Positions 1-64,000 of a DNA stretch of 64,000 nucleotides are shown here, in pieces. The stretch spans positions 1 to 64,000 of the forward strand of contig JABUMY010000004.1 in NCBI GenBank assembly GCA_013327885.1, in the 5' to 3' direction. Below the pieces are notes generated by a model. It was not told the DNA's origin, made no database searches, and was given only the letters and a program-made list of their open reading frames with translations. The DNA comes from Flavisolibacter longurius. Lineage in GTDB: Bacteria > Bacteroidota > Bacteroidia > Chitinophagales > Chitinophagaceae. Positions within the stretch are counted from its first letter, which is position 1. Every line of letters begins with the position of its first letter. A program made the position numbers and the translations under genes.

Positions 1-1
1 T

Positions 2-1147
2 CCGACGGGCATTGCGCATGTCAATGGTTTGTTCAGCAACGTGCCTCCGGATACCTATACCATCCGGGCTTCCAAAACCGGCAGTTGCGATGCCACCAGC
101 GGCAATGTGGTGGTTGGCAATCCGCCAGTTTGCGGTGGTGCTCTCTGCACCTACACACAAGGTGCTTATGGCAGTGCTGGTGGTAAAATGTGCGACGGTA
201 AGGGTAATCAGTACTCTACCTTCAACGCTATCAAGGCAGCTATTGACGCATGGCCTGGCGACCAAATTGTATTGGGTACGGCGGCTCGCTCTGTAATTAT
301 AGCAAAAAGTGATGCGCAGAAAGTCCTCGATTACCTGCCAGGTGGTGGAAAGAGTGCCAAGTTCAAGCACGCTGGGACTTTAAGCATCAACACAACTAGT
401 GGTAATTCTAGCTTTAGAAGTCTGTATACCAGCACAATCGGTAAGAACCGTTACAAGATCAACAATACCTTGCTGGCACAAACAATGACGCTGGCCCTCA
501 ACATGGGCTTCAGCAGTGGTTTGTCAGGCTTTAAGCTGGAAGGCAACAAATACCTGGTTACCGCCAAAGTTGCCGGTTGTGGTTCCAACACTATGGTACC
601 ATGCAGTTACACCAATACGTGGATCCGTGGCGATGTTGTCGCTGCATTGGGCGGCAACAAAACAGTGGGAGATTTGTTTGCCCTTGCCAATAAGGCATTG
701 GGTGGCGATCCTGTAGGCGTATCGCTTGATGCCATTGCCAATGTGGTAGATGCCATCAACAATGCCTTTGATGGTTGCAGGTTGTTTGTACGGTATGCTG
801 ATGCGCCTGTAAGTTGTGACGCTATTGTTAGCACGTCAACTTACAAAAAGGATGTGGCTTCTTCAACGTTGTTGGCAGAAACCAGGTTGTCGGTGACAGC
901 CTACCCCAATCCTTACAGCGATAGGCTTCGGTTTGTCATAACATCACCGGTTTCCGGTCAGGCTACGCTGGAGTTGTACAACATACTGGGTCAAAAAATG
1001 CGTATGATATACCGTGGGAATATTTCCGCTGGCGTAAGCCAGGTTGTGGAATACAATGTGCCCATGGTGAACCAGGGTAACCTGTTGTACATCCTGCGTG
1101 TAGACGGCAAGCAGGTTGATGGAAAACTGTTCCATCTCAAACAGTAA
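2..1147 (+). CDS. T9SS-sorted secreted protein, 5' end outside window
   Basis: The reading frame is open from the first base, so the N-terminus lies upstream; 381 residues are visible. The first visible residues (Gly/Ser/Val-rich, with a 'PPDTYTIRA' segment) resemble the short beta-sandwich modules that are often repeated in large Bacteroidota surface proteins. The last ~85 residues form a type IX secretion sorting domain: a 'YPNPYSDRLRF' start, a 'LYNILGQ' core and a terminal 'LFHLKQ'. The protein is therefore probably carried across the outer membrane and anchored or released at the surface. The middle part, which contains several Cys residues, matches no family I recognise. A strong terminator follows 24 bases after the stop. 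Confidence 0.8.
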   Translation, partial: PTGIAHVNGLFSNVPPDTYTIRASKTGSCDATSGNVVVGNPPVCGGALCTYTQGAYGSAGGKMCDGKGNQYSTFNAIKAAIDAWPGDQIVLGTAARSVIIAKSDAQKVLDYLPGGGKSAKFKHAGTLSINTTSGNSSFRSLYTSTIGKNRYKINNTLLAQTMTLALNMGFSSGLSGFKLEGNKYLVTAKVAGCGSNTMVPCSYTNTWIRGDVVAALGGNKTVGDLFALANKALGGDPVGVSLDAIANVVDAINNAFDGCRLFVRYADAPVSCDAIVSTSTYKKDVASSTLLAETRLSVTAYPNPYSDRLRFVITSPVSGQATLELYNILGQKMRMIYRGNISAGVSQVVEYNVPMVNQGNLLYILRVDGKQVDGKLFHLKQ

Positions 1148-1171
1148 TCCTTTTGCAAGGATCGTCTTCAA

Positions 1172-1197
1172 GGATGCTCGCAAGAGCATCCTTTTTT
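1172..1197 (+). terminator. Rho-independent terminator
   Basis: Perfect 8-bp stem (GGATGCTC / GAGCATCC) with a GCAA tetraloop, followed by six T residues, just after the T9SS protein stop at 1147. Confidence 0.9.
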
Positions 1198-1362
1198 GTT
1201 TTGTAGCCGCATGCCGGTTTTATTCCATGGCTAATTGCAGGTGGTCAAGCAGAACCACCGCTTTGTCAAAGCGATCAGCAATTCGTTTCTGCTCTCCGTT
1301 CCTTTGTTAGACCAATCGGTGAAGCACCTGCTCACCTTTCGTTAACCTCAAAAATCTTTCAC

Positions 1363-1809
1363 ATGAAAAAGCTTATTGCCTTTTGTTTTGCAGCAGTACT
1401 GTGGATCGCCGCGTCTTCTTTCTCGGGTACATGGGGCGGTGATAGTTTTGCCATTTACCTGAACGGTAAACAGGTACTGCAGCAGTTTGTTTATGCCGAC
1501 AAATCCGTTAAAACGCTTTCGTTGGCCTCCGCCAGTGAAAATGATAAGATCGAAGTGCTCTATTCGCATTGCGGCCGTGGCGGCAAAGCCCGTATCCTCA
1601 CAATTCGCAATGCAAAAAATGAAGTGGTCAAAAAGCTGTCGTTTGGAGATGATACGGAGAAACCTTCCCAGATGGGTTTTTACCGGAAAGATGTACTAGG
1701 TTCTGAAGGAGCAAACCTGAGCCTTTCTTATTCTTCCACCGAACTGCCCGAAGGCATGCTGTTGGCCCGCATTGTTTGGCAGGGAGCAAAAGCTGTGGTC
1801 AAGCTGTAA
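1363..1809 (+). CDS. Small secreted protein of unknown function
   Basis: 148 residues. It begins with a clear signal peptide (MKKLIAFCFAAVLWIAASSF). The mature part has an 'IYLNGKQVL' segment and a 'HCGRGGKARILTIRN' segment, and looks like a single beta-rich domain of about 125 residues. No catalytic motif is visible. It lies between a terminated upstream gene and the amylase gene and reads in the same direction as both. I recognise no named domain; an exported accessory or binding protein is a guess. The ATG chosen gives a full signal peptide and no earlier in-frame start is needed. Confidence 0.7.
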   Translation: MKKLIAFCFAAVLWIAASSFSGTWGGDSFAIYLNGKQVLQQFVYADKSVKTLSLASASENDKIEVLYSHCGRGGKARILTIRNAKNEVVKKLSFGDDTEKPSQMGFYRKDVLGSEGANLSLSYSSTELPEGMLLARIVWQGAKAVVKL

Positions 1810-1984
1810 GAAAACATGCAGCACCTTCCGGATCTAACCATTCGGTTCTATAAATGAGAACCGGGCCATGATCCCGGAGGGTGATTTTGCGCTTAGAAGG
1901 TCGGCACACTAACACTTTGGCGATCAGTGGTCGATTCCGTTTCGAAACAATGAGCTGTTTGCGGCAGGAAAAGAAATTTCCACC

Positions 1985-2020
1985 TATAATGTGTTTCAAG
2001 TACATATTCTCCTATCTTTA
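1985..2020 (+). promoter_or_regulatory. Promoter/operator candidate of the amylase gene
   Basis: A TATCTTTA box at 2013-2020 is one base off the Bacteroidota -7 consensus TAnnTTTG and lies 17 bases before the ATG at 2037. Just upstream, an ACCTAT-AATGTGT segment continues into an imperfect palindrome at 1990-2006 that resembles the sequence before susC (5711-5727; 12 of 17 positions agree). Inference: a shared regulator site. Confidence 0.4.
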
Positions 2021-2036
2021 CCCCGGAGATTTGCTT

Positions 2037-4895
2037 ATGAAACGCTTGCTGCTGCTTGTTATCACCGTGTTCTGCGCTGTTGCTATCCAGGCTCAATTAC
2101 TTACCTGGTCGCCTTCTTTCCCCACTGAAAATAGCCCCTTGGAAATTACCGTGGATGCCACAAAAGGCAACCAGGGGTTGCTGAATCATACACCAACGTC
2201 TGATGTTTATGTGCATACTGGCGTTGTGACAAACCTGAGTGGCGGTGCATGGCGATATGTAAAGTTCAACGCCAACTTCAACCAACCGAATGCACCCTTG
2301 CAAGCAACCTATTTGGGAAATAATAAGTGGAAATTTACCATAACCGGAAACTTGCGGGATTATTATGGAGTGCCTGCCGGCGAAACAATTCAAAAGATTG
2401 CCATTCTGTTCCGTAATGGTAGTGGAACTAAAAAGCAAGCGAACATCGATGGCAGTGATATGTACATACCGGTTTATGCTGCTACAGAATTTGCGGTGCG
2501 ATTAACGCAACCGGCAACACAGCCGAAATTGGTTCCTGTACCAGAGCCGCAGACCTGGGCCATTGGTTCACCTGTTACCGTTTCGGCCGATGGCAGTAAA
2601 GCTTCGGCCCTGAAGCTTTACCACAACGGTGCTGTCATTGCCACGTCTAACGGCAATGCTTCCACGCTTTCGGGCACCACTACCATCACCGTTGCCGGCA
2701 ACCAGCAGATCGTGGCTGAAACCATAGAGGGCAGCACCACTGCGTATGATACCATCAACGTTTTTGTCGCCGGCGCCACACCGGTGGCTCCCCTGCCTGC
2801 TGGCGTAAAAGACGGGATCAACTACCTCGCCGGCAATACCTCGGTTACGCTGGTGCTGCGTGCCCCGGGAAAAACAACAGCGTCTGTCATTGGTGATTTT
2901 AATAACTGGTCGCAAACCACAGCTTCGGTGATGAACCGTACGCCGGATGGCAAATTTTTCTGGCTGACACTTACCGGGCTGACAGCGGGAACCGAATACG
3001 CCTACCAATACCTGGTAGATGGCAGCATCCGTATTCCCGATCCGTATGCCGAGAAGATACTTGACCCCTTCAACGACCAGTATATCCCGGCTGCTACCTA
3101 TCCTGGTATGAAGGCGTATCCTGCGGGCAAAACAACCGGCATGGTAGGCGTGCTGCAAACTGCGCAGCCGGCGTACAACTGGTCGGTCAACACCTTCAAC
3201 CGCCCCGATAAAAAAGGATTGGTTATTTATGAATTATTGCTCCGCGATTTCCTGGCGGCTCACGACTGGAAAACCCTGAAGGATACCCTGAGTTATTTAA
3301 AGCGGCTGGGTGTCAATGCCATTGAGCTGATGCCGTTCAACGAGTTTGAGGGGAACATCAGTTGGGGCTACAACGGCTTCCAGTACTTTGCGCCGGATAA
3401 ATACTATGGCCCTAAAAACAACCTGAAAGAATTTATTGACGCTTGCCACCAGAACGGCATTGCCGTGATCATGGACATTGTGCTGAACCATACCTATGGC
3501 CCTTCGCCCCTGAAGGACCTGTACGGCCTCGCCAACAATCCCTGGTACAACCCAACGGCGCCGCATGCTGCCATCAACTTTGGCGATGACTTTAACCATG
3601 AAAGCGCCGACACCAAAGACTTTTTCACCCGGGTGCTGCAGCACTGGCTAACAGAGTACAAGATCGATGGTTACCGGGTGGATTTCTCCAAAGGGCTTAC
3701 GCAAAAAGTTACCACCAGCGATGGGCAGATGTCGGCCACCGATGCCAGCCGCATTGCCATCCTGAAAAACTATTACAATGTGGCGCAGGCCGCATCCCCC
3801 AACGCTTATTTTATCCTGGAGCACTTTGCCGATAACACGGAGGAAAAAGAGCTGGCCGATGCCGGGATGTTGCTTTGGTCAAACGTGTGGACTAAGTACC
3901 AGGAGGCTTCCATGGGTTATCTGGGCAACTCCAATTTCCAGGAGGTGATTCATTCGGTACGTACCTGGTCGCAGCCGCACCTTGTTGGTTTTATGGAAAG
4001 CCACGACGAAGAACGCATCACCTACAAAAATATCCGGTATGGCAACGGCAACGCAAACTACAGCGTTCGGGATACCGCCACGGCGTTAAAACGTATGGCC
4101 TTGAACGCTGCCTTTTTGCTCACCATACCCGGCCCGAAAATGATCTGGCAGTTTGGTGAACTGGGTTACGACTACTCGCGGTGCTACCTGGCCACCAATG
4201 GCGAGGATGGCAACTGCAACACCAAAACCGATCCGAAGCCTATTCCCTGGAACTACCAGGCCGAAGCCCGCCGCCGGCTGGTGTTTGACACCTACAGCCA
4301 GTTGAACAAGCTGCGGTTTCACCCGGGGTACACCGGTGCGTTTCAATCAGGCACGGTAACCCAAAGTCTGAATGGCGCCTTTAAATGGATAAAGGTGACA
4401 ACTGCCAACGACACTGCCGACCTGGTGGTGATCGGGAACTTTGACGTGGTGGCGCAAACCGGCGAGGTTACCTTTCCTGTGGCCGGTACCTGGTACGATT
4501 ACTTCGGCAATTTTATTCATACCGCCACCGGTGGTGCGCAAAGCTTTACGCTGCAACCCGGCGAGTTTCATGTATATGTTAACCGCAACGTGAACAATGT
4601 AACGGCTACGCCTGTGGGTAATGTGCCCTGGAACGGAACCCGCTTTATGGCGGGCCTGTTTCCCAACCCTGTGCAGGCTGGCTTTACACTTGACCTGGCG
4701 CTGCCACAAAGCGGAAACCTATCCGTAGTGCTTTACAACAGCATGGGACAGGCCGTGCGTACGCTGTACAATGGATTTTTGCTGAAAGGCGAACGGCAGT
4801 TGCCGCTCACCCGCCCCGCGGTACCGGCAGGCGCTTATTTCCTGAGGCTGCAACTTAAGGCCGAAATGCAAACGATTCCTCTTACCCTTCAATAA
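2037..4895 (+). CDS. GH13 alpha-amylase-family enzyme with T9SS sorting domain
   Basis: 952 residues from the ATG at 2037, chosen because it starts a signal peptide (MKRLLLLVITVFCAVAIQAQ); the open frame extends further upstream without a leader. After N-terminal beta domains comes a CBM48/E-set-like module ('VIGDFNNWS') and then a GH13 barrel. All four GH13 signature regions are visible: DIVLNH (about 480-485), GYRVDF with the nucleophile Asp549, the acid/base Glu595 in 'FILEHF', and His656-Asp657 in 'MESHDE'. The last ~80 residues are a T9SS domain ('LFPNPVQAGF', 'LYNSMGQ'). It probably cleaves alpha-glucans or branched alpha-glucans at the cell surface. The subfamily and exact bond specificity cannot be read from the sequence. 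The NUDIX regulator starts 6 bases after the stop. Confidence 0.9.
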   Translation: MKRLLLLVITVFCAVAIQAQLLTWSPSFPTENSPLEITVDATKGNQGLLNHTPTSDVYVHTGVVTNLSGGAWRYVKFNANFNQPNAPLQATYLGNNKWKFTITGNLRDYYGVPAGETIQKIAILFRNGSGTKKQANIDGSDMYIPVYAATEFAVRLTQPATQPKLVPVPEPQTWAIGSPVTVSADGSKASALKLYHNGAVIATSNGNASTLSGTTTITVAGNQQIVAETIEGSTTAYDTINVFVAGATPVAPLPAGVKDGINYLAGNTSVTLVLRAPGKTTASVIGDFNNWSQTTASVMNRTPDGKFFWLTLTGLTAGTEYAYQYLVDGSIRIPDPYAEKILDPFNDQYIPAATYPGMKAYPAGKTTGMVGVLQTAQPAYNWSVNTFNRPDKKGLVIYELLLRDFLAAHDWKTLKDTLSYLKRLGVNAIELMPFNEFEGNISWGYNGFQYFAPDKYYGPKNNLKEFIDACHQNGIAVIMDIVLNHTYGPSPLKDLYGLANNPWYNPTAPHAAINFGDDFNHESADTKDFFTRVLQHWLTEYKIDGYRVDFSKGLTQKVTTSDGQMSATDASRIAILKNYYNVAQAASPNAYFILEHFADNTEEKELADAGMLLWSNVWTKYQEASMGYLGNSNFQEVIHSVRTWSQPHLVGFMESHDEERITYKNIRYGNGNANYSVRDTATALKRMALNAAFLLTIPGPKMIWQFGELGYDYSRCYLATNGEDGNCNTKTDPKPIPWNYQAEARRRLVFDTYSQLNKLRFHPGYTGAFQSGTVTQSLNGAFKWIKVTTANDTADLVVIGNFDVVAQTGEVTFPVAGTWYDYFGNFIHTATGGAQSFTLQPGEFHVYVNRNVNNVTATPVGNVPWNGTRFMAGLFPNPVQAGFTLDLALPQSGNLSVVLYNSMGQAVRTLYNGFLLKGERQLPLTRPAVPAGAYFLRLQLKAEMQTIPLTLQ

Positions 4896-4901
4896 CTGCA
4901 G

Positions 4902-5633
4902 ATGACCAAACTAAAAACGGCTGCGCTGGAAAAGAGCAGCCATCTCGAATACTTCAACATAGCCGTGTCGGTAGACTGTGTGATTTTTGGTTATGCCGAC
5001 AAAGCCCTGAAGGTGCTGCTTATCAAATCTGATCTGGAAGAATTTGCCGGCATGATGTCCCTGCTGGGTGATCTTGTGCGGCCCGACGAAGACCTCGACG
5101 AAGCCTCGTACCGGGTGCTGAAAGACCGCACCGGCTTGGATGATGTATACCTCGAGCAGGTGCATACGTTTGGCAAGTTGAACCGTCACCCTTCGGGGCG
5201 GGTAATCACTACAGCGTATTATTCGTTGGTGAACAAAAAGAACAGCGGCCTGCAGCTTTCCAACCACGATGTAAGCTGGCACAATGTAAGCGGGGTAGAA
5301 GAGCTGGCCTTTGATCACCGCCTGATATTAGATACCTGCCTGCAGCGGTTGCAGGAAAAGGTGATGGAGCAACCCATTGTTTTTAACCTCTTGCCCGAAA
5401 AGTTTTCATTGCGGGAGCTGCAGGACCTTTACGAAGCCATCCTGGGCGTGGAACTGGACCGCCGCAACTTCCGGAAACGGATTGTGCTGAAAGACTGGCT
5501 GGTGGACCTGAACGAAATGGAAGAGGACGTGCCGCACCGCCCCGGGAAACTCTACAAACTCCGCCCGGCCCTCCGGCAAAACCGGCACCCCGATGCCCGG
5601 CCCCTGCGGCAGCAAATGCCCTCGCTGACCTAA
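4902..5633 (+). CDS. NUDIX-fold transcriptional regulator (NrtR/AraR-like)
   Basis: 243 residues in two parts: an N-terminal NUDIX domain (about 15-150) and a C-terminal winged-helix domain (about 160-235). The NUDIX box is degenerate: where catalytic members have REUXEEXGU, this protein reads 'RVLKDRTGL', so hydrolase activity is probably lost. This layout is known in NrtR-type repressors and in the Bacteroides arabinose regulator AraR, where the NUDIX fold senses a metabolite. The gene is only 6 bases from the amylase stop and sits directly before the susC promoter, so it is the obvious candidate regulator for the palindromes at 1990 and 5711. Its effector is unknown. Confidence 0.8.
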   Translation: MTKLKTAALEKSSHLEYFNIAVSVDCVIFGYADKALKVLLIKSDLEEFAGMMSLLGDLVRPDEDLDEASYRVLKDRTGLDDVYLEQVHTFGKLNRHPSGRVITTAYYSLVNKKNSGLQLSNHDVSWHNVSGVEELAFDHRLILDTCLQRLQEKVMEQPIVFNLLPEKFSLRELQDLYEAILGVELDRRNFRKRIVLKDWLVDLNEMEEDVPHRPGKLYKLRPALRQNRHPDARPLRQQMPSLT

Positions 5634-5682
5634 GCTAAAAAAATGATCCTGCTCAGGTTACGCCGAAAATCGGCCAAAAGTT

Positions 5683-5727
5683 TTTGGGAATGTTAAAAAA
5701 TACCTATCATTGTGTGTTCAATACACA
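5683..5727 (+). promoter_or_regulatory. susC promoter with overlapping palindromic operator candidate
   Basis: A TTTG at 5683-5686, an 18-base spacer and TATCATTG at 5705-5712 (one mismatch to TAnnTTTG) form a plausible promoter. A palindrome at 5711-5727 (TGTGT-7-ACACA) overlaps the -7 box and would sit at the start of the transcript. It resembles the segment before the amylase gene. A repressor binding here would block initiation (inference). Confidence 0.5.
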
Positions 5728-5774
5728 TTTAATACGACTGCGTTTCTTCTTTTAAATTTTAATATAGATTGCTT

Positions 5775-8700
5775 ATGTATGTGAGAAAATTGATCCAAGC
5801 GATTTCCTTGCCTGTATTGCTGCTGTTTTCTATCCTGGCATTTGCCCAGTCAAGAACCATTACAGGTCGTATTTTGGATGCAACAGGAAAAGGTGTTGCC
5901 GGCGTTTCCGTAACCGTAAAAGGACTGACCATCGGGGTCACCACGAACGATGAAGGGGCTTATTCCCTTGCGGTTCCCGCCGATGCTACCACACTTACCA
6001 TTAGTGCCGTTGGTTTTGGTGCCCAGGAAGTTACCATCACCGGCAGAACAACCCTAGACATTACGTTGCAGGCATCAACAGCCAGCATGAACGAAATAGT
6101 GGTGGTGGCCTATGGTACCCGCCGGCGTGGCGACCTGACGGCTTCTGTAACCTCTGTTACGGCCAAGGATTTTCAGAAAGGCCAGGTGGCTTCTTCTGAG
6201 CAGTTGCTGATGGGAAAAGTTGCCGGTCTGCAGGTAACGCCGGGTGGTGGTTCGGCAGGCGGCGGCAGCAAGATCCGCATTCGCGGCGGCGCCTCGCTTA
6301 ATGCCAGCAACGATCCGCTGATCGTAATTGATGGTGTACCCGTGGAAGGCAATGGCATTGCCGGTTCCGGCAACCTGCTGAACACCATTAACCCGAACGA
6401 CATTGAAGCCATCAGCGTATTGAAAGATGCTGCTGCAACGGCTCTTTATGGTTCCCGGGCCTCGAACGGTGTACTCATTATCACCACAAAAAGAGGCATT
6501 GCCGGCAAGCCGCGGTTGAACTTCAACACCAGGGCTTCTGTGGGCCAGATCGTAAAAAAGGTGGATGTGCTTTCCGGTGACCAGATCCGGTCCATCATCA
6601 ACGAGGATGCGGCACGCACCGGTAATAACACGTATAAAAACCTACTTGGTACGGCCAATACCGACTGGCAGGATGCGATCTACCAGAATGCTTTTGCAAC
6701 GGACAACAACTTTAGCATTGCCGGTACATACAAAATTCTTCCCTATCGTTTTTCATTGGGTTACCTGAGCCAGGACGGTATTTTAAAAACAGACCATTTC
6801 AACCGGTTTTCAACTGCGTTGAACCTGACGCCGCGGTTCTTTAACAATCATCTTTCCGTAAACGTGGCCACAAAGTTCAGCCGCACCGGCAATACGTTTG
6901 CCGATGGCGGGGCCATTGGCAATGCGGTGACCTTCGATCCGACACAACCCGTTTATGCCAACAACAAGTATGGTGGCTTTTTCGAGTGGATGCAAAGCAA
7001 CGGAACACCGATCAACCTGTCTAACCGCAACCCGCTTGCCTTGCTGGAACTGCGCGACAATACCTCTAACGTAAACCGCTTTATCGGCAACGTACAGTTG
7101 GATTACAAGCTGCACTTTTTGCCCGATGTACACCTATTGCTGAACGTTGGTATGGACCGCACCCATGGCGAAGGCAACGACAACATTGACTCCCTGCTGG
7201 CTACGAATTATGTAACCGGTGGCAGGAGAACCGCTTACCAGCAAACGCAAATGAACAGGCTGGCCGATGTGTCGCTGACCTATGCAAAAGAACTGACCAG
7301 TTTGCGCAGCAAGTTCGATGTGTTGCTCCTGCACAGCTACCAGGATTTTTATACCGATGTATACAACTATCCTGCGTTTAGCTACAGGGCAATCGCCGAT
7401 CCCAATACGCCTGCCAAGAAAGATACCATCCAGAACTCGGAGCCGGCTTTTGCAACCGACAAGCCGCAATACCGCCTGGAGTCTTACCTGGCCCGTGTGA
7501 ACTTTACCATTCTGAATAATTATTTGCTGACCGCTTCGCTGCGCCGCGATGCCAGCTCCAAGTTTTCACCTGAAAACCGTGTGGGTTATTTCCCCGCCGC
7601 GGCTGCAGCCTGGAGAATAAAAGACGACTTGCTTTCCAATGTAAGAGCGGTTTCGGACCTGAAGCTTCGCTTTAGCTGGGGTGTAACAGGCCAGCAAAAT
7701 ATCGGCGACTACTACGGTTACCTGCCACGCTATTCAAGAAGTGTGAACAGGGGTGCTTATTACCAGTTTGGCGATACATTTTACGAGTTCCTGCGTCCAG
7801 GTGCTTATGACCCGGCCCGCAAATGGGAAACCACCACCACCACCAACCTGGGACTGGACTTTGGCATCCTGGGCAACCGTATCAGCGGTTCGGTAGACGT
7901 CTATAAAAAAGAAACCAAAGACCTTTTGAGTGTGGTTGATGTGGCCCCGGGCTCCAACTTCGACATTCAACTGCTTACCAACGTTGGTAACATGGAGAAC
8001 AAGGGTGTGGAAGTGGTGCTGAATGCAAACCCGGTACGCTCCAGGGATTTTACCTGGGACGTGAGCATGAACGTGACCTTTAACGAAACAAAGATCACTA
8101 ACCTGCAGCGTTACCCCGATCCGGGTTTCAGTGGTATCAACGTTAGTGGCATCAGTGGCGGTACCGGCAACCAGATCGGCAAGTTCATTGTTGGTTACGC
8201 ACCGTACACATTTAATATGTACAAGCAGATCTACAACAAAGAAGGCCAGCCCATTGAAGGATTGTACGAAGATATCAACCGCGATGGCAGCGTAGACGAA
8301 GCTGACCGTTACCTGTATAAAAAGCCGGCACCGGATGCACTGGTTGGCATCAGCACACAGCTTGCCTACAAAAAGCTGACGCTTTCCACAGCCGGTCATG
8401 GTATGTTTGGCAATTACCTTTACAACAACTATTTCTCCAATGCCGGTGTGATGCGGGCCATTAAAAACCCCATCAACTTTATCGGTAACGCATCAACCAA
8501 CTTCCTGCAAACTGGTTTCGACAATAACCGTTACACTTCAGATTATTTCATTGAGAATGCTTCTTTCTTCCGGTTGGATCACATTACGCTGGATTACAAC
8601 CTGGGCCGATTTGGCAAAAGCATTTCCAACGTACGCCTTGCCGCCAGTGTGCAGAACGTGTTCTTTATAACGAAGTACAGGGGACTGGACCCGGAGAACT

Positions 8701-8777
8701 CGAGTGATTCCGGCGTGGACAACAACATCTATCCCCGTCCGCGCACCTATTCGCTGAGTGTAAATCTTGACTTTTAA
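5775..8777 (+). CDS. susC: SusC/RagA-family TonB-linked outer-membrane transporter
   Basis: 1000 residues from the ATG at 5775 (signal peptide ending near 'FAQS'). A carboxypeptidase-regulatory-like domain follows (about 25-100: 'ITGRILDATGKGVAGVSVTVKG'-type start), then the TonB box region 'EIVVVAYGT', the plug domain ('GSRASNGVLIITTKRG') and a 22-strand-type beta barrel ending in 'SLSVNLDF' with a terminal aromatic residue. In this family the barrel and the SusD lid import oligosaccharides using TonB energy. It is the first gene of susC-susD-susE-susF. The substrate cannot be read from it alone: the neighbours suggest either alpha-glucan (GH13) or galactan (GH53). Confidence 0.95.
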   Translation: MYVRKLIQAISLPVLLLFSILAFAQSRTITGRILDATGKGVAGVSVTVKGLTIGVTTNDEGAYSLAVPADATTLTISAVGFGAQEVTITGRTTLDITLQASTASMNEIVVVAYGTRRRGDLTASVTSVTAKDFQKGQVASSEQLLMGKVAGLQVTPGGGSAGGGSKIRIRGGASLNASNDPLIVIDGVPVEGNGIAGSGNLLNTINPNDIEAISVLKDAAATALYGSRASNGVLIITTKRGIAGKPRLNFNTRASVGQIVKKVDVLSGDQIRSIINEDAARTGNNTYKNLLGTANTDWQDAIYQNAFATDNNFSIAGTYKILPYRFSLGYLSQDGILKTDHFNRFSTALNLTPRFFNNHLSVNVATKFSRTGNTFADGGAIGNAVTFDPTQPVYANNKYGGFFEWMQSNGTPINLSNRNPLALLELRDNTSNVNRFIGNVQLDYKLHFLPDVHLLLNVGMDRTHGEGNDNIDSLLATNYVTGGRRTAYQQTQMNRLADVSLTYAKELTSLRSKFDVLLLHSYQDFYTDVYNYPAFSYRAIADPNTPAKKDTIQNSEPAFATDKPQYRLESYLARVNFTILNNYLLTASLRRDASSKFSPENRVGYFPAAAAAWRIKDDLLSNVRAVSDLKLRFSWGVTGQQNIGDYYGYLPRYSRSVNRGAYYQFGDTFYEFLRPGAYDPARKWETTTTTNLGLDFGILGNRISGSVDVYKKETKDLLSVVDVAPGSNFDIQLLTNVGNMENKGVEVVLNANPVRSRDFTWDVSMNVTFNETKITNLQRYPDPGFSGINVSGISGGTGNQIGKFIVGYAPYTFNMYKQIYNKEGQPIEGLYEDINRDGSVDEADRYLYKKPAPDALVGISTQLAYKKLTLSTAGHGMFGNYLYNNYFSNAGVMRAIKNPINFIGNASTNFLQTGFDNNRYTSDYFIENASFFRLDHITLDYNLGRFGKSISNVRLAASVQNVFFITKYRGLDPENSSDSGVDNNIYPRPRTYSLSVNLDF

Positions 8778-8796
8778 TTTTTAATGATTGCAACAT

Positions 8797-10404
8797 ATGA
8801 AGCGCAAAACAATCAATCAACTCATACTTGCATTGCTGGCGGTGGTTACCATCACCTCCTGTGCAAAAAAACTGGATCTGTTTCCACAAAATGACCTGAC
8901 GCCTGAAAAGGCATTCTCTACACCGGAAGGATACAAAAGCGTACTGGCAAAGATTTATGCAACACTGGCCGTTACCGGTAACCAGGGTGCTGCCGGTGCG
9001 CCGGATATTGGCGGTGGCCTTGATGAAGGTTCGCAGGTGGCGTTTATCCGTGGTTTCTTTAATGCGCAGGAACTTCCTACCGATGAAGCGGTGGTGGCCT
9101 GGAACGACCAGACCATTCATGACTTTCACTTCCTGCGCTGGACGGCAGCCGATCCGTTTTTAAGAGGCCTCTATGCCCGTCCTATCTACAACATTACGCT
9201 TATCAATGAGTTTCTTAGAGAGGCAGGTGATGATAAACTGGCGGAACGCGGCATCACCGGCACTGCGGCCAGCGACATTAAAAATGCAAGGGCTGAAGTG
9301 CGGTTCCTGCGTGCCTTTAATTATTGGGTAATGATGGACCTTTTTGGAAAATCAACCTTTATTACAGAGGCCGACCGCGTAGGTGCTACGCTTCCCAACG
9401 AAGCGTCACGCACCCAATTGTTTACTTACATCGAGTCGGAATTAAAAGCCATTGACGGCGAACTGGCACCTGCCAAAACCATTGAGTACGGCAGGGTTGA
9501 CCAGGCGGCTGCCTGGGCGTTGCTGGCCCGCCTTTACCTGAACGCTGGTGTGTACACCGGAACGGCCAGGTATACGGATGCCATTGTGTACGCTAAGAAA
9601 GTAATTGATGCTGGTTATACCTTGCGTCCTAATTACCCGCAGCTTTTCCTGGCGGATAACCACAAACACAAAGATGAATTTATCTGGACCATCAACTGCG
9701 ATGGCCTGCGTACGCAGGCATATGGTAATACCACCTTTTTTGCCCACGCTGCCGCCGGTTCCAACAACGATGAATATGGTGTACGCGATGGCTGGTTTGG
9801 TTACCGCGCCACCACGGCATTGACCTCGCTTTTCAGCGATCCAACAGGTGCCTCTGACCAGCGGGCCTTGTTTAATAACCTGTCCAATGCAACCATCAGC
9901 GACATCACCAACTTTGCCCAGGGTCCCTGGGTGAAGAAATGGCGCAACGTTCGCAGCGATGGTCTGCCCACTGCTGATGCCAACCGCGATTATGCCGACA
10001 TCGACTTCCCTGTTTTTCGTTTGCCTGAAATGTATTTTATCTATACCGAAGCGATGCTGCGTGGCGGCACAGGAGCCGATCCGGCCACTGCGCTGACCTA
10101 CATGAACAACCTTCGCCAGCGTGCCTATGGCGGCTCTTATGGCGTGGGGAATGTGGGCAGATTGAATGCAAGCGACATTACACTGCCGTTTGTGCTGGAC
10201 GAAAGGGCCCGCGAGCTGTATTGGGAAGGGCATCGCCGTACCGACCTGGTACGCTACAATCTGCTTACCACGGCAACATACCTCTGGCCCTGGAAAGGTG
10301 GTGTGCAATCGGGAACGGCTGTTGACAGCAAGTACAACATCTACCCCATTCCTGCAGCCAACCTAACGGCTAACCCTAACCTGACACAAAACACCGGTTA
10401 TTAA
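8797..10404 (+). CDS. susD: SusD/RagB-family glycan-binding lipoprotein
   Basis: 535 residues. The start at 8797 gives a lipoprotein signal with the lipobox at 'ITSCAKK' (Cys22), so the protein is lipidated and probably surface exposed. It shows the usual SusD N-terminal features ('DLFPQNDLTPEKAF', 'YARPIYNITLINEFLREA') and the C-terminal 'LPFVLDERARELYWEGHRRTDLVRYN' pattern seen here in pieces. It would act as the hinged lid of the SusC barrel, capturing oligosaccharides. It starts 19 bases after susC stops, and susE follows after 18 bases, which fits a single operon. Confidence 0.95.
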   Translation: MKRKTINQLILALLAVVTITSCAKKLDLFPQNDLTPEKAFSTPEGYKSVLAKIYATLAVTGNQGAAGAPDIGGGLDEGSQVAFIRGFFNAQELPTDEAVVAWNDQTIHDFHFLRWTAADPFLRGLYARPIYNITLINEFLREAGDDKLAERGITGTAASDIKNARAEVRFLRAFNYWVMMDLFGKSTFITEADRVGATLPNEASRTQLFTYIESELKAIDGELAPAKTIEYGRVDQAAAWALLARLYLNAGVYTGTARYTDAIVYAKKVIDAGYTLRPNYPQLFLADNHKHKDEFIWTINCDGLRTQAYGNTTFFAHAAAGSNNDEYGVRDGWFGYRATTALTSLFSDPTGASDQRALFNNLSNATISDITNFAQGPWVKKWRNVRSDGLPTADANRDYADIDFPVFRLPEMYFIYTEAMLRGGTGADPATALTYMNNLRQRAYGGSYGVGNVGRLNASDITLPFVLDERARELYWEGHRRTDLVRYNLLTTATYLWPWKGGVQSGTAVDSKYNIYPIPAANLTANPNLTQNTGY

Positions 10405-10422
10405 TCTTTTAAAAATTGTATT

Positions 10423-11241
10423 ATGCAAAATAGGTTGCTTGTGGTTTTTGCTTTTTTACTGGCACTGGTTTCCTGTAAAAAAGATGAACACAAAATTTAT
10501 TACGAAGGTGGTACCGCACCTGTGCTGACCGCTTCTGTTGCCGGCCCCCTGGTGCTTACCCAAGCAGATGCTGCTAAACCGGCTATCCGCTTTAGCTGGA
10601 CCAATCCCGATTACCGGTTTACCACCGGCATTAGTTCACAGAACGTAACGTATGTACTGCAGATCGACACCGTAGGCAAAGGGTTCAGCAGCAGCAAGCT
10701 GCAGGAGGTTTCCATTGCCAAAAACCTGGAAACAACGTTTACCGCAAAGGATTTCAACGCCATTTTTACAAAAATGGATGTAAAAGAAAATGTGGAGCAT
10801 GAGTTTGAATTCCGCCTGAAATCAACTTTGGGCAATGGCGCCGCGCCGCTTTTTTCGAATATTCTTAAAATGAAGGTGACGCCATACCTCGATGTGGCTG
10901 TTCCCATTCCGCCAACAGGCGAATTGTTTGTTACCGGTAGCGCCATGCCCAGCGACTGGACCAACAGTCCGCCCGCCTCGCAAAAGTTTACCAAGGTAAG
11001 CAACACCGAATACACCATCACCGTGGCACTGGCATCCGGCAAGGAGTACAAGTTCCTGACAACGCCGGGAAGTTGGCAACCGCAATACGGCGGCACACAG
11101 GCATTGGGCGGCGATTTGGGCTTCAACATGGGGCTTCCCGGACAGAGCGACCCGGCTGGTATCCCTACACCTGCCGAAGCTGGGAATTACAAGATCACCG
11201 TCAATTTCAAAACGGGTAAATACACGGTGGTAAAACAATAA
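10423..11241 (+). CDS. SusE-like glycan-binding lipoprotein
   Basis: 272 residues. Lipoprotein signal with Cys18 in 'LALVSCKKDE'. Residues ~25-160 form a SusE-type Ig-like domain ('FSWTNPDYRF', 'YVLQIDTVGKGF', a 'LKMKVTPYLD' end). Residues ~165-272 form one C-terminal SusE/SusF-type carbohydrate-binding module ('ELFVTGSAMPSDW', 'GSWQPQYGG', 'YKITVNFKTGKYTVVK'). SusE homologues bind glycan at the surface and help to select fragment size for SusCD. It lies between susD and the larger susF-like gene and shares their strand and spacing, so it is part of the same operon. Confidence 0.88.
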   Translation: MQNRLLVVFAFLLALVSCKKDEHKIYYEGGTAPVLTASVAGPLVLTQADAAKPAIRFSWTNPDYRFTTGISSQNVTYVLQIDTVGKGFSSSKLQEVSIAKNLETTFTAKDFNAIFTKMDVKENVEHEFEFRLKSTLGNGAAPLFSNILKMKVTPYLDVAVPIPPTGELFVTGSAMPSDWTNSPPASQKFTKVSNTEYTITVALASGKEYKFLTTPGSWQPQYGGTQALGGDLGFNMGLPGQSDPAGIPTPAEAGNYKITVNFKTGKYTVVKQ

Positions 11242-11263
11242 TCTAAACGCTAATTGCAGCATT

Positions 11264-13075
11264 ATGAAAAAAATATCTTCTCTCCTGGCTCTTTTTGCAG
11301 TGGTCATCCTCCTGGTGACCGGCTGTAAAAAAGTAGACCCTTTGCCCTACTATAACGATGGCAGCAAGGTATCGCTAACCGCATCGCAAACCACCATTGC
11401 ACCAACGCCTGCCGACTCGGCAAAAACAATGGTGACCTTTGCCTGGACAGATCCGAACTATGCCACCGACACGGCTAAATACAAATTCATTGTAGAAATT
11501 GATTCGACAACGCATAATTTTTCCAACCCGGTACGACGGGAAATTATCGGCAGGAAGACCTTTTCCTTTACCGGAAAAGAATTGAACAACATCATGCTGA
11601 ATTACGGCTATGCCCTGGGTGCACCCGTAGCGCTGGATGTAAGGGTGGTCTCATCTTATGAGAACAACAATGACCGTTTGTTCTCAGACGCCGTAAAGAT
11701 CATGGTAACGCCGTATAACGATCCTTCGGTGCTTACGGCTACGGCTACAACGGTTACCGCTACACTGCCCAATGCAGCGCAGGCCGCAACTACGTTCAAC
11801 TGGACGCCTTCGTTCAACGGTTACACGGGAACCATTACGTATGCGATCCAATATGATTCTTCCGGAAAGAACTTTGCCTCTCCGCAGGAAGTGGCCGTAG
11901 GTGCCGGTGTTCTGACCAAAGCCTTAACACAGGCAGAGATCAATGCAACAGCTATCAACGAAGGTGTTGTCGGCGGTTCTGCCGGTAAGCTTGAATACCG
12001 CCTGAAAGCAACAACAGCACAAGGCGCCGTAGCGTACTCCAACGCCATCAGTGTTACCATCAACACCTATGTTCCGGTACCACCAAACCTTTATATAGTA
12101 GGTGATGCTACACCCGGTGGATGGGATAATCCCGTGCCGGTTCCCTCACAACAGTTCACCAAAGTGGATGCTTATACCTTCAGTATCACGCTTGGCTTGA
12201 CCGCCGGCAGATCGTATTTGCTGCTGCCGCTGAATGGTAACTGGGATTCAAAATACGGGGGTGCCACAGATGGCACAGCAGCCGGAGGCGGTGTACTGCT
12301 GAAAGACGGCGCCGTGCCGGGATCAAACACACCTTCGCCTGCCGTTTCCGGTATATACAAGATCGTGGTTAATTTTCAAACGGGTCGGTATACGGTAACA
12401 AAGGTTGAAGTGCCTGCCAATCTTTACATTGTGGGTGATGCTACCCCAGGTGGCTGGGACAACCCCGTTGCTGTGCCTTCGCAGCAGTTCACCCGTATCA
12501 GTGATGCTTCTTACGGAATTGTGATCAACCTGAAAGCCGGTTCAAGCTATTTGTTGCTGCCATCGAACGGTAGCTGGGACCATAAGTTTGGCGGTGTTAC
12601 CGATGGTACCGGTACCGGTGGTGGCGCTTTGCTGGCCGATGGTGCGGTACCCGGTTCAAATACACCAGCGCCGGCTACCTCGGGACTGTATAAGATTATT
12701 GTAAACTTTGCCACCAACTCGTATACCGTGACGCCGTACACAGGGCCGGCAAACCTTTATATCGTGGGTGATGCCACGCCGGGCGGTTGGGATAATCCCG
12801 TGCCGGTTCCTTCGCAACAGTTCACCAAAGCTGGCAATGCTGTTTTTGAATTGACAACAACGTTAACAGCAGGAAAGTCCTACGTATTCCTGCCAACGAA
12901 CGGAAGCTGGGATCACAAGTATGGTGGTACCACCGATGGCACAGCGGCAAATGGTGGCAGTTTGCTGGCCGATGGCGATGTACCGGGTTCTAACACACCG
13001 GCCCCCGGCACAACCGGCACGTACAAGATCACTGTGAACTTTATCAGCAATACGTACAAACTCGTAAAACTGTAA
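11264..13075 (+). CDS. SusF-like lipoprotein with three tandem binding modules
   Basis: 603 residues. Lipoprotein signal with Cys21 ('LLVTGCKKVD'). Two Ig-like SusE domains (about 30-150 and 155-272) precede three near-identical modules of 111, 111 and 107 residues, each beginning 'NLYIVGDATPGGWDNP' and ending 'YKI-VNF'. Conserved Trp residues ('GGWDNP', 'GSWDHK') are the likely sugar platforms. The module repeats are also clear in the DNA, with an exact 333-bp period. Three copies should raise avidity for a repetitive glycan. It is the last gene of the sus operon; a strong terminator follows 64 bases after the stop. Confidence 0.9.
   Translation: MKKISSLLALFAVVILLVTGCKKVDPLPYYNDGSKVSLTASQTTIAPTPADSAKTMVTFAWTDPNYATDTAKYKFIVEIDSTTHNFSNPVRREIIGRKTFSFTGKELNNIMLNYGYALGAPVALDVRVVSSYENNNDRLFSDAVKIMVTPYNDPSVLTATATTVTATLPNAAQAATTFNWTPSFNGYTGTITYAIQYDSSGKNFASPQEVAVGAGVLTKALTQAEINATAINEGVVGGSAGKLEYRLKATTAQGAVAYSNAISVTINTYVPVPPNLYIVGDATPGGWDNPVPVPSQQFTKVDAYTFSITLGLTAGRSYLLLPLNGNWDSKYGGATDGTAAGGGVLLKDGAVPGSNTPSPAVSGIYKIVVNFQTGRYTVTKVEVPANLYIVGDATPGGWDNPVAVPSQQFTRISDASYGIVINLKAGSSYLLLPSNGSWDHKFGGVTDGTGTGGGALLADGAVPGSNTPAPATSGLYKIIVNFATNSYTVTPYTGPANLYIVGDATPGGWDNPVPVPSQQFTKAGNAVFELTTTLTAGKSYVFLPTNGSWDHKYGGTTDGTAANGGSLLADGDVPGSNTPAPGTTGTYKITVNFISNTYKLVKL
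12086..13072 (+). repeat. Three tandem 333-bp coding repeats
   Basis: Units start at 12086, 12419 and 12752, an exact spacing of 333 bases (111 codons), with the third unit slightly shorter. The starts share almost the same DNA ('ttta-at-gt-ggtgatgc'-type words), so the copies duplicated recently or are homogenised by recombination. Copy number could change by slipped recombination without breaking the frame. Confidence 0.9.
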
Positions 13076-13138
13076 AGGGCGCCAGCAACCAACCGATACC
13101 AGAACTGCCACCTGGCAGATCTTAATAAAAGGAAAAGC

Positions 13139-13168
13139 AAAGGCCATTCAGTAATGAATGGCCTTTTT
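13139..13168 (+). terminator. Rho-independent terminator of the sus operon
   Basis: Perfect 9-bp stem GGCCATTCA / TGAATGGCC with a 4-base loop and five T residues. It separates the susCDEF operon from the GH53 gene, which must therefore use its own promoter. Confidence 0.9.
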
Positions 13169-13187
13169 GCAACGGTGCCGGTTTTTA

Positions 13188-13214
13188 TTGCGACACTGTT
13201 TGCAGCTATCTTTA
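13188..13214 (+). promoter_or_regulatory. Promoter candidate of the GH53 gene
   Basis: TTG at 13188-13190, a 16-base spacer and TATCTTTA at 13207-13214 (one base off TAnnTTTG). The predicted start of transcription is near 13221, about 20 bases before the chosen ATG at 13242. Confidence 0.45.
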
Positions 13215-13241
13215 AACAGGTATGAAAATGAATTTTTATCT

Positions 13242-14267
13242 ATGAAGATTGGTGTGTTACTACTCGGTAGCCTGCTGCTTTGCGCCTGCAAAAAACAACC
13301 GGGGAATAGTCCTCTTCCCACGCCGGAACCGGTTCCTGCAACTGGCTTTGTAAAAGGTGCCGACATAAGCTGGGTCACCGAAATGGAAGCTGCAGGAAAG
13401 AAGTTTTACAACCGGTCGGGTACAGCGCAGGATCTTTTTGTGTTGCTGAAAAGCATGGGGCTGAACACCGTGCGGCTGCGTGTTTGGGTAAACCCGGTCA
13501 ACGGGTGGAGCAACAAAGCCGATGTGGTGGCCAAGGCACAACGGGCAAAGGCTGCCGGCTTGCGTACGCTGATCAATTTCCACTACAGCGATTCGTGGGC
13601 CGACCCGGGCAAGCAGCCAAAGCCGGCAGCGTGGGCAGCCTTTTCAGTTACCGAACTGGCAACAGCGCTTGCGGCACACACCACCGATGTGCTCACCGCA
13701 TTGAAGACCGCCGGCATTGCACCGGAATGGGTGCAGGTAGGCAATGAAACCAACGATGGCCTTCTTTGGCCCGAAGGCCGGGCCAGTACCGGCATGGCCA
13801 ATTATGCCCGGTTTATCAACGCCGGTTATGAGGCGGTAAAGGCTGTTTTTCCGGCAGCAAAAGTCATCGTGCATCTTTCCAACGGCTGGGACAATGCGCT
13901 TTTTCGCTGGTCGTTCGATGGACTGAAAGCAGCCGGTGGTAAATGGGATGTGATCGGCCTATCGCTTTACCCCTCAGCGGATAACTGGCAGTACATGACT
14001 ACACTTTGTGCAGCCAACATGGCCGACATGGTGCAGCGCTACGGCAAAGAAGTAATGGTGGTGGAAGTGGGGATTCCCTGGGACCAGGAAACCGTGAGCC
14101 ACGATTTTCTTAAAGACATCCTTTCCAAAACGAGTGCAGTACCCGGCGGCAAAGGCCTTGGCGTTTTGTATTGGGAGCCGCAGGCCTATGCTAACTGGCA
14201 GGGTTATACGTTAGGTGCTTTCCAGCAAAATGGCCGGCCGACAATTGCCCTGGATGCGTTCAAATAA
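13242..14267 (+). CDS. GH53 endo-beta-1,4-galactanase lipoprotein
   Basis: 341 residues from the ATG at 13242, chosen because it opens a lipoprotein signal (lipobox 'LLCACKK'); the longer open frame upstream has no leader and runs into the terminator. The whole mature protein is a GH53 barrel: 'GADISWVTEMEAAG' at the start, 'LRVWVNPVNG', the acid/base Glu169 in 'QVGNET', the nucleophile Glu275 in 'MVVEVGIPW', and 'GVLYWEPQAY' near the end. GH53 enzymes cut beta-1,4-galactan of pectin side chains into galacto-oligosaccharides. Being lipidated, it is likely surface-attached next to SusC/SusD. The clan GH-A gene starts 11 bases later and probably shares its transcript. Confidence 0.92.
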   Translation: MKIGVLLLGSLLLCACKKQPGNSPLPTPEPVPATGFVKGADISWVTEMEAAGKKFYNRSGTAQDLFVLLKSMGLNTVRLRVWVNPVNGWSNKADVVAKAQRAKAAGLRTLINFHYSDSWADPGKQPKPAAWAAFSVTELATALAAHTTDVLTALKTAGIAPEWVQVGNETNDGLLWPEGRASTGMANYARFINAGYEAVKAVFPAAKVIVHLSNGWDNALFRWSFDGLKAAGGKWDVIGLSLYPSADNWQYMTTLCAANMADMVQRYGKEVMVVEVGIPWDQETVSHDFLKDILSKTSAVPGGKGLGVLYWEPQAYANWQGYTLGAFQQNGRPTIALDAFK

Positions 14268-14278
14268 TAATTGAAACA

Positions 14279-16807
14279 ATGAAGTTGAATTTTCTTTTTG
14301 GCTTGTGTCTTCTTTTGAGTACGGCGGCAACTGCGCAACCGAAAAAATCAAACCTGGTTTATGTCGATAACAAAGGCGTGCTGCGGTACACAGATGGTAA
14401 AAAGGAAGCCGCCTTTTTTGGCGTGAACTATACCGTGCCCTTTGCTTATGGCTACCGGTCGCACAAGGCCCTGGGCATAGATCCCGAAAAGGCTATCGAC
14501 GCCGATGTGGCCCACATGGCAAGGCTGGGCCTCAATGCCTTTCGGGTGCATGTATGGGATGTGGAGATCAGCGACTCGCTGGGCAATCTGCTGGAAAACG
14601 AGCACCTGCGCCTGTTTGATTACCTGCTCTTCAAGCTAAAGCAACAAAACATCAAGATCCTTATCACACCCATTGCCTTTTGGGGCAGCGGCTATCCCGA
14701 GCCCGATGTAAAGACCATCGGTTTTGCTTCGGTTTATGGCAAAGGCCCATCGGTGGTAAAAGAAGAAGCCATCAAAGCACAGGAAGCCTATCTGCAGCAA
14801 TTTTTCCGCCATGTCAACCCCTATACAAAAACAACCTACCGCGATGACAGGGATGTGATTGCCATGGAGATCAACAACGAGCCGCACCACAGCGGCCCGC
14901 GGGAAAAAACAACGGACTATGTAAACCGGTTGGCCGCTGCCGTTAGAAGCACCGGGTGGACCAAACCCATATTTTACAACATCAGCGAGTCACCTTCCTA
15001 TGCGGGACCGGTAACGGCTGCCAAGGTGGATGGCTTTAGCTTTCAGTGGTACCCCACCGGCCTGGTGGCCAACCACGAACGCAAAGGAAATTTCCTGCCC
15101 AATGTAGACCGCTACCATATTCCTTTCCTGGATTCGCTGCCGGCATTTGCTAAAAGAGCCCGGATGGTGTATGAGTTTGACGCCGGTGATGTGATGCAGC
15201 CGGTGATGTACCCGGCCATGGCCCGCAGTTACCGCACGGCAGGTTTCCAGTGGGCAACGCAGTTTGCTTATGATCCGCTGTACACGGCCTATGGCAATAC
15301 GGAGTACCAAACGCATTATCTCAACCTCGTATATACACCAGCAAAAGCCATCAGTTTGCTGATTGCTGCCAAAGCCTTTTTGCAATTGCCCCGCGGCAAA
15401 AGTTATGGCGACTACCCGGTCGATACGGCCTTTGGCGACTTCAGGGTAAGCTATAAAGAGCAGGTGAGTGAAATGAACACCGAAGAAGCATTCTACTACA
15501 CAGCAACCACCACCACACTACCAAAGAACAGTGCACGATTAAAGCACATCGCCGGCACGGGCTCTTCGCCGGTTGTGCATTATGCCGGTACCGGTGCTTA
15601 TTTCCTTGACAAGGTTGCCGATGGCGCCTGGCGACTGGAGGTCTTTCCGGATGCAATAGCCGTGGCAGACCCGTTTGAAAAAGCTTCGCCAAAAAAGACC
15701 GTTACCCGCCTGCAATGGCGGTCCAACCGCATGAAGATTTTGTTGCCCCAGTTTACGGAGCAGTACATCATCACCGGGGCTACGGCCGGCAATTCCTACA
15801 AAGGCAACTGGAACAAAGAAGGCAACGATTTGCAGCCGGGTGTTTATTTTATTACGGCCCCTCAAAGTGCATATGCAGGTTACACAACATCTGGGGTGGA
15901 ATTTTATGCACCACCGGCAACCCCGGCAGAACCCGAAGTTTACCACGAGCCGCATCGCCACGTATCGGCTAACCAGGCATTTGTGTTGTCGGCCACGGTT
16001 GCCGGCATAGATACGGCGGACAAGGTTTTTGTGGAGATCCGGCATTCGGCCAGCGGCTGGAAAACGGTGCCAATGCAGGCTGGCGGTGGTTATCGTTATG
16101 CCGCCACCATTCCTGCAGAAATCGCTACGCCAGGTCTTATCCATTACCGGGTTATGATTCGCAGGGCAAGCGGCGATACCTATACGTTCCCTGGTGGCTT
16201 TAAGGGCAACCCCTATGCCTGGGACGAATACCGCAATGAAAGCTGGCAAACAACAGTGGCGGCGCCGGGAAGCCATTTGGTTCTTTTTCACCCGGCAACA
16301 GACCGCGAAAAACTGGTGCCGTATAACCCCGACTGGCGGGCCAGCACCATCAGCTATGTTACGGCCGGTAACAATTCAGACTTGGTGTTCCGGGCCAGCA
16401 TGAACAAACCGGCTGGCGACGGGCGCCTTGGTTTTCAAACCTATTTTGGCGAGACCATTTCAGTCCGCAGCTACGAGTTGTCCCAGTTTACCAAACTGGT
16501 GATCAAAGCAAAAGCGTCTGCTCCAACAAGAGCAAAGGTTTCGCTTCTGACAACAGACGCCGCGGCTTATGGTGCTACAGTAGATCTTGACACGGAATGG
16601 AAAGAGATCGAACTGCCACTGCGCAGCCTGCAACCAACGTCCTACCTGTTGCTGCCGCGGCCTTACCCGGGTTTTCAGCCGCTGGATTTTCAATTGGCAA
16701 AAACACCACCGTTTGCCATCAACAGCATTGAACGGCTGGAGGTGAGTGTGCAGCCTGCAGCCCTGCCCCTGCAATGGGAAGTGGCAGGTGTTTGGCTGGC
16801 CCGGTAA
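14279..16807 (+). CDS. Clan GH-A glycoside hydrolase, probable exo-beta-galactosidase
   Basis: 842 residues with a Sec signal (cleavage near 'ATAQP'). The N-terminal ~400 residues are a clan GH-A barrel: 'GLNAFRVHVWDVE', the acid/base Glu201 in 'INNEPHH' and the candidate nucleophile Glu299 in 'MVYEFDAG'. The C-terminal ~440 residues look like beta-sandwich domains ('ISYVTAGNNSDLVFRASM', a CBM-like end). It is co-directional with the GH53 gene 11 bases upstream, so the likely task is trimming galacto-oligosaccharides. GH147 beta-galactosidases of pectic-galactan loci in Bacteroides are one candidate family, but a GH5-like assignment cannot be excluded from sequence reading alone. A perfect 8-bp hairpin follows the stop. 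Confidence 0.75.
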   Translation: MKLNFLFGLCLLLSTAATAQPKKSNLVYVDNKGVLRYTDGKKEAAFFGVNYTVPFAYGYRSHKALGIDPEKAIDADVAHMARLGLNAFRVHVWDVEISDSLGNLLENEHLRLFDYLLFKLKQQNIKILITPIAFWGSGYPEPDVKTIGFASVYGKGPSVVKEEAIKAQEAYLQQFFRHVNPYTKTTYRDDRDVIAMEINNEPHHSGPREKTTDYVNRLAAAVRSTGWTKPIFYNISESPSYAGPVTAAKVDGFSFQWYPTGLVANHERKGNFLPNVDRYHIPFLDSLPAFAKRARMVYEFDAGDVMQPVMYPAMARSYRTAGFQWATQFAYDPLYTAYGNTEYQTHYLNLVYTPAKAISLLIAAKAFLQLPRGKSYGDYPVDTAFGDFRVSYKEQVSEMNTEEAFYYTATTTTLPKNSARLKHIAGTGSSPVVHYAGTGAYFLDKVADGAWRLEVFPDAIAVADPFEKASPKKTVTRLQWRSNRMKILLPQFTEQYIITGATAGNSYKGNWNKEGNDLQPGVYFITAPQSAYAGYTTSGVEFYAPPATPAEPEVYHEPHRHVSANQAFVLSATVAGIDTADKVFVEIRHSASGWKTVPMQAGGGYRYAATIPAEIATPGLIHYRVMIRRASGDTYTFPGGFKGNPYAWDEYRNESWQTTVAAPGSHLVLFHPATDREKLVPYNPDWRASTISYVTAGNNSDLVFRASMNKPAGDGRLGFQTYFGETISVRSYELSQFTKLVIKAKASAPTRAKVSLLTTDAAAYGATVDLDTEWKEIELPLRSLQPTSYLLLPRPYPGFQPLDFQLAKTPPFAINSIERLEVSVQPAALPLQWEVAGVWLAR

Positions 16808-16808
16808 G

Positions 16809-16835
16809 AATGACTTCAATGCTTATAAAGTCATT
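16809..16835 (+). terminator. 3'-end hairpin without a T-tract
   Basis: Perfect 8-bp stem AATGACTT / AAGTCATT starting two bases after the stop of the GH-A gene. No run of T follows, so it may stabilise the 3' end of the mRNA rather than terminate transcription. Confidence 0.45.
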
Positions 16836-16918
16836 GTGGTACCCTGTGCTTAAAAATTGATTTGAATTGGTGCAATACGGGCATCTTTCCTTATTTTGTA
16901 CGCAGGAGAATTGCTATC

Positions 16919-18697
16919 ATGAACAAGCCGCATCGTTTATTCGATTGCCTCGCCGTGCAGTTACAAAAAGGAGGCGTGGAAGGTGCCTTGGTTGCCAAGG
17001 AAAACGGGCAATGGCGCCGGTACAGCACAAAAGAAATCAAGGACATTGTGGACAAGCTCAGCGCCGGTTTGCTGGCCTTGGGCATCAGCAGCGGCGACAT
17101 GAGCGTAGAAGGGCGGGACAAGATCGCTATTCTTTGCAAAAACCGGCCGGAGTGGGTTTTCCTGGACCTGGCCGTGCAGCAGATCGGTGCCGTGCTGGTA
17201 CCCATTTACCCAACGGCGCATCCCAACGATATCCAGTACATCATGAATGATGCGGCCGTAAAGCTGGTTTTCTTTAACGACGGCGAATTGCTGGACAAGG
17301 TCAAAGAAACCACGGCAGCCGTGCCCACGGTAAAAGAGATCATCTCCTTTGAAAAAATGGAGGGCATCCGCCATTGGGCGGAATTGCTGACACTGGGAAA
17401 GCAGGAGCATTTTGCCGGCATCGAAGCGGCTTCGCAAAAGATCAATACCGAAGACCTCTTTACCATTATTTATACCTCCGGTACAACGGGTTTTCCCAAA
17501 GGTGTAATGCTCTCGCACCACAACGTGCTGAGTAATGTGCTGAGTACCCTGCCGAACTTTCCGTTGACGATGAACACAAGGGTGCTCTCGTTTTTACCGC
17601 TCAACCACATCTTTGAGCGGATGGTGACCTATATCTTTTTGTTTGCCGGTGCCTCCATTCACTATGCCGAAAGCCTGGACACGCTGGGAGAAAACTTCAA
17701 GGAAGTAAAACCCGAAATGTTTACCACGGTACCGCGGCTGCTGGAAAAAGTGTATGAAAAGATCCTGGCGAAAGGCTCGGAACAAACCGGTATCAAGCGC
17801 AAGCTTTTCTTCTGGGCCCTCGGCCTGGGCGAAAAATTTGACGTGCAGAAAAAAGGGAGCGCCGCTTACCAGTTGCAGCTTTCGCTGGCCCGCAAGATCG
17901 TTTTTAAAAAGTGGCGCGAAGCCCTTGGCGACAGTGTAAAATGCATTGTTACTGGTGCTGCTGCCTGCCCGGTACGGCTGATCCGCATTTTCTCGGCTGC
18001 CGGTATTCCCATTTTAGAAGGCTATGGGCAAACGGAATCGTCACCGGTGATCAGCGTGAACCAACTTGCGGAAGCAGAGTGGATGATCAGCACGGTAGGA
18101 CCGGTGATTGATGGGGTAGAGGTCAGGATTGCTGAGGATGGTGAGATCCTTTGCAAAGGCCCCAACGTCATGATGGGGTACTACAAGCGTCCGGACCTGA
18201 CAGCCGAAACCGTGATCGACGGCTGGCTGCATACCGGCGACATCGGTACCCTTGTCAATGGCAAATACTTAAAGATCACCGACCGCAAAAAAGAGATCTT
18301 CAAAACCTCCGGCGGCAAGTTTGTAGCGCCGCAGCCCATCGAAAACAAACTGGCCGAATCGCCCTTTATTGAGCAGGTGATGATCGTTGGTGCCGGCCAG
18401 AAGTTTACCGGGGCGCTGATCGTTCCCTCGCAGCGGGCTTTAAAGGAATGGTGTAAAGAAAAAGGCATCGAGGTAAACGGCGAAGGCATTCTTCACAACC
18501 CACAGGTGCATCATCATTACAAAGAGATCATCAACGAAGTAAACAAGAATTTCAACAACGTGGAGCAGGTAAAAAAGTTTGAGCTGCTTCCCTCCGAATG
18601 GAGCATCGAGGGCGGTGAACTGACACCCACTTTAAAGCTCAAGCGAAAAGTGATTATGGAGAAATACGGCGATGTGGTGAACCGGATCTATGCTTAG
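16919..18697 (+). CDS. Long-chain acyl-CoA synthetase (AMP-forming)
   Basis: 592 residues from the ATG at 16919 (no signal peptide, 'MNKPHRLFDCLAVQLQKGG'). It is an ANL-superfamily adenylating enzyme: P-loop-like 'YTSGTTGFPKGVM' at about 185-197, 'LPLNHIFERM', 'GYGQTESSPV', 'GWLHTGDIG' and the C-terminal hinge/Lys region 'ITDRKKEIFKTSGGKFVAP'. The overall pattern is that of long-chain fatty acid:CoA ligases (FadD/ACSL type), which activate fatty acids with ATP and CoA at the inner face of the membrane. It stands alone on this strand. Its stop is followed at once by a degenerate GTGA-rich repeat and then a bidirectional terminator. Confidence 0.9.
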   Translation: MNKPHRLFDCLAVQLQKGGVEGALVAKENGQWRRYSTKEIKDIVDKLSAGLLALGISSGDMSVEGRDKIAILCKNRPEWVFLDLAVQQIGAVLVPIYPTAHPNDIQYIMNDAAVKLVFFNDGELLDKVKETTAAVPTVKEIISFEKMEGIRHWAELLTLGKQEHFAGIEAASQKINTEDLFTIIYTSGTTGFPKGVMLSHHNVLSNVLSTLPNFPLTMNTRVLSFLPLNHIFERMVTYIFLFAGASIHYAESLDTLGENFKEVKPEMFTTVPRLLEKVYEKILAKGSEQTGIKRKLFFWALGLGEKFDVQKKGSAAYQLQLSLARKIVFKKWREALGDSVKCIVTGAAACPVRLIRIFSAAGIPILEGYGQTESSPVISVNQLAEAEWMISTVGPVIDGVEVRIAEDGEILCKGPNVMMGYYKRPDLTAETVIDGWLHTGDIGTLVNGKYLKITDRKKEIFKTSGGKFVAPQPIENKLAESPFIEQVMIVGAGQKFTGALIVPSQRALKEWCKEKGIEVNGEGILHNPQVHHHYKEIINEVNKNFNNVEQVKKFELLPSEWSIEGGELTPTLKLKRKVIMEKYGDVVNRIYA

Positions 18698-18741
18698 GGT
18701 GAATGGTGAGTGGTCAGTGGTGAGTAGCTAGTAGCGAGTAA
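18698..18741. repeat. Degenerate GTGAGT/GTGAATG repeat at a stop codon
   Basis: Starts on the base after the acyl-CoA ligase stop. Short imperfect units (ggtgaatg, gtgagtgg, tcagtggt, gagtagct, agtagcg) follow one another. The same family recurs at 38297-38369. Confidence 0.7.
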
Positions 18742-18786
18742 GGGCTGCATATTTGTTAGTGCAAACAACCAATTAGTTTACGTTAG

Positions 18787-18824
18787 AAACAAAGGGCGTC
18801 TTCACCTGAAGACGCCATTTGTTT
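18787..18824. terminator. Bidirectional terminator
   Basis: A 9-bp perfect stem GGCGTCTTC / GAAGACGCC inside a further 7-bp AAACAAA / TTTGTTT stem with one mismatch between them. A- and T-rich flanks on both sides suit termination of both convergent genes. Confidence 0.8.
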
Positions 18825-18849
18825 ATTTGATAATTACCAATCCGTAAAG

Positions 18850-18897
18850 AATATCCAATATCTCAATATCTCAATATCCTAATATCTCACTATCTCT
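18850..18897. repeat. Octamer repeat (AATATCTC family)
   Basis: Six consecutive imperfect copies of an 8-base unit (aatatctc with one- or two-base changes) end exactly at the stop codon of the reverse-strand gene at 18898. The same octamer family forms the loop of the hairpin at 30793-30866. Confidence 0.75.
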
Positions 18898-19080
18898 TTA
18901 CCCCTCCCTCGTCTGCGGCGGTTGGGGATTTTGCTGGCCGGGCACATCGCTTATTTCCTTGTTGTAGGAATTCGGCTCCTGGTCGATGTATTCCGGCTGG
19001 TTCTTTAGCTGCTGGTCACTTTCCGTTGGCTTTGGGTAAGCAATCGGCCTGTCCTCTTCTTTTTTATCTTTTGTATCCAT
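18898..19080 (-). CDS. Small hydrophilic protein, probably disordered (1 of 4)
   Basis: 60 residues from the ATG at 19080 (MDTKDKKEEDRPIAYPKP...). It is almost all charged and polar residues plus Pro, Gln and Asn, with no hydrophobic core, signal peptide or Cys, so it is probably disordered. It is one of four adjacent reverse-strand genes of this kind up to 20167. Its leader (ending 'caaaaacagtttt' before the ATG) resembles the leader of the next gene upstream at 19559, which suggests common control. No family recognised. The frame could be extended to 19161, but that region contains the terminator of the neighbouring gene, so the short form is preferred. Confidence 0.6.
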   Translation of the reverse strand: MDTKDKKEEDRPIAYPKPTESDQQLKNQPEYIDQEPNSYNKEISDVPGQQNPQPPQTREG

Positions 19081-19101
19081 AAAACTGTTTTTGGAGTGAA
19101 C

Positions 19102-19136
19102 TAAAAAAGTCAAGCCTTGTAGTGATACAAGGCTTG
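19102..19136 (-). terminator. Rho-independent terminator (reverse strand)
   Basis: Perfect 12-bp stem TCAAGCCTTGTA / TACAAGGCTTGA with loop GTGA, followed on the reverse strand by a run of T (the A-run at 19102-19107). It ends the transcript of the Gly/Asn-rich protein gene at 19167. Confidence 0.9.
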
Positions 19137-19166
19137 AAGAAATGAATAGCGAAGCAATCATAAGGT

Positions 19167-19559
19167 TTACATATCCTGACCACGTTCGCTGCCGCTACGG
19201 CCTGTGTTACCAGTGCCTGTGCTGCTGCCACGACCAGAATCGCCACCTTCTAAGCCTTGACCTGAAGTGCTATCCATGTTTCCAGAACGGGATGTTCCGC
19301 TTGTGCCCTGGCTTTGGTTACCCAAGCCGCTGGAGCCACGATCAGAACCACCCATACCGCTTTGTCCACCCTGGTTGCCCATAGAGCCACCCTGGTTACC
19401 CATGCCACCTTGATTGCCCTGGTTTCCCATGGAGCCGCCTTGGTTACCCATGCCGCCCTGGTTGCCAGTCTGCTGGCTTTGACCACTACCCATGTCCGAG
19501 CTTCTGTTCTGATCTTGTGAACTTCTGTTCTGGTCTTGATTTCTGTTGTTGTCTGCCAT
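19167..19559 (-). CDS. Gly/Asn/Gln-rich low-complexity repeat protein (2 of 4)
   Basis: 130 residues from the ATG at 19559 (MADNNRNQDQNRSSQDQ...). The centre is a run of imperfect 'MGNQGGS'/'GNQGGMG' repeats, and the ends are Ser/Gly/Arg/Asp-rich ('GRGSSTGTGNTGRSG'). There is no signal peptide, membrane segment or folded domain. Such composition is typical of disordered, hydration- or stress-related proteins; phase-separating behaviour is a guess. The DNA is itself a set of short tandem repeats of roughly 33-45 bases, prone to slippage. It is flanked by similar small genes and has its own terminator at 19102-19136. Confidence 0.65.
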   Translation of the reverse strand: MADNNRNQDQNRSSQDQNRSSDMGSGQSQQTGNQGGMGNQGGSMGNQGNQGGMGNQGGSMGNQGGQSGMGGSDRGSSGLGNQSQGTSGTSRSGNMDSTSGQGLEGGDSGRGSSTGTGNTGRSGSERGQDM

Positions 19560-19729
19560 AACACTGTTTTTTTGAGTCAAGAAATTAATAACATCTTACT
19601 ACTGAAAACTTCATGCCCTCTCTGCCATCACACAAATCGCGTTTAGCCTGCCTCTTCTTCAACTCCCTTTCTCTTGTTCAACCCGGTTCCATTGTGGATG
19701 TTTATCAACAGCAGAAGCGGGCCCATTGG

Positions 19730-19954
19730 TTACAACTGGCCATCGCTGTCGCTGCCGGTAATAAAGGTCTTAGCGCCAGGACCGCTGGTGCGACTGGTAG
19801 GATTGCGTGTTTGGGCAACGGCCGCTTTGTTTTCGGTATCAGTCGTTGGATTGCCACCCGAATTCACCGGGTTGCTTACATCTTCCGTGTTGTCGGCTGT
19901 TCTTACATGGCCGGTCTCTGTTTGTTGTCTTTGCTCGTTTTTCTTGTCTTCCAT
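19730..19954 (-). CDS. Small hydrophilic protein, probably disordered (3 of 4)
   Basis: 74 residues from the ATG at 19954 (MEDKKNEQRQQTETGHVR...). It is rich in Asn, Thr, Gly, Asp and Glu, with 'NPVNSGGNPTTDTENK' in the middle and no hydrophobic segment. It resembles its neighbours in style but not in alignable sequence. An A/T-rich leader precedes the start. Function unknown; a stress-associated disordered protein is the most that can be proposed. Because it is so short, it would need expression data to be certain. Confidence 0.5.
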   Translation of the reverse strand: MEDKKNEQRQQTETGHVRTADNTEDVSNPVNSGGNPTTDTENKAAVAQTRNPTSRTSGPGAKTFITGSDSDGQL

Positions 19955-19978
19955 AACGGTAAATTTTCAGTTTAAAAA

Positions 19979-20167
19979 TTAATGATCAAGCCGGTTGGCA
20001 CCCCTTTCCGAACCCTCTGAGCCGTTCCGTGCCCGGCCTTTGCCGTAACGGTTTTGGATCTGGCTCATGGTTTCATACGGGTGCTCTTCCAGCAACCTTT
20101 TTTCATCGCCCTTTCGGGGCGGTGAAGAAGAAGGTTTGGGGGTTTTGTTTTCCTTTTTTCTTGCCAT
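19979..20167 (-). CDS. Small basic hydrophilic protein (4 of 4)
   Basis: 62 residues from the ATG at 20167. The N-terminus is strongly basic and Pro/Ser-rich (MARKKENKTPKPSSSPPRK). A short amphipathic stretch follows ('RLLEEHPYETMSQIQNRYGKG') and then a Gly/Arg/Ser tail. No named domain. The basic tail could contact nucleic acid or acidic partners, but this is speculation. It lies 24 bases upstream of the start of the third small gene on the same strand and may share a transcript with it. Confidence 0.5.
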   Translation of the reverse strand: MARKKENKTPKPSSSPPRKGDEKRLLEEHPYETMSQIQNRYGKGRARNGSEGSERGANRLDH

Positions 20168-20210
20168 GTGTTTTTCCTATAAACCCGAAAAACTATGCCG
20201 CATGTGCTGG

Positions 20211-21257
20211 TTATTGCGACAGTAGCCGCAGCATCAGTTGCTTCAGGTTTTTCTGGTATTGTTGGCCGGGGTTTTTTTGTTCGCCACCGGAACGGATGCT
20301 TTTTCCCAGAAGGGCCATCCAGGTTTGCGAAGAGCCTTTGGTAAAAATGCCGTGTGTGTACCAGTTAGCTGTTGAGCTGCCCCGCCCGTGATCGGTGGTG
20401 ATCAAAAAGCTGGTTTTGCCGGCATAAGCCGGAAGGGTTTGCAGGTACTGCCATAACTCGCCGATCATTCGGTCGGCATTGGCAGCCTGTGAGAGGTAGC
20501 GGTCGTATTGCTGCTGGTGAGCCGCTTCATCGGTTCCACCAAGGGCCAGCAGCACCACCGAGGGCTTATTTTTTTGAATGTATTCTTTGCAGGAAAGAAA
20601 AGTGATCTCGTCCTGCCTTGTGTTCTTTTTGTCTTCCATGCCTTCCTGCAGGCGGTTCAGCAGGCTTTCGGTTGGGGTAAGGCTGGCTGCCCGGATGTTA
20701 TCAAACCCACTGCTGATATAAACCTTACTCCTTTCCTGGTTAAGGATAGACGAAAACGCATCCCACGATGCAAAAGCTGCCACCTTGCCCCGGTAGGTTT
20801 CCGTAGCGGCCAGCAGATCGAGCACCGTAAGATTGGGATTGGCCACTTTGCCGTTGCCGAAAAGGGTGGGGTCAACCGTTCCGGTCAACAACTCGTTGTA
20901 GCCCGGGTACGAAAGTGCATAGGGGTTGGCCACATCCATTTTGTTATCGTAGTTGCGATTGCCATATAATTCGCCTTGCGTGGCAATCACGTTCCAGAAA
21001 AAGGGCATCAGCTTTTTGCGTCTTTCTTCGGGAGAAGAAGCGCCGTACAACGCAGTGGTAAGCGCTACATCGTTGTTGAAGGCCTTGTCGGTGAGCAGTA
21101 AGGAGTCGGCACCGGAAAAGACCTCCTGCCAGCGCAGGCCATCAAGGGTAATGATAAAAAGTTTGTTTTCGCCGGATAACGGGGGTACCGTTCGTTCATT
21201 GGTGTGTACAGCTAAACCCAGCAGCAAAAACAATATTGCTGTTCCAAACCTCCTCAT
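20211..21257 (-). CDS. Alkaline-phosphatase-superfamily protein (sulfatase/phosphodiesterase-like)
   Basis: 348 residues with an N-terminal signal or anchor (MRRFGTAILFLLLGLAVHTN). Metal-site motifs of the alkaline phosphatase superfamily are in order: 'ITLDGLRWQEVF' (first Asp), 'YALSYPGYNELL' (position of the Ser/Thr nucleophile), 'LALGGTDEAAHQ' (Asp and His), 'ITTDHGRG' (Asp-His) and 'YTHGIF' (His). It should hydrolyse phosphate or sulfate esters outside the cytoplasm. It is shorter than most arylsulfatases and nearer to type I phosphodiesterase/nucleotide pyrophosphatase proteins. It is followed on the same strand by the small hydrophilic genes, with no terminator seen between them. Confidence 0.8.
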   Translation of the reverse strand: MRRFGTAILFLLLGLAVHTNERTVPPLSGENKLFIITLDGLRWQEVFSGADSLLLTDKAFNNDVALTTALYGASSPEERRKKLMPFFWNVIATQGELYGNRNYDNKMDVANPYALSYPGYNELLTGTVDPTLFGNGKVANPNLTVLDLLAATETYRGKVAAFASWDAFSSILNQERSKVYISSGFDNIRAASLTPTESLLNRLQEGMEDKKNTRQDEITFLSCKEYIQKNKPSVVLLALGGTDEAAHQQQYDRYLSQAANADRMIGELWQYLQTLPAYAGKTSFLITTDHGRGSSTANWYTHGIFTKGSSQTWMALLGKSIRSGGEQKNPGQQYQKNLKQLMLRLLSQ

Positions 21258-21476
21258 GAATTACCCAAAAGAAAAACGATGCCAGCGTGATATGGATAGG
21301 TTTCTATAACGCTTAGCTGCTTTTTGTTGCGGTGCTGTAGGTTATTCTTCCTTCTTTTATAGAAGCACTAAGTAATAGCCCTTAGGCGGTAGGAAAAAAG
21401 GAAAGTTTTATTTGGAACTGAGGCGATGTTTCTCCAATTTTAATATCCCAAACACGTTTCTACACATCCAGCATCT

Positions 21477-21821
21477 ATGAGTTTTACCCAAAACACGCTT
21501 CGTTCCTTTATCAATGCCGACGGGAAATTGCTTCTTTGCAACGAACCTTTTTTCACCCATTTTGGTTGTTGTACCGAACACCTGATCGGGAAATCGGTTG
21601 CCGATGTTTTTTCTTCGCAGGAAGACACCAACCTTTTACAGGCCGTACAGCATTGCTGCCAGCATCCCAACGAATCCTTTACGGTTGAAATGGAAAAGCA
21701 CTGCAAGGGTGGCTGTAACCATTTTCGCTGGGAGGTTTTTGCCGAAGAAAAAGGCGGCCGCGTCATGGGTATTCACATCGTAGGAAACTACATCCGCCAG
21801 GGGCTGGCAATGAGCAATTGA
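21477..21821 (+). CDS. Single PAS-domain protein
   Basis: 114 residues, essentially one PAS fold: 'INADGKLLLCNEPFFTHFG' then 'LIGKSVADVFSSQED' and a closing 'FRWEVFAEEKGGRVMGIHIVGN'. Several Cys residues (CC at two places, 'HCKGGC') are unusual and could bind metal or respond to redox. There is no output domain, so it must act through a partner. The nearest candidate is the hybrid kinase operon on the opposite strand, which starts 6 kb away. Its stop codon lies inside the left arm of a large imperfect inverted repeat. Confidence 0.7.
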   Translation: MSFTQNTLRSFINADGKLLLCNEPFFTHFGCCTEHLIGKSVADVFSSQEDTNLLQAVQHCCQHPNESFTVEMEKHCKGGCNHFRWEVFAEEKGGRVMGIHIVGNYIRQGLAMSN

Positions 21822-21938
21822 CAACAGGCAATAAAGCAATTCGCAAACAAGTGTTTTTTCTCACCTAACGAATAAAAATAGCAAGCGGGCCATTCTGCAA
21901 AGAATGGCCCGCTTGCTTATTGTCAATTGCCTCTTGCC
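21806..21938. repeat. Nested inverted repeat between convergent genes
   Basis: Outer arms 21806-21824 and 21920-21938 agree at 16 of 19 positions when one is reversed. They enclose the perfect 16-bp hairpin at 21881-21916. The left arm overlaps the end of the PAS gene; the right arm ends five bases before the stop of the glycosyltransferase gene. Similar wording (attgcct-ttgc-gattg) appears again before the RNA gene at about 56600. Confidence 0.75.
21881..21916. terminator. Bidirectional terminator hairpin
   Basis: Perfect 16-bp stem (GCAAGCGGGCCATTCT and its complement) with a GCAA tetraloop. A/T-rich sequence on the left and TTATTG on the right suit termination of both convergent genes. 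Confidence 0.85.
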
Positions 21939-21943
21939 GATTG

Positions 21944-23380
21944 TTACGACGCCACAGCTGTTTTCTTCGTGGCAAAACCCTGCCGGCTCATTTCGCCCCA
22001 GCTTTTCTTTTTGCGCAGCAGGTCAATGTTTCCCTGTACAGCCGCCCATACGGTAAAAGGATGAAAGAAGATCGGTTCCAGCAATGCGGTGAGCATAAGG
22101 CTGGCAATGTCACGCCGTTTTTTATACTGGTTGTAGGTCATTACTTCCATGAGGATGGCAAACACCGAAAACACAGCCGCAAATGCGTAAATAAACAAGA
22201 GGAGAGCGGCAAAGAGCTTCCAGTCCATCATGCCCAAAAAGGCAAATATGATAAAGGCAATAAAGCCGACGAATTCGATCAGTGGTGCCAGCAGTTCAAA
22301 AAAGAACCAGTAAGGATAACTCACCAATCCCAGCACGCCATACTTGCGGTTGAAGAACATTTGGCGGTGCTGGCGCAGGGTTTCAATGGTGCCCCTCGTC
22401 CAGCGGTTGCGCTGGCGGCCCAGGATCTTGTACGAAACCGGTGCTTCCGTCCAGCAAAGCGGATCGGGAATGTAGGCCAGGCTGTATGGAATCTTATGGT
22501 GGATCATGTAGCGGCGCATCCGCACCACCAGTTCCATGTCTTCGCCAACGGTGGTGGTATCGTAACCGCCGGCTTTGATCACAATTTCACGGTCAAAGGC
22601 ACCAAAGGCACCTGAGATCAGGAGGAGGCCATCCATCCGGCTCCAGGCCATGCGGCCAAGCAAAAAGGCACGGATATATTCCAGCGTTTGCATGCGGGGC
22701 AGGAACTGCTTGGGCAGGTGCACCCTTACGATCTTGCCGTCTTCCACTTCGCAGGAGTTGGCTATGCGTACCACGCCGCCGGTAGCGATCACCCGTTTGC
22801 CGGTTGCTTCCAGGAAAGGTTTGGTCAGCTTTAGCATGGCGTCCTGCTCCAGGATGCAGTCCACATCAATACACACCACGTACTGGTTACGGGCTACGTT
22901 GATGCCCACATTGAGGGCATCAGCCTTGCCACCATTCACTTTGTCCACCACCACCAGCTTTTTGTACACCGGGTTGTTGCTTTTGTAAATGCCGCGGATG
23001 GGCTTTGTGGCCAGCGCCTGCTCGGTAAAATAAGGTACTTCCACCAGGTCGTATTCGGCAATTAGCTTTTGCAGCGAATCGTCCTTGCTGCCATCGTTGA
23101 TGATAATGACCTCGAAATGGTTGTAATAAATATTGAGCAACGATCGTACGTTTTCAATAATGGTTGCTCCTTCGTTATAAGCCGGCGCCAAAATGCTGAG
23201 CGAAGGCGCATGCTCCGAGGATGCCAGGATGTTGTAATTGGAAAACGTGCTTTTCCGGATGTATTTGCGGGTTTCGCCAATGGAATACAACCCGATGAAC
23301 AGGTAGAAACCAAGGATAGCAACAGAGTAGGTGAAAATGCCGTAGGTAAATAAATCGTATAGGATATCGCCGATACTCAT
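21944..23380 (-). CDS. Membrane family-2 glycosyltransferase (processive type)
   Basis: 478 residues. One or two N-terminal membrane helices lead into a GT2 catalytic domain: 'SILAPAYNEGATI', 'VIIINDGSKDDS', 'DVDCIL' (DxD metal site), 'TTVGEDMELVVR' (ED) and 'GRQRNRWTRG' (QxxRW type). Three or more C-terminal helices follow. This arrangement is that of processive polysaccharide synthases such as cellulose, poly-GlcNAc or hyaluronan synthases. It is the last gene of a four-gene operon whose reading frames overlap by 1-4 bases, so its production is tied to the sensor kinase upstream. The sugar polymer made cannot be told from the sequence. Confidence 0.88.
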   Translation of the reverse strand: MSIGDILYDLFTYGIFTYSVAILGFYLFIGLYSIGETRKYIRKSTFSNYNILASSEHAPSLSILAPAYNEGATIIENVRSLLNIYYNHFEVIIINDGSKDDSLQKLIAEYDLVEVPYFTEQALATKPIRGIYKSNNPVYKKLVVVDKVNGGKADALNVGINVARNQYVVCIDVDCILEQDAMLKLTKPFLEATGKRVIATGGVVRIANSCEVEDGKIVRVHLPKQFLPRMQTLEYIRAFLLGRMAWSRMDGLLLISGAFGAFDREIVIKAGGYDTTTVGEDMELVVRMRRYMIHHKIPYSLAYIPDPLCWTEAPVSYKILGRQRNRWTRGTIETLRQHRQMFFNRKYGVLGLVSYPYWFFFELLAPLIEFVGFIAFIIFAFLGMMDWKLFAALLLFIYAFAAVFSVFAILMEVMTYNQYKKRRDIASLMLTALLEPIFFHPFTVWAAVQGNIDLLRKKKSWGEMSRQGFATKKTAVAS

Positions 23381-24486
23381 ACCGCTTGTTTTTGTAAAAT
23401 GGGAAGAATGGCAGCAAACGACGGGTTGTTTTTCATGTGCAGCATTACCTGCGACGACCAGGCCGGGCTGATTTCCTGGATCAGTTGCATGGCACGGTAT
23501 CGAATGCCTTCATCGGCATGCTGCAATTGTACGGTCAAAAAGCCGATCTCACCCGAGCCGGCGCCAATTGCGGACAACAGGTCCAGGATGGCGATCTGCT
23601 CTCCTTTGCCGGATTTGTCAAAATGCTGTAACAGCGTTGGCAGTGTTGTTTCGTTGTAAATTTCTTTTAAGGCGCCCAGGGCTTGCAGGCGAACAACAGG
23701 GGAGGTATGCTGGAGGCAGGCTACCGTCTGGTCATAAAGTTCGTGGCAGCGGTAAATGGCCACCAGTCGAAGGGCGAATTCCACTACCGAGCTGTTGCCT
23801 GATTGCAGCCAGGGGGCGATCATTGTGGTATCGGCCTCGCTTTGCTGCAACTGGCTGATTAGTGATAGCTGTTGCCATTGCGACACCGGGTGACTGACAA
23901 TATTCAAAAAGCGCAGGCCACTAAAGCCGGTGAGCTTTACCACGGCTATCTGTGCTTCGGTACGAATGTGGTAATTGGCGTGGTTGGTATCGCGGTAAAT
24001 TTTTACCAGGTGTTTTGTTTGCTGCATTTCGGCCAGGTGCTGAATGGCGCTGGCCTTGCGGTACCATTGCGATGAGCCAAAGCGGCGCAGGCTGTCCTTG
24101 TCAAGTTCCAGCGTTTCATAAAGCCACTGCAGGTTTGTAGCAGCGCTGCCGCTGACGCTGTCCTTTGTTCTTACAATTTCGCGAATGAGAACGTTGCGGG
24201 TAAAGGCTTGCTGCAGGCGCAGGTTTTTTTGCTGCTGCAGAAATTCCTGCAGCGTTTCCTGCCGTTCTTCTTCCGACTCACAGATGGCAATGCCTGCAAT
24301 CAGGTCGCTGAAAAGGGTCCTTAGCTGCACTTTGCGCAGCCGGCGCTTGCGATACTGCTGCAGGAAGAAAACAATAAACAAGAGGATGGCGGCCACCAGC
24401 AACATAAACAGGAACGCAACCGACAGCAGGTACTGGTAAGGCAGTATCGCTTTCAGCAAGCCGGGACCGGGGATCAGCGTTTTCAT
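23377..24486 (-). CDS. Membrane-anchored HEAT-repeat protein
   Basis: 369 residues from the ATG at 24486 (a TTG three bases earlier is less likely). One N-terminal membrane helix ('YLLSVAFLFMLLVAAILLFIVFFL') is followed by a basic stretch and then helical pairs with a HEAT-like rhythm ('SPVVRLQALGALKEIY', 'DEGIRYRAMQLIQEIS'). HEAT arrays act as protein-protein scaffolds. Its stop overlaps the start of the glycosyltransferase (ATGA) and its start overlaps the stop of the response regulator, so it probably links the signalling proteins to the synthase at the membrane (inference). No enzymatic motif. Confidence 0.78.
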   Translation of the reverse strand: MKTLIPGPGLLKAILPYQYLLSVAFLFMLLVAAILLFIVFFLQQYRKRRLRKVQLRTLFSDLIAGIAICESEEERQETLQEFLQQQKNLRLQQAFTRNVLIREIVRTKDSVSGSAATNLQWLYETLELDKDSLRRFGSSQWYRKASAIQHLAEMQQTKHLVKIYRDTNHANYHIRTEAQIAVVKLTGFSGLRFLNIVSHPVSQWQQLSLISQLQQSEADTTMIAPWLQSGNSSVVEFALRLVAIYRCHELYDQTVACLQHTSPVVRLQALGALKEIYNETTLPTLLQHFDKSGKGEQIAILDLLSAIGAGSGEIGFLTVQLQHADEGIRYRAMQLIQEISPAWSSQVMLHMKNNPSFAAILPILQKQAV

Positions 24487-24842
24487 CAACGAGCCATTAA
24501 CCGTTTTACACGCATGGAAAGTTCATTGGGGCTGAAAGGCTTGGCAATAAAATCATCGGCGCCCAAATTAAATGCTTCCAGCACCACGTTCTCCTGGCCC
24601 ATGGCCGACAGAACGATCACCGGGATCTTTTTTTCCTGCTGCTTTACCGAGCCCACAATTTCCAGCCCGGAGGCATAGGGCATCATGATGTCGGTGATGA
24701 TCAGGTCAGGGGCATGTTCGTCGATCAGCGAAAGCGCTTCGCGGCCATTGTCGGTGGTCATTACATCGTGCCCGTCTTTTTTAAGGCGCAGCGAAATGGT
24801 CTTTAACATGATCGGTTCGTCTTCGGCAACTAAAATTTTCAT
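24486..24842 (-). CDS. CheY-like single-domain response regulator
   Basis: 118 residues, receiver domain only. Acidic pocket 'VAEDEP', phosphoacceptor Asp in 'LIITDIMMPYASG', Ser/Thr switch 'VIVLSAMGQ' and the invariant Lys in 'FIAKPFSPNEL' are all present. There is no DNA-binding or enzymatic output, so signalling must pass by protein contact, most simply to the HEAT protein encoded next. The start overlaps the end of the kinase gene by 4 bases. It is a likely phosphate acceptor from the Hpt domain of that kinase. Confidence 0.92.
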   Translation of the reverse strand: MKILVAEDEPIMLKTISLRLKKDGHDVMTTDNGREALSLIDEHAPDLIITDIMMPYASGLEIVGSVKQQEKKIPVIVLSAMGQENVVLEAFNLGADDFIAKPFSPNELSMRVKRLMAR

Positions 24843-27829
24843 AGTACAACTTTTTTACGTGAGGATTCCAGTTCGGCTTCCAGCATGGGTTTTACCAGTT
24901 CGTATTGCTGAAAGGCCTGCTGGAGCAGTGATTCTATAGCGTCGGTATTTTCCTGGGCTTTGGCGTTCGCCTCAATCTGGGTAATGGTTTCCAGCATGGG
25001 TTGCATTTGTAAGATCCCAAGGCCGCTTTTCAGGCTGTGTGCTTTTCTGAACACCTCTTTCCATTCTTCGCGGAAGGTGAGGTCTTTGATCTCGTCGAGG
25101 GCTGTTGGTGTGAGGGTTAAAAACAGGTCCAGCACTTCGGAAGCGTATTCCGCATCGTCCATTTCTTCTAAAAAAGAAAGGTTATAGAGACCGGATGTTT
25201 TTGATTCTTCTGTTTCGGCCACCGGGCTTGTACTGCTCTCTTCTTTGAGCAAAAAGCGCTTCAGGTGAAAGAACAGTGTTGCCGGTGCAAACGGCTTGGT
25301 GAGGTATTCGTTCATCCCCAGTTCCATGCAGCGGTCTTTTTCGTTGCGCAAGGCGCTGGCCGTCATGGCAATGATGGGTATGTTGATCTGCATCTTTTTA
25401 CGGATATAGGCCGCCGTTTGAAAGCCATCCATCTCCGGCATTTGCAGGTCGGTGATGATAAGGTCGTAGGTTTCTTTTTCCAAAAACGCCACCGCTTCTT
25501 TGCCATGGTTGGCAATGTGCACTTCCATGCCAGCCTTGTGCAGCATCAGGTAGGTCACTTTCTGGTTTACAATGTTGTCTTCTATCAGCAGGATCTTTTT
25601 GCCGGCAAGCAAACTGGCAGAGAGCTGGGCCTGCTCAAGTTGCGGTACCTGGGGTTCGTTTGTGACCATTTCGCTCAGCGTCAGGGGCAGTTCAAAATAA
25701 AACGAAGTGCCTTCGCCGTAGGTGCTGCTCACCGTGATCTTTCCGCCCTGCAACTCGATCAGCCGCTTGGTGATGGAAAGCCCAAGACCCGTACCGCCAA
25801 AGCGGCGAACCATGTCGCTCCCGGCTTGTACAAAGGATTCAAATACGGAGTCCAGCTTGTCTGCCCCAATACCAATACCCGTATCGGTTACGGTGCATAC
25901 GAGGTAAAGCTCTTCTTCCCGCTTTTCCGTGGTGGCAAAAAGGGTAACAGCACCGTTTTCGGTAAACTTAACGGCATTGCTCAGGAGGTTGTTCAGCACC
26001 TGCTGCAGCTTGTGCTGGTCGCCGGTAATGTGCTGCGGAACCTCTTCAAATATGCGGTGGATGGCAATGCCTTTTTCCTTTGCTTTTACTTTAAAAGGAG
26101 CCAGTACCGAATCGATGGTTTGCTGCAGGTTGTAAGGCGTTTTTTCTACCGACATACGACCCGACTTGATCTTGGAAAGGTCAAGGATATCGTTGATCAG
26201 GGCCAGCAGAATGCCCGATGATTCTTTGATCAGGTGCAGGTAATCGCGTTGCTCGTAGTTGAGCGATGTTGTTTCCAACAGGTTGGTCATGCCAATAATG
26301 CCGTTCATAGGGGTTCGGATCTCGTGGCTCATGTTGGCCAGGAATTCTTCCTGCAGGCGCTCGGCTTTTTCGGCCCGCTTTTTTGCCCCGATAAGTTGGC
26401 GCTGGTAACGGATCACTTCCGTAATGTCTTTTCCTACCGCACTGATGGCAAACAGCTCGTTGTTTTTATCGTAAAGCGGGAATTTCACCACCAGCATATT
26501 GCGTTCGCCTTGCGTGGTGAGCAGCACGTCTTCCAACTCTACCGGCTTGCCGGTGCGTTTTACCTGTTCGTCCACCTCGGCAAAACGGGCAGATCCACCC
26601 GGTGTTTTGTGCACATTGCCGATCTCTTTTTTACCCACCACCATTTCATCGGTGGTGCCAAAGGTTTGGTGAAACTGGCGGTTCAGCATCATAAACCGGC
26701 CTTCCAGGTCTTTGAGGTAAATGATCATGGGCATGTTGTCGAGGATGGCCTGCAACTGCTCCTGCGATTCTTCCTGCTTGGCCTTGATGCGTTGTTCGGC
26801 TTCGGCCAGCAGCTTTTCGGCATATTTGCGCTCGGTAATGTCTTTAGCAATGCTTTGATAGCCAATCGCCTGGTTGCCTTCTTTCAGCAGCACCACGCTT
26901 TGTTCTATCCACCGCAACTCACCATGCTTTCCAATGATGGGGAGCTCGGTTACGGTCTCAAAGGTTTCCTGTGCTCTTTGCGCCTGGTAGAAAGCAAGTG
27001 CTTTGGGTCGCCAGCTTTCTTCAATAACGCTTAAAAAGTTTTCGCCTACCAGTTCCTCGGCGGTAAATCCGGTAAACTCCTTGCACTTGCCGCTGAGGTA
27101 AGTAAAATTTCCATCCAGGTCGGTGGTAAACACTACCAGGGCGGAGTTTTCAATCAGCCCTTTGTATTTGTGTTCGTTCAGTTGCGCTTTTTGCTCGGCG
27201 TAGCGGCGCAGGTTGTATTCACGGGTGATCTTGTACAGTAGCCCGGTAACCAGTAAAAAGGCAGCAATGCCCAGCACCACCGTTGTGGTGTAGCGAAGGT
27301 TGGTCATTTCGCTGTTTTTTTGCATGCGGGAAACAAGCAAGCGCTCCTCCTGCGCTTGCATGTTCTGGAGAATGATCTCCATTGAATCGGTCATGGCCTT
27401 TCCCCGCAGACTTGCGATCAGTTCTTCGGCCGCTTTGTGGGATGAATGTGCTTTTTCAAAAATGGCCTGTTGGAAAGCCATTTTGTTTTGCATTAATGCT
27501 GAAAGGTTAGCGATGTTGGCTTTTTGACCGGGATTGTCGCTGGTAAGCGTTTGCAGGCTGGTGATATCCTGGGCAAGTGCCTCCCGCTTTTTTTGGTAAT
27601 CGGCGGTAAAAACAGTGTTGCTGGTAATGACATAACCCCGCAGACCCGATTCCATTTCGAAAAGCGACGACCGCACGGCATTGATGCCTTCGATCACCTT
27701 GTGGGTATGGTTTACCCAGTCAAAAGACCGCTGGTGACGGTGAATATTCTGGTAGGTGTAAATAATGAGGTAAAGCAGGCCGGCAGACAGCAATAGCAGT
27801 ACAGACCAAATGGACTTTTGAATTTTCAA
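24839..27829 (-). CDS. Hybrid sensor histidine kinase (CHASE3-PAS-PAS-HisKA-HATPase-REC-Hpt)
   Basis: 996 residues from a TTG at 27829. No ATG exists before the first helix, and a perfect TAnnTTTG box at 27849-27856 lies downstream of the longer TTG start at 27874, which rules out that longer start if the box is used. Order: helix (~5-25); periplasmic CHASE3-like domain (~30-165) with 'MESGLRGYV'; second helix; two PAS/PAC domains (~200-480); HisKA with the phospho-His in 'NMSHEIRTPMNG'; HATPase with 'DTGIGI' and 'GGTGLGLSI'; receiver with Asp in 'LIITDLQMPEMDG'; and Hpt with His in 'RKAHSLKSGLG'. It forms a complete phosphorelay feeding the CheY-like protein encoded next (4-base overlap). 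Confidence 0.93.
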   Translation of the reverse strand: MKIQKSIWSVLLLLSAGLLYLIIYTYQNIHRHQRSFDWVNHTHKVIEGINAVRSSLFEMESGLRGYVITSNTVFTADYQKKREALAQDITSLQTLTSDNPGQKANIANLSALMQNKMAFQQAIFEKAHSSHKAAEELIASLRGKAMTDSMEIILQNMQAQEERLLVSRMQKNSEMTNLRYTTTVVLGIAAFLLVTGLLYKITREYNLRRYAEQKAQLNEHKYKGLIENSALVVFTTDLDGNFTYLSGKCKEFTGFTAEELVGENFLSVIEESWRPKALAFYQAQRAQETFETVTELPIIGKHGELRWIEQSVVLLKEGNQAIGYQSIAKDITERKYAEKLLAEAEQRIKAKQEESQEQLQAILDNMPMIIYLKDLEGRFMMLNRQFHQTFGTTDEMVVGKKEIGNVHKTPGGSARFAEVDEQVKRTGKPVELEDVLLTTQGERNMLVVKFPLYDKNNELFAISAVGKDITEVIRYQRQLIGAKKRAEKAERLQEEFLANMSHEIRTPMNGIIGMTNLLETTSLNYEQRDYLHLIKESSGILLALINDILDLSKIKSGRMSVEKTPYNLQQTIDSVLAPFKVKAKEKGIAIHRIFEEVPQHITGDQHKLQQVLNNLLSNAVKFTENGAVTLFATTEKREEELYLVCTVTDTGIGIGADKLDSVFESFVQAGSDMVRRFGGTGLGLSITKRLIELQGGKITVSSTYGEGTSFYFELPLTLSEMVTNEPQVPQLEQAQLSASLLAGKKILLIEDNIVNQKVTYLMLHKAGMEVHIANHGKEAVAFLEKETYDLIITDLQMPEMDGFQTAAYIRKKMQINIPIIAMTASALRNEKDRCMELGMNEYLTKPFAPATLFFHLKRFLLKEESSTSPVAETEESKTSGLYNLSFLEEMDDAEYASEVLDLFLTLTPTALDEIKDLTFREEWKEVFRKAHSLKSGLGILQMQPMLETITQIEANAKAQENTDAIESLLQQAFQQYELVKPMLEAELESSRKKVVL

Positions 27830-27848
27830 GGATATCGGTTTTACAAAG

Positions 27849-27879
27849 CAAATGTAACTTTCAATCGGAATCAATGCAA
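27849..27879 (-). promoter_or_regulatory. Promoter of the kinase-glycosyltransferase operon
   Basis: On the reverse strand TACATTTG (27856-27849) is a perfect TAnnTTTG box, with a TTG at 27879-27877 after a 20-base spacer. Transcription would start near 27841, leaving a leader of about 12 bases before the TTG start codon at 27829. Confidence 0.6.
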
Positions 27880-27959
27880 TACCTTAGTCGACCGGATAAA
27901 CGTGTTGGCCGAATTAAAGCTGTTTATTGATACCCCATTTCAATGTTATCCACATTTTT

Positions 27960-28319
27960 ATGCGCTATTTTTTCCGGAGTCTTTCGTTTGCCTGGCAGGG
28001 CATTGTAACTTTTTTTCTGCGGGAACGCAATGGGCAGATCCAGGGAGGAGTGGCGCTCTTTGTTTTGATTGCCGGCTATTTTTTCGGCATCACCAAACTT
28101 GAGTGGCTGGCGATATTGGGTTGCACGGCGCTGGTCATCAGCCTCGAGATGCTCAACTCCGCCATCGAAAAGATCTGCAATCTCTACACTCCCGAATTTC
28201 ATCCCGCAGTTAAGATCATCAAAGATGTGGCGGCGGCGGCAGTGCTTTGGTCGGCGGCCTTTTCGCTGGTGATCGGGTTAATTATTTTCTTGCCTTACGT
28301 CAGCCGGCTTTTTGCCTGA
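27960..28319 (+). CDS. dgkA: Diacylglycerol/undecaprenol kinase family protein
   Basis: 119 residues from the ATG at 27960. Small integral membrane protein with a basic N-terminus ('FLRERNGQIQGG') and three helices. The DgkA signature 'LEMLNSAIEKICNL' is present, with the catalytic Glu and Asn, and 'KIIKDVAAAAVL' follows. Members phosphorylate diacylglycerol or undecaprenol in the inner membrane, recycling lipid carriers for envelope glycans; in most non-Proteobacteria undecaprenol is the likelier substrate. It is divergent from the kinase operon and convergent with the DUF4385 gene, 18 bases away. Confidence 0.88.
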   Translation: MRYFFRSLSFAWQGIVTFFLRERNGQIQGGVALFVLIAGYFFGITKLEWLAILGCTALVISLEMLNSAIEKICNLYTPEFHPAVKIIKDVAAAAVLWSAAFSLVIGLIIFLPYVSRLFA

Positions 28320-28336
28320 AACCCATTTGCGCAGCG

Positions 28337-28834
28337 TTAACTCCTGTAGCGTTCTTTGTGCGCCTGTAGCTGGGCCTTGTACACCAAGTCGTTCTTTACC
28401 TCCTGCCACACGGCATAAAAAACGGCAGCGCTTTCGGCTTTCACGGGATCCGCATCTTGTGGTAATACCTCCCTGCCGTGGGCGCCGCTAACCCCTTTTT
28501 TGTTGGCTGGTACGGGGCCGTCGTATTTTTTTCCTGACTTGTGATTGGCATAGCGTCGGCTGCGGGTATAGCCCATTTGCAGGAATTTGCGGGCCATATC
28601 CATGCCCACAAAATCGTTTTGCTTTTTGTACTGCAGAAAAAGCCGATGAATTTTTTTGGCGGATGCTTTGGCAATGTCGGGTGTTTTAAATCGCCAGTGC
28701 GGAAGGATCTCGCTTTTGTAGGGCTCTACCAGCAGCACACCCTGTTCGCCCACACCGGTGCGGTAGAGTTCCGGTTGTTGGCGCAGATCGAGGTTTTTAT
28801 AATCCAGGGTATAATCAAATTTGGCAAAAGGCAT
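28337..28834 (-). CDS. DUF4385 family protein
   Basis: 165 residues from the ATG at 28834; a longer GTG start at 28864 adds only weak sequence. The whole protein matches the DUF4385 pattern as I remember it: 'FDYTLDYKNLDLRQQPELYR', 'GEQGVLLVEPYKSEILPHW' and 'KFLQMGYTRSRRYANH'. It is basic and cytoplasmic, with no known activity. Members occur singly in bacteria and phages. It is convergent with dgkA and divergent from the DUF983 gene. Confidence 0.8.
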   Translation of the reverse strand: MPFAKFDYTLDYKNLDLRQQPELYRTGVGEQGVLLVEPYKSEILPHWRFKTPDIAKASAKKIHRLFLQYKKQNDFVGMDMARKFLQMGYTRSRRYANHKSGKKYDGPVPANKKGVSGAHGREVLPQDADPVKAESAAVFYAVWQEVKNDLVYKAQLQAHKERYRS

Positions 28835-28963
28835 AGGGGAAGATGATGCAATCCCTGTTCCCACTGGGAAAGGTTAAGGATAAGGGTTAGGGTAAGCATA
28901 AGGGAGAAGAGAGGGCATTGTTAGCGAAAATGTTTTCCTGTAGGGTGTGGGCGGCAGTGGTGG

Positions 28964-28971
28964 TATCTTTG
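28964..28971 (+). promoter_or_regulatory. -7 promoter box before the DUF983 gene
   Basis: TATCTTTG, a perfect TAnnTTTG, 20 bases before the ATG at 28992. No convincing TTG is seen at -33. Confidence 0.5.
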
Positions 28972-28991
28972 CGCCACTAAAGTTATTGCTG

Positions 28992-29453
28992 ATGTGTGCT
29001 GTTGCCAACGATGTTAAGCCCAATATTGTGCTGAGTGTATTGCAGAACAAATGTCCGCGCTGCCGGCGTGGCGCCATGTTTCAGGTCGCCAATCCTTACC
29101 GGCTTCGGACGGTTTTGCGCATGAACGAACGCTGTACGGTGTGCAGCCAGCCGCTTGACATGGAGCCCGGTTTTTATTACGGCACCAATATGATCAGTTA
29201 TACCCTGGCCGTGCTTTTCAGTGTGCTAACATTTTTGCTTTGGATGCTTACCATCGGTTTTTCGCTTAAGGATGACCGTTTCTTCTGGTGGCTTGGCATT
29301 AACGCGGTGTTGCTGGTGCTGCTGCAACCGCCACTTATGCGGCTTAGCCGCTCTGTGTGGATCTATTTCTTTGTAAAATACAGTCCGCGCTGGCAGGAAG
29401 GCGATGTGGTGGAACCGGAACGGGTGAACAAAGACCACCAGCATAATTGGTGA
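28992..29453 (+). CDS. DUF983 zinc-ribbon membrane protein
   Basis: 153 residues from the ATG at 28992, just downstream of a perfect -7 box. An N-terminal zinc ribbon 'NKCPRCRRGAMF ... CTVCSQPLD' is followed by 'PGFYYGTNMISY', the DUF983 hallmark, and two membrane helices. The role of the family is unknown; proximity to respiratory genes has been noted for some members elsewhere. The stop codon touches the left arm of a long inverted repeat that runs to the stop of the convergent DUF2007 gene. Confidence 0.88.
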   Translation: MCAVANDVKPNIVLSVLQNKCPRCRRGAMFQVANPYRLRTVLRMNERCTVCSQPLDMEPGFYYGTNMISYTLAVLFSVLTFLLWMLTIGFSLKDDRFFWWLGINAVLLVLLQPPLMRLSRSVWIYFFVKYSPRWQEGDVVEPERVNKDHQHNW

Positions 29454-29631
29454 GGACGTGAGACGAGAAACGTCAGACGTGAGAGGTTCACAAGTTTACG
29501 GGTTCACGAGTTGAACAGCCAACACAAACTATCATACTACGGATGAAAATGTAAAAGACGCTACAGTTTTACGTTTCACGTCTGACGTCTTTTGTCTTTC
29601 GTCTGACGTTTCCCGTCTCTCATCTCCCGTC
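29454..29631. repeat. Long imperfect inverted repeat joining two stop codons
   Basis: The left arm (29454-29484, words such as gacgtgag, gacgagaaacgtcagacg) starts right after the DUF983 stop. The right arm (about 29571-29629) is its approximate reverse complement and ends at the stop of the DUF2007 gene. Both arms contain the word AACGTCAGACG or its complement. Between them lies a second degenerate family (ggttcacaagtttacgggttcacgagttg, in pieces). Both families recur elsewhere (37214-37276 and 47062-47100). Confidence 0.8.
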
Positions 29632-30043
29632 AGTTGTTCTCCGGTTCCAGCGGTTGCTTGAATTCGGCGCCGCAGTGAAAACAATGGTAGCACTGTTCAG
29701 GCATCAGGGCCAGGTCGCCCAGGAAGAAGGTAACCACGGCGCTCAGCCAGTTGACCGGTTTGCGCATGGTATTAATGAACTCTACTTTGTGGCTGTAACA
29801 TTTGGGGCAAATGCGGTTGGTTTTTTTCTCCTCGGCCATTTGCTCCAATAAGGTTCCGGCTATGCTGATCTGCTCCTGCTTTACCATCAGTTGAATGCCT
29901 CCCGTGGCGGTTGTCCAAACCGGGATGATGGTTGTGGTGGCTTCGTTCTTCAGCCAGCAATCAATGCCCTCGTCTTTGAGGCGGCCCAGGATAATATGGG
30001 CATCGATATAATTGCTGAACGACTGAACAGGAATAAAACTCAT
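29630..30043 (-). CDS. DUF2007 and zinc-ribbon protein
   Basis: 137 residues from the ATG at 30043. The N-terminal part matches DUF2007 ('FSNYIDAHIILGRLKDEGIDCWL', then 'GGIQLMVKQEQISIAGTLLEQM'), a ferredoxin-like fold called a putative signal-transducing domain. The C-terminal part has a CxxC pair ('ICPKCYSHK') and a second pair ('CFHCGAEF') separated by a hydrophobic stretch that includes 'LSAVVTFFLGDLALMP'. It is probably a small zinc-binding, possibly membrane-associated protein. Its stop is embedded in the end of the inverted repeat shared with the DUF983 gene. Confidence 0.8.
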   Translation of the reverse strand: MSFIPVQSFSNYIDAHIILGRLKDEGIDCWLKNEATTTIIPVWTTATGGIQLMVKQEQISIAGTLLEQMAEEKKTNRICPKCYSHKVEFINTMRKPVNWLSAVVTFFLGDLALMPEQCYHCFHCGAEFKQPLEPENN

Positions 30044-30430
30044 GGTAACAAGCGTAACCTTTTTAGAGGATGTATGCATCCACAAGATAAGCCACGGCGG
30101 CAAGAATTGCTAAGCCTGGCGCCATTTTCACCCGTTATTATCAATTGCCGGGTAAATCGTTGAGAAAAGAAAGCTAGTGCGTTGGGCATCAGGCGTCAAC
30201 AGGCATTTGCCTCGGGTAACCACTTTTCAGCGCATTTTTTGGAAGGTAACAAGCAGCATGCTCATCCTTGCACGCCTTGTTTAAACCTTATCTGTAGAAA
30301 CTGCGGCAAAGATTCCGCAAACAAAGTGGTGGCAGGGCCTCTTTCCGCTGTGTTCGCAAGTATTGGGGGGATGTGGCACATTTTTCGTCTTAACTGAACT
30401 AAATATTTATTCACTTTTAAATTCTAAGTT
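30044..30430. other. Intergenic region without a supported gene
   Basis: 387 bases between the starts of the divergent DUF2007 and DUF1328 genes. The longest forward frame (71 codons from 30182) has Cys/His-rich but unpatterned sequence and is not supported. No hairpin or repeat family stands out; it presumably carries both promoters. Confidence 0.5.
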
Positions 30431-30598
30431 ATGTTACGCTGGACAGTTATTTTCCTGATAGTTGCTATTATCGCCGCCATCTTCGGTTTCGGTGGCATTG
30501 CTTCCGGTGCGGCTAGTATTGCAAAAATCCTATTCTTTATCTTCCTGGTACTTTTTGTCCTGAGCCTGATCTTCGGCAGAAGAACCACGGATGTCTAA
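30431..30598 (+). CDS. DUF1328 small membrane protein (YtjA-like)
   Basis: 55 residues, ATG at 30431 and TAA at 30596-30598. It matches the DUF1328 family: '[20 protein letters not shown]', '[20 protein letters not shown]' and a short charged tail, giving two membrane helices. Function unknown; in several bacteria homologues are small stress-linked membrane proteins. It is a single-gene unit: a strong terminator follows at 30672-30697. Confidence 0.9.
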
Positions 30599-30671
30599 TG
30601 ATTGAAAAATCTTTAAATCCTGTTTTTAGAGTAGAGGCGAAAGTGAATGTGTGTAAACAGAATTGCTAAAG

Positions 30672-30697
30672 TCCCACCGAAAGGTGGGATTTTTTTT
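30672..30697 (+). terminator. Rho-independent terminator after the DUF1328 gene
   Basis: Perfect 7-bp stem TCCCACC / GGTGGGA with a GAAA loop and eight T residues. Confidence 0.92.
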
Positions 30698-30792
30698 GTA
30701 CTAACGCGGATGGATAGCTGTTTTTAAAAAGCAGAATATTTGTTTGTTGCAATTGCATTTATACGATCACATTCTTTTCAACAAATCCTAAC

Positions 30793-30866
30793 AAAAAACC
30801 GGTCGTTCGGTAAACAATATCCCAATATCCTACTATCGCAATATCGCACTCCCAAACGACCGGTTT
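30793..30866 (-). terminator. icmF terminator with octamer-repeat loop
   Basis: Perfect 12-bp stem AAACCGGTCGTT / AACGACCGGTTT. On the reverse strand it is followed by TTTTTT, 15 bases after the icmF stop. The 47-base loop is largely imperfect GATATTG-type octamers, the same family found at 18850-18897. Confidence 0.8.
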
Positions 30867-30880
30867 CCACCACTATTTCC

Positions 30881-33800
30881 CTACATACTCCGCCGGTACT
30901 GTCCGCCCACTTCGTAAAGTGCATGGGTGATCTGTCCCAGCGAGCAAACTTTTACTGTTTCCATCAGTTCGGCAAACAGGTTGCCGTTAGCTACCGCCAC
31001 TTCTTTCAGTCGCTGTAAAGCCGCTTCGCTTTTTTCTTCGTTGCGTTTCCAAAAAGCCTGCAGGTTGGTGATCTGCTGCTCTTTTTCTTCTTTGGTAGAG
31101 CGGATCACTTCGCCCGGCAGTACGGTTGGACTTCCGTTTTTATTCAAAAAAGTATTCACGCCAACGATGGGCAGCTCACCGGTGTGCTTCAGGTGCTCGT
31201 AGTGCAGGCTTTCTTCCTGGATCTTGTTTCGCTGGTACATCCGTTCCATTGCTCCTAACACGCCACCGCGTTCGGTAATGCGGTCAAATTCTGTCAGCAC
31301 GGCTTCTTCCACCAGGTCGGTCAGTTCTTCAATAAGGAAAGAACCCTGGATAAAGTTTTCTGTTTTGGCCGAACCCAGCTCACGGTTGATGATCAGTTGA
31401 ATGGCCATTGCACGGCGAACGCTTTCTTCCGTTGGCGTGGTGATGGCTTCATCGTAAGCATTTGTGTGCAGCGAATTACAGTTGTCGTAAATCGCATACA
31501 GGGCCTGCAATGTGGTGCGGATATCGTTGAAATCGATCTCCTGCGCATGCAGGCTTCTGCCCGATGTTTGAATGTGGTATTTGAGCTTTTGCGAACGGTC
31601 GGCCGCCTTGTATTTGCCCTTCATGGCCTTGGCCCAGATGCGGCGTGCCACACGGCCGATCACACTGTATTCGGGGTCCATGCCGTTGGAAAAAAAGAAG
31701 GAAAGATTGGCCGCAAAATCATCGATGGCCATACCGCGGCTCAGGTAATATTCCACGTAGGTAAAACCGTTGGCCAGCGTAAACGCCAGTTGAGTAATAG
31801 GGTTGGCGCCGGCTTCGGCGATGTGGTAACCCGAAATGGAAACGCTGTAAAAATTGCGGACTTTTTTATCGATAAAATATTCCTGTACATCGCCCATCAG
31901 CTTCAGCGCAAATTCAGTGGAGAAGATGCAGGTGTTCTGCGCCTGGTCTTCTTTTAAAATGTCGGCCTGCACCGTGCCGCGAACCTGCTGCAGCGCTTCC
32001 GCTTTCAACTTTTCATAAAGCTCTTTCGGCAGCACCTCATCACCACTTAAGCCCAGTAGTTTTAATCCCAAGCCACTGTTGCCTTCCGGTAACCGTTCGG
32101 GATAGGAAGGGTTGTAATAAGACGGCTGACTTTGAACTGCATACTTTTGACTTTGTACTTTTTTCACTTCTTCCCACAAGCCGTTCTCTGTAATATATTT
32201 TTCGCACTGCTGGTCGATGGCAGCATTCATAAAAAACGCCAGCAGCATTGGCGCCGGTCCGTTGATGGTCATCGACACCGATGTTCTCGGGTCGCAAAGG
32301 TCAAAACCGCTGTACAGCTTTTTCGCATCATCAACCGTGGCGATGCTCACACCGCTGTTGCCGATCTTGCCATAAATATCCGGACGATACGCCGGGTCTT
32401 CGCCGTACAGCGTTACGCTGTCAAAGGCCGTGGAAAGACGCTTGGCCGGTTGGCCCTGCGATACATAATGAAAACGTTTATTGGTGCGTTCAGGTCCGCC
32501 TTCACCGGCAAACATCCGGGTGGGATCTTCTTCGGTGCGTTTGAGCGGGAACACACCGGCCGTATAAGGAAATTCACCGGGAATGTTCTCCTGCAGTTGC
32601 CAGCGCAGGATATCGCCCCAGTCCTTGTATTTGGGCAATACCACTTTGGGAATGCGGGTGCCGCTGAGCGACGTGGTGGTCAGCGGTTGCTTTATCACTT
32701 TATCGCGGACCTTGTATTCAAAAAACGCTGAGGCGTATTGCTGTTGCAATTCGGGCCAGGCTTCAATGAGCTTTTTACAGTCGGGGTGAAGCTTTTCTTC
32801 AAAGTTTTTGTGGAGCGATTTCATATCTGCGAGATAGGGAATCTCTGTACCTACTGTTTCTAACACACCATTGATCTGGTATAGTTTAGAAGCGACGGCG
32901 CTTTGTTCGGCCACCCATTGATCGTAACCCCGGTTGTTCTCCGAAATTTCAGAGAGATAACGCACCCGCTTGGGCGGAATGATCTGCGATTTGGTAGTGG
33001 TATCGCTTACATGCGCATGCTGCTCAACGGCGCCAAACTGTACGCCTGTTTTCGTTGCCAGTGTTGCCATCAGCTTTTCAAACAGCTCGTTGATGCCGGC
33101 GTCGTTGAATTGGGCCGCAATAGTTCCCACCACCGGCAGTTCTTCGTCCTTTGCCGTCCACAGGCCGTGGTTACGTTTGTACTGTTTGCGTACATCGTGC
33201 AGGGCATCCAGCGCACCCGCTTTGTCAAATTTGTTGATGGCGATGACATCGGCATAGTCCAGCATGTTGATCTTTTCCAACTGCGAAGCCGCACCGTATT
33301 CCGGCGTCATCACGTAGAGGCTTAGGTTGCAATAATCAAGGATAGACGCATCGCTTTGGCCCACGCCGGCACTTTCGAGAATAATAAAATCAAAGCCCGC
33401 GGCCCGGCAAATGTCCAGCGCATCCTGCACGTGGGCACTCAGGGCCACTTCGCTGTCGCGGGTGGCCAAAGATCGCATGTAGGCGCGGGGCGAAGAAATG
33501 GCATTCATCCGGATACGGTCGCCCAGCAGGGCGCCACCGGTTTTTTTCTTGGAAGGATCCACAGAAATAACGGCGATGGTTTTATCGGGGAAAGCATTCA
33601 GGTAACGGCGAACAATTTCGTCCGTCACCGATGATTTGCCGGCGCCGCCGGTACCGGTAATGCCGAGAACGGCCTCCCCAGCCCCTCCGGTGGAAGGGCT
33701 ACCCACCGCACTTGCCTCGCTTTGCGCTGTTTCTTTATTTAACGCAGGCTTGCCGTTTTGCAAGGCTTGTAAAATCGGGCTATAATCTTGTCCTGCTTCC

Positions 33801-34417
33801 GCCAGGGTAATGGCCCTGGCAATTCGACGGATATCTTTCTTTTCCTCTAAGGGAAGTTTCCCATTCCATTTTTGTGGGGCAGCCCAGTAAGGATCTGTGG
33901 TTTGGACCCCTTCCCCTTTCCGGGTAAGGCTGGGATGGGGGCCCAGGTTTTTGTGTTGGTACTCTCCCCCACCGGGGGAGCCGGAGGGGGCCACCGGGCT
34001 ACACTGCTTGATCACGTCCTCGATCATGCCTTCCAGTCCCATTTTGCGACCGTCATCGGGTGAGTAAATACGGGAAATGCCGTATTGGTGCAGCTCGTGG
34101 ATCTCCTGCGGAAGAATGGTACCGCCGCCGCCACCAAAGATCTTGATATGACCGCAGCCGGCTTCGTTCAGCAGGTCCTTCATATACTTGAAAAACTCCA
34201 CGTGTCCGCCCTGGTAAGAGGTAATGGCAATGCCCTGCGCATCTTCTTCGATGGCGCATTCCACGATCTCCTTTACACTGCGGTTGTGTCCCAGGTGAAT
34301 GATCTCGGCGCCTTTGCTCTGCAAAATGCGGCGCATGATATTGATGGCGGCATCGTGGCCATCGAAAAGAGAAGCTGCCGTAACGATGCGGATCTTTTGT
34401 TCTGCTGTGTTATTCAT
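30881..34417 (-). CDS. icmF: Fused acyl-CoA mutase IcmF (isobutyryl-CoA mutase with G-protein chaperone)
   Basis: 1178 residues from the ATG at 34417, supported by a TACCTTTG promoter box at 34436-34443. Order: B12-binding domain (~1-135, '[11 protein letters not shown]'); linker; MeaB-like GTPase (~250-500, Walker A '[12 protein letters not shown]', '[16 protein letters not shown]'); and the mutase barrel (~605-1175, '[19 protein letters not shown]'). This order is that of IcmF, which interconverts isobutyryl- and n-butyryl-CoA or related acyl-CoAs with adenosylcobalamin and repairs its own cofactor loading. The protein is longer than the ~1090 residues I expect; two stretches (~140-170 and ~237-248) are encoded by GC-rich palindromic repeats. 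Cytoplasmic. An octamer-loop terminator follows. Confidence 0.9.
33673..33707. repeat. GC-rich palindromic repeat, copy A (inside icmF)
   Basis: A 35-base copy of the CCCCTCCGGTGG-type palindrome inside the reading frame, encoding about 12 residues directly before the Walker A motif. Reversed, it aligns closely with the intergenic copy at 51068-51102. Confidence 0.75.
33906..33998. repeat. GC-rich palindromic repeats, copies B1 and B2 (inside icmF)
   Basis: Two adjacent copies (about 33906-33944 and 33961-33998) in the linker between the B12 and GTPase domains. B2 contains CTCCCCCACCGGGGGAG and matches the copy in paaZ at 43224-43254. Together they encode roughly 30 low-complexity residues. 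Confidence 0.7.
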
Positions 34418-34435
34418 ATAGCGTAATAAACGCCG

Positions 34436-34443
34436 CAAAGGTA
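34436..34443 (-). promoter_or_regulatory. -7 promoter box of icmF
   Basis: TACCTTTG on the reverse strand, a perfect TAnnTTTG. Transcription would begin near 34429, about 12 bases before the ATG at 34417, which supports that start over longer frames. Confidence 0.5.
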
Positions 34444-34963
34444 GGCGAAAACCGCCCGTAAGCCCTGTTGCAGGGAAGTTGGCAAATGATGCATTCACAA
34501 AATTATTTTCCTGCATTTTTCGAAGCAATCCCAGGCCGGGTGCAGGATTTGCGCAAAACCCGAAACGGTGGTACCGTAAAAAGGCGAGAATAAATTCGTA
34601 GATATACTTGCAAGTTTGCGGACTGCACTATATGTTTGCGCTCAGATCAAGACCGTAACACTACGCAACGACCAGTGGACAACCTGAAGAAGCTTACGGA
34701 ACAAAGCAACTGCTCTTTCACACAACATTCCCTGCCGGCCTTCGTTTAAAACAAACAGAAAGGAGCTACCGTAAACAAGTTTTCAGGCCAGCCCGGGAGT
34801 TAAACGCAACTTTTTTATTGTTATACACCTGGTTGTGTAACAAGTAATTATACCTTATTTCTTTGGACGGAAATCAATCCCCACTCCGCAAGAGTCGGGG
34901 ATTTTTTAGATCATTTTGGTTTATATTGTAAACTACTTTACATTCGCATTAGAATGAAATGCT
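34444..34963. other. Intergenic region between icmF and the TonB receptor
   Basis: 520 bases between divergent genes. No protein-coding frame is supported. It holds a terminator-like hairpin at 34876-34907 and a TACATTCG box at 34939-34946 (one base off TAnnTTTG) 17 bases before the TonB receptor ATG. A weak hairpin lies around 34822-34843. An unrecognised small RNA ending at 34907 is possible but not shown. Confidence 0.4.
34876..34907 (+). terminator. Terminator-like hairpin in a gene-free region
   Basis: AATCCCC pairs with GGGGATT, with a short inner CTC/GAG stem, followed by T residues. No gene on this strand lies upstream within the intergenic region, so it may end an unseen small RNA or act as an attenuator before the TonB receptor. 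Confidence 0.6.
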
Positions 34964-37213
34964 ATGAGAGAGATTTTTTTCCTGCTGTTGCTCTTTATTC
35001 AGTTCACCATACTAAAAGCCCAAACGGTTGTCAGCGGTACGGTAAAAGACACCAAGGGCAAGCCGCTGGTTGGTGCTTCCATTACCTTAAAAGATACCTA
35101 CGACGGTGCCACGGCCGATTCGCTCGGTGGCTTTCGGTTTAGCACAACCGAAACCGGCGCCCAAACCCTGGTGGTAACGGCAACGGGTTACAAAACCGCG
35201 GAGCAGGCCATAACGCTTTCGCCTGACCTGCAGCCCATTGCTTTCGCGCTAAAAGAAGAATTCAACGAGATGAAAGCTGTGGTGATCACGGCCGGCACCT
35301 TTGAAGCCAGTGACCGCAAACGGGCAGCTGTGGTGTTAACCTCGCTGGATGTGGTGACCACTGCCAGCGCCAACGGCGATGTGACCGGCGCCCTGAAAAC
35401 CCTGCCCGGCGCCCAGCAGGTAGGCGAAGCGGAAGGCTTGTTTGTTCGCGGCGGTACGGCCGCCGAAACCAAGATCTTTATTGATGGTACGCTGGTCAAT
35501 CGCTTCTTTTTTCAGTCGGGGCCCAACATTGCCGGTTATGGTCGTTTTAATCCTTTTCTTTTCAAGGGAACGGTTTTCAGCACTGGCGGTTATTCGGCCC
35601 TGTACGGGCAGGCGCTTTCTTCGGCTGTTATTCTTGAGTCCATCGACCTGCCGGAGCAAACCTCCGCCACCATTGGCGCCACGGTGCTGAGTGGCGATGT
35701 GGGCTACCAGAAGCTGAACAAAAAGAAAACAGCTTCGTGGGGCATCAATTACAACTACACCAACCTGGGATTGGCCTTTGGTCTCATAGAGCAGAAGCAG
35801 GACTATTTTAAAGTGCCCACTATCCACAATGCCGAAGGCAATTTCCGCATCAAAACATCAGCTTCGGGCATGCTGAAATATTATGGTGTGTTCAGTTCCA
35901 ACCAGCTTGGCTTTACGGTACCCAGCATCGATACCCTGGGTTACCGCGATAAGTTTGGCTTGAAAAATACTTACCACTACCACAACCTTTCTTACAAAGA
36001 CCGCCTGGGCAGCCAGTGGAAATTTGCCGCCGGTGTTTCGTACACCAACAGCAAGGATAACATCAACGGGGCGTTGCAGGACGAAACCAAAAAAGAAGTG
36101 GTGCTGAATGGCCTTGAGTTTAAGAATTTTGGCCTAGACAGAACCGGCCGTTACCTCAATGCCAAGCTGGTGCTCGACCGCCGGCTGCGTGGCCTGAGTG
36201 CCCTGCGCTTTGGTGCGGAATACAATCACAGCAGCGATCCGTCCACTTATATCGATTATAACAACAACCGCTATGGTGGTACGCTGAACCAGCACATTTC
36301 TTCCCTGTTTGCCGAGTCGGATATTTATATAACCAACGCTATCGCGGCCAAGGTGGGCGGACGAGCCGAATACTCGTCTTACCTCAAAAGAACCAACATG
36401 GCACCGCGTGCCTCGCTGGCCTACAAAACCGGTAAGGAAAGCCAGGCTTCGTTTGCCTACGGCGTTTTTTACCAAAACCCCGAAACGCAGTACCTGCCTG
36501 CCACCTCGCCCCTGAATTTTTCAAAGGCCACGCATTATATTGCCAACTACCAAAAAACTACGGCACTGCAGGTGTTCAGAGCCGAAGTGTTTTACAAAAA
36601 ATACGGCGCCCTGCTGAAAACAACACCTGTAGCTGGAAGGGATGGTGTGGCTGCCGGCAACAGTGGTTTTGGTGATGCAAGAGGCATCGAATTTTTTTGG
36701 CGGGATAAGAGGAGCATCAAAAATTTTGACTACTGGATCTCTTACTCTTACCTGGATACCGAACGTGACTTCCTGAATTTTCCTTTTGCCATCCGTCCCA
36801 ACTTTGCCGCCAAGCACACAGCTTCGCTGGTGGCCAAAAAATTTGTGTTGCCCTGGAAGACGCAGTTCAACGCATCGTACAATTTTGCCAGCAGCCGGCC
36901 TTATTACAACATTGTGGCCAGCAACGGTGCCTACAAATTCACCGACAGGGGCGAAGTGCCCGACCTGCACAATGTGAGCTTTAGCCTGAACTACATCCCC
37001 AGCATTGGAAAAGAAGGGGCCAAATCATTTGTGGTGTACGTGCTTTCGGTAAACAATGTGCTGAACCTGAAACAAACCTACGGTTACCAGTTTTCGTATA
37101 ATGGTTACCGTAAGGAAGCCATTGTGCCGCCATCGAGGATGTTTGTTTTTATCGGAGCCTTCTTTTCTTTCGGTATCGACCGCACCCAGGACGCCATCAA
37201 CAATAACCTTTAA
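34964..37213 (+). CDS. TonB-dependent receptor with carboxypeptidase-like N-domain
   Basis: 749 residues with a signal peptide (MREIFFLLLLFIQFTILKAQ). A CarboxypepD_reg-like domain (~22-105, 'VSGTVKDTKGKPLVGASITL') precedes a plug domain (~120-230, 'LKTLPGAQQVGEAEGLFVRGG', 'TKIFIDGTLV') and a beta barrel ending near 'RMFVFIGAFFSFGI'. It is shorter than SusC proteins and has no SusD neighbour, so it probably imports a metal complex, cofactor or small ligand, or serves export-linked functions. The genes that follow on the same strand encode a 2TM protein and a secreted TPR-like protein. A degenerate repeat starts right after the stop. Confidence 0.88.
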   Translation: MREIFFLLLLFIQFTILKAQTVVSGTVKDTKGKPLVGASITLKDTYDGATADSLGGFRFSTTETGAQTLVVTATGYKTAEQAITLSPDLQPIAFALKEEFNEMKAVVITAGTFEASDRKRAAVVLTSLDVVTTASANGDVTGALKTLPGAQQVGEAEGLFVRGGTAAETKIFIDGTLVNRFFFQSGPNIAGYGRFNPFLFKGTVFSTGGYSALYGQALSSAVILESIDLPEQTSATIGATVLSGDVGYQKLNKKKTASWGINYNYTNLGLAFGLIEQKQDYFKVPTIHNAEGNFRIKTSASGMLKYYGVFSSNQLGFTVPSIDTLGYRDKFGLKNTYHYHNLSYKDRLGSQWKFAAGVSYTNSKDNINGALQDETKKEVVLNGLEFKNFGLDRTGRYLNAKLVLDRRLRGLSALRFGAEYNHSSDPSTYIDYNNNRYGGTLNQHISSLFAESDIYITNAIAAKVGGRAEYSSYLKRTNMAPRASLAYKTGKESQASFAYGVFYQNPETQYLPATSPLNFSKATHYIANYQKTTALQVFRAEVFYKKYGALLKTTPVAGRDGVAAGNSGFGDARGIEFFWRDKRSIKNFDYWISYSYLDTERDFLNFPFAIRPNFAAKHTASLVAKKFVLPWKTQFNASYNFASSRPYYNIVASNGAYKFTDRGEVPDLHNVSFSLNYIPSIGKEGAKSFVVYVLSVNNVLNLKQTYGYQFSYNGYRKEAIVPPSRMFVFIGAFFSFGIDRTQDAINNNL

Positions 37214-37326
37214 CCGGACAGGGAACGACAGGAACAAACGTCAGACGTCAAACGAGAAACGAGAGACGTCAAACGGGGAAAGAGCAAACATCGAACATCA
37301 AACATCGAACAATAAACCACAAACCT
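37214..37326. repeat. Two degenerate repeat families after a stop codon
   Basis: 37214-37276 carries the AACGTCAGACGTCAAACGAGA family also seen at 29454-29631. 37285-37326 carries ATCGAACATCAAAC-type words, the reverse complement of the family at 52207-52275. The stretch fills the whole gap between the TonB receptor stop and the 2TM gene. Confidence 0.7.
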
Positions 37327-37332
37327 TTACAC

Positions 37333-37632
37333 ATGACTTACGAACAACCGCCAAATGGAAAAGACCCCATACTTTGGGACATTGCCAAAAAACGGGCTTC
37401 TTTTAAATCGCACCTGGTTACGTACATTGTTATCAATGCTTTTTTATGGACGCTTTGGTACCTAACCGGTGGTCGCGACTACAACAGGGGACTGCCCTGG
37501 CCTGTATGGCCGGCATTGGGTTGGGGCATTGGCCTTGCCTTTCATTATTTCGGTGCGTATGTAACCGATGGCCGCAATGCAATTGAAAAAGAATATCAAA
37601 AATTAGAAACCAAAAAAAATCAACCATCATGA
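37333..37632 (+). CDS. 2TM domain protein
   Basis: 99 residues. Matches the 2TM family: an N-terminal amphipathic stretch ('WDIAKKRASFKSHLVTYIVI'), two membrane helices around 'INAFLWTLWYLTGG' and 'PVWPALGWGIGLAFHYFGAY', and a charged C-terminal helix. In other Bacteroidota this domain is found alone or fused to LytTR regulators; its role is unknown. The stop overlaps the next start as ATGA, so translation is probably coupled. Confidence 0.85.
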   Translation: MTYEQPPNGKDPILWDIAKKRASFKSHLVTYIVINAFLWTLWYLTGGRDYNRGLPWPVWPALGWGIGLAFHYFGAYVTDGRNAIEKEYQKLETKKNQPS

Positions 37633-38279
37633 AAAAGGTTTTGTTTCTCCTGGCGCTTCTTTTCAGTACCACTGTGCTTTTGGCGCAAAGCGAAAAATTT
37701 GTAAAGGCCATGCAGGACAAAGTGGTGGCCGTGGACTCTGTGCGCAGCACCGCCGAACTGCTGGCGCTTTCTGCCGCCTTTGAGCGCATTGGCGATGCCG
37801 AAAAAACGCAATGGTTGCCCTACTATTACGCAGCCCTGGCCCAGGTAAATGCTGCGTACATGCAAGGCATGGAAAACCTGAATCCGGCAAAAGTAGATCC
37901 CATGGCCGACAAAGCCGAAGCCCTGCTGACAAAGGCCGAAGCCAATGTGCAAAAGAACTCCGAAATTTTTGTGCTGAAGAAAATGATCGCATCGCTGCGC
38001 ATGATGGGCGACCCGATGAACCGCTGGCAAACCTATGGCCCGGTGGCAACCGAAGCCCTGCAAACTGCCAAGGCGATGGACCCCAACAACCCAAGGGTGT
38101 TTTTGCTGGAAGCGCAGGATAAATTTTTTACGCCGGAGCAATTTGGCGGCAGCAAGGCCGAAGCCAAAAAGCTGTTTGAGGAAGCCCTGAAAAAATACGA
38201 AACCTTTAAGCCGGCCACACCGCTGGACCCCACTTGGGGGAAGCCAACAGCCGTTTATTTTTTAGGACAGATCAAGTAG
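37629..38279 (+). CDS. Secreted TPR-like helical protein
   Basis: 216 residues with a Sec signal (MKKVLFLLALLFSTTVLLAQ). The mature part is helical with a TPR-like rhythm ('FERIGDAEKTQWLPYYYAALA', 'ALLTKAEANVQKNSEIF', 'ALQTAKAMDPNNPRVFLLEA', 'AKKLFEEALKKYETF'). It probably acts in the periplasm as an adaptor. It overlaps the 2TM gene by four bases, and both follow the TonB receptor, so a three-gene functional unit is plausible. A long GTGA-type hairpin follows 17 bases after the stop. Confidence 0.75.
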   Translation: MKKVLFLLALLFSTTVLLAQSEKFVKAMQDKVVAVDSVRSTAELLALSAAFERIGDAEKTQWLPYYYAALAQVNAAYMQGMENLNPAKVDPMADKAEALLTKAEANVQKNSEIFVLKKMIASLRMMGDPMNRWQTYGPVATEALQTAKAMDPNNPRVFLLEAQDKFFTPEQFGGSKAEAKKLFEEALKKYETFKPATPLDPTWGKPTAVYFLGQIK

Positions 38280-38296
38280 CCAACGCACAGAGCCTT

Positions 38297-38375
38297 TTGG
38301 TGAGCGGTGAGTAGTGAATGGTGAGTGAAAGACATCGCAAACTCACCACTGACATTCACCACTCACCAACTTGTT
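38297..38375 (+). terminator. Low-complexity hairpin terminator (GTGAGT family)
   Basis: Arms 38297-38326 and 38341-38369 are imperfect reverse complements (about 25 of 30 positions pair) with a 14-base loop, followed by TTGTTTTT. Both arms are made of GTGAGT/GTGAATG words like those at 18698-18741. Confidence 0.7.
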
Positions 38376-38379
38376 TTTC

Positions 38380-38404
38380 GAATACGGCTTATCTTGCCGT
38401 ATTC
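38380..38404 (+). promoter_or_regulatory. Hairpin in the leader of the next membrane gene
   Basis: Perfect 9-bp stem GAATACGGC / GCCGTATTC with a 7-base loop, ending 19 bases before the ATG at 38424. It could be a palindromic operator for the winged-helix protein encoded two genes downstream (inference) or an RNA hairpin. Confidence 0.4.
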
Positions 38405-38423
38405 GTCTCAATGAAAGAAACCC

Positions 38424-39023
38424 ATGGAAGAAAACTTCTCGCCGCAGCAAAGCCTGCAACTGATTGAAAGCATGATCAAAAAAGTGCGGAATGATATCAG
38501 TGAAAATCGCTTCCATTTTTTGTTTTGGGGCTGGATCACCTTCCTGGCCTTGCTGACCCAGTTTTTTCTGAAAGTGATTGTGCAGTACCGCCATCATTAT
38601 CTGGTGTGGATCTGCGTAGTGCCTGCGGTTATTGTTACTATCATTTATTCCAATCGCCGTCATGGTAAAAGCGTCAGCACCTATGTCGGCGACAGCATGA
38701 AATACCTTTGGATGGGTATCGGTATCTCGTTTTTTGTCTTGAGCTTTATCATCAGCAAAACACCCGGCGGCTGGCTGATTGCGTATCCCTTTTTTATTCT
38801 TTTTTATGGCTTGGGTACGTTTATCAGCGGTATGTTCCTGAAGTTCCGGCCACTGGTCATTGGCGGCATTTTCAATTGGCTGCTGGCCTGTGTTTGCGTG
38901 TTGCTGCCCTACGATTACCAGTTACTGGTTTCGGCCGTTGCTATCCTTACCAGCTATATTATTCCCGGCCATATTATTCAAAAACCAATTGCCGAAACAC
39001 ATGGGAGAAAAACAGTTGAATGA
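38424..39023 (+). CDS. Polytopic membrane protein, paralogue 1
   Basis: 199 residues. A cytoplasmic N-terminus with 'SLQLIESMIKKVRNDIS' precedes about five membrane helices starting at 'FHFLFWGWITFLALL'. The end reads 'LTSYIIPGHII'. The next gene encodes a protein with the same plan ('SLQLIEQMINMAKKEQ', 'WGWILFLASLL', 'VLVGYIIPGHL'), so the two are tandem paralogues and probably form a heteromer. No catalytic motif and no family name recognised. The two genes and the following winged-helix gene overlap, implying one transcript. Confidence 0.75.
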   Translation: MEENFSPQQSLQLIESMIKKVRNDISENRFHFLFWGWITFLALLTQFFLKVIVQYRHHYLVWICVVPAVIVTIIYSNRRHGKSVSTYVGDSMKYLWMGIGISFFVLSFIISKTPGGWLIAYPFFILFYGLGTFISGMFLKFRPLVIGGIFNWLLACVCVLLPYDYQLLVSAVAILTSYIIPGHIIQKPIAETHGRKTVE

Positions 39024-39663
39024 GCGGGAGAGCCTGCAGTTGATCGAGCAGATGATCAACATGGCCAAAAAAGAACAGCGGGACGACGGGCGGGGCTGGA
39101 TCCTTTGGGGATGGATTCTGTTCTTGGCCTCGTTGCTTACCGTGGCCAACATCCGGTTTCATTGGTTTGAGACCTTTTTCTTCTGGAATGCCTTCGGGGT
39201 GGTGACCATCCTGATCTTTATTTACGAAGTGGTTTCTGCCAGGCTGCTGAAGCGCACCGACAGGGTTAAGACCTATACGGCTGATTTTTTCACCCGGTTG
39301 AACGGAGGGTTTTTTATCTGCCTGTTCTTTATCGTGGTGGCCATTAACGTGGGCAGTCGTGCCATCGGTGCAAAATACGGTGCAGGCAACATGATCTTTG
39401 TCAACATTGGCTTTGCTCTGCTTATCAACCTCTATGCGTTTTGGATCCTGATCTATGGCACGGCACTGAATTTTAAACCATCGGTATATGGTGCCTACGG
39501 TGCCTGGGCCTTTGGCATTGTGGCTTTGTTTGTGCAGGACTTTGAACAGGTAATGTGGTTGCAGGCCGGTGCTGTACTGGTTGGCTACATTATCCCCGGT
39601 CACCTGGCCAGCCGCGAGTTTAAACGACTAAAACGAGAGGATAAAGTACCCATCGGTGTTTAA
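39001..39663 (+). CDS. Polytopic membrane protein, paralogue 2
   Basis: 220 residues from the ATG at 39001, inside the end of paralogue 1 (23-base overlap); longer upstream frames lie wholly within that gene and are rejected. It has the same plan as paralogue 1: an N-terminal 'ESLQLIEQMINMAKKEQRDD', then 'GWILWGWILFLASLL' and about five helices, ending 'GYIIPGHLASREFKRLKRED' with a basic tail. Its stop overlaps the GTG start of the winged-helix gene. Possibly a membrane sensor or sequestering partner of that regulator (inference). Confidence 0.75.
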   Translation: MGEKQLNERESLQLIEQMINMAKKEQRDDGRGWILWGWILFLASLLTVANIRFHWFETFFFWNAFGVVTILIFIYEVVSARLLKRTDRVKTYTADFFTRLNGGFFICLFFIVVAINVGSRAIGAKYGAGNMIFVNIGFALLINLYAFWILIYGTALNFKPSVYGAYGAWAFGIVALFVQDFEQVMWLQAGAVLVGYIIPGHLASREFKRLKREDKVPIGV

Positions 39664-39940
39664 AGAACTGGATCCCATATTGCATTCGCAGCTACGCCTT
39701 GCCGTTATGTCGCTCCTCATTGGTGTGAAGGAAGCCGAATTCACCTTCCTCAGAGAAAAGACCACCGCAACGGCCGGCAACCTGAGCGTGCAGATCCAAA
39801 AGCTCAAAGAGGCTGGTTACATTGAAGTGCAAAAACAGTTCAAAGACAACTATCCCCAAACCATCTGCCGCATTACCGCCAAAGGCGTAGATGCCTTTGA
39901 GACCTATGTGAAGGCTTTACAGAGCTATATACAGAAATGA
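39656..39940 (+). CDS. Winged-helix transcriptional regulator
   Basis: 94 residues from a GTG at 39656 that overlaps the preceding stop by eight bases. It is a MarR-like winged helix: 'LHSQLRLAVMSLLIGVKEAEFTFLRE', recognition region 'TAGNLSVQIQKLKEAGYIEVQK' and a wing with 'TICRITAKGVDAFETY'. This is the compact single-domain type found in Bacteroidota next to membrane-protein genes. It may regulate its own operon and the ABC transporter genes that start 67 bases downstream. Confidence 0.82.
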   Translation: MFKELDPILHSQLRLAVMSLLIGVKEAEFTFLREKTTATAGNLSVQIQKLKEAGYIEVQKQFKDNYPQTICRITAKGVDAFETYVKALQSYIQK

Positions 39941-39994
39941 TCAAACAAGCGCCAACAACCCTGTTAATAGCCTTCCGTCCTACCGATCCTGGCC

Positions 39995-40002
39995 TACATT
40001 TG
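39995..40002 (+). promoter_or_regulatory. -7 promoter box before the ABC ATPase gene
   Basis: TACATTTG, a perfect TAnnTTTG, only five bases before the ATG at 40008. If used, the mRNA would start at or near the start codon (leaderless). Confidence 0.45.
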
Positions 40003-40007
40003 TTTGG

Positions 40008-40940
40008 ATGACTTCTCTCATTGAAGTAAGCAACCTTACAAAAAAGTTCAAAGATCTCACCGCAGTGGATGGCCTTTCCTTTTCTGTACCGAAAGGAGTG
40101 GTGTATGGCTTCCTGGGGCAGAACGGTGCCGGAAAGTCCACCACCATCCGGATGCTGCTCACCCTCATCCGGCCTACTTCGGGACAGATTTCTATCTTGG
40201 GCAAACCGCTTGCAAACCACCGCAACGAGATCCTGCAGCAAGTGGGCGCCATCATCGAAAAGCCTGACCTGTACAACTATCTTTCTGCGCTGGACAATAT
40301 CCGAATCATGGCCCGGTTAAGCGGCCTGCATCCCTCCAAAGAATCGCTGTTTCTACACCTCGACAGGGTAGGCCTGAAAGACCGGGCTTTGAGCAAGGTG
40401 AAAACCTTTTCGCAGGGCATGAAGCAGCGCCTGGGCATTGCCTGTGCGCTGGTGCACAACCCGCAACTCATCATCCTGGATGAACCTACCAACGGCCTCG
40501 ATCCGCAGGGCATTGCCGATGTGCGCAACCTGGTTTTGCAGCTAAGCCGCGACGAAGGCAAAACGGTGTTTGTTTCCTCGCACCTGCTGAGCGAAATTGA
40601 AATGATAGCCGATGCCATGCTGATCATTGACCGGGGCAAAAAAGTGGCAGAAGGCAGCGTGGCTACGTTACTCAACCCTTCCGATACACTTGTGCACCTG
40701 GATACCGCCAACAATAGCGCTACCAAATTGTTGTTGGCAGAAAGCCGGTGGCAGGACTTTCTGCAGGAAAGTGATGAAGGCATCCTGCTGAAAATGCACC
40801 GCCAGCATGTGCCGGAACTGAATGCCTTTCTGGTGCAAAACGGCGTGGCTGTTTTTTCGCTGCACGCCAGGCATTCGCTGGAAGATTATTTTTTATCATT
40901 GACAACGCCCAATCAGCATGTGGCAGCTTACACGGATTGA
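40008..40940 (+). CDS. ABC transporter ATP-binding protein
   Basis: 310 residues. Complete ATPase: Walker A 'GQNGAGKSTTIRM', signature 'FSQGMKQRLGIA', Walker B 'LIILDEPTNGLDPQG', and switch His in 'TVFVSSHLLSE'. A C-terminal ~80-residue extension follows, as in gliding/antibiotic-type ABC-2 exporters. It works with the permease encoded next, with which it overlaps by 23 bases. The transported substrate is not evident. Cytoplasmic face of the inner membrane. Confidence 0.92.
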   Translation: MTSLIEVSNLTKKFKDLTAVDGLSFSVPKGVVYGFLGQNGAGKSTTIRMLLTLIRPTSGQISILGKPLANHRNEILQQVGAIIEKPDLYNYLSALDNIRIMARLSGLHPSKESLFLHLDRVGLKDRALSKVKTFSQGMKQRLGIACALVHNPQLIILDEPTNGLDPQGIADVRNLVLQLSRDEGKTVFVSSHLLSEIEMIADAMLIIDRGKKVAEGSVATLLNPSDTLVHLDTANNSATKLLLAESRWQDFLQESDEGILLKMHRQHVPELNAFLVQNGVAVFSLHARHSLEDYFLSLTTPNQHVAAYTD

Positions 40941-41757
40941 ACTCTTTAAAATATTTCGGAAGCCACGCACCTATATTGCGTTTGCTGCCATTGGTCTTAT
41001 TATCCTACTCATTCAACTGGCCATGTATGCCGATGGTGAGCAGTACCTCGAATTCATGCTGCAGAACATCAACGCCGCCTTTGACATCGAGGGAAAAAAA
41101 CTGAACGGCTATTTTATCTTTTACCTCATCCTGCATACGCTGCTGGTACATGTGCCTCTCCTGATTTGCCTGGTGGCCGGCGATGCTGTAGCCGGAGAGG
41201 CTAATATGGGCACGCTGCGCCTTGTGCTTACCAAGCCGGTGAGCCGTACGCAATGGATGCTGGGAAAATTTTTGGCTTCAGCTATTTACACCCTTCTCTT
41301 GCTTACGTTCATGGCGGTGCTGGGTCTTTTAGGCTCCATGGCCTTGTTTGGCGTCAGTGACCTGATGGTGCAAAAAAGCGATGTGTTTATCCTGCTCGAT
41401 CAAAACGATGTGCTCTGGCGTTATGCGGCCGCGTACGGCTTTGCAGCCCTGTCGATGATCACTGTAGCGGCGCTGGCGTTTTTGTTTTCGGTGTTTGCCG
41501 ATAACTCCATCGGACCGATCATCGGCGCCATGAGCGTAGTGATTGTATGCACCATTTTAACCTCTATGGACATACCTGTTTTTTATGCGCTGAAGCCTTA
41601 CCTGTTTACCAACCACATGCTCAACTGGAAAGGATTTTTTGACCAGCCGGTGGATGTGCGGGAAGTGTTAAAGTCGGCGCTGGTGCTGGTTTTTCACATT
41701 GTTCTTTTTGTTTCTTTGGCTGTGTGGGCCTTTCGTAAAAAAGATATTTTATCCTAA
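40918..41757 (+). CDS. ABC-2 type permease
   Basis: 279 residues, six membrane helices. N-terminal 'WQLTRIELFKIFRKPRTYIAF' is typical of ABC-2 permeases, followed by 'AGDAVAGEANMGTLRLVLTKPVSRTQWMLGKF', read here in parts, which is the hallmark of copper/Nos-type and drug-type ABC-2 families. It pairs with the ATPase upstream (23-base overlap) and is directly followed by a LolA-like gene, suggesting a role in envelope maintenance or lipid/lipoprotein handling (inference). Confidence 0.88.
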   Translation: MWQLTRIELFKIFRKPRTYIAFAAIGLIILLIQLAMYADGEQYLEFMLQNINAAFDIEGKKLNGYFIFYLILHTLLVHVPLLICLVAGDAVAGEANMGTLRLVLTKPVSRTQWMLGKFLASAIYTLLLLTFMAVLGLLGSMALFGVSDLMVQKSDVFILLDQNDVLWRYAAAYGFAALSMITVAALAFLFSVFADNSIGPIIGAMSVVIVCTILTSMDIPVFYALKPYLFTNHMLNWKGFFDQPVDVREVLKSALVLVFHIVLFVSLAVWAFRKKDILS

Positions 41758-41766
41758 ATGCATGCT

Positions 41767-42453
41767 ATGAAATACCTCTTGCTGTTGTTCTCTTTTTTTG
41801 CCGTTACCGTTGCCGTGGCACAGAACGAAGAAGCCCTGTTGCAAAAGGTGCGGACCAAGCTGGAAAAAGTGACTGATTACGTGGCCGAAGGCAGTATGAA
41901 GCTGGATGTTTCGTTTATCAAGGTGCCGCCGTCCAACGTAACTGTGTATTACAAAAAGCCCGATAAGTTTCGCGTAAAAAAAGAAGATGGAATTTCTATT
42001 CTGCCCAAAGGCGGTGTAAGCGTGAACGTCGCTTCGCTGCTTGCCAGTAAAGGCTATCAAACCGTGCCAGGCGGCAATTCGGTTGTGGATGGCGTGCCGG
42101 TAAAAATTGTCAAGTTGATTCCCACCGACGACGCCAGCGATGTAGTGCTGTCGGTTTTGCATATCGATGAAAAAGCCGCGGTGATACGCAAAGCGGTTGT
42201 CACTACGAAGCAAACCGGAACTTACGAGGTGCAATTGGGCTATGGCGCCTACACCGCCTGGGGCTTGCCCGATAAAGTTGTTTTTCTTTTTAATACCAGC
42301 GATTACAAGTTGCCAAAAGGCATTACGTTCGAATACGAAAAGGGCGGTGAAAAAAAGTCGGCCGACAAACCAAAAAGCAACAAAGGAAAAGTGGAGATCA
42401 CTTATGCCCGCTATCGCATCAACAAAGGCGTGGATGAAAAGCAGTTTCAGTAG
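41767..42453 (+). CDS. LolA-like outer-membrane lipoprotein carrier domain protein
   Basis: 228 residues from the ATG at 41767, giving a good signal peptide (MKYLLLLFSFFAVTVAVAQ); an ATG at 41758, directly abutting the permease stop, is possible. The mature protein has the LolA/LolB-like pattern: 'VTDYVAEGSMKLDVSFIK', 'VTVYYKKPDKFRVKKEDG', 'VLHIDEKAAVIRKAVV' and 'EITYARYRINKGVDE' at the end. Such proteins form an unclosed beta barrel that binds acyl chains in the periplasm. Whether it carries lipoproteins or another lipid is unknown. Confidence 0.75.
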   Translation: MKYLLLLFSFFAVTVAVAQNEEALLQKVRTKLEKVTDYVAEGSMKLDVSFIKVPPSNVTVYYKKPDKFRVKKEDGISILPKGGVSVNVASLLASKGYQTVPGGNSVVDGVPVKIVKLIPTDDASDVVLSVLHIDEKAAVIRKAVVTTKQTGTYEVQLGYGAYTAWGLPDKVVFLFNTSDYKLPKGITFEYEKGGEKKSADKPKSNKGKVEITYARYRINKGVDEKQFQ

Positions 42454-42607
42454 CCTTGGCTGCAGCAACTGCTGCTTGAACCAAAATGGTAGCGATGATA
42501 GTAGACGGCGATACAACACAACCGCGATTGCTTTCCGCCTGGCGCCCTTGTATTAACCGGATGCCGTTGCCGTTTTTTCCCTAAACTTGCATGTATAACC
42601 CTTACGC

Positions 42608-43096
42608 ATGACCATTGAAGAAAAAGCAGCGTTTTTACGCAATGATTTTATCCCAAGGCTGGAAGCGCTTCCTACCGAAACCAAACCGGCCTGGGGGAAA
42701 ATGACGGTGCAGCAGATGATCGAGCATTTTTCCGACAGCGTACGCATTGCTTCCGGTAAGGTCATGCACACCGATGTGCTGACACCACCGGAGCAACTGG
42801 AAAAAATGCGCAGCTTTTTGGAAAGCGATAAACCCTTCCGGGAAAACACAAAGAACCTGCTGATGCCGGAAGTACCGGCGCCTGTGCAAAATCCCTCCAA
42901 GAAAGACGCGGTAAAAGAGTTGAAGGAAGAACTCCAACTTTTCTTTTCGGTGTTTGAAAAAAACAGCATGCAGGTAACCCGCAACCCGTTTTTTGGCGAC
43001 CTGAATTACGAACAAAACATTCAACTGCTTTACAAGCATGCAATGCACCACCTGCGGCAGTTTACGCCGGTGCCAAACGGTGGCAATACGCAGTAA
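42608..43096 (+). CDS. DinB/DUF1569-like protein
   Basis: 162 residues. It is a four-helix bundle of the DinB superfamily: 'WGKMTVQQMIEHFSDSVR' (first His) and 'YKHAMHHLRQF' (second and third His), the usual metal-binding triad. Members include thiol-dependent transferases (bacillithiol/mycothiol type) and proteins of unknown role. No signal peptide. It stands alone, 95 bases before paaZ and on the same strand; a link to phenylacetate breakdown is possible but not shown. Confidence 0.75.
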   Translation: MTIEEKAAFLRNDFIPRLEALPTETKPAWGKMTVQQMIEHFSDSVRIASGKVMHTDVLTPPEQLEKMRSFLESDKPFRENTKNLLMPEVPAPVQNPSKKDAVKELKEELQLFFSVFEKNSMQVTRNPFFGDLNYEQNIQLLYKHAMHHLRQFTPVPNGGNTQ

Positions 43097-43190
43097 TGAT
43101 GCTGCCTAAAATTGTTGCTGTAGCCTCTGTGACCGGAATGGTGCAACGAGTTGCTTATTGATAACGCTTGCTAAACGCTATATAAAAAAC

Positions 43191-45290
<2,100 letters not shown>

Positions 45291-45291
45291 G

Positions 45292-45742
45292 TTCTCGCTG
45301 AGGCGCAGGGACCGCAGAGATTTGGTAACTTACGGATATGCAAATCAATACTGTTACCGGAGCCATTATTGACGAATCAATAAAAATCCATACAGACCTA
45401 GGTCCTGGCCTTTTGGAGTCGGTCTATGAGGAATTGCTTGCCTATCGCCTGGTTAAAAGTGGTTTTACGGTAAAACGGCAAGTACCTATTCCTGTCATTT
45501 ACGAAGACATTAAAATGGAACTTGGCTTTCGTGCTGATCTCATTGTTGAAAGTTGTGTGATTGTTGAAATAAAATCCGTTGAATTGTTAGCACCGGTGCA
45601 TCATAAGCAGTTATTGGCTTACTTAAAGCTGACAGGACTAACTGTTGGCCTATTGATTAATTTTAATGAAGAATTGTTGAAAAAGGGGCTGAAACGAATC
45701 GTCAATAATTATTTACCGGCGTCCTCTGCGCCTCAGCGAGAA
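45292..45742. repeat. Inverted repeats flanking the GxxExxY gene
   Basis: A 17-base sequence, TTCTCGCTGAGGCGCAG, at 45292-45308 is repeated perfectly in reverse at 45726-45742. The left arm starts two bases after the paaZ stop and carries an extra GCAGAG unit; the right arm forms the last codons of the GxxExxY gene. The unit looks like a small insertion in the paa operon. Confidence 0.8.
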
Positions 45743-45754
45743 ATAAAATTGTAG
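45338..45754 (+). CDS. GxxExxY protein (PD-(D/E)XK nuclease-like)
   Basis: 138 residues. The family-naming motif is present as 'GLLESVYEELL', preceded by 'SIKIHTDLGPG'. A PD-(D/E)XK-like core follows ('LGFRADLIVES', 'VIVEIKSVE', 'HHKQLLAYLKLTG'). The family is very common in Bacteroidota with no established function. The gene sits between paaZ and an enoyl-CoA hydratase gene and is bounded by 17-base perfect inverted repeats; the right repeat encodes the C-terminal 'SAPQREI', so the last residues are repeat-derived. The base composition looks more A/T-rich than the paa genes, supporting insertion from elsewhere. Confidence 0.88.
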   Translation: MQINTVTGAIIDESIKIHTDLGPGLLESVYEELLAYRLVKSGFTVKRQVPIPVIYEDIKMELGFRADLIVESCVIVEIKSVELLAPVHHKQLLAYLKLTGLTVGLLINFNEELLKKGLKRIVNNYLPASSAPQREIKL

Positions 45755-45758
45755 CACT

Positions 45759-46535
45759 ATGGCAAATGACCTGATAAACGGATATGTTACTGCTGAAACA
45801 CACAAGGGAATTACCACCATTGCGTTTTTTCACCCGCAAAGCAATTCGCTGCCGCGCAGGCTGCTTTCGGACCTGGCAAGGCAGATCCACACAGCTGGCA
45901 TGGACAACGATACCAAAGTGATCGTGCTGCGGTCGGATGGTGAAAAAGCCTTTTGCGCCGGTGCGTCGTTTGATGAACTGACCCGCATCGAGAACAAAGA
46001 CCGGGGTTATGATTTTTTCAGCGGCTTTGCCGAAGTGATTAACGCCATGCGCAAATGCCCGAAATTCATTATCGGTCGCATACACGGCAAATGCGTGGGC
46101 GGTGGCGTAGGCCTGGCAGCTTCGGTTGATTATGCCATTGCGGTGGAAGGCGCCGAAGTAAAGCTCAGCGAACTGGCGGTTGGTATCGGGCCATTTGTGG
46201 TAGGACCAGCCGTGCAGCGAAAGATCGGCCTTTCCGCTTTTTCGCAGCTTGCCATTGATGCCACCATGTGGCGCAATGCCGACTGGGCCCGGCGCAAAGG
46301 TCTTTTTGCCGAGTGCCATCCTACTTTAGAAAGCATGGACGAATCCATTAGCCGTCTGTCAACCCAATTGGCGCATTCGAGTCCGGAAGCGATGAGCGAA
46401 CTGAAGAAAGTTTTCTGGCAGGGCACCGAGGACTGGGATAGCCTGCTCTCTGGCCGCGCCGAGATCAGCGGCCGGCTGGTGCTGAGTCATTTTACCCGCG
46501 AGGCCATCGAGCGGTTTAAAGCAAAGGCAACCTAA
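45759..46535 (+). CDS. Enoyl-CoA hydratase/isomerase family protein (paa cluster)
   Basis: 258 residues, crotonase fold. Oxyanion-hole segments are visible: 'EKAFCAGASFDEL' and 'HGKCVGGGVGLAASVDYAIA'. The usual catalytic Glu region reads 'LSELAVGIGPFVVGPAVQRKIG', so at least one acidic residue is available. It is the less conserved of the two crotonase genes here. Its place in the paa cluster, two bases before paaD, suggests a role in phenylacetate breakdown (PaaF-like hydratase or an accessory isomerase). Start at 45759, 16 bases after the right inverted repeat. Confidence 0.8.
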   Translation: MANDLINGYVTAETHKGITTIAFFHPQSNSLPRRLLSDLARQIHTAGMDNDTKVIVLRSDGEKAFCAGASFDELTRIENKDRGYDFFSGFAEVINAMRKCPKFIIGRIHGKCVGGGVGLAASVDYAIAVEGAEVKLSELAVGIGPFVVGPAVQRKIGLSAFSQLAIDATMWRNADWARRKGLFAECHPTLESMDESISRLSTQLAHSSPEAMSELKKVFWQGTEDWDSLLSGRAEISGRLVLSHFTREAIERFKAKAT

Positions 46536-46536
46536 C

Positions 46537-47061
46537 GTGAATGAACCGATACAAAAGCACGCCCATACAGATCCGTCTGCCGAAGAGCAACAACTCTGGC
46601 AGATCCTGGAAGAAGTAAAAGACCCCGAAGTGCCGGTGCTTTCCATTCTTGACCTGGGCATTGTGCGGGGGCTGTCGTACCGTGATGGCAGGGTGGAAGT
46701 GGTGATCACACCTACTTATTCGGGTTGCCCGGCAATGGATGTGATCTCGATGGACATACGACTCAAGCTGATCGAAAAAGGCTACCGCGATATTGCCGTG
46801 CAGCAACAGCTTTCACCTGCCTGGACCACCGACTGGATGACCGAAGAAGGCAAGCGAAAATTAAAGGCCTTTGGCATTGCGCCACCCAATCCCAAACAAC
46901 AGTTTTGCACCTCGGACATGTTTCGCGAAGAAGCGGTGCAATGTCCGCACTGCAATTCTTATCATACAGAATTACTCAGCCAGTTTGCTTCCACGGCCTG
47001 CAAGGCCATGTACCGCTGTCTCGAATGCCGGGAAGCGTTTGATTATTTCAAGTGTCATTAA
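46537..47061 (+). CDS. paaD: PaaD: phenylacetyl-CoA epoxidase accessory subunit
   Basis: 174 residues from a GTG at 46537, two bases after the previous stop. N-terminal MIP18/DUF59 domain: 'WQILEEVKDPEVPVLSILDLG' (read in parts) and 'ITPTYSGCPAMDVISMDIRL'. C-terminal zinc ribbon: 'VQCPHCNSYHTELLSQFAST' and 'MYRCLECREAFDYFKCH'. PaaD helps to mature or repair the PaaABCE epoxidase, probably through iron-sulfur chemistry. The epoxidase genes paaABCE themselves are not in this window. A degenerate repeat starts on the base after the stop. Confidence 0.92.
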   Translation: MNEPIQKHAHTDPSAEEQQLWQILEEVKDPEVPVLSILDLGIVRGLSYRDGRVEVVITPTYSGCPAMDVISMDIRLKLIEKGYRDIAVQQQLSPAWTTDWMTEEGKRKLKAFGIAPPNPKQQFCTSDMFREEAVQCPHCNSYHTELLSQFASTACKAMYRCLECREAFDYFKCH

Positions 47062-47166
47062 AGTTTACAAGTTCACGGGTTCGCAAGTTCACAAGTTTTT
47101 AGAGATGCCGATTGCCTGCTAGTAGCGAATAGCTCACAGCTCGCCGCTCACGGCTCATAGCTAATT
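47062..47166. repeat. Degenerate repeats between paaD and paaG
   Basis: 47062-47100 is an AAGTTCACAAGTTTACGGG-type series that begins immediately after the paaD stop; the same family is at 29485-29513. 47106-47166 is a second series of GCTCACAGCTCGCCGCTCACGG-type units in pieces (tagcgaat, agctcaca, gctcgcc, gctcacg, gctcata). Confidence 0.7.
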
Positions 47167-47168
47167 CT

Positions 47169-47176
47169 TAGATTTG
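47169..47176 (+). promoter_or_regulatory. -7 promoter box before paaG
   Basis: TAGATTTG, a perfect TAnnTTTG, directly after the repeat block and 17 bases before the paaG ATG. It suggests that paaG-paaI-VTT-paaY form a second transcription unit. Confidence 0.5.
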
Positions 47177-47193
47177 ATCTTTAAATTTTCTGC

Positions 47194-47967
47194 ATGTCTT
47201 CTGTCCTTTTCGAAATAAATGATTCGGTTGCTTTTATCACCCTGAACCGCCCGGAGAAATACAATGCGTTCAACCGTGAAATGGCCCTGCTGCTGCAGGA
47301 AAAACTGGATGCCTGCAAAAGCAGCGACGTGCGTTGTGTTTTTATCACCGGTTCCGGCAAGGCGTTTTGTTCCGGGCAGGACCTCGAAGAAGTGGTGGAC
47401 CCCAACGGCCCTAAGATTGAAACCATTGTAGGAGAACATTACAATCCCATCATTGAAAAGATCCGCAAGCTGGAAAAGCCGGTGGTAGCCGCCGTGAACG
47501 GTGTGGCTGCCGGTGCCGGTGCTAACATTGCCCTTTGCTGCGATGTGGTGGTGGCGTCGCAAACGGCTTCTTTTATCCAGGCATTTTCTAAAATTGGCCT
47601 CATACCCGATAGTGGCGGAACCTTTTTTTTGCCGCGGCTTATCGGGTGGCAAAAAGCTTCTGCCCTGATGTTATTGGGTGAGAAGGTTGGCGCTGAAGAA
47701 GCTGAAAGAATAGGGATGGTTTATAAGGTTTTGCCAGCAGAAAACTTTGCAGAAGAAGCCGGTAAAATTGCCCGTACGCTGGCTGCCATGCCTACCAGGG
47801 GGCTTGCGTACACCAAGCAGCTCCTGAATAATTCCTTTGTCAATAATTACGAAGAGCAACTGCACGACGAGGAGATTTACCAGCAGCGAGCCGGCCGAAC
47901 AAAAGATTACAAAGAAGGCGTAGACGCATTTTTGCAAAAACGCAAACCAACATTTACCGGCGAATGA
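47194..47967 (+). CDS. paaG: PaaG: ring-1,2-epoxyphenylacetyl-CoA isomerase
   Basis: 257 residues, crotonase fold. 'NRPEKYNAFNREM', 'GSGKAFCSGQDLEEV', 'NGVAAGAGANIALCCD' and 'FIQAFSKIGLIPDSGGTFFLPR' are all present; the last segment with its Asp is characteristic of PaaG. The enzyme turns the phenylacetyl-CoA epoxide into oxepin-CoA, the substrate of PaaZ, and can also shift double bonds later in the pathway. It overlaps paaI by four bases. A promoter box lies just upstream. Confidence 0.9.
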   Translation: MSSVLFEINDSVAFITLNRPEKYNAFNREMALLLQEKLDACKSSDVRCVFITGSGKAFCSGQDLEEVVDPNGPKIETIVGEHYNPIIEKIRKLEKPVVAAVNGVAAGAGANIALCCDVVVASQTASFIQAFSKIGLIPDSGGTFFLPRLIGWQKASALMLLGEKVGAEEAERIGMVYKVLPAENFAEEAGKIARTLAAMPTRGLAYTKQLLNNSFVNNYEEQLHDEEIYQQRAGRTKDYKEGVDAFLQKRKPTFTGE

Positions 47968-48401
47968 ATACACAGGAAGAAAGAGACAGCCTGGCAAAAG
48001 TGGTGGTGACTAAAATGATGCAGCACGATGCGTTTAGCCAGTGGTTGGGAATAACGGTGCTATCTACCGGCGAGGGTTATGCGAAAATTCAGATGACCTT
48101 GCGGGAAGATATGCTCAATGGTTTTGGCGTGGTGCATGGCGGCATTGCGTTCTCGCTTGCCGACAGTGCGTTTGCTTTTGCCTGCAACAGTCGCAATAAC
48201 CTGTCGGTGGCGCTCGATACAAACATCACTTTTACCAAAGCAACAAAGCCCGGTGATGTGCTGACGGCGGAAGCCAAAGAGTTGCACAACGGCAGGAGCA
48301 CAGGGCTTTACCTTATTACCGTCACCAACAGCAATGGCGTGCAAGTAGCGCTTTTCAAAGGCACCTGTTTCCGCACCGGTAAAACCCTGCTCCATCCATG
48401 A
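47964..48401 (+). CDS. paaI: PaaI: hydroxyphenylacetyl-CoA thioesterase
   Basis: 145 residues, hotdog fold. 'MLNGFGVVHGGIAFSLADSAFAFACNS' (read in parts) contains the PaaI active-site region with the Asn, the helix Asp and 'HGG'; 'NITFTKATKPGDVLTAEAKE' follows. PaaI hydrolyses dead-end hydroxyphenylacetyl-CoA products to free CoA. The start overlaps paaG by four bases and the end overlaps the VTT gene by four bases, so the three are translationally coupled. Confidence 0.92.
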   Translation: MNTQEERDSLAKVVVTKMMQHDAFSQWLGITVLSTGEGYAKIQMTLREDMLNGFGVVHGGIAFSLADSAFAFACNSRNNLSVALDTNITFTKATKPGDVLTAEAKELHNGRSTGLYLITVTNSNGVQVALFKGTCFRTGKTLLHP

Positions 48402-48949
48402 AAGAAGCCTTTCTCCAGGCCTTTCAGCAGCACCCGCATCTTGCCCTCCTGGTAAGCCTGGGCATCAGCATTGTTATTGCGGTGCTGGGGCTTGTGCCCA
48501 GTTTTTTTATCACGGCTGCCAATATTCTTTTCTTTGGCTTTTGGCAAGGCGTGGCAATCTCTTTTTTGGGCGAAGCCCTGGGTGCGGTGGTGGCGTTCTA
48601 TCTCTATCGCAAAGGTTTTAAAAGCGGGGCGATGCAGCAGTTGGAAAAGTACCGAAAGATCAAAACACTGCTGGCGGCAGAAGGGGGCAAAGCGTTCTGG
48701 ATTATTTTCTCCCTGCGACTAATCCCTTTTGTTCCTTCGGGACTGGTGACCTTTGCCGCGGCTATCGGGAAAGTGTCGGCACTTACCTTTTGGGTGGCCA
48801 GTTCGGTGGGCAAGCTGCCTGCTTTGCTGCTCGAAGGTTACGCCGTGTACCAGGTCACCGAGTTTGGCTGGCAGGGCAAGGTTATTCTTACTGTTTTTGC
48901 GCTGGCGATCCTTTATTTTGTGGTGAAGCAGATTCTTTCAAAAAAATAA
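48398..48949 (+). CDS. VTT/DedA-like (TVP38/TMEM64) membrane protein
   Basis: 183 residues with about five hydrophobic segments. The VTT pattern is seen: 'VPSFFITAANILFFGFWQG', 'FLGEALGAVVAFYLYRKGF' and 'IIFSLRLIPFVPSGLVTFAAAIGK'. Members are lipid scramblases or transporters of polyprenyl-phosphate or phospholipid. Its place inside the paa cluster (4-base overlap with paaI, 9 bases before paaY) is unexpected; a direct role in phenylacetate use is not known and it may simply be co-transcribed. Confidence 0.85.
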   Translation: MKEAFLQAFQQHPHLALLVSLGISIVIAVLGLVPSFFITAANILFFGFWQGVAISFLGEALGAVVAFYLYRKGFKSGAMQQLEKYRKIKTLLAAEGGKAFWIIFSLRLIPFVPSGLVTFAAAIGKVSALTFWVASSVGKLPALLLEGYAVYQVTEFGWQGKVILTVFALAILYFVVKQILSKK

Positions 48950-48958
48950 ATTTTCTCA

Positions 48959-49546
48959 ATGGCATTTTACCAGTTCAACGGCATCCGCCCCGTGGTGGAT
49001 CCTTCTTCGTTTGTACACCCGCAGGCAACTGTTACCGGCGATGTGGTCATTGGCAAAAACGTGTACATTGGCCCGGGTTGTGCCCTGCGTGGCGACTGGG
49101 GAAAGATCGTGATTGAAGACGGCTGCAATGTACAGGAGAACTGCACGGTGCACATGTTTCCCGGTGTAACCGTTTTGCTGAAAGAAGGGGCGCACATCGG
49201 TCATGGTGCCATTATTCACGGCGCTACCATCGGCCGCAATTGCCTGGTAGGCATGAATGCCGTGATCATGGATGAAGTGGAACTTGGCGATGAATGCATT
49301 GTTGGTGCACTGTGTTTTCTTAAGCAGGGCGAAAAAATTCCCCGCCGTTCGCTTGTGGTGGGCAACCCCGCAAAGATCATCAAGCAGGTAAGTGATGAGA
49401 TGATCGCCTGGAAAACGGAAGGCACCCGCCTGTACCAGGGGCTTCCGCAGCAATGCTTTGAAACCCTGCTGCCCTGCCAACCCCTCGCGGAGCCCGTCCC
49501 GCAAAAACCGTTGGAGGAAAGCCATTATCAACCATTCAAAAAATAA
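48959..49546 (+). CDS. paaY: PaaY: gamma-carbonic-anhydrase-fold thioesterase
   Basis: 195 residues. A left-handed beta helix made of hexapeptide repeats ('VVIGKNVYIGPGCALRGDWG', 'AHIGHGAIIHGATIGRNCLV' in pieces) is followed by a C-terminal helix ('SDEMIAWKTEGTRLYQGLP'). The His ligands of the gamma-class metal site are in 'VHMF', 'HIGHG' and 'IHGA'. PaaY hydrolyses a dead-end CoA thioester of the phenylacetate pathway and complements PaaI. It is the last gene of the cluster. Confidence 0.88.
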   Translation: MAFYQFNGIRPVVDPSSFVHPQATVTGDVVIGKNVYIGPGCALRGDWGKIVIEDGCNVQENCTVHMFPGVTVLLKEGAHIGHGAIIHGATIGRNCLVGMNAVIMDEVELGDECIVGALCFLKQGEKIPRRSLVVGNPAKIIKQVSDEMIAWKTEGTRLYQGLPQQCFETLLPCQPLAEPVPQKPLEESHYQPFKK

Positions 49547-49618
49547 GCGCAGCGCTGTGAAACTTGCAGCATAAATATTTGTAATTTAATAGCCCCATTC
49601 ACCAACAAACCTTAGGTT

Positions 49619-50857
49619 ATGAGAAGCGCTTTACCCTTTGCCTGCCTTACTGCAGTTTTTCAGCTTTGTTTGCTTGCATCAACAGTAGCCCAGCAAGACC
49701 GTTTTGCCTATGCCATCACCGACATTACAAAAGACGGCGCCGGCTGGAATGCCCTTCGCAAGCTTGACCTGCAAACAGGCCAATACAGCGATGTTCTGCT
49801 CAACGGCACAGAAGCCACACGGAAAGCATACGATGCTTCCACCCGCAAAGAACTTACGCTGCAACCGGATGCCAAGTGGGGCAACCTGCTGCAGGCACCT
49901 TTCGCCACCGGTGTTGCTGCAGCCGCCTTCGACAGGGCCCACAACCGGCTTTATTTTACCCCCATGTTCGTTGATCAGCTCCGCTACATCGATCTTAAAA
50001 CCATGCAGGTTTACCATGTCGGCAATGACTTTAGCGGCACCGGCAACATGCACAACGATGAAGCAAAGATCATCACTCGCATGGTGATTGCACCTGACGG
50101 TTATGGTTATGCGATCAGCAATGATGGGAGTTCGTTTGTCCGTTTTTCCACTGGTAAAAAAGCAACCATCGAAAAGCTGGGCGCACTGGTGGATGCACCG
50201 TCCAACAACGGCATTTCCATTCAAAACCGCTGCACATCTTTTGGTGGAGATATGATCTCCGATGACGAAGGCAACCTGTTTATTCTCACAGCAAGGAACA
50301 ATGTGTTTAAAGTAAATACAACAAACAAAGTGGCCACCCATCTTGGCGCCATTCAAAACCTGCCGGCCAACTATACGGTAAACGGTGCTGTGGTGGACAA
50401 TGAAGGTGCTCTCCTGGTGAGCAGTGCTGTGGATGCTTCTGCTTACTACAAAGTGAATCCAAAGGACTGGTCGGCGGTAAAGCATGATGGTCTGAGTGCT
50501 GTGTACCGCAGTTCCGACCTTGCCAACAGCAATTACCTGGCTACCCGCAGCCATTCTCAAATACCAACGGTAATGGCGCCGCAGGAGCGTTTTGCCAAGC
50601 TGATCTCTGTATATCCCAACCCGGTCACCACAAGCCAGGTTTCCGTACAGTTCAACAAAGTGCCCAACGGAGATTACACCGTTGAACTGACCGATGTGCT
50701 GGGACGGAGTGTTGCCGTGCGGAAGGTGGCCGTTGCCGGCACCGACCAGGTGCAGGCCCTTCCCCTTGCCGAAGGCAAAGCAAAAGGCATTTACATGGTA
50801 AAAGTGTACGATGCCGGCAACCGCTCGGTGTTTACACAAAAGGTGATGGTGCAGTAG
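49619..50857 (+). CDS. T9SS-sorted secreted protein, beta-propeller-like
   Basis: 412 residues with a signal peptide (ending near 'STVAQQ'). Residues ~25-300 have repeated short beta motifs ('HNRLYFTPMFVDQLRYIDLKT', 'YAISNDGSSFVRFSTGKKA', 'NLFILTARNNVFKVNTTNK', each partial here) suggestive of a beta propeller. The last ~80 residues are a T9SS sorting domain ('SVYPNPVTTSQVSVQF', 'LTDVLGRSVAV', 'KVYDAGNRSVFTQKVMVQ'). It should end at the cell surface or outside. No enzymatic motif recognised. A GC-rich palindrome begins directly after the stop and a terminator follows. Confidence 0.82.
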   Translation: MRSALPFACLTAVFQLCLLASTVAQQDRFAYAITDITKDGAGWNALRKLDLQTGQYSDVLLNGTEATRKAYDASTRKELTLQPDAKWGNLLQAPFATGVAAAAFDRAHNRLYFTPMFVDQLRYIDLKTMQVYHVGNDFSGTGNMHNDEAKIITRMVIAPDGYGYAISNDGSSFVRFSTGKKATIEKLGALVDAPSNNGISIQNRCTSFGGDMISDDEGNLFILTARNNVFKVNTTNKVATHLGAIQNLPANYTVNGAVVDNEGALLVSSAVDASAYYKVNPKDWSAVKHDGLSAVYRSSDLANSNYLATRSHSQIPTVMAPQERFAKLISVYPNPVTTSQVSVQFNKVPNGDYTVELTDVLGRSVAVRKVAVAGTDQVQALPLAEGKAKGIYMVKVYDAGNRSVFTQKVMVQ

Positions 50858-50896
50858 AGGGGCCTCCCCCGGCCCCTCCAGTGGAGGGGAGACCCG
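50858..50896. repeat. GC-rich palindromic repeat, copy D
   Basis: Begins on the base after the T9SS gene stop. Its reverse complement aligns closely with copy E at 51068-51102, so the two form an inverted pair around the intergenic region. Confidence 0.8.
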
Positions 50897-50931
50897 GACA
50901 CAGACCCGCGCTTTTTCACAATACAATATTT

Positions 50932-50969
50932 AGCCTCTGCCAGTTCTTGGCGGAGGCTATTTGTTTTTT
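50932..50969 (+). terminator. Rho-independent terminator after the T9SS gene
   Basis: 11-bp stem AGCCTCTGCCA / TGGCGGAGGCT (one G-T pair) with loop GTTCT, followed by ATTTGTTTTTT. Confidence 0.9.
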
Positions 50970-51067
50970 AGGATTGAATCAAAGTCTGCTACATGCAACA
51001 CGATCTTGCCTCTGATTTTCTTGCAGAGACAAAGGGTACAAGCGTAAGCGGGCCTTGTGCTGTAGCT

Positions 51068-51102
51068 GTTCCCCCTCCATCGGAGGGGGTAGGGGGAGGC
51101 CG
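51068..51102. repeat. GC-rich palindromic repeat, copy E
   Basis: GTTCCCCCTCCATCGGAGGG plus a G-rich right half ending in AGGCCG. It lies about 20 bases before the start codon of the permease gene and is inverted relative to copy D. Confidence 0.8.
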
Positions 51103-51111
51103 TCGAGCCCT

Positions 51112-51119
51112 TATATTTG
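51112..51119 (+). promoter_or_regulatory. -7 promoter box before the permease gene
   Basis: TATATTTG, a perfect TAnnTTTG, four bases before the ATG at 51124. The transcript would be leaderless or nearly so, as for the ABC ATPase gene at 40008. The GC-rich copy E lies where the -33 region would be. Confidence 0.45.
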
Positions 51120-51123
51120 TCCC

Positions 51124-52206
51124 ATGAACCCCTCACCGTCCTTCTGGCAGGCCTCCTGGCAACGACTCAAAAAGAACAAAGGCGCCATGGCCGGGCTGGT
51201 GATGATCATTCTCGCCATTTTCGTGGCTGTTTTCGGTTATTTTCTTTCGCCTGATCCTTCACCTTTCGCCAACCGCATTATCCTGGAAGTGGGCGGCGAA
51301 AAACCGGGCTACACAAGGGATTTTTTACTGGTGAAAAAAGAAAGAGAAGTGGAAACCGGTTTTCTTACAAGACTGGTATCCGGCAAGCCTGATGCTTATG
51401 AATATATCCCGATAGCCACCTGGCAGCCGGCCGGCGACAGCATAATAGCGCAGCGCTTTATTGATGAAGGCGTCACCGAACGCATTGCCTACGCAAATAA
51501 TGCGCTTGCACCCGAACCGGTCATCACCAAAAAATTTTATGTTGGCACCGATAAATATGGTCGTGATATTTTAAGCCGGCTGATTATCGGCACAAGGGTT
51601 AGCTTAAGCGTTGGCCTTATCACCGTGATCATTTCACTTTCTGTTGGGATACTTCTTGGCGCTATTGCCGGTTATTTCCGCGGCAAGATAGACGAGATGG
51701 TCATGTGGCTGATCAATGTGATCTGGAGCATCCCAACGTTGCTGCTGGTATTTGCTATTACGCTTTTGCTGGGCAAAGGCTTTTGGCAGGTGTTCATTGC
51801 CGTTGGACTAACCATGTGGGTTAATGTAGCCCGCCTTGTTCGCGGGCAGGTGATGGTGACCAAAGAACTGCAATACGTGGAAGCGGCAAAAGCACTCGGC
51901 TATTCACATTCACGCACCATTGTTAAGCATATCCTGCCCAATATCTTCGGGCCTATCCTGGTGATCGCCGCCTCCAATTTTGCATCCGCGATTGTTATTG
52001 AAGCGGGACTTAGTTTTTTGGGTGTTGGCGTACAACCGCCGCAGCCCAGTTGGGGGTTGATGATCAAAGAGAACTACAATTTCATCATCACGCAAAACCC
52101 CATGCTGGCCATGGCGCCGGGCTTTGCCATTATGCTCCTTGTGCTGTCGTTTAACCTCTTGGGCAATGGGCTGCGGGATGCGTTGAATGTGAGAGGGAGG
52201 TTGTAG
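51124..52206 (+). CDS. Oligopeptide/dipeptide-type ABC permease (OppC/DppC-like)
   Basis: 360 residues from the ATG at 51124; the longer frame would include the GC-rich repeat and is rejected. An N-terminal helix is followed by a ~110-residue periplasmic insert, the 'VGTDKYGRDILSRLI' signature, five further helices and the EAA loop 'EAAKALGYSHSRTIVKHILPN', which contacts the ATPase. This is the OppC-type permease pattern with an enlarged periplasmic part, common in Bacteroidota. No partner permease, ATPase or binding protein is adjacent, so it is an orphan here. A degenerate repeat starts immediately after the stop. Confidence 0.9.
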   Translation: MNPSPSFWQASWQRLKKNKGAMAGLVMIILAIFVAVFGYFLSPDPSPFANRIILEVGGEKPGYTRDFLLVKKEREVETGFLTRLVSGKPDAYEYIPIATWQPAGDSIIAQRFIDEGVTERIAYANNALAPEPVITKKFYVGTDKYGRDILSRLIIGTRVSLSVGLITVIISLSVGILLGAIAGYFRGKIDEMVMWLINVIWSIPTLLLVFAITLLLGKGFWQVFIAVGLTMWVNVARLVRGQVMVTKELQYVEAAKALGYSHSRTIVKHILPNIFGPILVIAASNFASAIVIEAGLSFLGVGVQPPQPSWGLMIKENYNFIITQNPMLAMAPGFAIMLLVLSFNLLGNGLRDALNVRGRL

Positions 52207-52275
52207 TTTACTGTTTACCGTTTGCAGTTTAAAGTTTAAGGTTCGATGTTCGAGGTTTGATGTTTGATGTTTTGG
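52207..52275. repeat. Degenerate GTTTGATGTTCGA-type repeat at a stop codon
   Basis: Runs from the base after the permease stop (tttactg, tttaccg, tttgcag, tttaaag, then ggttcgatgttcgaggtttgatg in pieces) to ten bases before the end of the convergent polymerase gene. The second half is the reverse complement of the series at 37285-37326. Confidence 0.7.
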
Positions 52276-52284
52276 AGTCGAGAG

Positions 52285-53742
52285 TTACGGTTGTCGATTG
52301 CTGTTACAAAAAGTTTTTTCAGTGAGTTGCACAAGTGCATTTTTTGTATTGGCAAGAAGCAGAAACGATAGACAGAGGTAAAATACGCTCCCTACTTTAT
52401 CGGTCTCAATCAGGTCGCTTAAAAAGTTCACGGTGCACTGCATCCAGAGAATTGCGCCGATTGCAGCTACTGCTACTTTCCAAAACTGGGAATCGGTACG
52501 CTGGTAGATCTTTTGTGCATACCAAAACATGCTTCCTACCAATACCAAAAAAAACATCAGACCGGGAAGGCCTTGTTCAATTAAGAGCAACAAAAAATAA
52601 TTGTGTACGGTTGATCTTTCGGGGTTGTCACTCACCCAGGTGCGAAAGGCCGGAACGGTGTACTCCTGGTAGTTATGGTAAAACGTGGTAGGGCCAAAGC
52701 CTGTTAGCCAGCGATCGCCGCTCATGTTGGCACCGGCCACCCAGCGGTAAAACCGTTCGGCCGTGGATACATCCTTGCCTTTGTACGTAGCTGCCAGGTG
52801 ATCAGAAAAATCCTCGTGAAAAACAGTAGATTCAAAATGTGGTGCAAAAGCGAGGTAGCGGTCGTTGTGTACAAGCACGGCAACTCCGGCTGAAACAAAC
52901 AACACAAAGACGAGGAAACTTTTGAACAGCCAACCCCTTTTTATCAGCCAGTAGGCTACCAGTCCGGCTGCCAGCGCCAGCCAGGCGCCACGGGCATAGG
53001 AAAAATAAATAGCAACGAGTACGAGGCCGATTGAAATGAATAGTAGTATCCGTAATGATTTTGATCCTGTCATCTGCAGAAATGCAATTTGCAGCGGCAC
53101 CATAAAAACAAGAAGCGCCGAATAGTTAACGTGATTGCGGAAAAAGGGTGCCAGCGCTTCGTTGATAGTAGCAAACGTAAAGCCAAGCGGCGCATGTTTT
53201 ACCAGGGCAAAAATGGTGGCCAAAAACATGGAGAGGAATAAGATAACGGAAGCTTGCTTCACCAGTTTTTCATCGCCCTTTAATACTAATGGTGCAGTCA
53301 CAAAGGCCAGCACGTACCAGGTTTTCGCCAGCAAATACTTAACGGAAAAAGAAACATAGGTGGATGCCACAACGGTGATCGCCGTCCAGGCAAAGCCGGC
53401 CAGCAATACCAGCAAAAGAAAAGGAAGCTGAACCGGCTTTTGGTTTTGGCGGCGTTGTCCTATCCAAAGCAACAACACGCAAAAGGCCAGCAGGAGCATC
53501 AGTGGCTCATCGGGAAGATCGGTGCCCAGGCCATTGCTGAATGTTTTTTCCACCGACCAGGGCACAGAAAAAAGCAAGGCCAAGAAAAGCACCCGCGGGT
53601 AACGGATCAACAACGCGGTTGCTGCCAGTAAAACCGGTGTCAGCAGAAGAAGCATCTCTGAGAAATAAGCCGCAACAAAGACAACGATCAACAGCAAAAC
53701 GCTACCGACAAGGAATAAGTTTTTGTTGCTGCTTTTTATCAT
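52285..53742 (-). CDS. O-antigen ligase/polymerase family protein (Wzy/WaaL-like)
   Basis: 485 residues with about eleven membrane helices and one large periplasmic loop (roughly 330-420: 'STAERFYRWVAGANMSGDRWLTGFG'-type segment, read here in parts). The loop contains 'TVHNYFLLLLIEQGLPGLMFF', the Wzy_C/WaaL hallmark with the catalytic-type His. Such enzymes polymerise or ligate lipid-linked oligosaccharides on the periplasmic side. It is the last gene of a reverse-strand operon with a Wzz-like and a flippase gene, with 4- and 8-base overlaps. Confidence 0.87.
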   Translation of the reverse strand: MIKSSNKNLFLVGSVLLLIVVFVAAYFSEMLLLLTPVLLAATALLIRYPRVLFLALLFSVPWSVEKTFSNGLGTDLPDEPLMLLLAFCVLLLWIGQRRQNQKPVQLPFLLLVLLAGFAWTAITVVASTYVSFSVKYLLAKTWYVLAFVTAPLVLKGDEKLVKQASVILFLSMFLATIFALVKHAPLGFTFATINEALAPFFRNHVNYSALLVFMVPLQIAFLQMTGSKSLRILLFISIGLVLVAIYFSYARGAWLALAAGLVAYWLIKRGWLFKSFLVFVLFVSAGVAVLVHNDRYLAFAPHFESTVFHEDFSDHLAATYKGKDVSTAERFYRWVAGANMSGDRWLTGFGPTTFYHNYQEYTVPAFRTWVSDNPERSTVHNYFLLLLIEQGLPGLMFFLVLVGSMFWYAQKIYQRTDSQFWKVAVAAIGAILWMQCTVNFLSDLIETDKVGSVFYLCLSFLLLANTKNALVQLTEKTFCNSNRQP

Positions 53743-54542
53743 GCTTCAGTTTTCCGGCTTTCGGTAAGCAAAAGGAGCAGGACAGAAAAAAAGAGCGAAG
53801 CAAGAAAGGTCAAAACAACCACCAATGCTGTTTGTGGCCGGTCGTGCCAGGGCAGTGGACGTGCCGGTTCTACCACCAGCAACGCATCGGGATTTGTTTT
53901 AAGCGCTACCTCGTATTCGGTGATCAGCCGCGCATATAGGGCCGCTTGTGCCGCGGTGGTTTCGGGTGTTGTAATTATGGCCGTATCGGCATTTGTACTT
54001 ACTGATTTGTTTGCCAATCCTGCATACGATTCTTTTAATCGTTGCAACACAAGGTGATTGTTTTTCGTTCGCAACTGTTGGTGAATAGCATTGAGTTCAC
54101 GCACCAGTGCATTGGCAAGTCCGGCTGCTGTTTGCGCATCCCTGTTCCACACTTTTATTTTTAATTCGCCAAAGCCTGTGCGGTAAATGCGGGTTTTCTT
54201 TTGCAGGGTTTTTGCCGCTGCGTGAAGTGCTTTTACATCACTGTTGTTGGCCGGCAGGCGAAATTGTTTTGCCACCGCTAAAAAGATCGTATCGAGTTTG
54301 GCTGTGCCCTCTATTTTATCCAGTTCGTCCGGCTCACCAAGTTCACGGTACAGGCCTTCGATGTTTTGGTTAAAGATGCGGCCCCTATCACCGGCTTCGG
54401 CATTGGATGGCAAAGCGGTGACTTCACCCAGGTATTCTTTGGGAGCCAGCAAGCAAGCCACAAAGGCAACCAGCGTAGCAAGAAGGGTGATCAGCAAAGC
54501 TGTTTTCCACCGTTGCGAGAGCACTTGAAAAATATCAGGCAT
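53739..54542 (-). CDS. Wzz-like chain-length determinant protein
   Basis: 267 residues. One helix near each end (about 12-33 and 240-260) bounds a periplasmic region rich in helices and coiled-coil-like heptads ('ALHAAAKTLQKKTRIYR', 'AALYARLITEYEVALKT'). The C-terminal pre-helix Pro/Arg segment ('VEPARPLPWHDRP') is typical of Wzz/PCP proteins. There is no C-terminal kinase. It should control the chain length of the polymer made by the adjacent Wzy-like protein. Confidence 0.8.
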   Translation of the reverse strand: MPDIFQVLSQRWKTALLITLLATLVAFVACLLAPKEYLGEVTALPSNAEAGDRGRIFNQNIEGLYRELGEPDELDKIEGTAKLDTIFLAVAKQFRLPANNSDVKALHAAAKTLQKKTRIYRTGFGELKIKVWNRDAQTAAGLANALVRELNAIHQQLRTKNNHLVLQRLKESYAGLANKSVSTNADTAIITTPETTAAQAALYARLITEYEVALKTNPDALLVVEPARPLPWHDRPQTALVVVLTFLASLFFSVLLLLLTESRKTEA

Positions 54543-55956
54543 GCAGCTTATTTAAAAAAGGTAAAACACGTTTTTTGAGCTTGCTGTAACCGGCAAGAAA
54601 AAGGGCGCCTCCTGCCACCACAAGGATTGCCAACGTGATCCCAACATTGTCGGTAAACATTTTGCCAGCATACAACAGTCCGCCAAAAATAAGCGCTGCA
54701 AGAGGATAGAGCGCTGCTGAACTGGCAGCAATGGAAATGTTTTGTTTTTGCGATGCGCAGTACCATAACCATACACCGCAGCTATACTGGCTAAGGAGGG
54801 CGGCAAGGCAAGATCCCAGCGCACCATATTGCGGGATCAGCCAAAGGTTGAGTGCTACATTGCCCGCAACGGCAACCAGCAGAATGCGAATGAATGGCCC
54901 AAACGCTCCAATGGCTGTAAGGACGGTGCCATACACATGCACAAGGTAATAGGCGGGCAGCGCTGCGATGGTGAGAACAAAAACCTTGTTGTTGTATTCT
55001 TCAGACGAATGGTACAACACTTCCTGCAGCCAGGTTGTATGCACAAAAACAAACGCCAACGTAAGTACCGAAAGCAATAACAGGCCATGCCGCGAAAACA
55101 ACACCACTTTTTGCACCAGGGCGCCATCCTGCCGGTTGCGGGCAAGAAAAGGAAGCAGGAAAGAAGCGGTGAGGTAGCCCAGCATATTGCCGGCATCGAG
55201 CAGGCGGAACGCCATCGCATAAATGCCTGCCTGCCTGGCGCCATCGGGGTGGAGCTGTACCAGTAAAAACGCATCCAGCCGGTTGTGTGTGGCCATCAGC
55301 AAAACCAAAGCAACAAAGGGCAGAACACGTTTTGCAATGAGCGGCAGCCCAACCTTTTCTCCCCCCGTTATTTTTTTCTTTTGCCACAGGAAAAACAGCA
55401 AACTGCCAACGGCAACAGCCATGGACAAGGTTTGCAACTGCAGAAACAGGAGAATAGTAATTGGTTTGAAAAAACCATACACCGGCCCAAGGCACAAAAG
55501 AATAAGGAGGGATTTGTCAAGCACCGAAAAATAAGCATCGCTTTTAAACAACTGCGCCGCTGTAAGCACCCCTCGCAGGAAAATAAAGAACGAAGTAAGG
55601 CTTTGAATAACCACCAGGTAAAAAAAGATCGTCCAGTTGCTGATGCCGGTAAGCAAGGCAACGCCGCTGCAGCAAACCGCATATAGCACCAACAGCAGGA
55701 GCTTTAGCCGCAACAACTGTTGTACGTTCCCGGATCGGTCGGCCGACAGCCGCTGGGTAAGCATAGTGGTAAGACCGGCATCGGCAAGAAAAAGAAAGAT
55801 GTAGGTAAAGTTGAAAAGGGCAAAATAGGTCCCGTACACCTCGTGGCCAACAAGGTTTTGCACCCGCCTGTCGATGAGAAAAACCCAGGCCGGCTTGATC
55901 AGCAGGTTCAGGAAAAGCAGCCAGGAAAGGCTTTTAAAGAATTGCTTGGCCTCCAT
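54535..55956 (-). CDS. Polysaccharide flippase (Wzx/MATE-like)
   Basis: 473 residues with about 12-14 membrane helices and few charged loops. Features of polysaccharide-transport flippases: 'FLINDR'-like start replaced by 'VFLIDRRVQNLVGHEVYGTY', 'FLFLADAGLTTMLTQRLS', and 'AFRLLDAGNMLGYLTASFLLP' in the middle. It would move undecaprenyl-linked sugar units across the inner membrane for the Wzy-like polymerase. Its start is one base after the stop of the Lrp/AsnC regulator, and its end overlaps the Wzz-like gene by eight bases. Confidence 0.85.
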   Translation of the reverse strand: MEAKQFFKSLSWLLFLNLLIKPAWVFLIDRRVQNLVGHEVYGTYFALFNFTYIFLFLADAGLTTMLTQRLSADRSGNVQQLLRLKLLLLVLYAVCCSGVALLTGISNWTIFFYLVVIQSLTSFFIFLRGVLTAAQLFKSDAYFSVLDKSLLILLCLGPVYGFFKPITILLFLQLQTLSMAVAVGSLLFFLWQKKKITGGEKVGLPLIAKRVLPFVALVLLMATHNRLDAFLLVQLHPDGARQAGIYAMAFRLLDAGNMLGYLTASFLLPFLARNRQDGALVQKVVLFSRHGLLLLSVLTLAFVFVHTTWLQEVLYHSSEEYNNKVFVLTIAALPAYYLVHVYGTVLTAIGAFGPFIRILLVAVAGNVALNLWLIPQYGALGSCLAALLSQYSCGVWLWYCASQKQNISIAASSAALYPLAALIFGGLLYAGKMFTDNVGITLAILVVAGGALFLAGYSKLKKRVLPFLNKLHA

Positions 55957-55957
55957 G

Positions 55958-56428
55958 CTATTCAGGTGTCACGGTAATGGTGCGGTTCAGGCTTTCTTCC
56001 AGGGAGATAAAGGTTTCCGTTCGTTCAATGCCTTTGATCTTTTGCAATTCGTCGTGCAGTACAGTGCGGAGTTGAACAATGTCCTTGCACACCACTTCGG
56101 CAAAAATGCTGTAGTTGCCCGTGGTGTAATTGAGCCGAACGATCTGGGGGATCTTGCGCAGGTCTTTGGCCACGGTGTCGTAAAGCGAACTTTTTTCCAG
56201 GTATACACCTATAAACGCAATGACGTCGTAGCCTAGCTTTTTCAGGTCAACATTGTATTTCATACCGCTGATCACGCCGGCTTCCTGCAGCTTTTTAATG
56301 CGAACATGGATGGTGCCGGCCGATACGTACAGCTTTTTCCCGATCTCAGCGTACGAAATGCTGGCATCGTGCATCAGTTGCTGGATGATGTTGAGATCCA
56401 ATTTGTCAAAATTCAATTCGGAGGCCAT
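55958..56428 (-). CDS. Lrp/AsnC-family transcriptional regulator
   Basis: 156 residues. N-terminal helix-turn-helix (~8-60: 'LDLNIIQQLMHDASISYAEIG', 'TIHVRIKKLQEAGVI' in parts) and C-terminal RAM ligand domain (~70-145: 'IGVYLEKSSLYDTVAKDLRK', 'GNYSIFAEVVCKDI'). The ligand is usually an amino acid. It is the first gene of an operon with flippase, chain-length and polymerase genes, so it probably regulates envelope glycan export as well as itself. A 17-base palindrome lies at 56458-56474, 30 bases before the start codon. Confidence 0.92.
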   Translation of the reverse strand: MASELNFDKLDLNIIQQLMHDASISYAEIGKKLYVSAGTIHVRIKKLQEAGVISGMKYNVDLKKLGYDVIAFIGVYLEKSSLYDTVAKDLRKIPQIVRLNYTTGNYSIFAEVVCKDIVQLRTVLHDELQKIKGIERTETFISLEESLNRTITVTPE

Positions 56429-56457
56429 TCGGGGAGTTGTTTTTTGAAAAAAGTCAG

Positions 56458-56474
56458 AATAAACGCAATTTATT
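56458..56474 (-). promoter_or_regulatory. Palindrome upstream of the Lrp/AsnC gene
   Basis: AATAAA-CGCAA-TTTATT, a perfect 6-bp inverted repeat with a 5-base centre, 30 bases before the start codon. A/T-rich palindromes of this size are usual for Lrp/AsnC proteins, so autoregulation is possible. Confidence 0.35.
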
Positions 56475-56503
56475 GAACAAAATCTAAATTTTAAATAGAA
56501 TGA

Positions 56504-56532
56504 TTGAAAACTGTAAAACCATTCTATCTTTG
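56504..56532 (+). promoter_or_regulatory. Promoter of the tRNA-like RNA gene
   Basis: TTG at 56504-56506, an 18-base spacer and a perfect TATCTTTG at 56525-56532. The only structure downstream on this strand before a terminator is the RNA at 56627-56797. Transcription would start near 56540, giving a 5' leader of about 85 bases to be trimmed. Confidence 0.6.
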
Positions 56533-56626
56533 ACTTGTCAAGTTCATTGAAACAGTCAGTACGGAAAAGAAAAATGGAACCAGCCGGTAACCATTTGCTA
56601 ATTGCCTGTTGCTGATTGAACTATAC

Positions 56627-56797
56627 TGTGGGGTGATGAAATTTTTGGCAGACATGCCCTCTTGTCTCGGGGGTGAGGATCACAGGATAAACTAAGTGTA
56701 GAGCCGACGTTACTTTTGGTAAGGCCGACCGGGGTTGACCACTAAACTTTGCACTTACGCTAACTGCCTCGTGGAGGTTCGAACCCTCCCCCTACAG
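56627..56797 (+). ncRNA. tRNA-like RNA with giant variable arm (~171 nt)
   Basis: Acceptor stem TGTGGGG (56627-56633) pairs with CCCTACA (56790-56796), one G-T pair, then G as discriminator. T8 follows; D stem ATG/CAT (636-638/653-655) with a Leu-type loop containing GG and ending AGA; anticodon stem CCCTC/GGGGG (657-661/669-673) with the 7-base loop TTGTCTC; T arm GGAGG-TTCGAAC-CCTCC (773-789) in exact register with the acceptor. The variable region (674-772, about 99 nt) is closed by GAGG/CCTC and contains an 11-bp helix, 693-703 with 747-757, plus a small TTAC/GTAA hairpin. A promoter lies upstream and a terminator 23 bases downstream. Anticodon position reads GTC, but base 37 is T, unusual for a decoding tRNA. 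No CCA is encoded. Not tmRNA by any motif I can see. Confidence 0.7.
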
Positions 56798-56819
56798 CTT
56801 CTTCTCATGTGTTTATTTT

Positions 56820-56861
56820 GCCCGCAACCGATTGCTTCTCAATTTATTGTGGGCTTTTTTT
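56820..56861 (+). terminator. Terminator of the tRNA-like RNA gene
   Basis: GCCCGCAA (56820-56827) pairs with TTGTGGGC (56847-56854), one G-T pair, with a further small ATTG/CAAT stem in the loop, followed by seven T residues. Confidence 0.85.
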
Positions 56862-56951
56862 ATTTTCTTCCGCCAGTCTTCTTTACAAATGGCCATGGCC
56901 GGCGGCCAACCATTGGCCAATTCAATTCCATATTTCCTAAATCAGGCAGCA

Positions 56952-58088
56952 TTACTGCGATAGCCTTTCAGTTTCTCTCGTAGTCACCAGTTTTACCACC
57001 GGTGTTTGCAGAGGTTTTGGGTAAGCAAACTTATCCTTGTACTTCAGGATCGGTTCTTCCACCAACTTCCAGGAGCCATAGGCTATCAAGAGTAAAAGAC
57101 CGAAATAACCGGTTTGCAAAAGATAAAAGGTGAGTGTGGTAGCCTCCGGTGTTTCAAACCTGAAAAACTTGTACAGGGCCATTGCGGAGAAATGGGGTAC
57201 CAGCAAGTGGTAGAGATAAATGCCATAACTGATCTTGCCGATAAAGATCAAGCCCTTGTTATTGAGCAGAAAACCCGCATACTGTATTTGTTGCTCCTTT
57301 TTCAGCACCAGGTGCAGGATAAGCGCACAGGTACAAAGGGAGGTTAGTGTTCGGGAGGGCAGAAGCAGAATTGTGTTATCGCTCAACACCCTGGTGACCT
57401 GAAGAATACAAGCAACAATTGCAAGAAGAACCGCAGGTGTTCGTAACCGCTTTGCCATTGCCGGTTGGTAAACAAGCAACCAAGAAAGCAAGGCGCCCAG
57501 GCCAAAGCCATCAAAGCAGGCGAAGGTGAGAAGGCCTGCAAGCTCGTGTTCATAAAGAATGACCTGGCTTACCGTGCCAAGCAGTATGGAAAACAAAATA
57601 AGCGGCAACACGAGCTTCTTTTTGCTGAACAGCATTAGCCAGGGCCAGAGTAAATAAAACTGCTCTTCTACCGACAATGACCATAAGTGCGAGAGCATCC
57701 CATCCCAGTAATCAATTTTGTAGAAATAAAAATTAGAGGTGTAGGTGAGAAAATATACTACGTTCTCACGGATACCCGTACCCGTATACGGTCCCGCCAG
57801 GAATAAGAAAGCCACCAGCAAATAATAAACAGGAAAGATCCGCAGTGTTCTGCGTATGTAAAACTGTTTTAGTACACCGCCCATACCCAGGCCTGCCTCT
57901 TCTGCTTCCTTTCTGTTGGTAAATAAAATTCTTGTGATGAGGAAGCCGCTTAACGCAAAAAAAATGTCTACGCCGTTAAAAAAGCCGGTATAGGTACTGA
58001 GGGGATGACCATCCGGGAACCAGTGGTGAATGATCACCAGGAGTACGGCAATGGCACGCAAGCTATCAAGTTGTTTAATGTAGTTCAT
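56952..58088 (-). CDS. Acyltransferase 3 family (OafA/YrhL-like) membrane protein
   Basis: 378 residues, about ten membrane helices. The family start 'LDSLRAIAVLLVIIHHWFP' carries the catalytic His; 'NGVDIFFALSGFLITRIL', 'FYIRRTLRIFPVYYLL' and 'HLWSLSVEEQFYLLWP' follow in the usual order. There is no C-terminal SGNH domain. Members O-acetylate (or otherwise acylate) surface polysaccharides or peptidoglycan, taking the acyl group across the inner membrane. Nearness to the flippase-polymerase operon suggests an envelope glycan as the acceptor, though the RNA gene lies between them. Confidence 0.9.
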   Translation of the reverse strand: MNYIKQLDSLRAIAVLLVIIHHWFPDGHPLSTYTGFFNGVDIFFALSGFLITRILFTNRKEAEEAGLGMGGVLKQFYIRRTLRIFPVYYLLVAFLFLAGPYTGTGIRENVVYFLTYTSNFYFYKIDYWDGMLSHLWSLSVEEQFYLLWPWLMLFSKKKLVLPLILFSILLGTVSQVILYEHELAGLLTFACFDGFGLGALLSWLLVYQPAMAKRLRTPAVLLAIVACILQVTRVLSDNTILLLPSRTLTSLCTCALILHLVLKKEQQIQYAGFLLNNKGLIFIGKISYGIYLYHLLVPHFSAMALYKFFRFETPEATTLTFYLLQTGYFGLLLLIAYGSWKLVEEPILKYKDKFAYPKPLQTPVVKLVTTRETERLSQ

Positions 58089-58194
58089 CAGGCGTTCTTT
58101 GCCTGTTATGCTTTACAGGCGCATAGGGCATAAAAAAAGCTAATGTATTTCAATTGTTGTGAAAAGGCAAGTGATAAAGCGGCGGCAGGCTTCT

Positions 58195-58971
58195 TTACAG
58201 CAATGTAAGGCGAATGTTGCGCATCTTCATGGCCAGGTAATCCAGCAGGGCCGAGATGAAAAGCACAATGCTCACCATCTCCAGCAGTTCCTGGATGGTG
58301 GTGGTCACCAGCAGCACCACCGGGTCTTCGCCTGTTGTTTTCATCAGGTGCCCTTCAATGGATTCAGTGCCGGCCGCTGCAAAAACATACAGGGCGCCGG
58401 AAAGAAGAAACTTGTTTCGCACCCTTACCGGTAATTGCAGCACCATCCGAAAGCAAAAGAAAGCGACCGCCAAGGCTAACAGGAGGTAAGGGATGATCCA
58501 TGTCCAAAATAAAAATCCATCCATGTTGTTTGTAAATACCAGCCGGCTTGCCCTTTCCACCCGTTCATGGATCTTGAGCGCTTCATCCATGGAAAGAAAA
58601 AGGAAAACCACCGATAACAGCAGCCAGTTTTTTTTGTATTTATCCGTTGTTGCGGTCAGCTTGTAAATCAACGCTAAGAGCAGCGCTGAAAAAAACAAAA
58701 GAAGCGCTGAAAAAAACGAAGGGAAATTATTTTCAAGATTGAAGTTGAAATAGCGGTCGAGATAGTGAATGTAAGCGGTATCCTCCTTGTCGTGGTAAGA
58801 GAGCCACCAGGATACCAGGTGACAGGCCAGCAGCACCAAAATTGTACTTACCAGAAGGGTAACAAGCCCCTTTCCGGATAAGGTAAGCTGGTGGTTTTGG
58901 GCTCTTTCTTCAAATTTACCGGCAGGTAGAAAGGTTTCTTCCGGCCTGCTGTGCGATAGGTGTGGTTTCAT
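58195..58971 (-). CDS. Membrane protein with Asp/Glu/His motif, function unknown
   Basis: 258 residues from the ATG at 58971. A hydrophilic N-terminus of ~35 residues is followed by about six membrane helices. Conserved-looking polar residues are 'FLSMDEALKIHERVERA' between helices and 'AGTESIEGHLMKTTGED' near the end; such Asp-Glu/His/Glu sets in membrane segments recall integral-membrane hydrolases (ceramidase/CREST-like), but this is only a resemblance. Two starts are possible (59010 also opens the frame). No operon partner: the neighbour upstream on this strand is 475 bases away. Confidence 0.65.
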   Translation of the reverse strand: MKPHLSHSRPEETFLPAGKFEERAQNHQLTLSGKGLVTLLVSTILVLLACHLVSWWLSYHDKEDTAYIHYLDRYFNFNLENNFPSFFSALLLFFSALLLALIYKLTATTDKYKKNWLLLSVVFLFLSMDEALKIHERVERASRLVFTNNMDGFLFWTWIIPYLLLALAVAFFCFRMVLQLPVRVRNKFLLSGALYVFAAAGTESIEGHLMKTTGEDPVVLLVTTTIQELLEMVSIVLFISALLDYLAMKMRNIRLTLL

Positions 58972-59102
58972 GGTCAGTAAGGGTCTTGGCTGCCCAATGA
59001 TTGAATGCACACAACCCTGGTCAGCCGTCCTAAAAACCGAATGCAGGGTTTAAAAAAAAGAGATCCGGTTTTTTCCTGTTTACGATTTGGTTTCGTGATG
59101 CT

Positions 59103-59187
59103 GTCAAAAACGTACCGGCCTTTTTAAAGGCAATTTCTGCACAGCATTCCTGTTGTGCAGAAATGCAGGTCGTGTACGTTTTGTCAA
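59103..59187. repeat. Compact three-helix inverted-repeat element
   Basis: Outer stem AAAACGTAC (59107-59115) with GTACGTTTT (59174-59182). Inside are GCCTTT/AAAGGC (59118-59131) and a perfect 11-bp ATTTCTGCACA/TGTGCAGAAAT (59133-59164). The ends read TGTCAAAA and TTTTGTCA, as in short terminal inverted repeats. It could be a miniature mobile element or a structured RNA. Confidence 0.6.
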
Positions 59188-59384
59188 CCCGTTAAAGATA
59201 ATTTCTGGTTATAGAAACCGGAAACTTTCAGGCAGGAATTTGAAAAGAAAAAAGTGTTGAAACATCTTACGAAAAAGGTAAAGAGTTTGCGTTTTTTGCT
59301 GCTATATTTTGAGACGACCATAGTAGCACAGCGGAACACTGGCTGTAGCATGTCATTCTTCTATTCAAAGCCTTCTCAAAGACG

Positions 59385-59429
59385 AATGGCTCAGGCGAGT
59401 ATGCAGCCTGCACACTCGCCTGAGCCATT
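59385..59429. terminator. Long perfect hairpin at the 3' side of the gene at 59446
   Basis: 16-bp perfect stem (AATGGCTCAGGCGAGT and its complement) whose loop forms a further TGCA/TGCA stem. It lies 16 bases after the stop of the reverse-strand gene. The T-run is only clear on the forward side (TTTTG), so its direction is unsure. Confidence 0.65.
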
Positions 59430-59445
59430 TTGTAATATACCGCTC

Positions 59446-60051
59446 TTATACCGCTGTTTTTTCCGAAAGCATGTTGGTTTGCTTGGCCAGTGTCTCGTTG
59501 CTGGTCACCAGCAAATTGTTTACGCCGCGTACAACCTTGTGCAGGTTGCCCGACTGGAACTCGGCAATGCTAAGAAAGATGGTTTGAGCACCGGGGAAAT
59601 CAAGGGCAATGGCCTGGGGGTGCATAAAGTCCAGTTCTTTCGTTTCCCTTGGCGTTTCCACCCAGGGTCGCGACCAGTAAATAATTACATCCTGCACCGG
59701 CTGTTCAATAACCTGCATCCACGGCGTTTCTTCCGAAACATCCCAGGTGCGTTGTCCGGCCAGGGAAGGTGCATTTTCCTGAAGAATACGAATGGACAAG
59801 CCATAGGTATTGTATTCCTCATCCGCCAGGATCTCAAAATTTTTCCAGCTTATTTCCATGCTTTTCCCGTTGGTAAAATGGAGGCTTACGGAAAAATCTA
59901 CCGTATGGATCTGGGAATTTTCGGTTGTATAGCATCGCTGCGGGTGAGCCGGGTAATAGTCTACTTCTGTATAGGTTATGTTCTGCACAGTCCAGCCAAT
60001 AACCTGGCGGCTTTCCTCAATAGAATGGTTGTTCACTGCCGTTTGTTGCAT
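59446..60051 (-). CDS. Hypothetical cytoplasmic protein
   Basis: 201 residues, no signal peptide or membrane segment. It is rich in beta-forming and aromatic residues: 'IGWTVQNITYTEVDYYP', 'FSVSLHFTNGKSMEISWKNFE', 'YNTYGLSIRIL', 'DVIIYWSRPWVETP'. The pattern resembles small beta-sandwich proteins encoded near polymorphic toxin or contact systems, but no such system is seen here and I recognise no family. Composition is in line with neighbouring genes. A long hairpin follows the stop. Confidence 0.6.
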   Translation of the reverse strand: MQQTAVNNHSIEESRQVIGWTVQNITYTEVDYYPAHPQRCYTTENSQIHTVDFSVSLHFTNGKSMEISWKNFEILADEEYNTYGLSIRILQENAPSLAGQRTWDVSEETPWMQVIEQPVQDVIIYWSRPWVETPRETKELDFMHPQAIALDFPGAQTIFLSIAEFQSGNLHKVVRGVNNLLVTSNETLAKQTNMLSEKTAV

Positions 60052-60473
60052 AAGAGTAAGATCTGTTTTACTGATTTCAAAAAATCTGCAAGCAAATCAG
60101 TCTGCTGGTTGCCTGAAAAAACATACCGGCTGTTAGGGTACGGTCCGTCCAGAATGGTTTATCGGTAGGAGATTGGATGGTTAATGGTTAGGCGAATAGG
60201 CCTGCAAGATAACAGTTCGGGCCTACAATTGTACCCGGGGCGCCACAGAAACTTTTGAAATTAACGGTTGTGCATAAGGAAAAAGTCTTATCAGTTCAAT
60301 TCCAAGTACCGGCAGTAAAGCGAAAAATGACCGGGTTCTCCCATCACAGTAAAATCATTTTTTATGCGAAAAAATTCGGCAGAAATTAACACGGCACCAC
60401 CCTGATTCCTTCGCACATACCATTTGCAGAAAAAGGGCCGACGTACCGGTTCAATTGTCATTGCCGGGAAAAC
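60052..60473. other. Intergenic region without a supported feature
   Basis: 422 bases between two reverse-strand genes. A 6-bp TAGGCC/GGCCTA inverted repeat near 60200-60230 is the only structure noticed. It presumably carries the promoter of the gene at 60051. Confidence 0.4.
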
Positions 60474-61127
60474 TTAGGTAGCCGGCAGCAATTGTTTGGT
60501 AAAACCAAGGGCCACCAGTTCTTCATAGGCCTGCCAAACAGCGTCCGGTATTTCCTGGTAGGTTTGAAATCCTTTTGCGGGGTAAAGCTTGATCCGCTGC
60601 AGGTCGCCTACCATAATGTTGATGACCTGCTCCAGCGGGATAGACGGTGTGGGGTAATCTTCAAAAGGGATTTGCGGCGAGGTGACGACAAAGTTTTTTT
60701 TGGGCCAGGCTTTTTCAAACGTGGCCAGGCTTCGGCGCTCCATGTAGGGTTTTTGCACCACGATAAACGTTTGCGGATCGATACCTTTCTGCTGCAGCAA
60801 CTCCCGAACAAAATGGATGTTCTCGCCGGTGTTGGTAGAGCGGTTCTCTACCAGGATGGCTTCTTTGGGCACACCCCGTTCCATGGCAATGGAAGCAAAA
60901 AGGTCTGCCTCGGTTTGGGTCCACATGTTTTCGGTAAGGCGTCCCAGTCCGCCGGAAAAGATCAGCAGCGGTGCCCAGCCTTCGTGGTAAAGGTCGGCCG
61001 CCCGTTCGGCCACACGGGTATCATGACTGCCCAGCGTAAGGATCGCATCTGATTTGACAAGCTTGTGGTTCACATGGTGGTAGTCCCAAATGATTTTGGC
61101 AAGGGAAAGAACGTGGGTGTTCTGCAT
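60474..61127 (-). CDS. YdcF/DUF218 family protein
   Basis: 217 residues from the ATG at 61127. DUF218 fold: 'SDAILTLGSHDTRVAERAADL', 'PLLIFSGGLGRLTENMW', 'ILVENRSTNTGENIHFVREL' and 'FIVVQKPYMERRSLATFEKA', all read in parts. No signal peptide, as in E. coli YdcF, which binds S-adenosylmethionine; other DUF218 proteins act in envelope and cell-wall metabolism. A box TACATTCG just before the start codon (one base off TAnnTTTG) suggests a very short leader. Single gene. Confidence 0.85.
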   Translation of the reverse strand: MQNTHVLSLAKIIWDYHHVNHKLVKSDAILTLGSHDTRVAERAADLYHEGWAPLLIFSGGLGRLTENMWTQTEADLFASIAMERGVPKEAILVENRSTNTGENIHFVRELLQQKGIDPQTFIVVQKPYMERRSLATFEKAWPKKNFVVTSPQIPFEDYPTPSIPLEQVINIMVGDLQRIKLYPAKGFQTYQEIPDAVWQAYEELVALGFTKQLLPAT

Positions 61128-61208
61128 GCCCGAATGTAAGGGCAATTCTGCTTTTTCTGCAAAGCAAAAAACAGGGATTCTTTGCTCCGATCCTTTATAA
61201 TGCCGCTG

Positions 61209-61688
61209 TTACCCGGCTGCCATATTGGTCTTCAGGCTTTGCGCATACAAGTCTTGCGCTGGGCTTTCTGCAGGCTTTTCCTTGCAGATGGAGGCGTATT
61301 CGTGCAGGGCTTTGGTTTTTTGCAGTAGTGCCGATTTGTTGGAAGCGGCCAGGGCCGATAAAAAAGAAACCATCACTTCTTCAAAAGGCTTCCAGTTTGC
61401 GGTTCGGATGGAACTGTGGTTATCGCGGCTCATTTTCAGCTCCAGGAGCTGTAGCGAATCCTGCCCTTCTCGTTTAAAATAGGCCGTAAACAACCGGAAT
61501 CCATCAAAATAAAAATCAACAGCCGTGGGAAAATAAAACTGGAAACGGATGCGAGGTTGGGGGTGCAACGCTATCCACTGGTCAAATTCTTTTTTATTGA
61601 GAACAAAAAGTTCAAGGATCTCTTTTTCGGTTTTGGTAACCGGTAGCCGGGAAGAGGACGGCCGAAAAAAATGTTTCAGGTTCATCAT
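61209..61688 (-). CDS. Hypothetical protein
   Basis: 159 residues from the ATG at 61688; a TATATTTA box just upstream argues against the longer frame to 61784. N-terminal basic stretch 'MMNLKHFFRPSSSRLPVTK', then a helix-rich domain with 'LFVLNKKEFDQWIALHPQPR', a beta segment 'RFQFYFPTAVDFYFDGFRLF', and a C-terminal helical tail. Cytoplasmic by sequence. No family recognised and no neighbour that suggests a role. Confidence 0.6.
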   Translation of the reverse strand: MMNLKHFFRPSSSRLPVTKTEKEILELFVLNKKEFDQWIALHPQPRIRFQFYFPTAVDFYFDGFRLFTAYFKREGQDSLQLLELKMSRDNHSSIRTANWKPFEEVMVSFLSALAASNKSALLQKTKALHEYASICKEKPAESPAQDLYAQSLKTNMAAG

Positions 61689-61842
61689 TGCAGCGGATTT
61701 GGACTGAACTGTAAATATAATGGCAGGATCGGGATTGTCAAATAGGGAAACGGCCAATTCCCGGTCTCCTGCCGGTTTAACCATAGGCAGCCCAACGCAT
61801 CAAGCCTGTTTACGGTTGTGCTACAGGGATAGTGCGAAACGC

Positions 61843-64000
61843 TTAGGGAAGAATTTTATCCACGAAAACCGGTCGGCCCTCGGCGGTAAACCCCGCCACG
61901 GAAAGCCGGAACTTTTTTGTTTTGTCGTTGTTAAAGAACCGGATGCTTGTTTTGCCCTGCTCGGGTGGTACCAGTGCATGCCGGAAGAGGATCGTTCTGT
62001 CGTCACTTACGGACATGTCCTGCACCTGGCTGGGTGTTAGCGCCGTTGGTGCTGTAAATCGCTTGTAGCCCGTTAAGGTGTAATACGGAAGCGAAGGCGT
62101 GTTCCGGGCCGGGGCCATATCACCCCTGCGGGTGTAAATGGCAATGCCGCTGCCGCCACCTATCATGCCGCCGCTCTGGATCACTTTGATCAGCGCCACA
62201 TCGGCCGGGCTGACGCTTTGTATGGTTTCGTAGTCAACATTCACTTCGTCAAGGAAAACCGGTACGGGCTGGTTACGAATGAGGGGCACCGGTACATTGT
62301 CTACATAAGAAATGGTAAGGCTGGGCACCCGGCCTTGCAGCCATTCCAGCAGGTTGCTCGAAACCAGCGGTGCCGTTTCTTCGTCGTTTATAAAATCAAA
62401 CAACAAGGCACGCTGCGATTGAAACCTCCCTGTGCTTAGGCGCTTGTCCATGGCTTCGGTACGGGAAGCAGCGTTGGTAGAAACAACAACGGCTTCCAAC
62501 ATTTTTACTTTTTCGGCCCGTAAGAGTTGCTGCTGCCGCTCGGCCGCAGCCCGTTGCACCAGCAGGGGCAAGGTATCGGCGGGTTTGCGGTTCACAAGCG
62601 TGTAGCCATGCTGCGGCAAGGGTTGCCGCAGGGGGTGGTGTCGATTGGCCTGCCGAAACAGGATCGATACGTCGCCTTCGAGGAACTTGCGCCGGTCGGG
62701 CTGGTAATAAACCTGCAGCGTGTCGGTGAAAAAAAGATTCTCCAAAGCAAAGACACCTTCCTTGTTTGTTTGTACCTGCAAAAAGCTGAGCGTGGAATCG
62801 GGTGCTTTTACCAACAGGTTCATGTTGCGTAGGGGTTGTGTCTTGTTGCCTTTTACAACGGTTCCACTGAACGATAACAATTGTTCGGGTTGAAACGGCA
62901 GCGCCGGCTGCGCTGGCCGCAGCACCGTTGGCCATTGCACCGGTTTTTTTTCTTCGGTCAGCAGCAGGGCATGCAGCGCCGCCATTTTTGTTTCGTTTGG
63001 CTCCCGCAGGTACCAGTCTGCATCCTGCGCAGGCACCGAAAGATCGCCCAGGTAAATTGCGCTTAAAAAATCACTGGCCGGCAATACCGCCGCATCGGCA
63101 ACCTGTATGCTGTAAGTACCCCAGGTAGCCGTATCGGTGGCCAACTGCCAGTGGTTATAACCCCGATCCCTAACCGAAAATGTATCCAGTGAAACGGTCG
63201 GCTCATTTGCCTGCAACTGCGGTAAATGAATAAAGCAAAGCCGTTCGGCAACGGGCTGATCCCTCTCATTAAAAAGCGTTAGCTGAACAAGACCCGGCGG
63301 CAGGTTGTCAATAGCGATGGTTCCAGCCACGCCGCTGCCTTCTTTGGTGAAAGAAGAAACAAAAAACGGTTGGCGGTTGTAAGAGGCTACCAGCTTGTAC
63401 CCTTTGCCGCCGCTTGCCATGTTCTTGAACAGGAGGCTATACCGGAGCGTTGTGGCATAGCTTGTTACCTGCAGCAAAGCGCCGCTGTCTTTTACAGCCG
63501 GCAAACGAATCTCCTGCGTGTTGCCAACATCGTCTTTGATAATCAGCTTGTAGGTTTTACCCTCAAAAGCCAAGAACCGTACTTCCCCAATTTCATTGTT
63601 GTAAACGGTTAGCGGCGTTCGGGTCGTGTCGCCTTCTTCCACCAGGCTGCCGCTCCAGCTTTTGGGCAGGCTGCCATCGCTGAAAAGGCGTACGGCTACA
63701 TTGGCCACGGCACCGTCAAGCAACTGGTTGCTTTCAATAAACGCTTTGGCCTTCCATTTTACCGCCTTTGGCTGCAGGCCTTGGGTAGAATAGGGATTGT
63801 AAACAAGGAGAGGTTTTATCAGCGTGTGTTCGTCGCCGGCATTCAGCATCCACCGGGTATAAGCACGGACGTAGTAAACATCTTCTGCCAGGGAAGCCGG
63901 CAGGGTAAAGCCACCATCGCCGCTGCCCCTGTGCAGGTAAACAATCTGTGAATCAAGCCTGTTTTTAGCGCCATCATACAGTTCAACATACAAGTTGGTA
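61843..64000 (-). CDS. Large surface protein with TonB plug-like domain, N-terminus outside window
   Basis: About 719 residues are visible; the frame is open at the window edge, so the N-terminus is missing. The first part has alpha-2-macroglobulin MG-like beta domains ('VYLHRGSGDGGFTLPASLAED', 'YYVRAYTRWMLNAGDEH'), the middle has a carboxypeptidase-regulatory-like segment ('LSFSGTVVKGNKTQPLRNMNL'), and the end has a plug-like domain ('NLLEWLQGRVPSLTISYVDN', 'VIQSGGMIGGGSGIAIYTRRG') without a following beta barrel. Such proteins are common in Bacteroidota and are thought to work with TonB systems at the outer membrane. Function not established. Confidence 0.78.
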   Translation of the reverse strand, partial: TNLYVELYDGAKNRLDSQIVYLHRGSGDGGFTLPASLAEDVYYVRAYTRWMLNAGDEHTLIKPLLVYNPYSTQGLQPKAVKWKAKAFIESNQLLDGAVANVAVRLFSDGSLPKSWSGSLVEEGDTTRTPLTVYNNEIGEVRFLAFEGKTYKLIIKDDVGNTQEIRLPAVKDSGALLQVTSYATTLRYSLLFKNMASGGKGYKLVASYNRQPFFVSSFTKEGSGVAGTIAIDNLPPGLVQLTLFNERDQPVAERLCFIHLPQLQANEPTVSLDTFSVRDRGYNHWQLATDTATWGTYSIQVADAAVLPASDFLSAIYLGDLSVPAQDADWYLREPNETKMAALHALLLTEEKKPVQWPTVLRPAQPALPFQPEQLLSFSGTVVKGNKTQPLRNMNLLVKAPDSTLSFLQVQTNKEGVFALENLFFTDTLQVYYQPDRRKFLEGDVSILFRQANRHHPLRQPLPQHGYTLVNRKPADTLPLLVQRAAAERQQQLLRAEKVKMLEAVVVSTNAASRTEAMDKRLSTGRFQSQRALLFDFINDEETAPLVSSNLLEWLQGRVPSLTISYVDNVPVPLIRNQPVPVFLDEVNVDYETIQSVSPADVALIKVIQSGGMIGGGSGIAIYTRRGDMAPARNTPSLPYYTLTGYKRFTAPTALTPSQVQDMSVSDDRTILFRHALVPPEQGKTSIRFFNNDKTKKFRLSVAGFTAEGRPVFVDKILP

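Follow-up and report, generated by a model that had tools for sequence, protein, structure and literature searches.

A conserved tRNA-like RNA of Bacteroidota with the features of a candidate carrier for asparagine synthesis

We found that the DNA analyzed here, a 64,000-nucleotide stretch of Flavisolibacter longurius contig JABUMY010000004.1 (hereafter the window), carries, at positions 56627-56798 of the plus strand, the gene for a tRNA-like RNA that is complete and has a variable (V) arm of 96 nt, as read from the sequence. The RNA belongs to a conserved family that has no Rfam match, and by its sequence it combines a Leu-like body with the strong determinants of aspartate identity and the acceptor pair of tRNA-Asn. 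We propose, with a probability of roughly 0.78, that it is a dedicated, non-decoding tRNA acting as carrier for asparagine synthesis: AspRS would charge it, GatCAB would amidate the bound aspartate, and asparagine would then be released. In the sampled genomes we observed a conserved structure, the identity elements, an AsnC-type neighbor, co-occurrence with gatB and exclusion of true AsnB; the identity elements together with the gene co-occurrence point to an Asp-to-Asn carrier. The features of the locus are as follows.

55958..56428, minus strand: AsnC-type regulator of 156 aa, divergent from the RNA (Pfam HTH_AsnC-type and AsnC_trans_reg)
56504..56532, plus strand: Bacteroidota-type promoter, TTG-N18-TATCTTTG (read from the sequence)
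56541..56548, plus strand: boxA-like leader element AGTTCATT (a loose motif upstream in 30/147 copies, counted with no control)
56627..56798, plus strand: tRNA-like RNA, spanning U1-G73 and the first C of CCA, which is encoded (match to covariance model R1)
56627-56633/56790-56796, plus strand: acceptor stem, 7 bp with one G-U (read from the sequence; covariation)
56627..56633, plus strand: 5' strand of the acceptor with U1-A72 (148/149 distinct relatives) and G2-C71 (149/149)
56636..56655, plus strand: D arm of Leu type, ATG / AAATTTTTGGCAGA / CAT (stem 56636-56638/56653-56655, GG in the loop)
56657..56673, plus strand: anticodon arm (stem 56657-56661/56669-56673; loop TTGTCTC at 56662-56668)
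56675..56770, plus strand: long V arm with GAGG/CCTC, CAG/CTG, GATAAA/CTAA internal loop, 11-bp outer helix and tip (covariation)
56675-56678/56767-56770, plus strand: closing V stem GAGG/CCTC, 4 bp (read from the sequence)
56683-56685/56764-56766, plus strand: 3-bp V helix CAG/CTG, flanked by the closing stem and the outer V helix (read from the sequence)
56693-56703/56747-56757, plus strand: outer V helix, 11 bp (read from the sequence)
56731-56742, plus strand: V-arm tip motif GGGGTTGACCAC (read from the sequence)
56773..56789, plus strand: T arm GGAGG-TTCGAAC-CCTCC (second pair varies: GC, UA, GU, AU, CG, UG)
56790..56798, plus strand: 3' strand of the acceptor, discriminator G73 (56797) and C74 (56798), both in 149/149
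56820..56861, plus strand: intrinsic terminator, a GC stem followed by a T run (read from the sequence)

Each tRNA arm and the outsized, structured V arm thus lie in register, as the initial annotation had claimed, and its 11-bp helix within the GAGG/CCTC stem could be read back from the sequence. In the window copy G34, U35 and C36 occupy 56664-56666 and are followed by U37 and C38; U33 is present. The GATAAA/CTAA internal loop separates the 3-bp stem of the V arm from the outer helix. The promoter at 56504-56532, which follows the Bacteroidota-type consensus, and the terminator flank the RNA, in agreement with the earlier description of an independent RNA gene. Upstream motifs were counted in 147 of the 149 distinct copies described below, 2 having too little flank, and TAnnTTTG occurred within 131 nt upstream in 88 of the 147, a count that has no background rate beside it. 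A boxA-like element of the AGTTCTTT type comes after the promoter in some family members, an arrangement shared with stable RNA operons, and by this resemblance the one at 56541-56548 may serve as a boxA-like leader.

Because the single-sequence fold of the window copy was no better than that of shuffles (z -0.11), single-sequence folding was dropped as evidence, and it is covariation that places the tRNA-like structure beyond chance. We scored three alignments of distinct sequences, A1 (n=23, plain MAFFT), A2 (n=56) and A3 (n=100); the latter two were fitted to the covariance model and hence lean towards it, and each includes one weak non-family match (55.6 and 24.5 bits, respectively). In all three, 95.1-100% of cells pair in every helix but the outer V helix, where pairing was 42.8% in A1 (an understatement, the register being off), 65.1% in A2 and 74.4% in A3. 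Covariation scores were 0.308, 0.438 and 0.401 (A1, A2 and A3), compared to shuffle means of 0.152, 0.185 and 0.180; 0 of 500 shuffles matched the observed score in any alignment, and a slid-partner control reached at most 0.185. Two of five measures in the 23-sequence A1 were matched by 34/500 and 45/500 shuffles and were not decisive. The cloverleaf helices are backed by this covariation, and among relatives the ATG/CAT D stem is swapped for ACG/CGT, TTG/CAA or GTG/CAC. The compensatory changes whose lack would have argued against the initial annotation are strong in all three alignments, and its view of an intact RNA rather than a pseudogene is supported.

A match to a known Rfam family, which would also have counted against the initial annotation, did not turn up. 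ARAGORN called neither a tRNA nor a tmRNA in the window, Rfam had no hit that reached the gathering score across the window and, between 56500 and 56900, none of relevance even at E<=10, and an RF00005 scan of the own genome, in which 150 of 266 candidates were scored, listed 48 tRNAs without it. A tmRNA identity was rejected, since the RNA drew no tmRNA call and no Rfam match and its anticodon and D arms are complete. So was an acceptor lengthened to 8 bp by a -1:73 pair: position -1 is C or T in 129/149 copies but A in 20. The own genome holds a single copy, which matches covariance model R1 with 156.4 bits, the window copy being among the sequences from which the model was built.

Among 58 relatives, own genome counted, blastn found the RNA in 27; G041 and G054 were added by pattern, giving 29 genomes with the RNA (RNA+) and 29 in which it was not found (RNA-). 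A pattern of the D and anticodon arms, which allowed up to 3 mismatches and may miss diverged copies, was positive in 176 of the 298 order genomes, with up to five matches in a single genome and 0 in the reversed-pattern control columns. A covariance-model search of 395 genomes of the phylum separated two populations: 40 genomes (counted from the table) with matches of at least 90 bits and, among the remaining matches listed down to ~50 bits, sequences of at most 63 bits and ~85 nt, the size of ordinary tRNAs, which the raw tally of 353 takes in. Named carriers include Chitinophaga, Niabella, Terrimonas, Pedobacter, Dyadobacter, Spirosoma, Algoriphagus and Cyclobacterium, as well as Saprospiraceae MAGs and one Ignavibacteriales MAG. 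We found no description of this RNA in the open-licence PMC literature, bioRxiv not included, which leaves its absence in print unproven; the accessible part of PMC8007984 holds nothing on it.

After duplicates and sequences of at most 100 nt were left out, 149 distinct copies were kept from 194 rows. Their length ranges from 110 to 212 nt and their V arm from roughly 33 to 135 nt; the tRNA helices and inner V stems are constant, and the distal arm is variable. Searched for inside a set stretch only, GAYAAA occurs in 99/149 copies and CTAA in 142/149, while the tip motif GGRTYGACCAY is found in 67/149, across several families, and also in viral copies. Some loci carry tandem pairs in which a short-arm copy is joined to a long-arm one, as though the two forms cooperated (L009, L017, L024, L025, L030 and L181, with L017 and L024 being one place, and likewise L009 and L025). 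The samples of 80 named and 80 viral loci were each drawn from at least 120 stretches matched by a pattern holding GTCTCG and are for that reason unfit to test conservation of the anticodon loop, so that the loop figures given below lean on loci outside the 80 fetched by this pattern; A2 is freer of this choice, yet includes loci first found by the order pattern.

With respect to charging, the consulted portion of a review (PMC9976931) lists G73, G34, U35, C36 and C38 as strong Asp determinants and G10 as a bacterial one. The RNA carries the entire strong set and does not conserve G10: G73, C74 and C38 are invariant in the 149 distinct copies, as are U35 and C36, and G34 occurs in 147/149 (hence GUC in 147/149), while position 10 is A in 93, U in 35 and G in 21. 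This variation at position 10 counts against the carrier reading, as does the base at 20a described below. L086 and L108, both outside the 80 loci fetched by the GTCTCG pattern, have UUC and CUC, respectively, at 34-36; these are Glu rather than Asp anticodons. According to the same portion of that review, amidation of Asp-tRNA is conferred by U1-A72 and prevented by G1-C72 with U20a (PMC9976931). Both features of a GatCAB substrate are present: U1-A72 in 148/149 copies, and no U20a, since the 20 commonest D-loop types, GG-C-A-G-A/C, have an extra base at 20a that is A in our numbering. The own tRNA-Asp has G1-C72, and U1-A72 recurs in two of three tRNA-Asn predictions, in tRNA-Gln and in one doubtful prediction among the 45 distinct tRNAs of the own genome. 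All 45 of these predicted genes encode C74 and 5 encode the whole CCA, the 3' ends having been placed by a simple pairing script that misplaced at least one tRNA-Ser; with its own C74, the RNA obeys the 3' end rule of its host's tRNAs. The own genome also has a normal tRNA-Asp and one AspRS that reads as bacterial-type, of 614 aa. The positions that vary are -1, 26, 32, 33 and, less so, 37, where U stands in 141/149 copies.

Compared by eye with the own tRNA-Leu, the RNA shares with bacterial tRNA-Leu and class II tRNAs the D arm, U44 (in 137/149 copies), the 4-bp V stem, GU before the T stem and the T arm; it differs in having G73, GUC, C38, U1-A72 and a longer V arm with extra helices and motifs. 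The suggestion of the initial annotation that a Leu-like tRNA had been repurposed is supported.

The U1-A72 pair led us to look for GatCAB, using gatB. In the 298 order genomes, gatB was present at E<=0.001 in 170/176 RNA+ vs 52/122 RNA- genomes (Fisher 2.5e-27, kinship ignored); this threshold gives 222 gatB genomes, of which 217 exceed the cut-off. G138 and G144, counted as gatB+, have weak matches only, and the six RNA+ genomes without gatB are G124, G147, G185, G209, G239 and G300. Corresponding figures were 68/69 vs 1/16 in the own family and 52/53 vs 2/33 in family f18. Since the Fisher values ignore kinship, it is addressed only by the within-genus contrasts described below. A search of the gatB locus found no copy of the RNA there.

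Among the 58 relatives, gatB was found in 28/29 RNA+ vs 11/29 RNA- genomes, glnS exceeded the cut-off in 44 and asnS in 55. When only the 44 with glnS are considered, gatB is present in 26/27 RNA+ vs 2/17 RNA- genomes. As glnS is over cut-off in 27/29 RNA+ relatives, GatCAB would be without its usual job there; the nine other RNA- gatB+ relatives have no glnS over cut-off (one of them, G001, is a 78% complete draft) and are explained by the usual use of GatCAB. The exceptions are G045 and G055, which have glnS and gatB while the RNA was not found, and G002, which has the RNA and glnS while gatB was not found. G021 and G047 lack gatB as well as a glnS match over cut-off.

We then related the RNA to asparagine synthetases. 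TIGR01536 was too wide to serve as a test for AsnB, scoring over cut-off in 53/58 genomes; every one of the five without such a match is RNA+ (p 0.05), a number too small to carry weight. In its place we used a true AsnB from the RNA- genome G015 (541 aa, open at the 3' end) at E<=1e-100. True AsnB was found in 0/176 RNA+ vs 15/122 RNA- order genomes, and gatB was not found in any of the 15; identity to the query is 65-77% for 14 of the proteins and 50% for the one from G277. True AsnB is present in 8 of the 9 RNA- genomes of the own genus: the genome that supplied the query, and seven others whose proteins are 87-91% identical, two of them cut short at a contig or region end. In 24/29 RNA+ relatives there are AsnB-family proteins that exceed the TIGR01536 cut-off; six of these, taken from four RNA+ genomes, were compared, and over the longest piece their identity is 28-33%. 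asnA showed a weak anti-correlation, with 6/176 RNA+ vs 13/122 RNA- genomes (one of the 19 below cut-off), and neither asnA nor true AsnB was found in 96 of the 122 RNA- genomes.

Within genera, the RNA and gatB switch together against AsnB in g1, g42, g87 and g129 and against asnA in g10 and g42. In g43 the RNA and gatB are lost and neither AsnB nor asnA was found, which is also the case for two RNA- members of g129; in g87, asnA occurs in RNA+ and RNA- members alike. Genus g1 contains two rule-breakers, G001 (gatB+ RNA-) and G002 (RNA+ gatB-). The own genome has gatB, glnS and asnS over cut-off as well as AsnB-family proteins of the 28-33% kind; asnA and true AsnB were not found in it.

The regulator beside the RNA belongs to the AsnC branch of the Lrp/AsnC proteins, having an HTH and a ligand domain and being nearest to AsnC: among proteins of solved structure it is closest to E. 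coli AsnC (2cg4, 116 bits), compared to 43 bits for Lrp (2gqq). A protein of its cluster is present in 29 of 41 regions, representing nine families, and is divergent from the RNA by order and strand (in three of the 29, L097, L104 and L107, the position of the RNA comes from the model); small ORFs that lie between the two in several regions are probably spurious. The regulator was missing from all six f18 regions and both f19 regions, and also from three f28 regions where the RNA is in tandem and from a single f1 region. Among the 80 named loci, some of which end too near the RNA for the regulator to be judged, it was found within 2 kb in 52, and every match was divergent. Apart from the regulator, no protein cluster occurs in more than 8 of the 41 neighborhoods.

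An AsnC relative (37-40% identical) is also divergent from asnB in 3 of 17 AsnB neighborhoods, drawn from 17 of 23 AsnB genomes, with 65-85 bases between matched ends, and from asnA in 0 of 3 asnA neighborhoods. The same kind of regulator thus faces either the enzyme or the RNA. In E. coli, asnC and asnA form a divergent pair. The arrangement described here is alike in that an AsnC-type regulator is divergent from an asparagine-synthesis gene, and it is unlike that pair in that the divergent gene is the RNA gene, or asnB in three relatives. The divergent protein is a probable asparagine sensor.

Copies of the RNA are also found in viral contigs. A full covariance-model match of at least 72 bits was obtained in 78 of 80 IMG/VR loci (L323-L402), the other two being cut by the locus end, and 19 of the 80 hold at least 5 ARAGORN tRNAs. 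G73, C74 and U1-A72 are present in 68/68 distinct viral copies (taken from the best 78 of 150 rows), and some viral short forms of 92-106 nt are without the distal arm. By tblastn, no AsnC relative was detected in the 80 viral loci, and distant blastn of annotated phages gave no match to the RNA. One reading is that the viral copies may be a metabolic aid for asparagine.

tRNAs serve as amino acid carriers outside translation in several settings, among them the non-decoding cell-wall tRNAs and tRNA-Glu in tetrapyrrole synthesis. Their use as carriers is alike, but they feed other products, and we know of no dedicated carrier tRNA for making a free primary amino acid. The chemistry predicted here resembles tRNA-dependent asparagine synthesis by a non-discriminating (ND) AspRS, tRNA-Asn and GatCAB in Deinococcus, Thermus and Bdellovibrio. 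In contrast to the Deinococcus-type system, in which a decoding tRNA-Asn is mischarged by the non-discriminating AspRS, the RNA described here is separate and looks unfit to decode; with Asp determinants and the GatCAB pair on such an RNA, a discriminating AspRS could suffice. The genome setting may be alike as well, in that AsnRS, GlnRS and GatCAB would be present and AsnA/AsnB absent (PMC4206432, in the part available). The same part reports 18 genera with AsnRS, GlnRS and GatCAB but no asparagine synthetase, Bacteroidetes being among the clades, and takes tRNA-Asn as their likely carrier (PMC4206432).

We considered whether the RNA might instead be charged by SerRS or LeuRS as a class II tRNA. 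Its D arm and V-arm base are of Leu type by eye, and G73 with a long V arm partly fits SerRS according to the accessible part of PMC9976931. In that part, however, A73 is crucial for Leu, whereas the RNA has G73, and the bacterial Ser set names C72, where the RNA has A72, and no anticodon base, although 34-36 and 38 are almost invariant here (PMC9976931); we regard charging by either enzyme as very unlikely. Still harder to sustain, and in our view close to untenable, is a decoding role as a minor tRNA-Asp or a recoding tRNA with an odd V arm. GUC is kept in 147/149 copies and U33 in 126/149, the T and D arms are normal, and the RNA sits among tRNA genes in viral contigs. Position 33 is nevertheless C, G or A in the remaining 23 copies, and that U33 is not kept makes decoding unlikely; 37 is a pyrimidine in 148/149, the own genome has its normal tRNA-Asp, and decoding gives no reason for the linkage to gatB or AsnB. 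The doubt that the initial annotation had cast on ordinary decoding is supported.

Two further alternatives accept charging with aspartate or asparagine. In one, which we consider unlikely, the charged RNA would donate its amino acid to another acceptor (a peptide, a lipid or the cell wall) and would not be a source of free asparagine. The identity elements and gatB evidence fit such a donor equally well, and there is precedent in the non-decoding tRNAs of cell-wall synthesis; true-AsnB exclusion and the AsnC neighbor, on the other hand, point to asparagine supply, and besides the regulator no protein cluster recurs in more than 8 of the 41 neighborhoods. In the other, to which we give slightly less credence, the RNA is regulatory: its charged state would report Asp or Asn, or it would sequester AspRS, with AsnC controlling the RNA. 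The AsnC neighbor, the conserved non-tRNA internal loop and tip motif, and the RNA's own promoter and terminator agree with this, but a regulatory role by itself leaves unexplained the close tracking of gatB and the absence of true AsnB. The initial annotation's proposal of a regulatory RNA, a synthetase sink or a decoy is unsupported as worded, identity elements and co-occurrence pointing to the Asp-to-Asn carrier; a regulatory role keeps a small probability.

On the preferred reading, that of an Asp-to-Asn carrier, the RNA would undergo the same processing as the tRNAs of its host, and its CCA end, begun by the encoded C74, would be completed. AspRS would read G34, U35, C36, C38 and G73 and load aspartate, and GatCAB would convert the bound Asp to Asn owing to the first pair, U1-A72, which the RNA shares with tRNA-Asn, whereas tRNA-Asp has G1-C72. 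Asparagine would then be set free by spontaneous or enzymatic deacylation, and the divergent AsnC-type protein would govern synthesis of the RNA. A GUC tRNA that bore asparagine would insert it at Asp codons, so the RNA would need to be barred from the ribosome, presumably by the long V arm and the loosened positions 33 and 37. A Leu-like body, an outsized V arm and a loosened anticodon loop are what would be expected of an RNA that is seen by AspRS and GatCAB and kept off the ribosome.

We give even odds to a broader form of this proposal, in which a large part of the Bacteroidota makes free asparagine only on this RNA, as an obligate cofactor under AsnC control, the V arm, through its GATAAA/CTAA loop and its tip GGGTTGACCAC, serves as a module for docking or release that perhaps speeds deacylation, and the phage copies are a metabolic aid. 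If the carrier reading is true, a widespread bacterial RNA family would be a metabolic carrier, neither decoder nor regulator. This would explain why GatCAB is kept beside GlnRS and AsnRS in many Bacteroidota and how many of them can do without asparagine synthetase, and it would mean that a Leu-like tRNA body can gain Asp charging and Asn conversion with the code uncorrupted.
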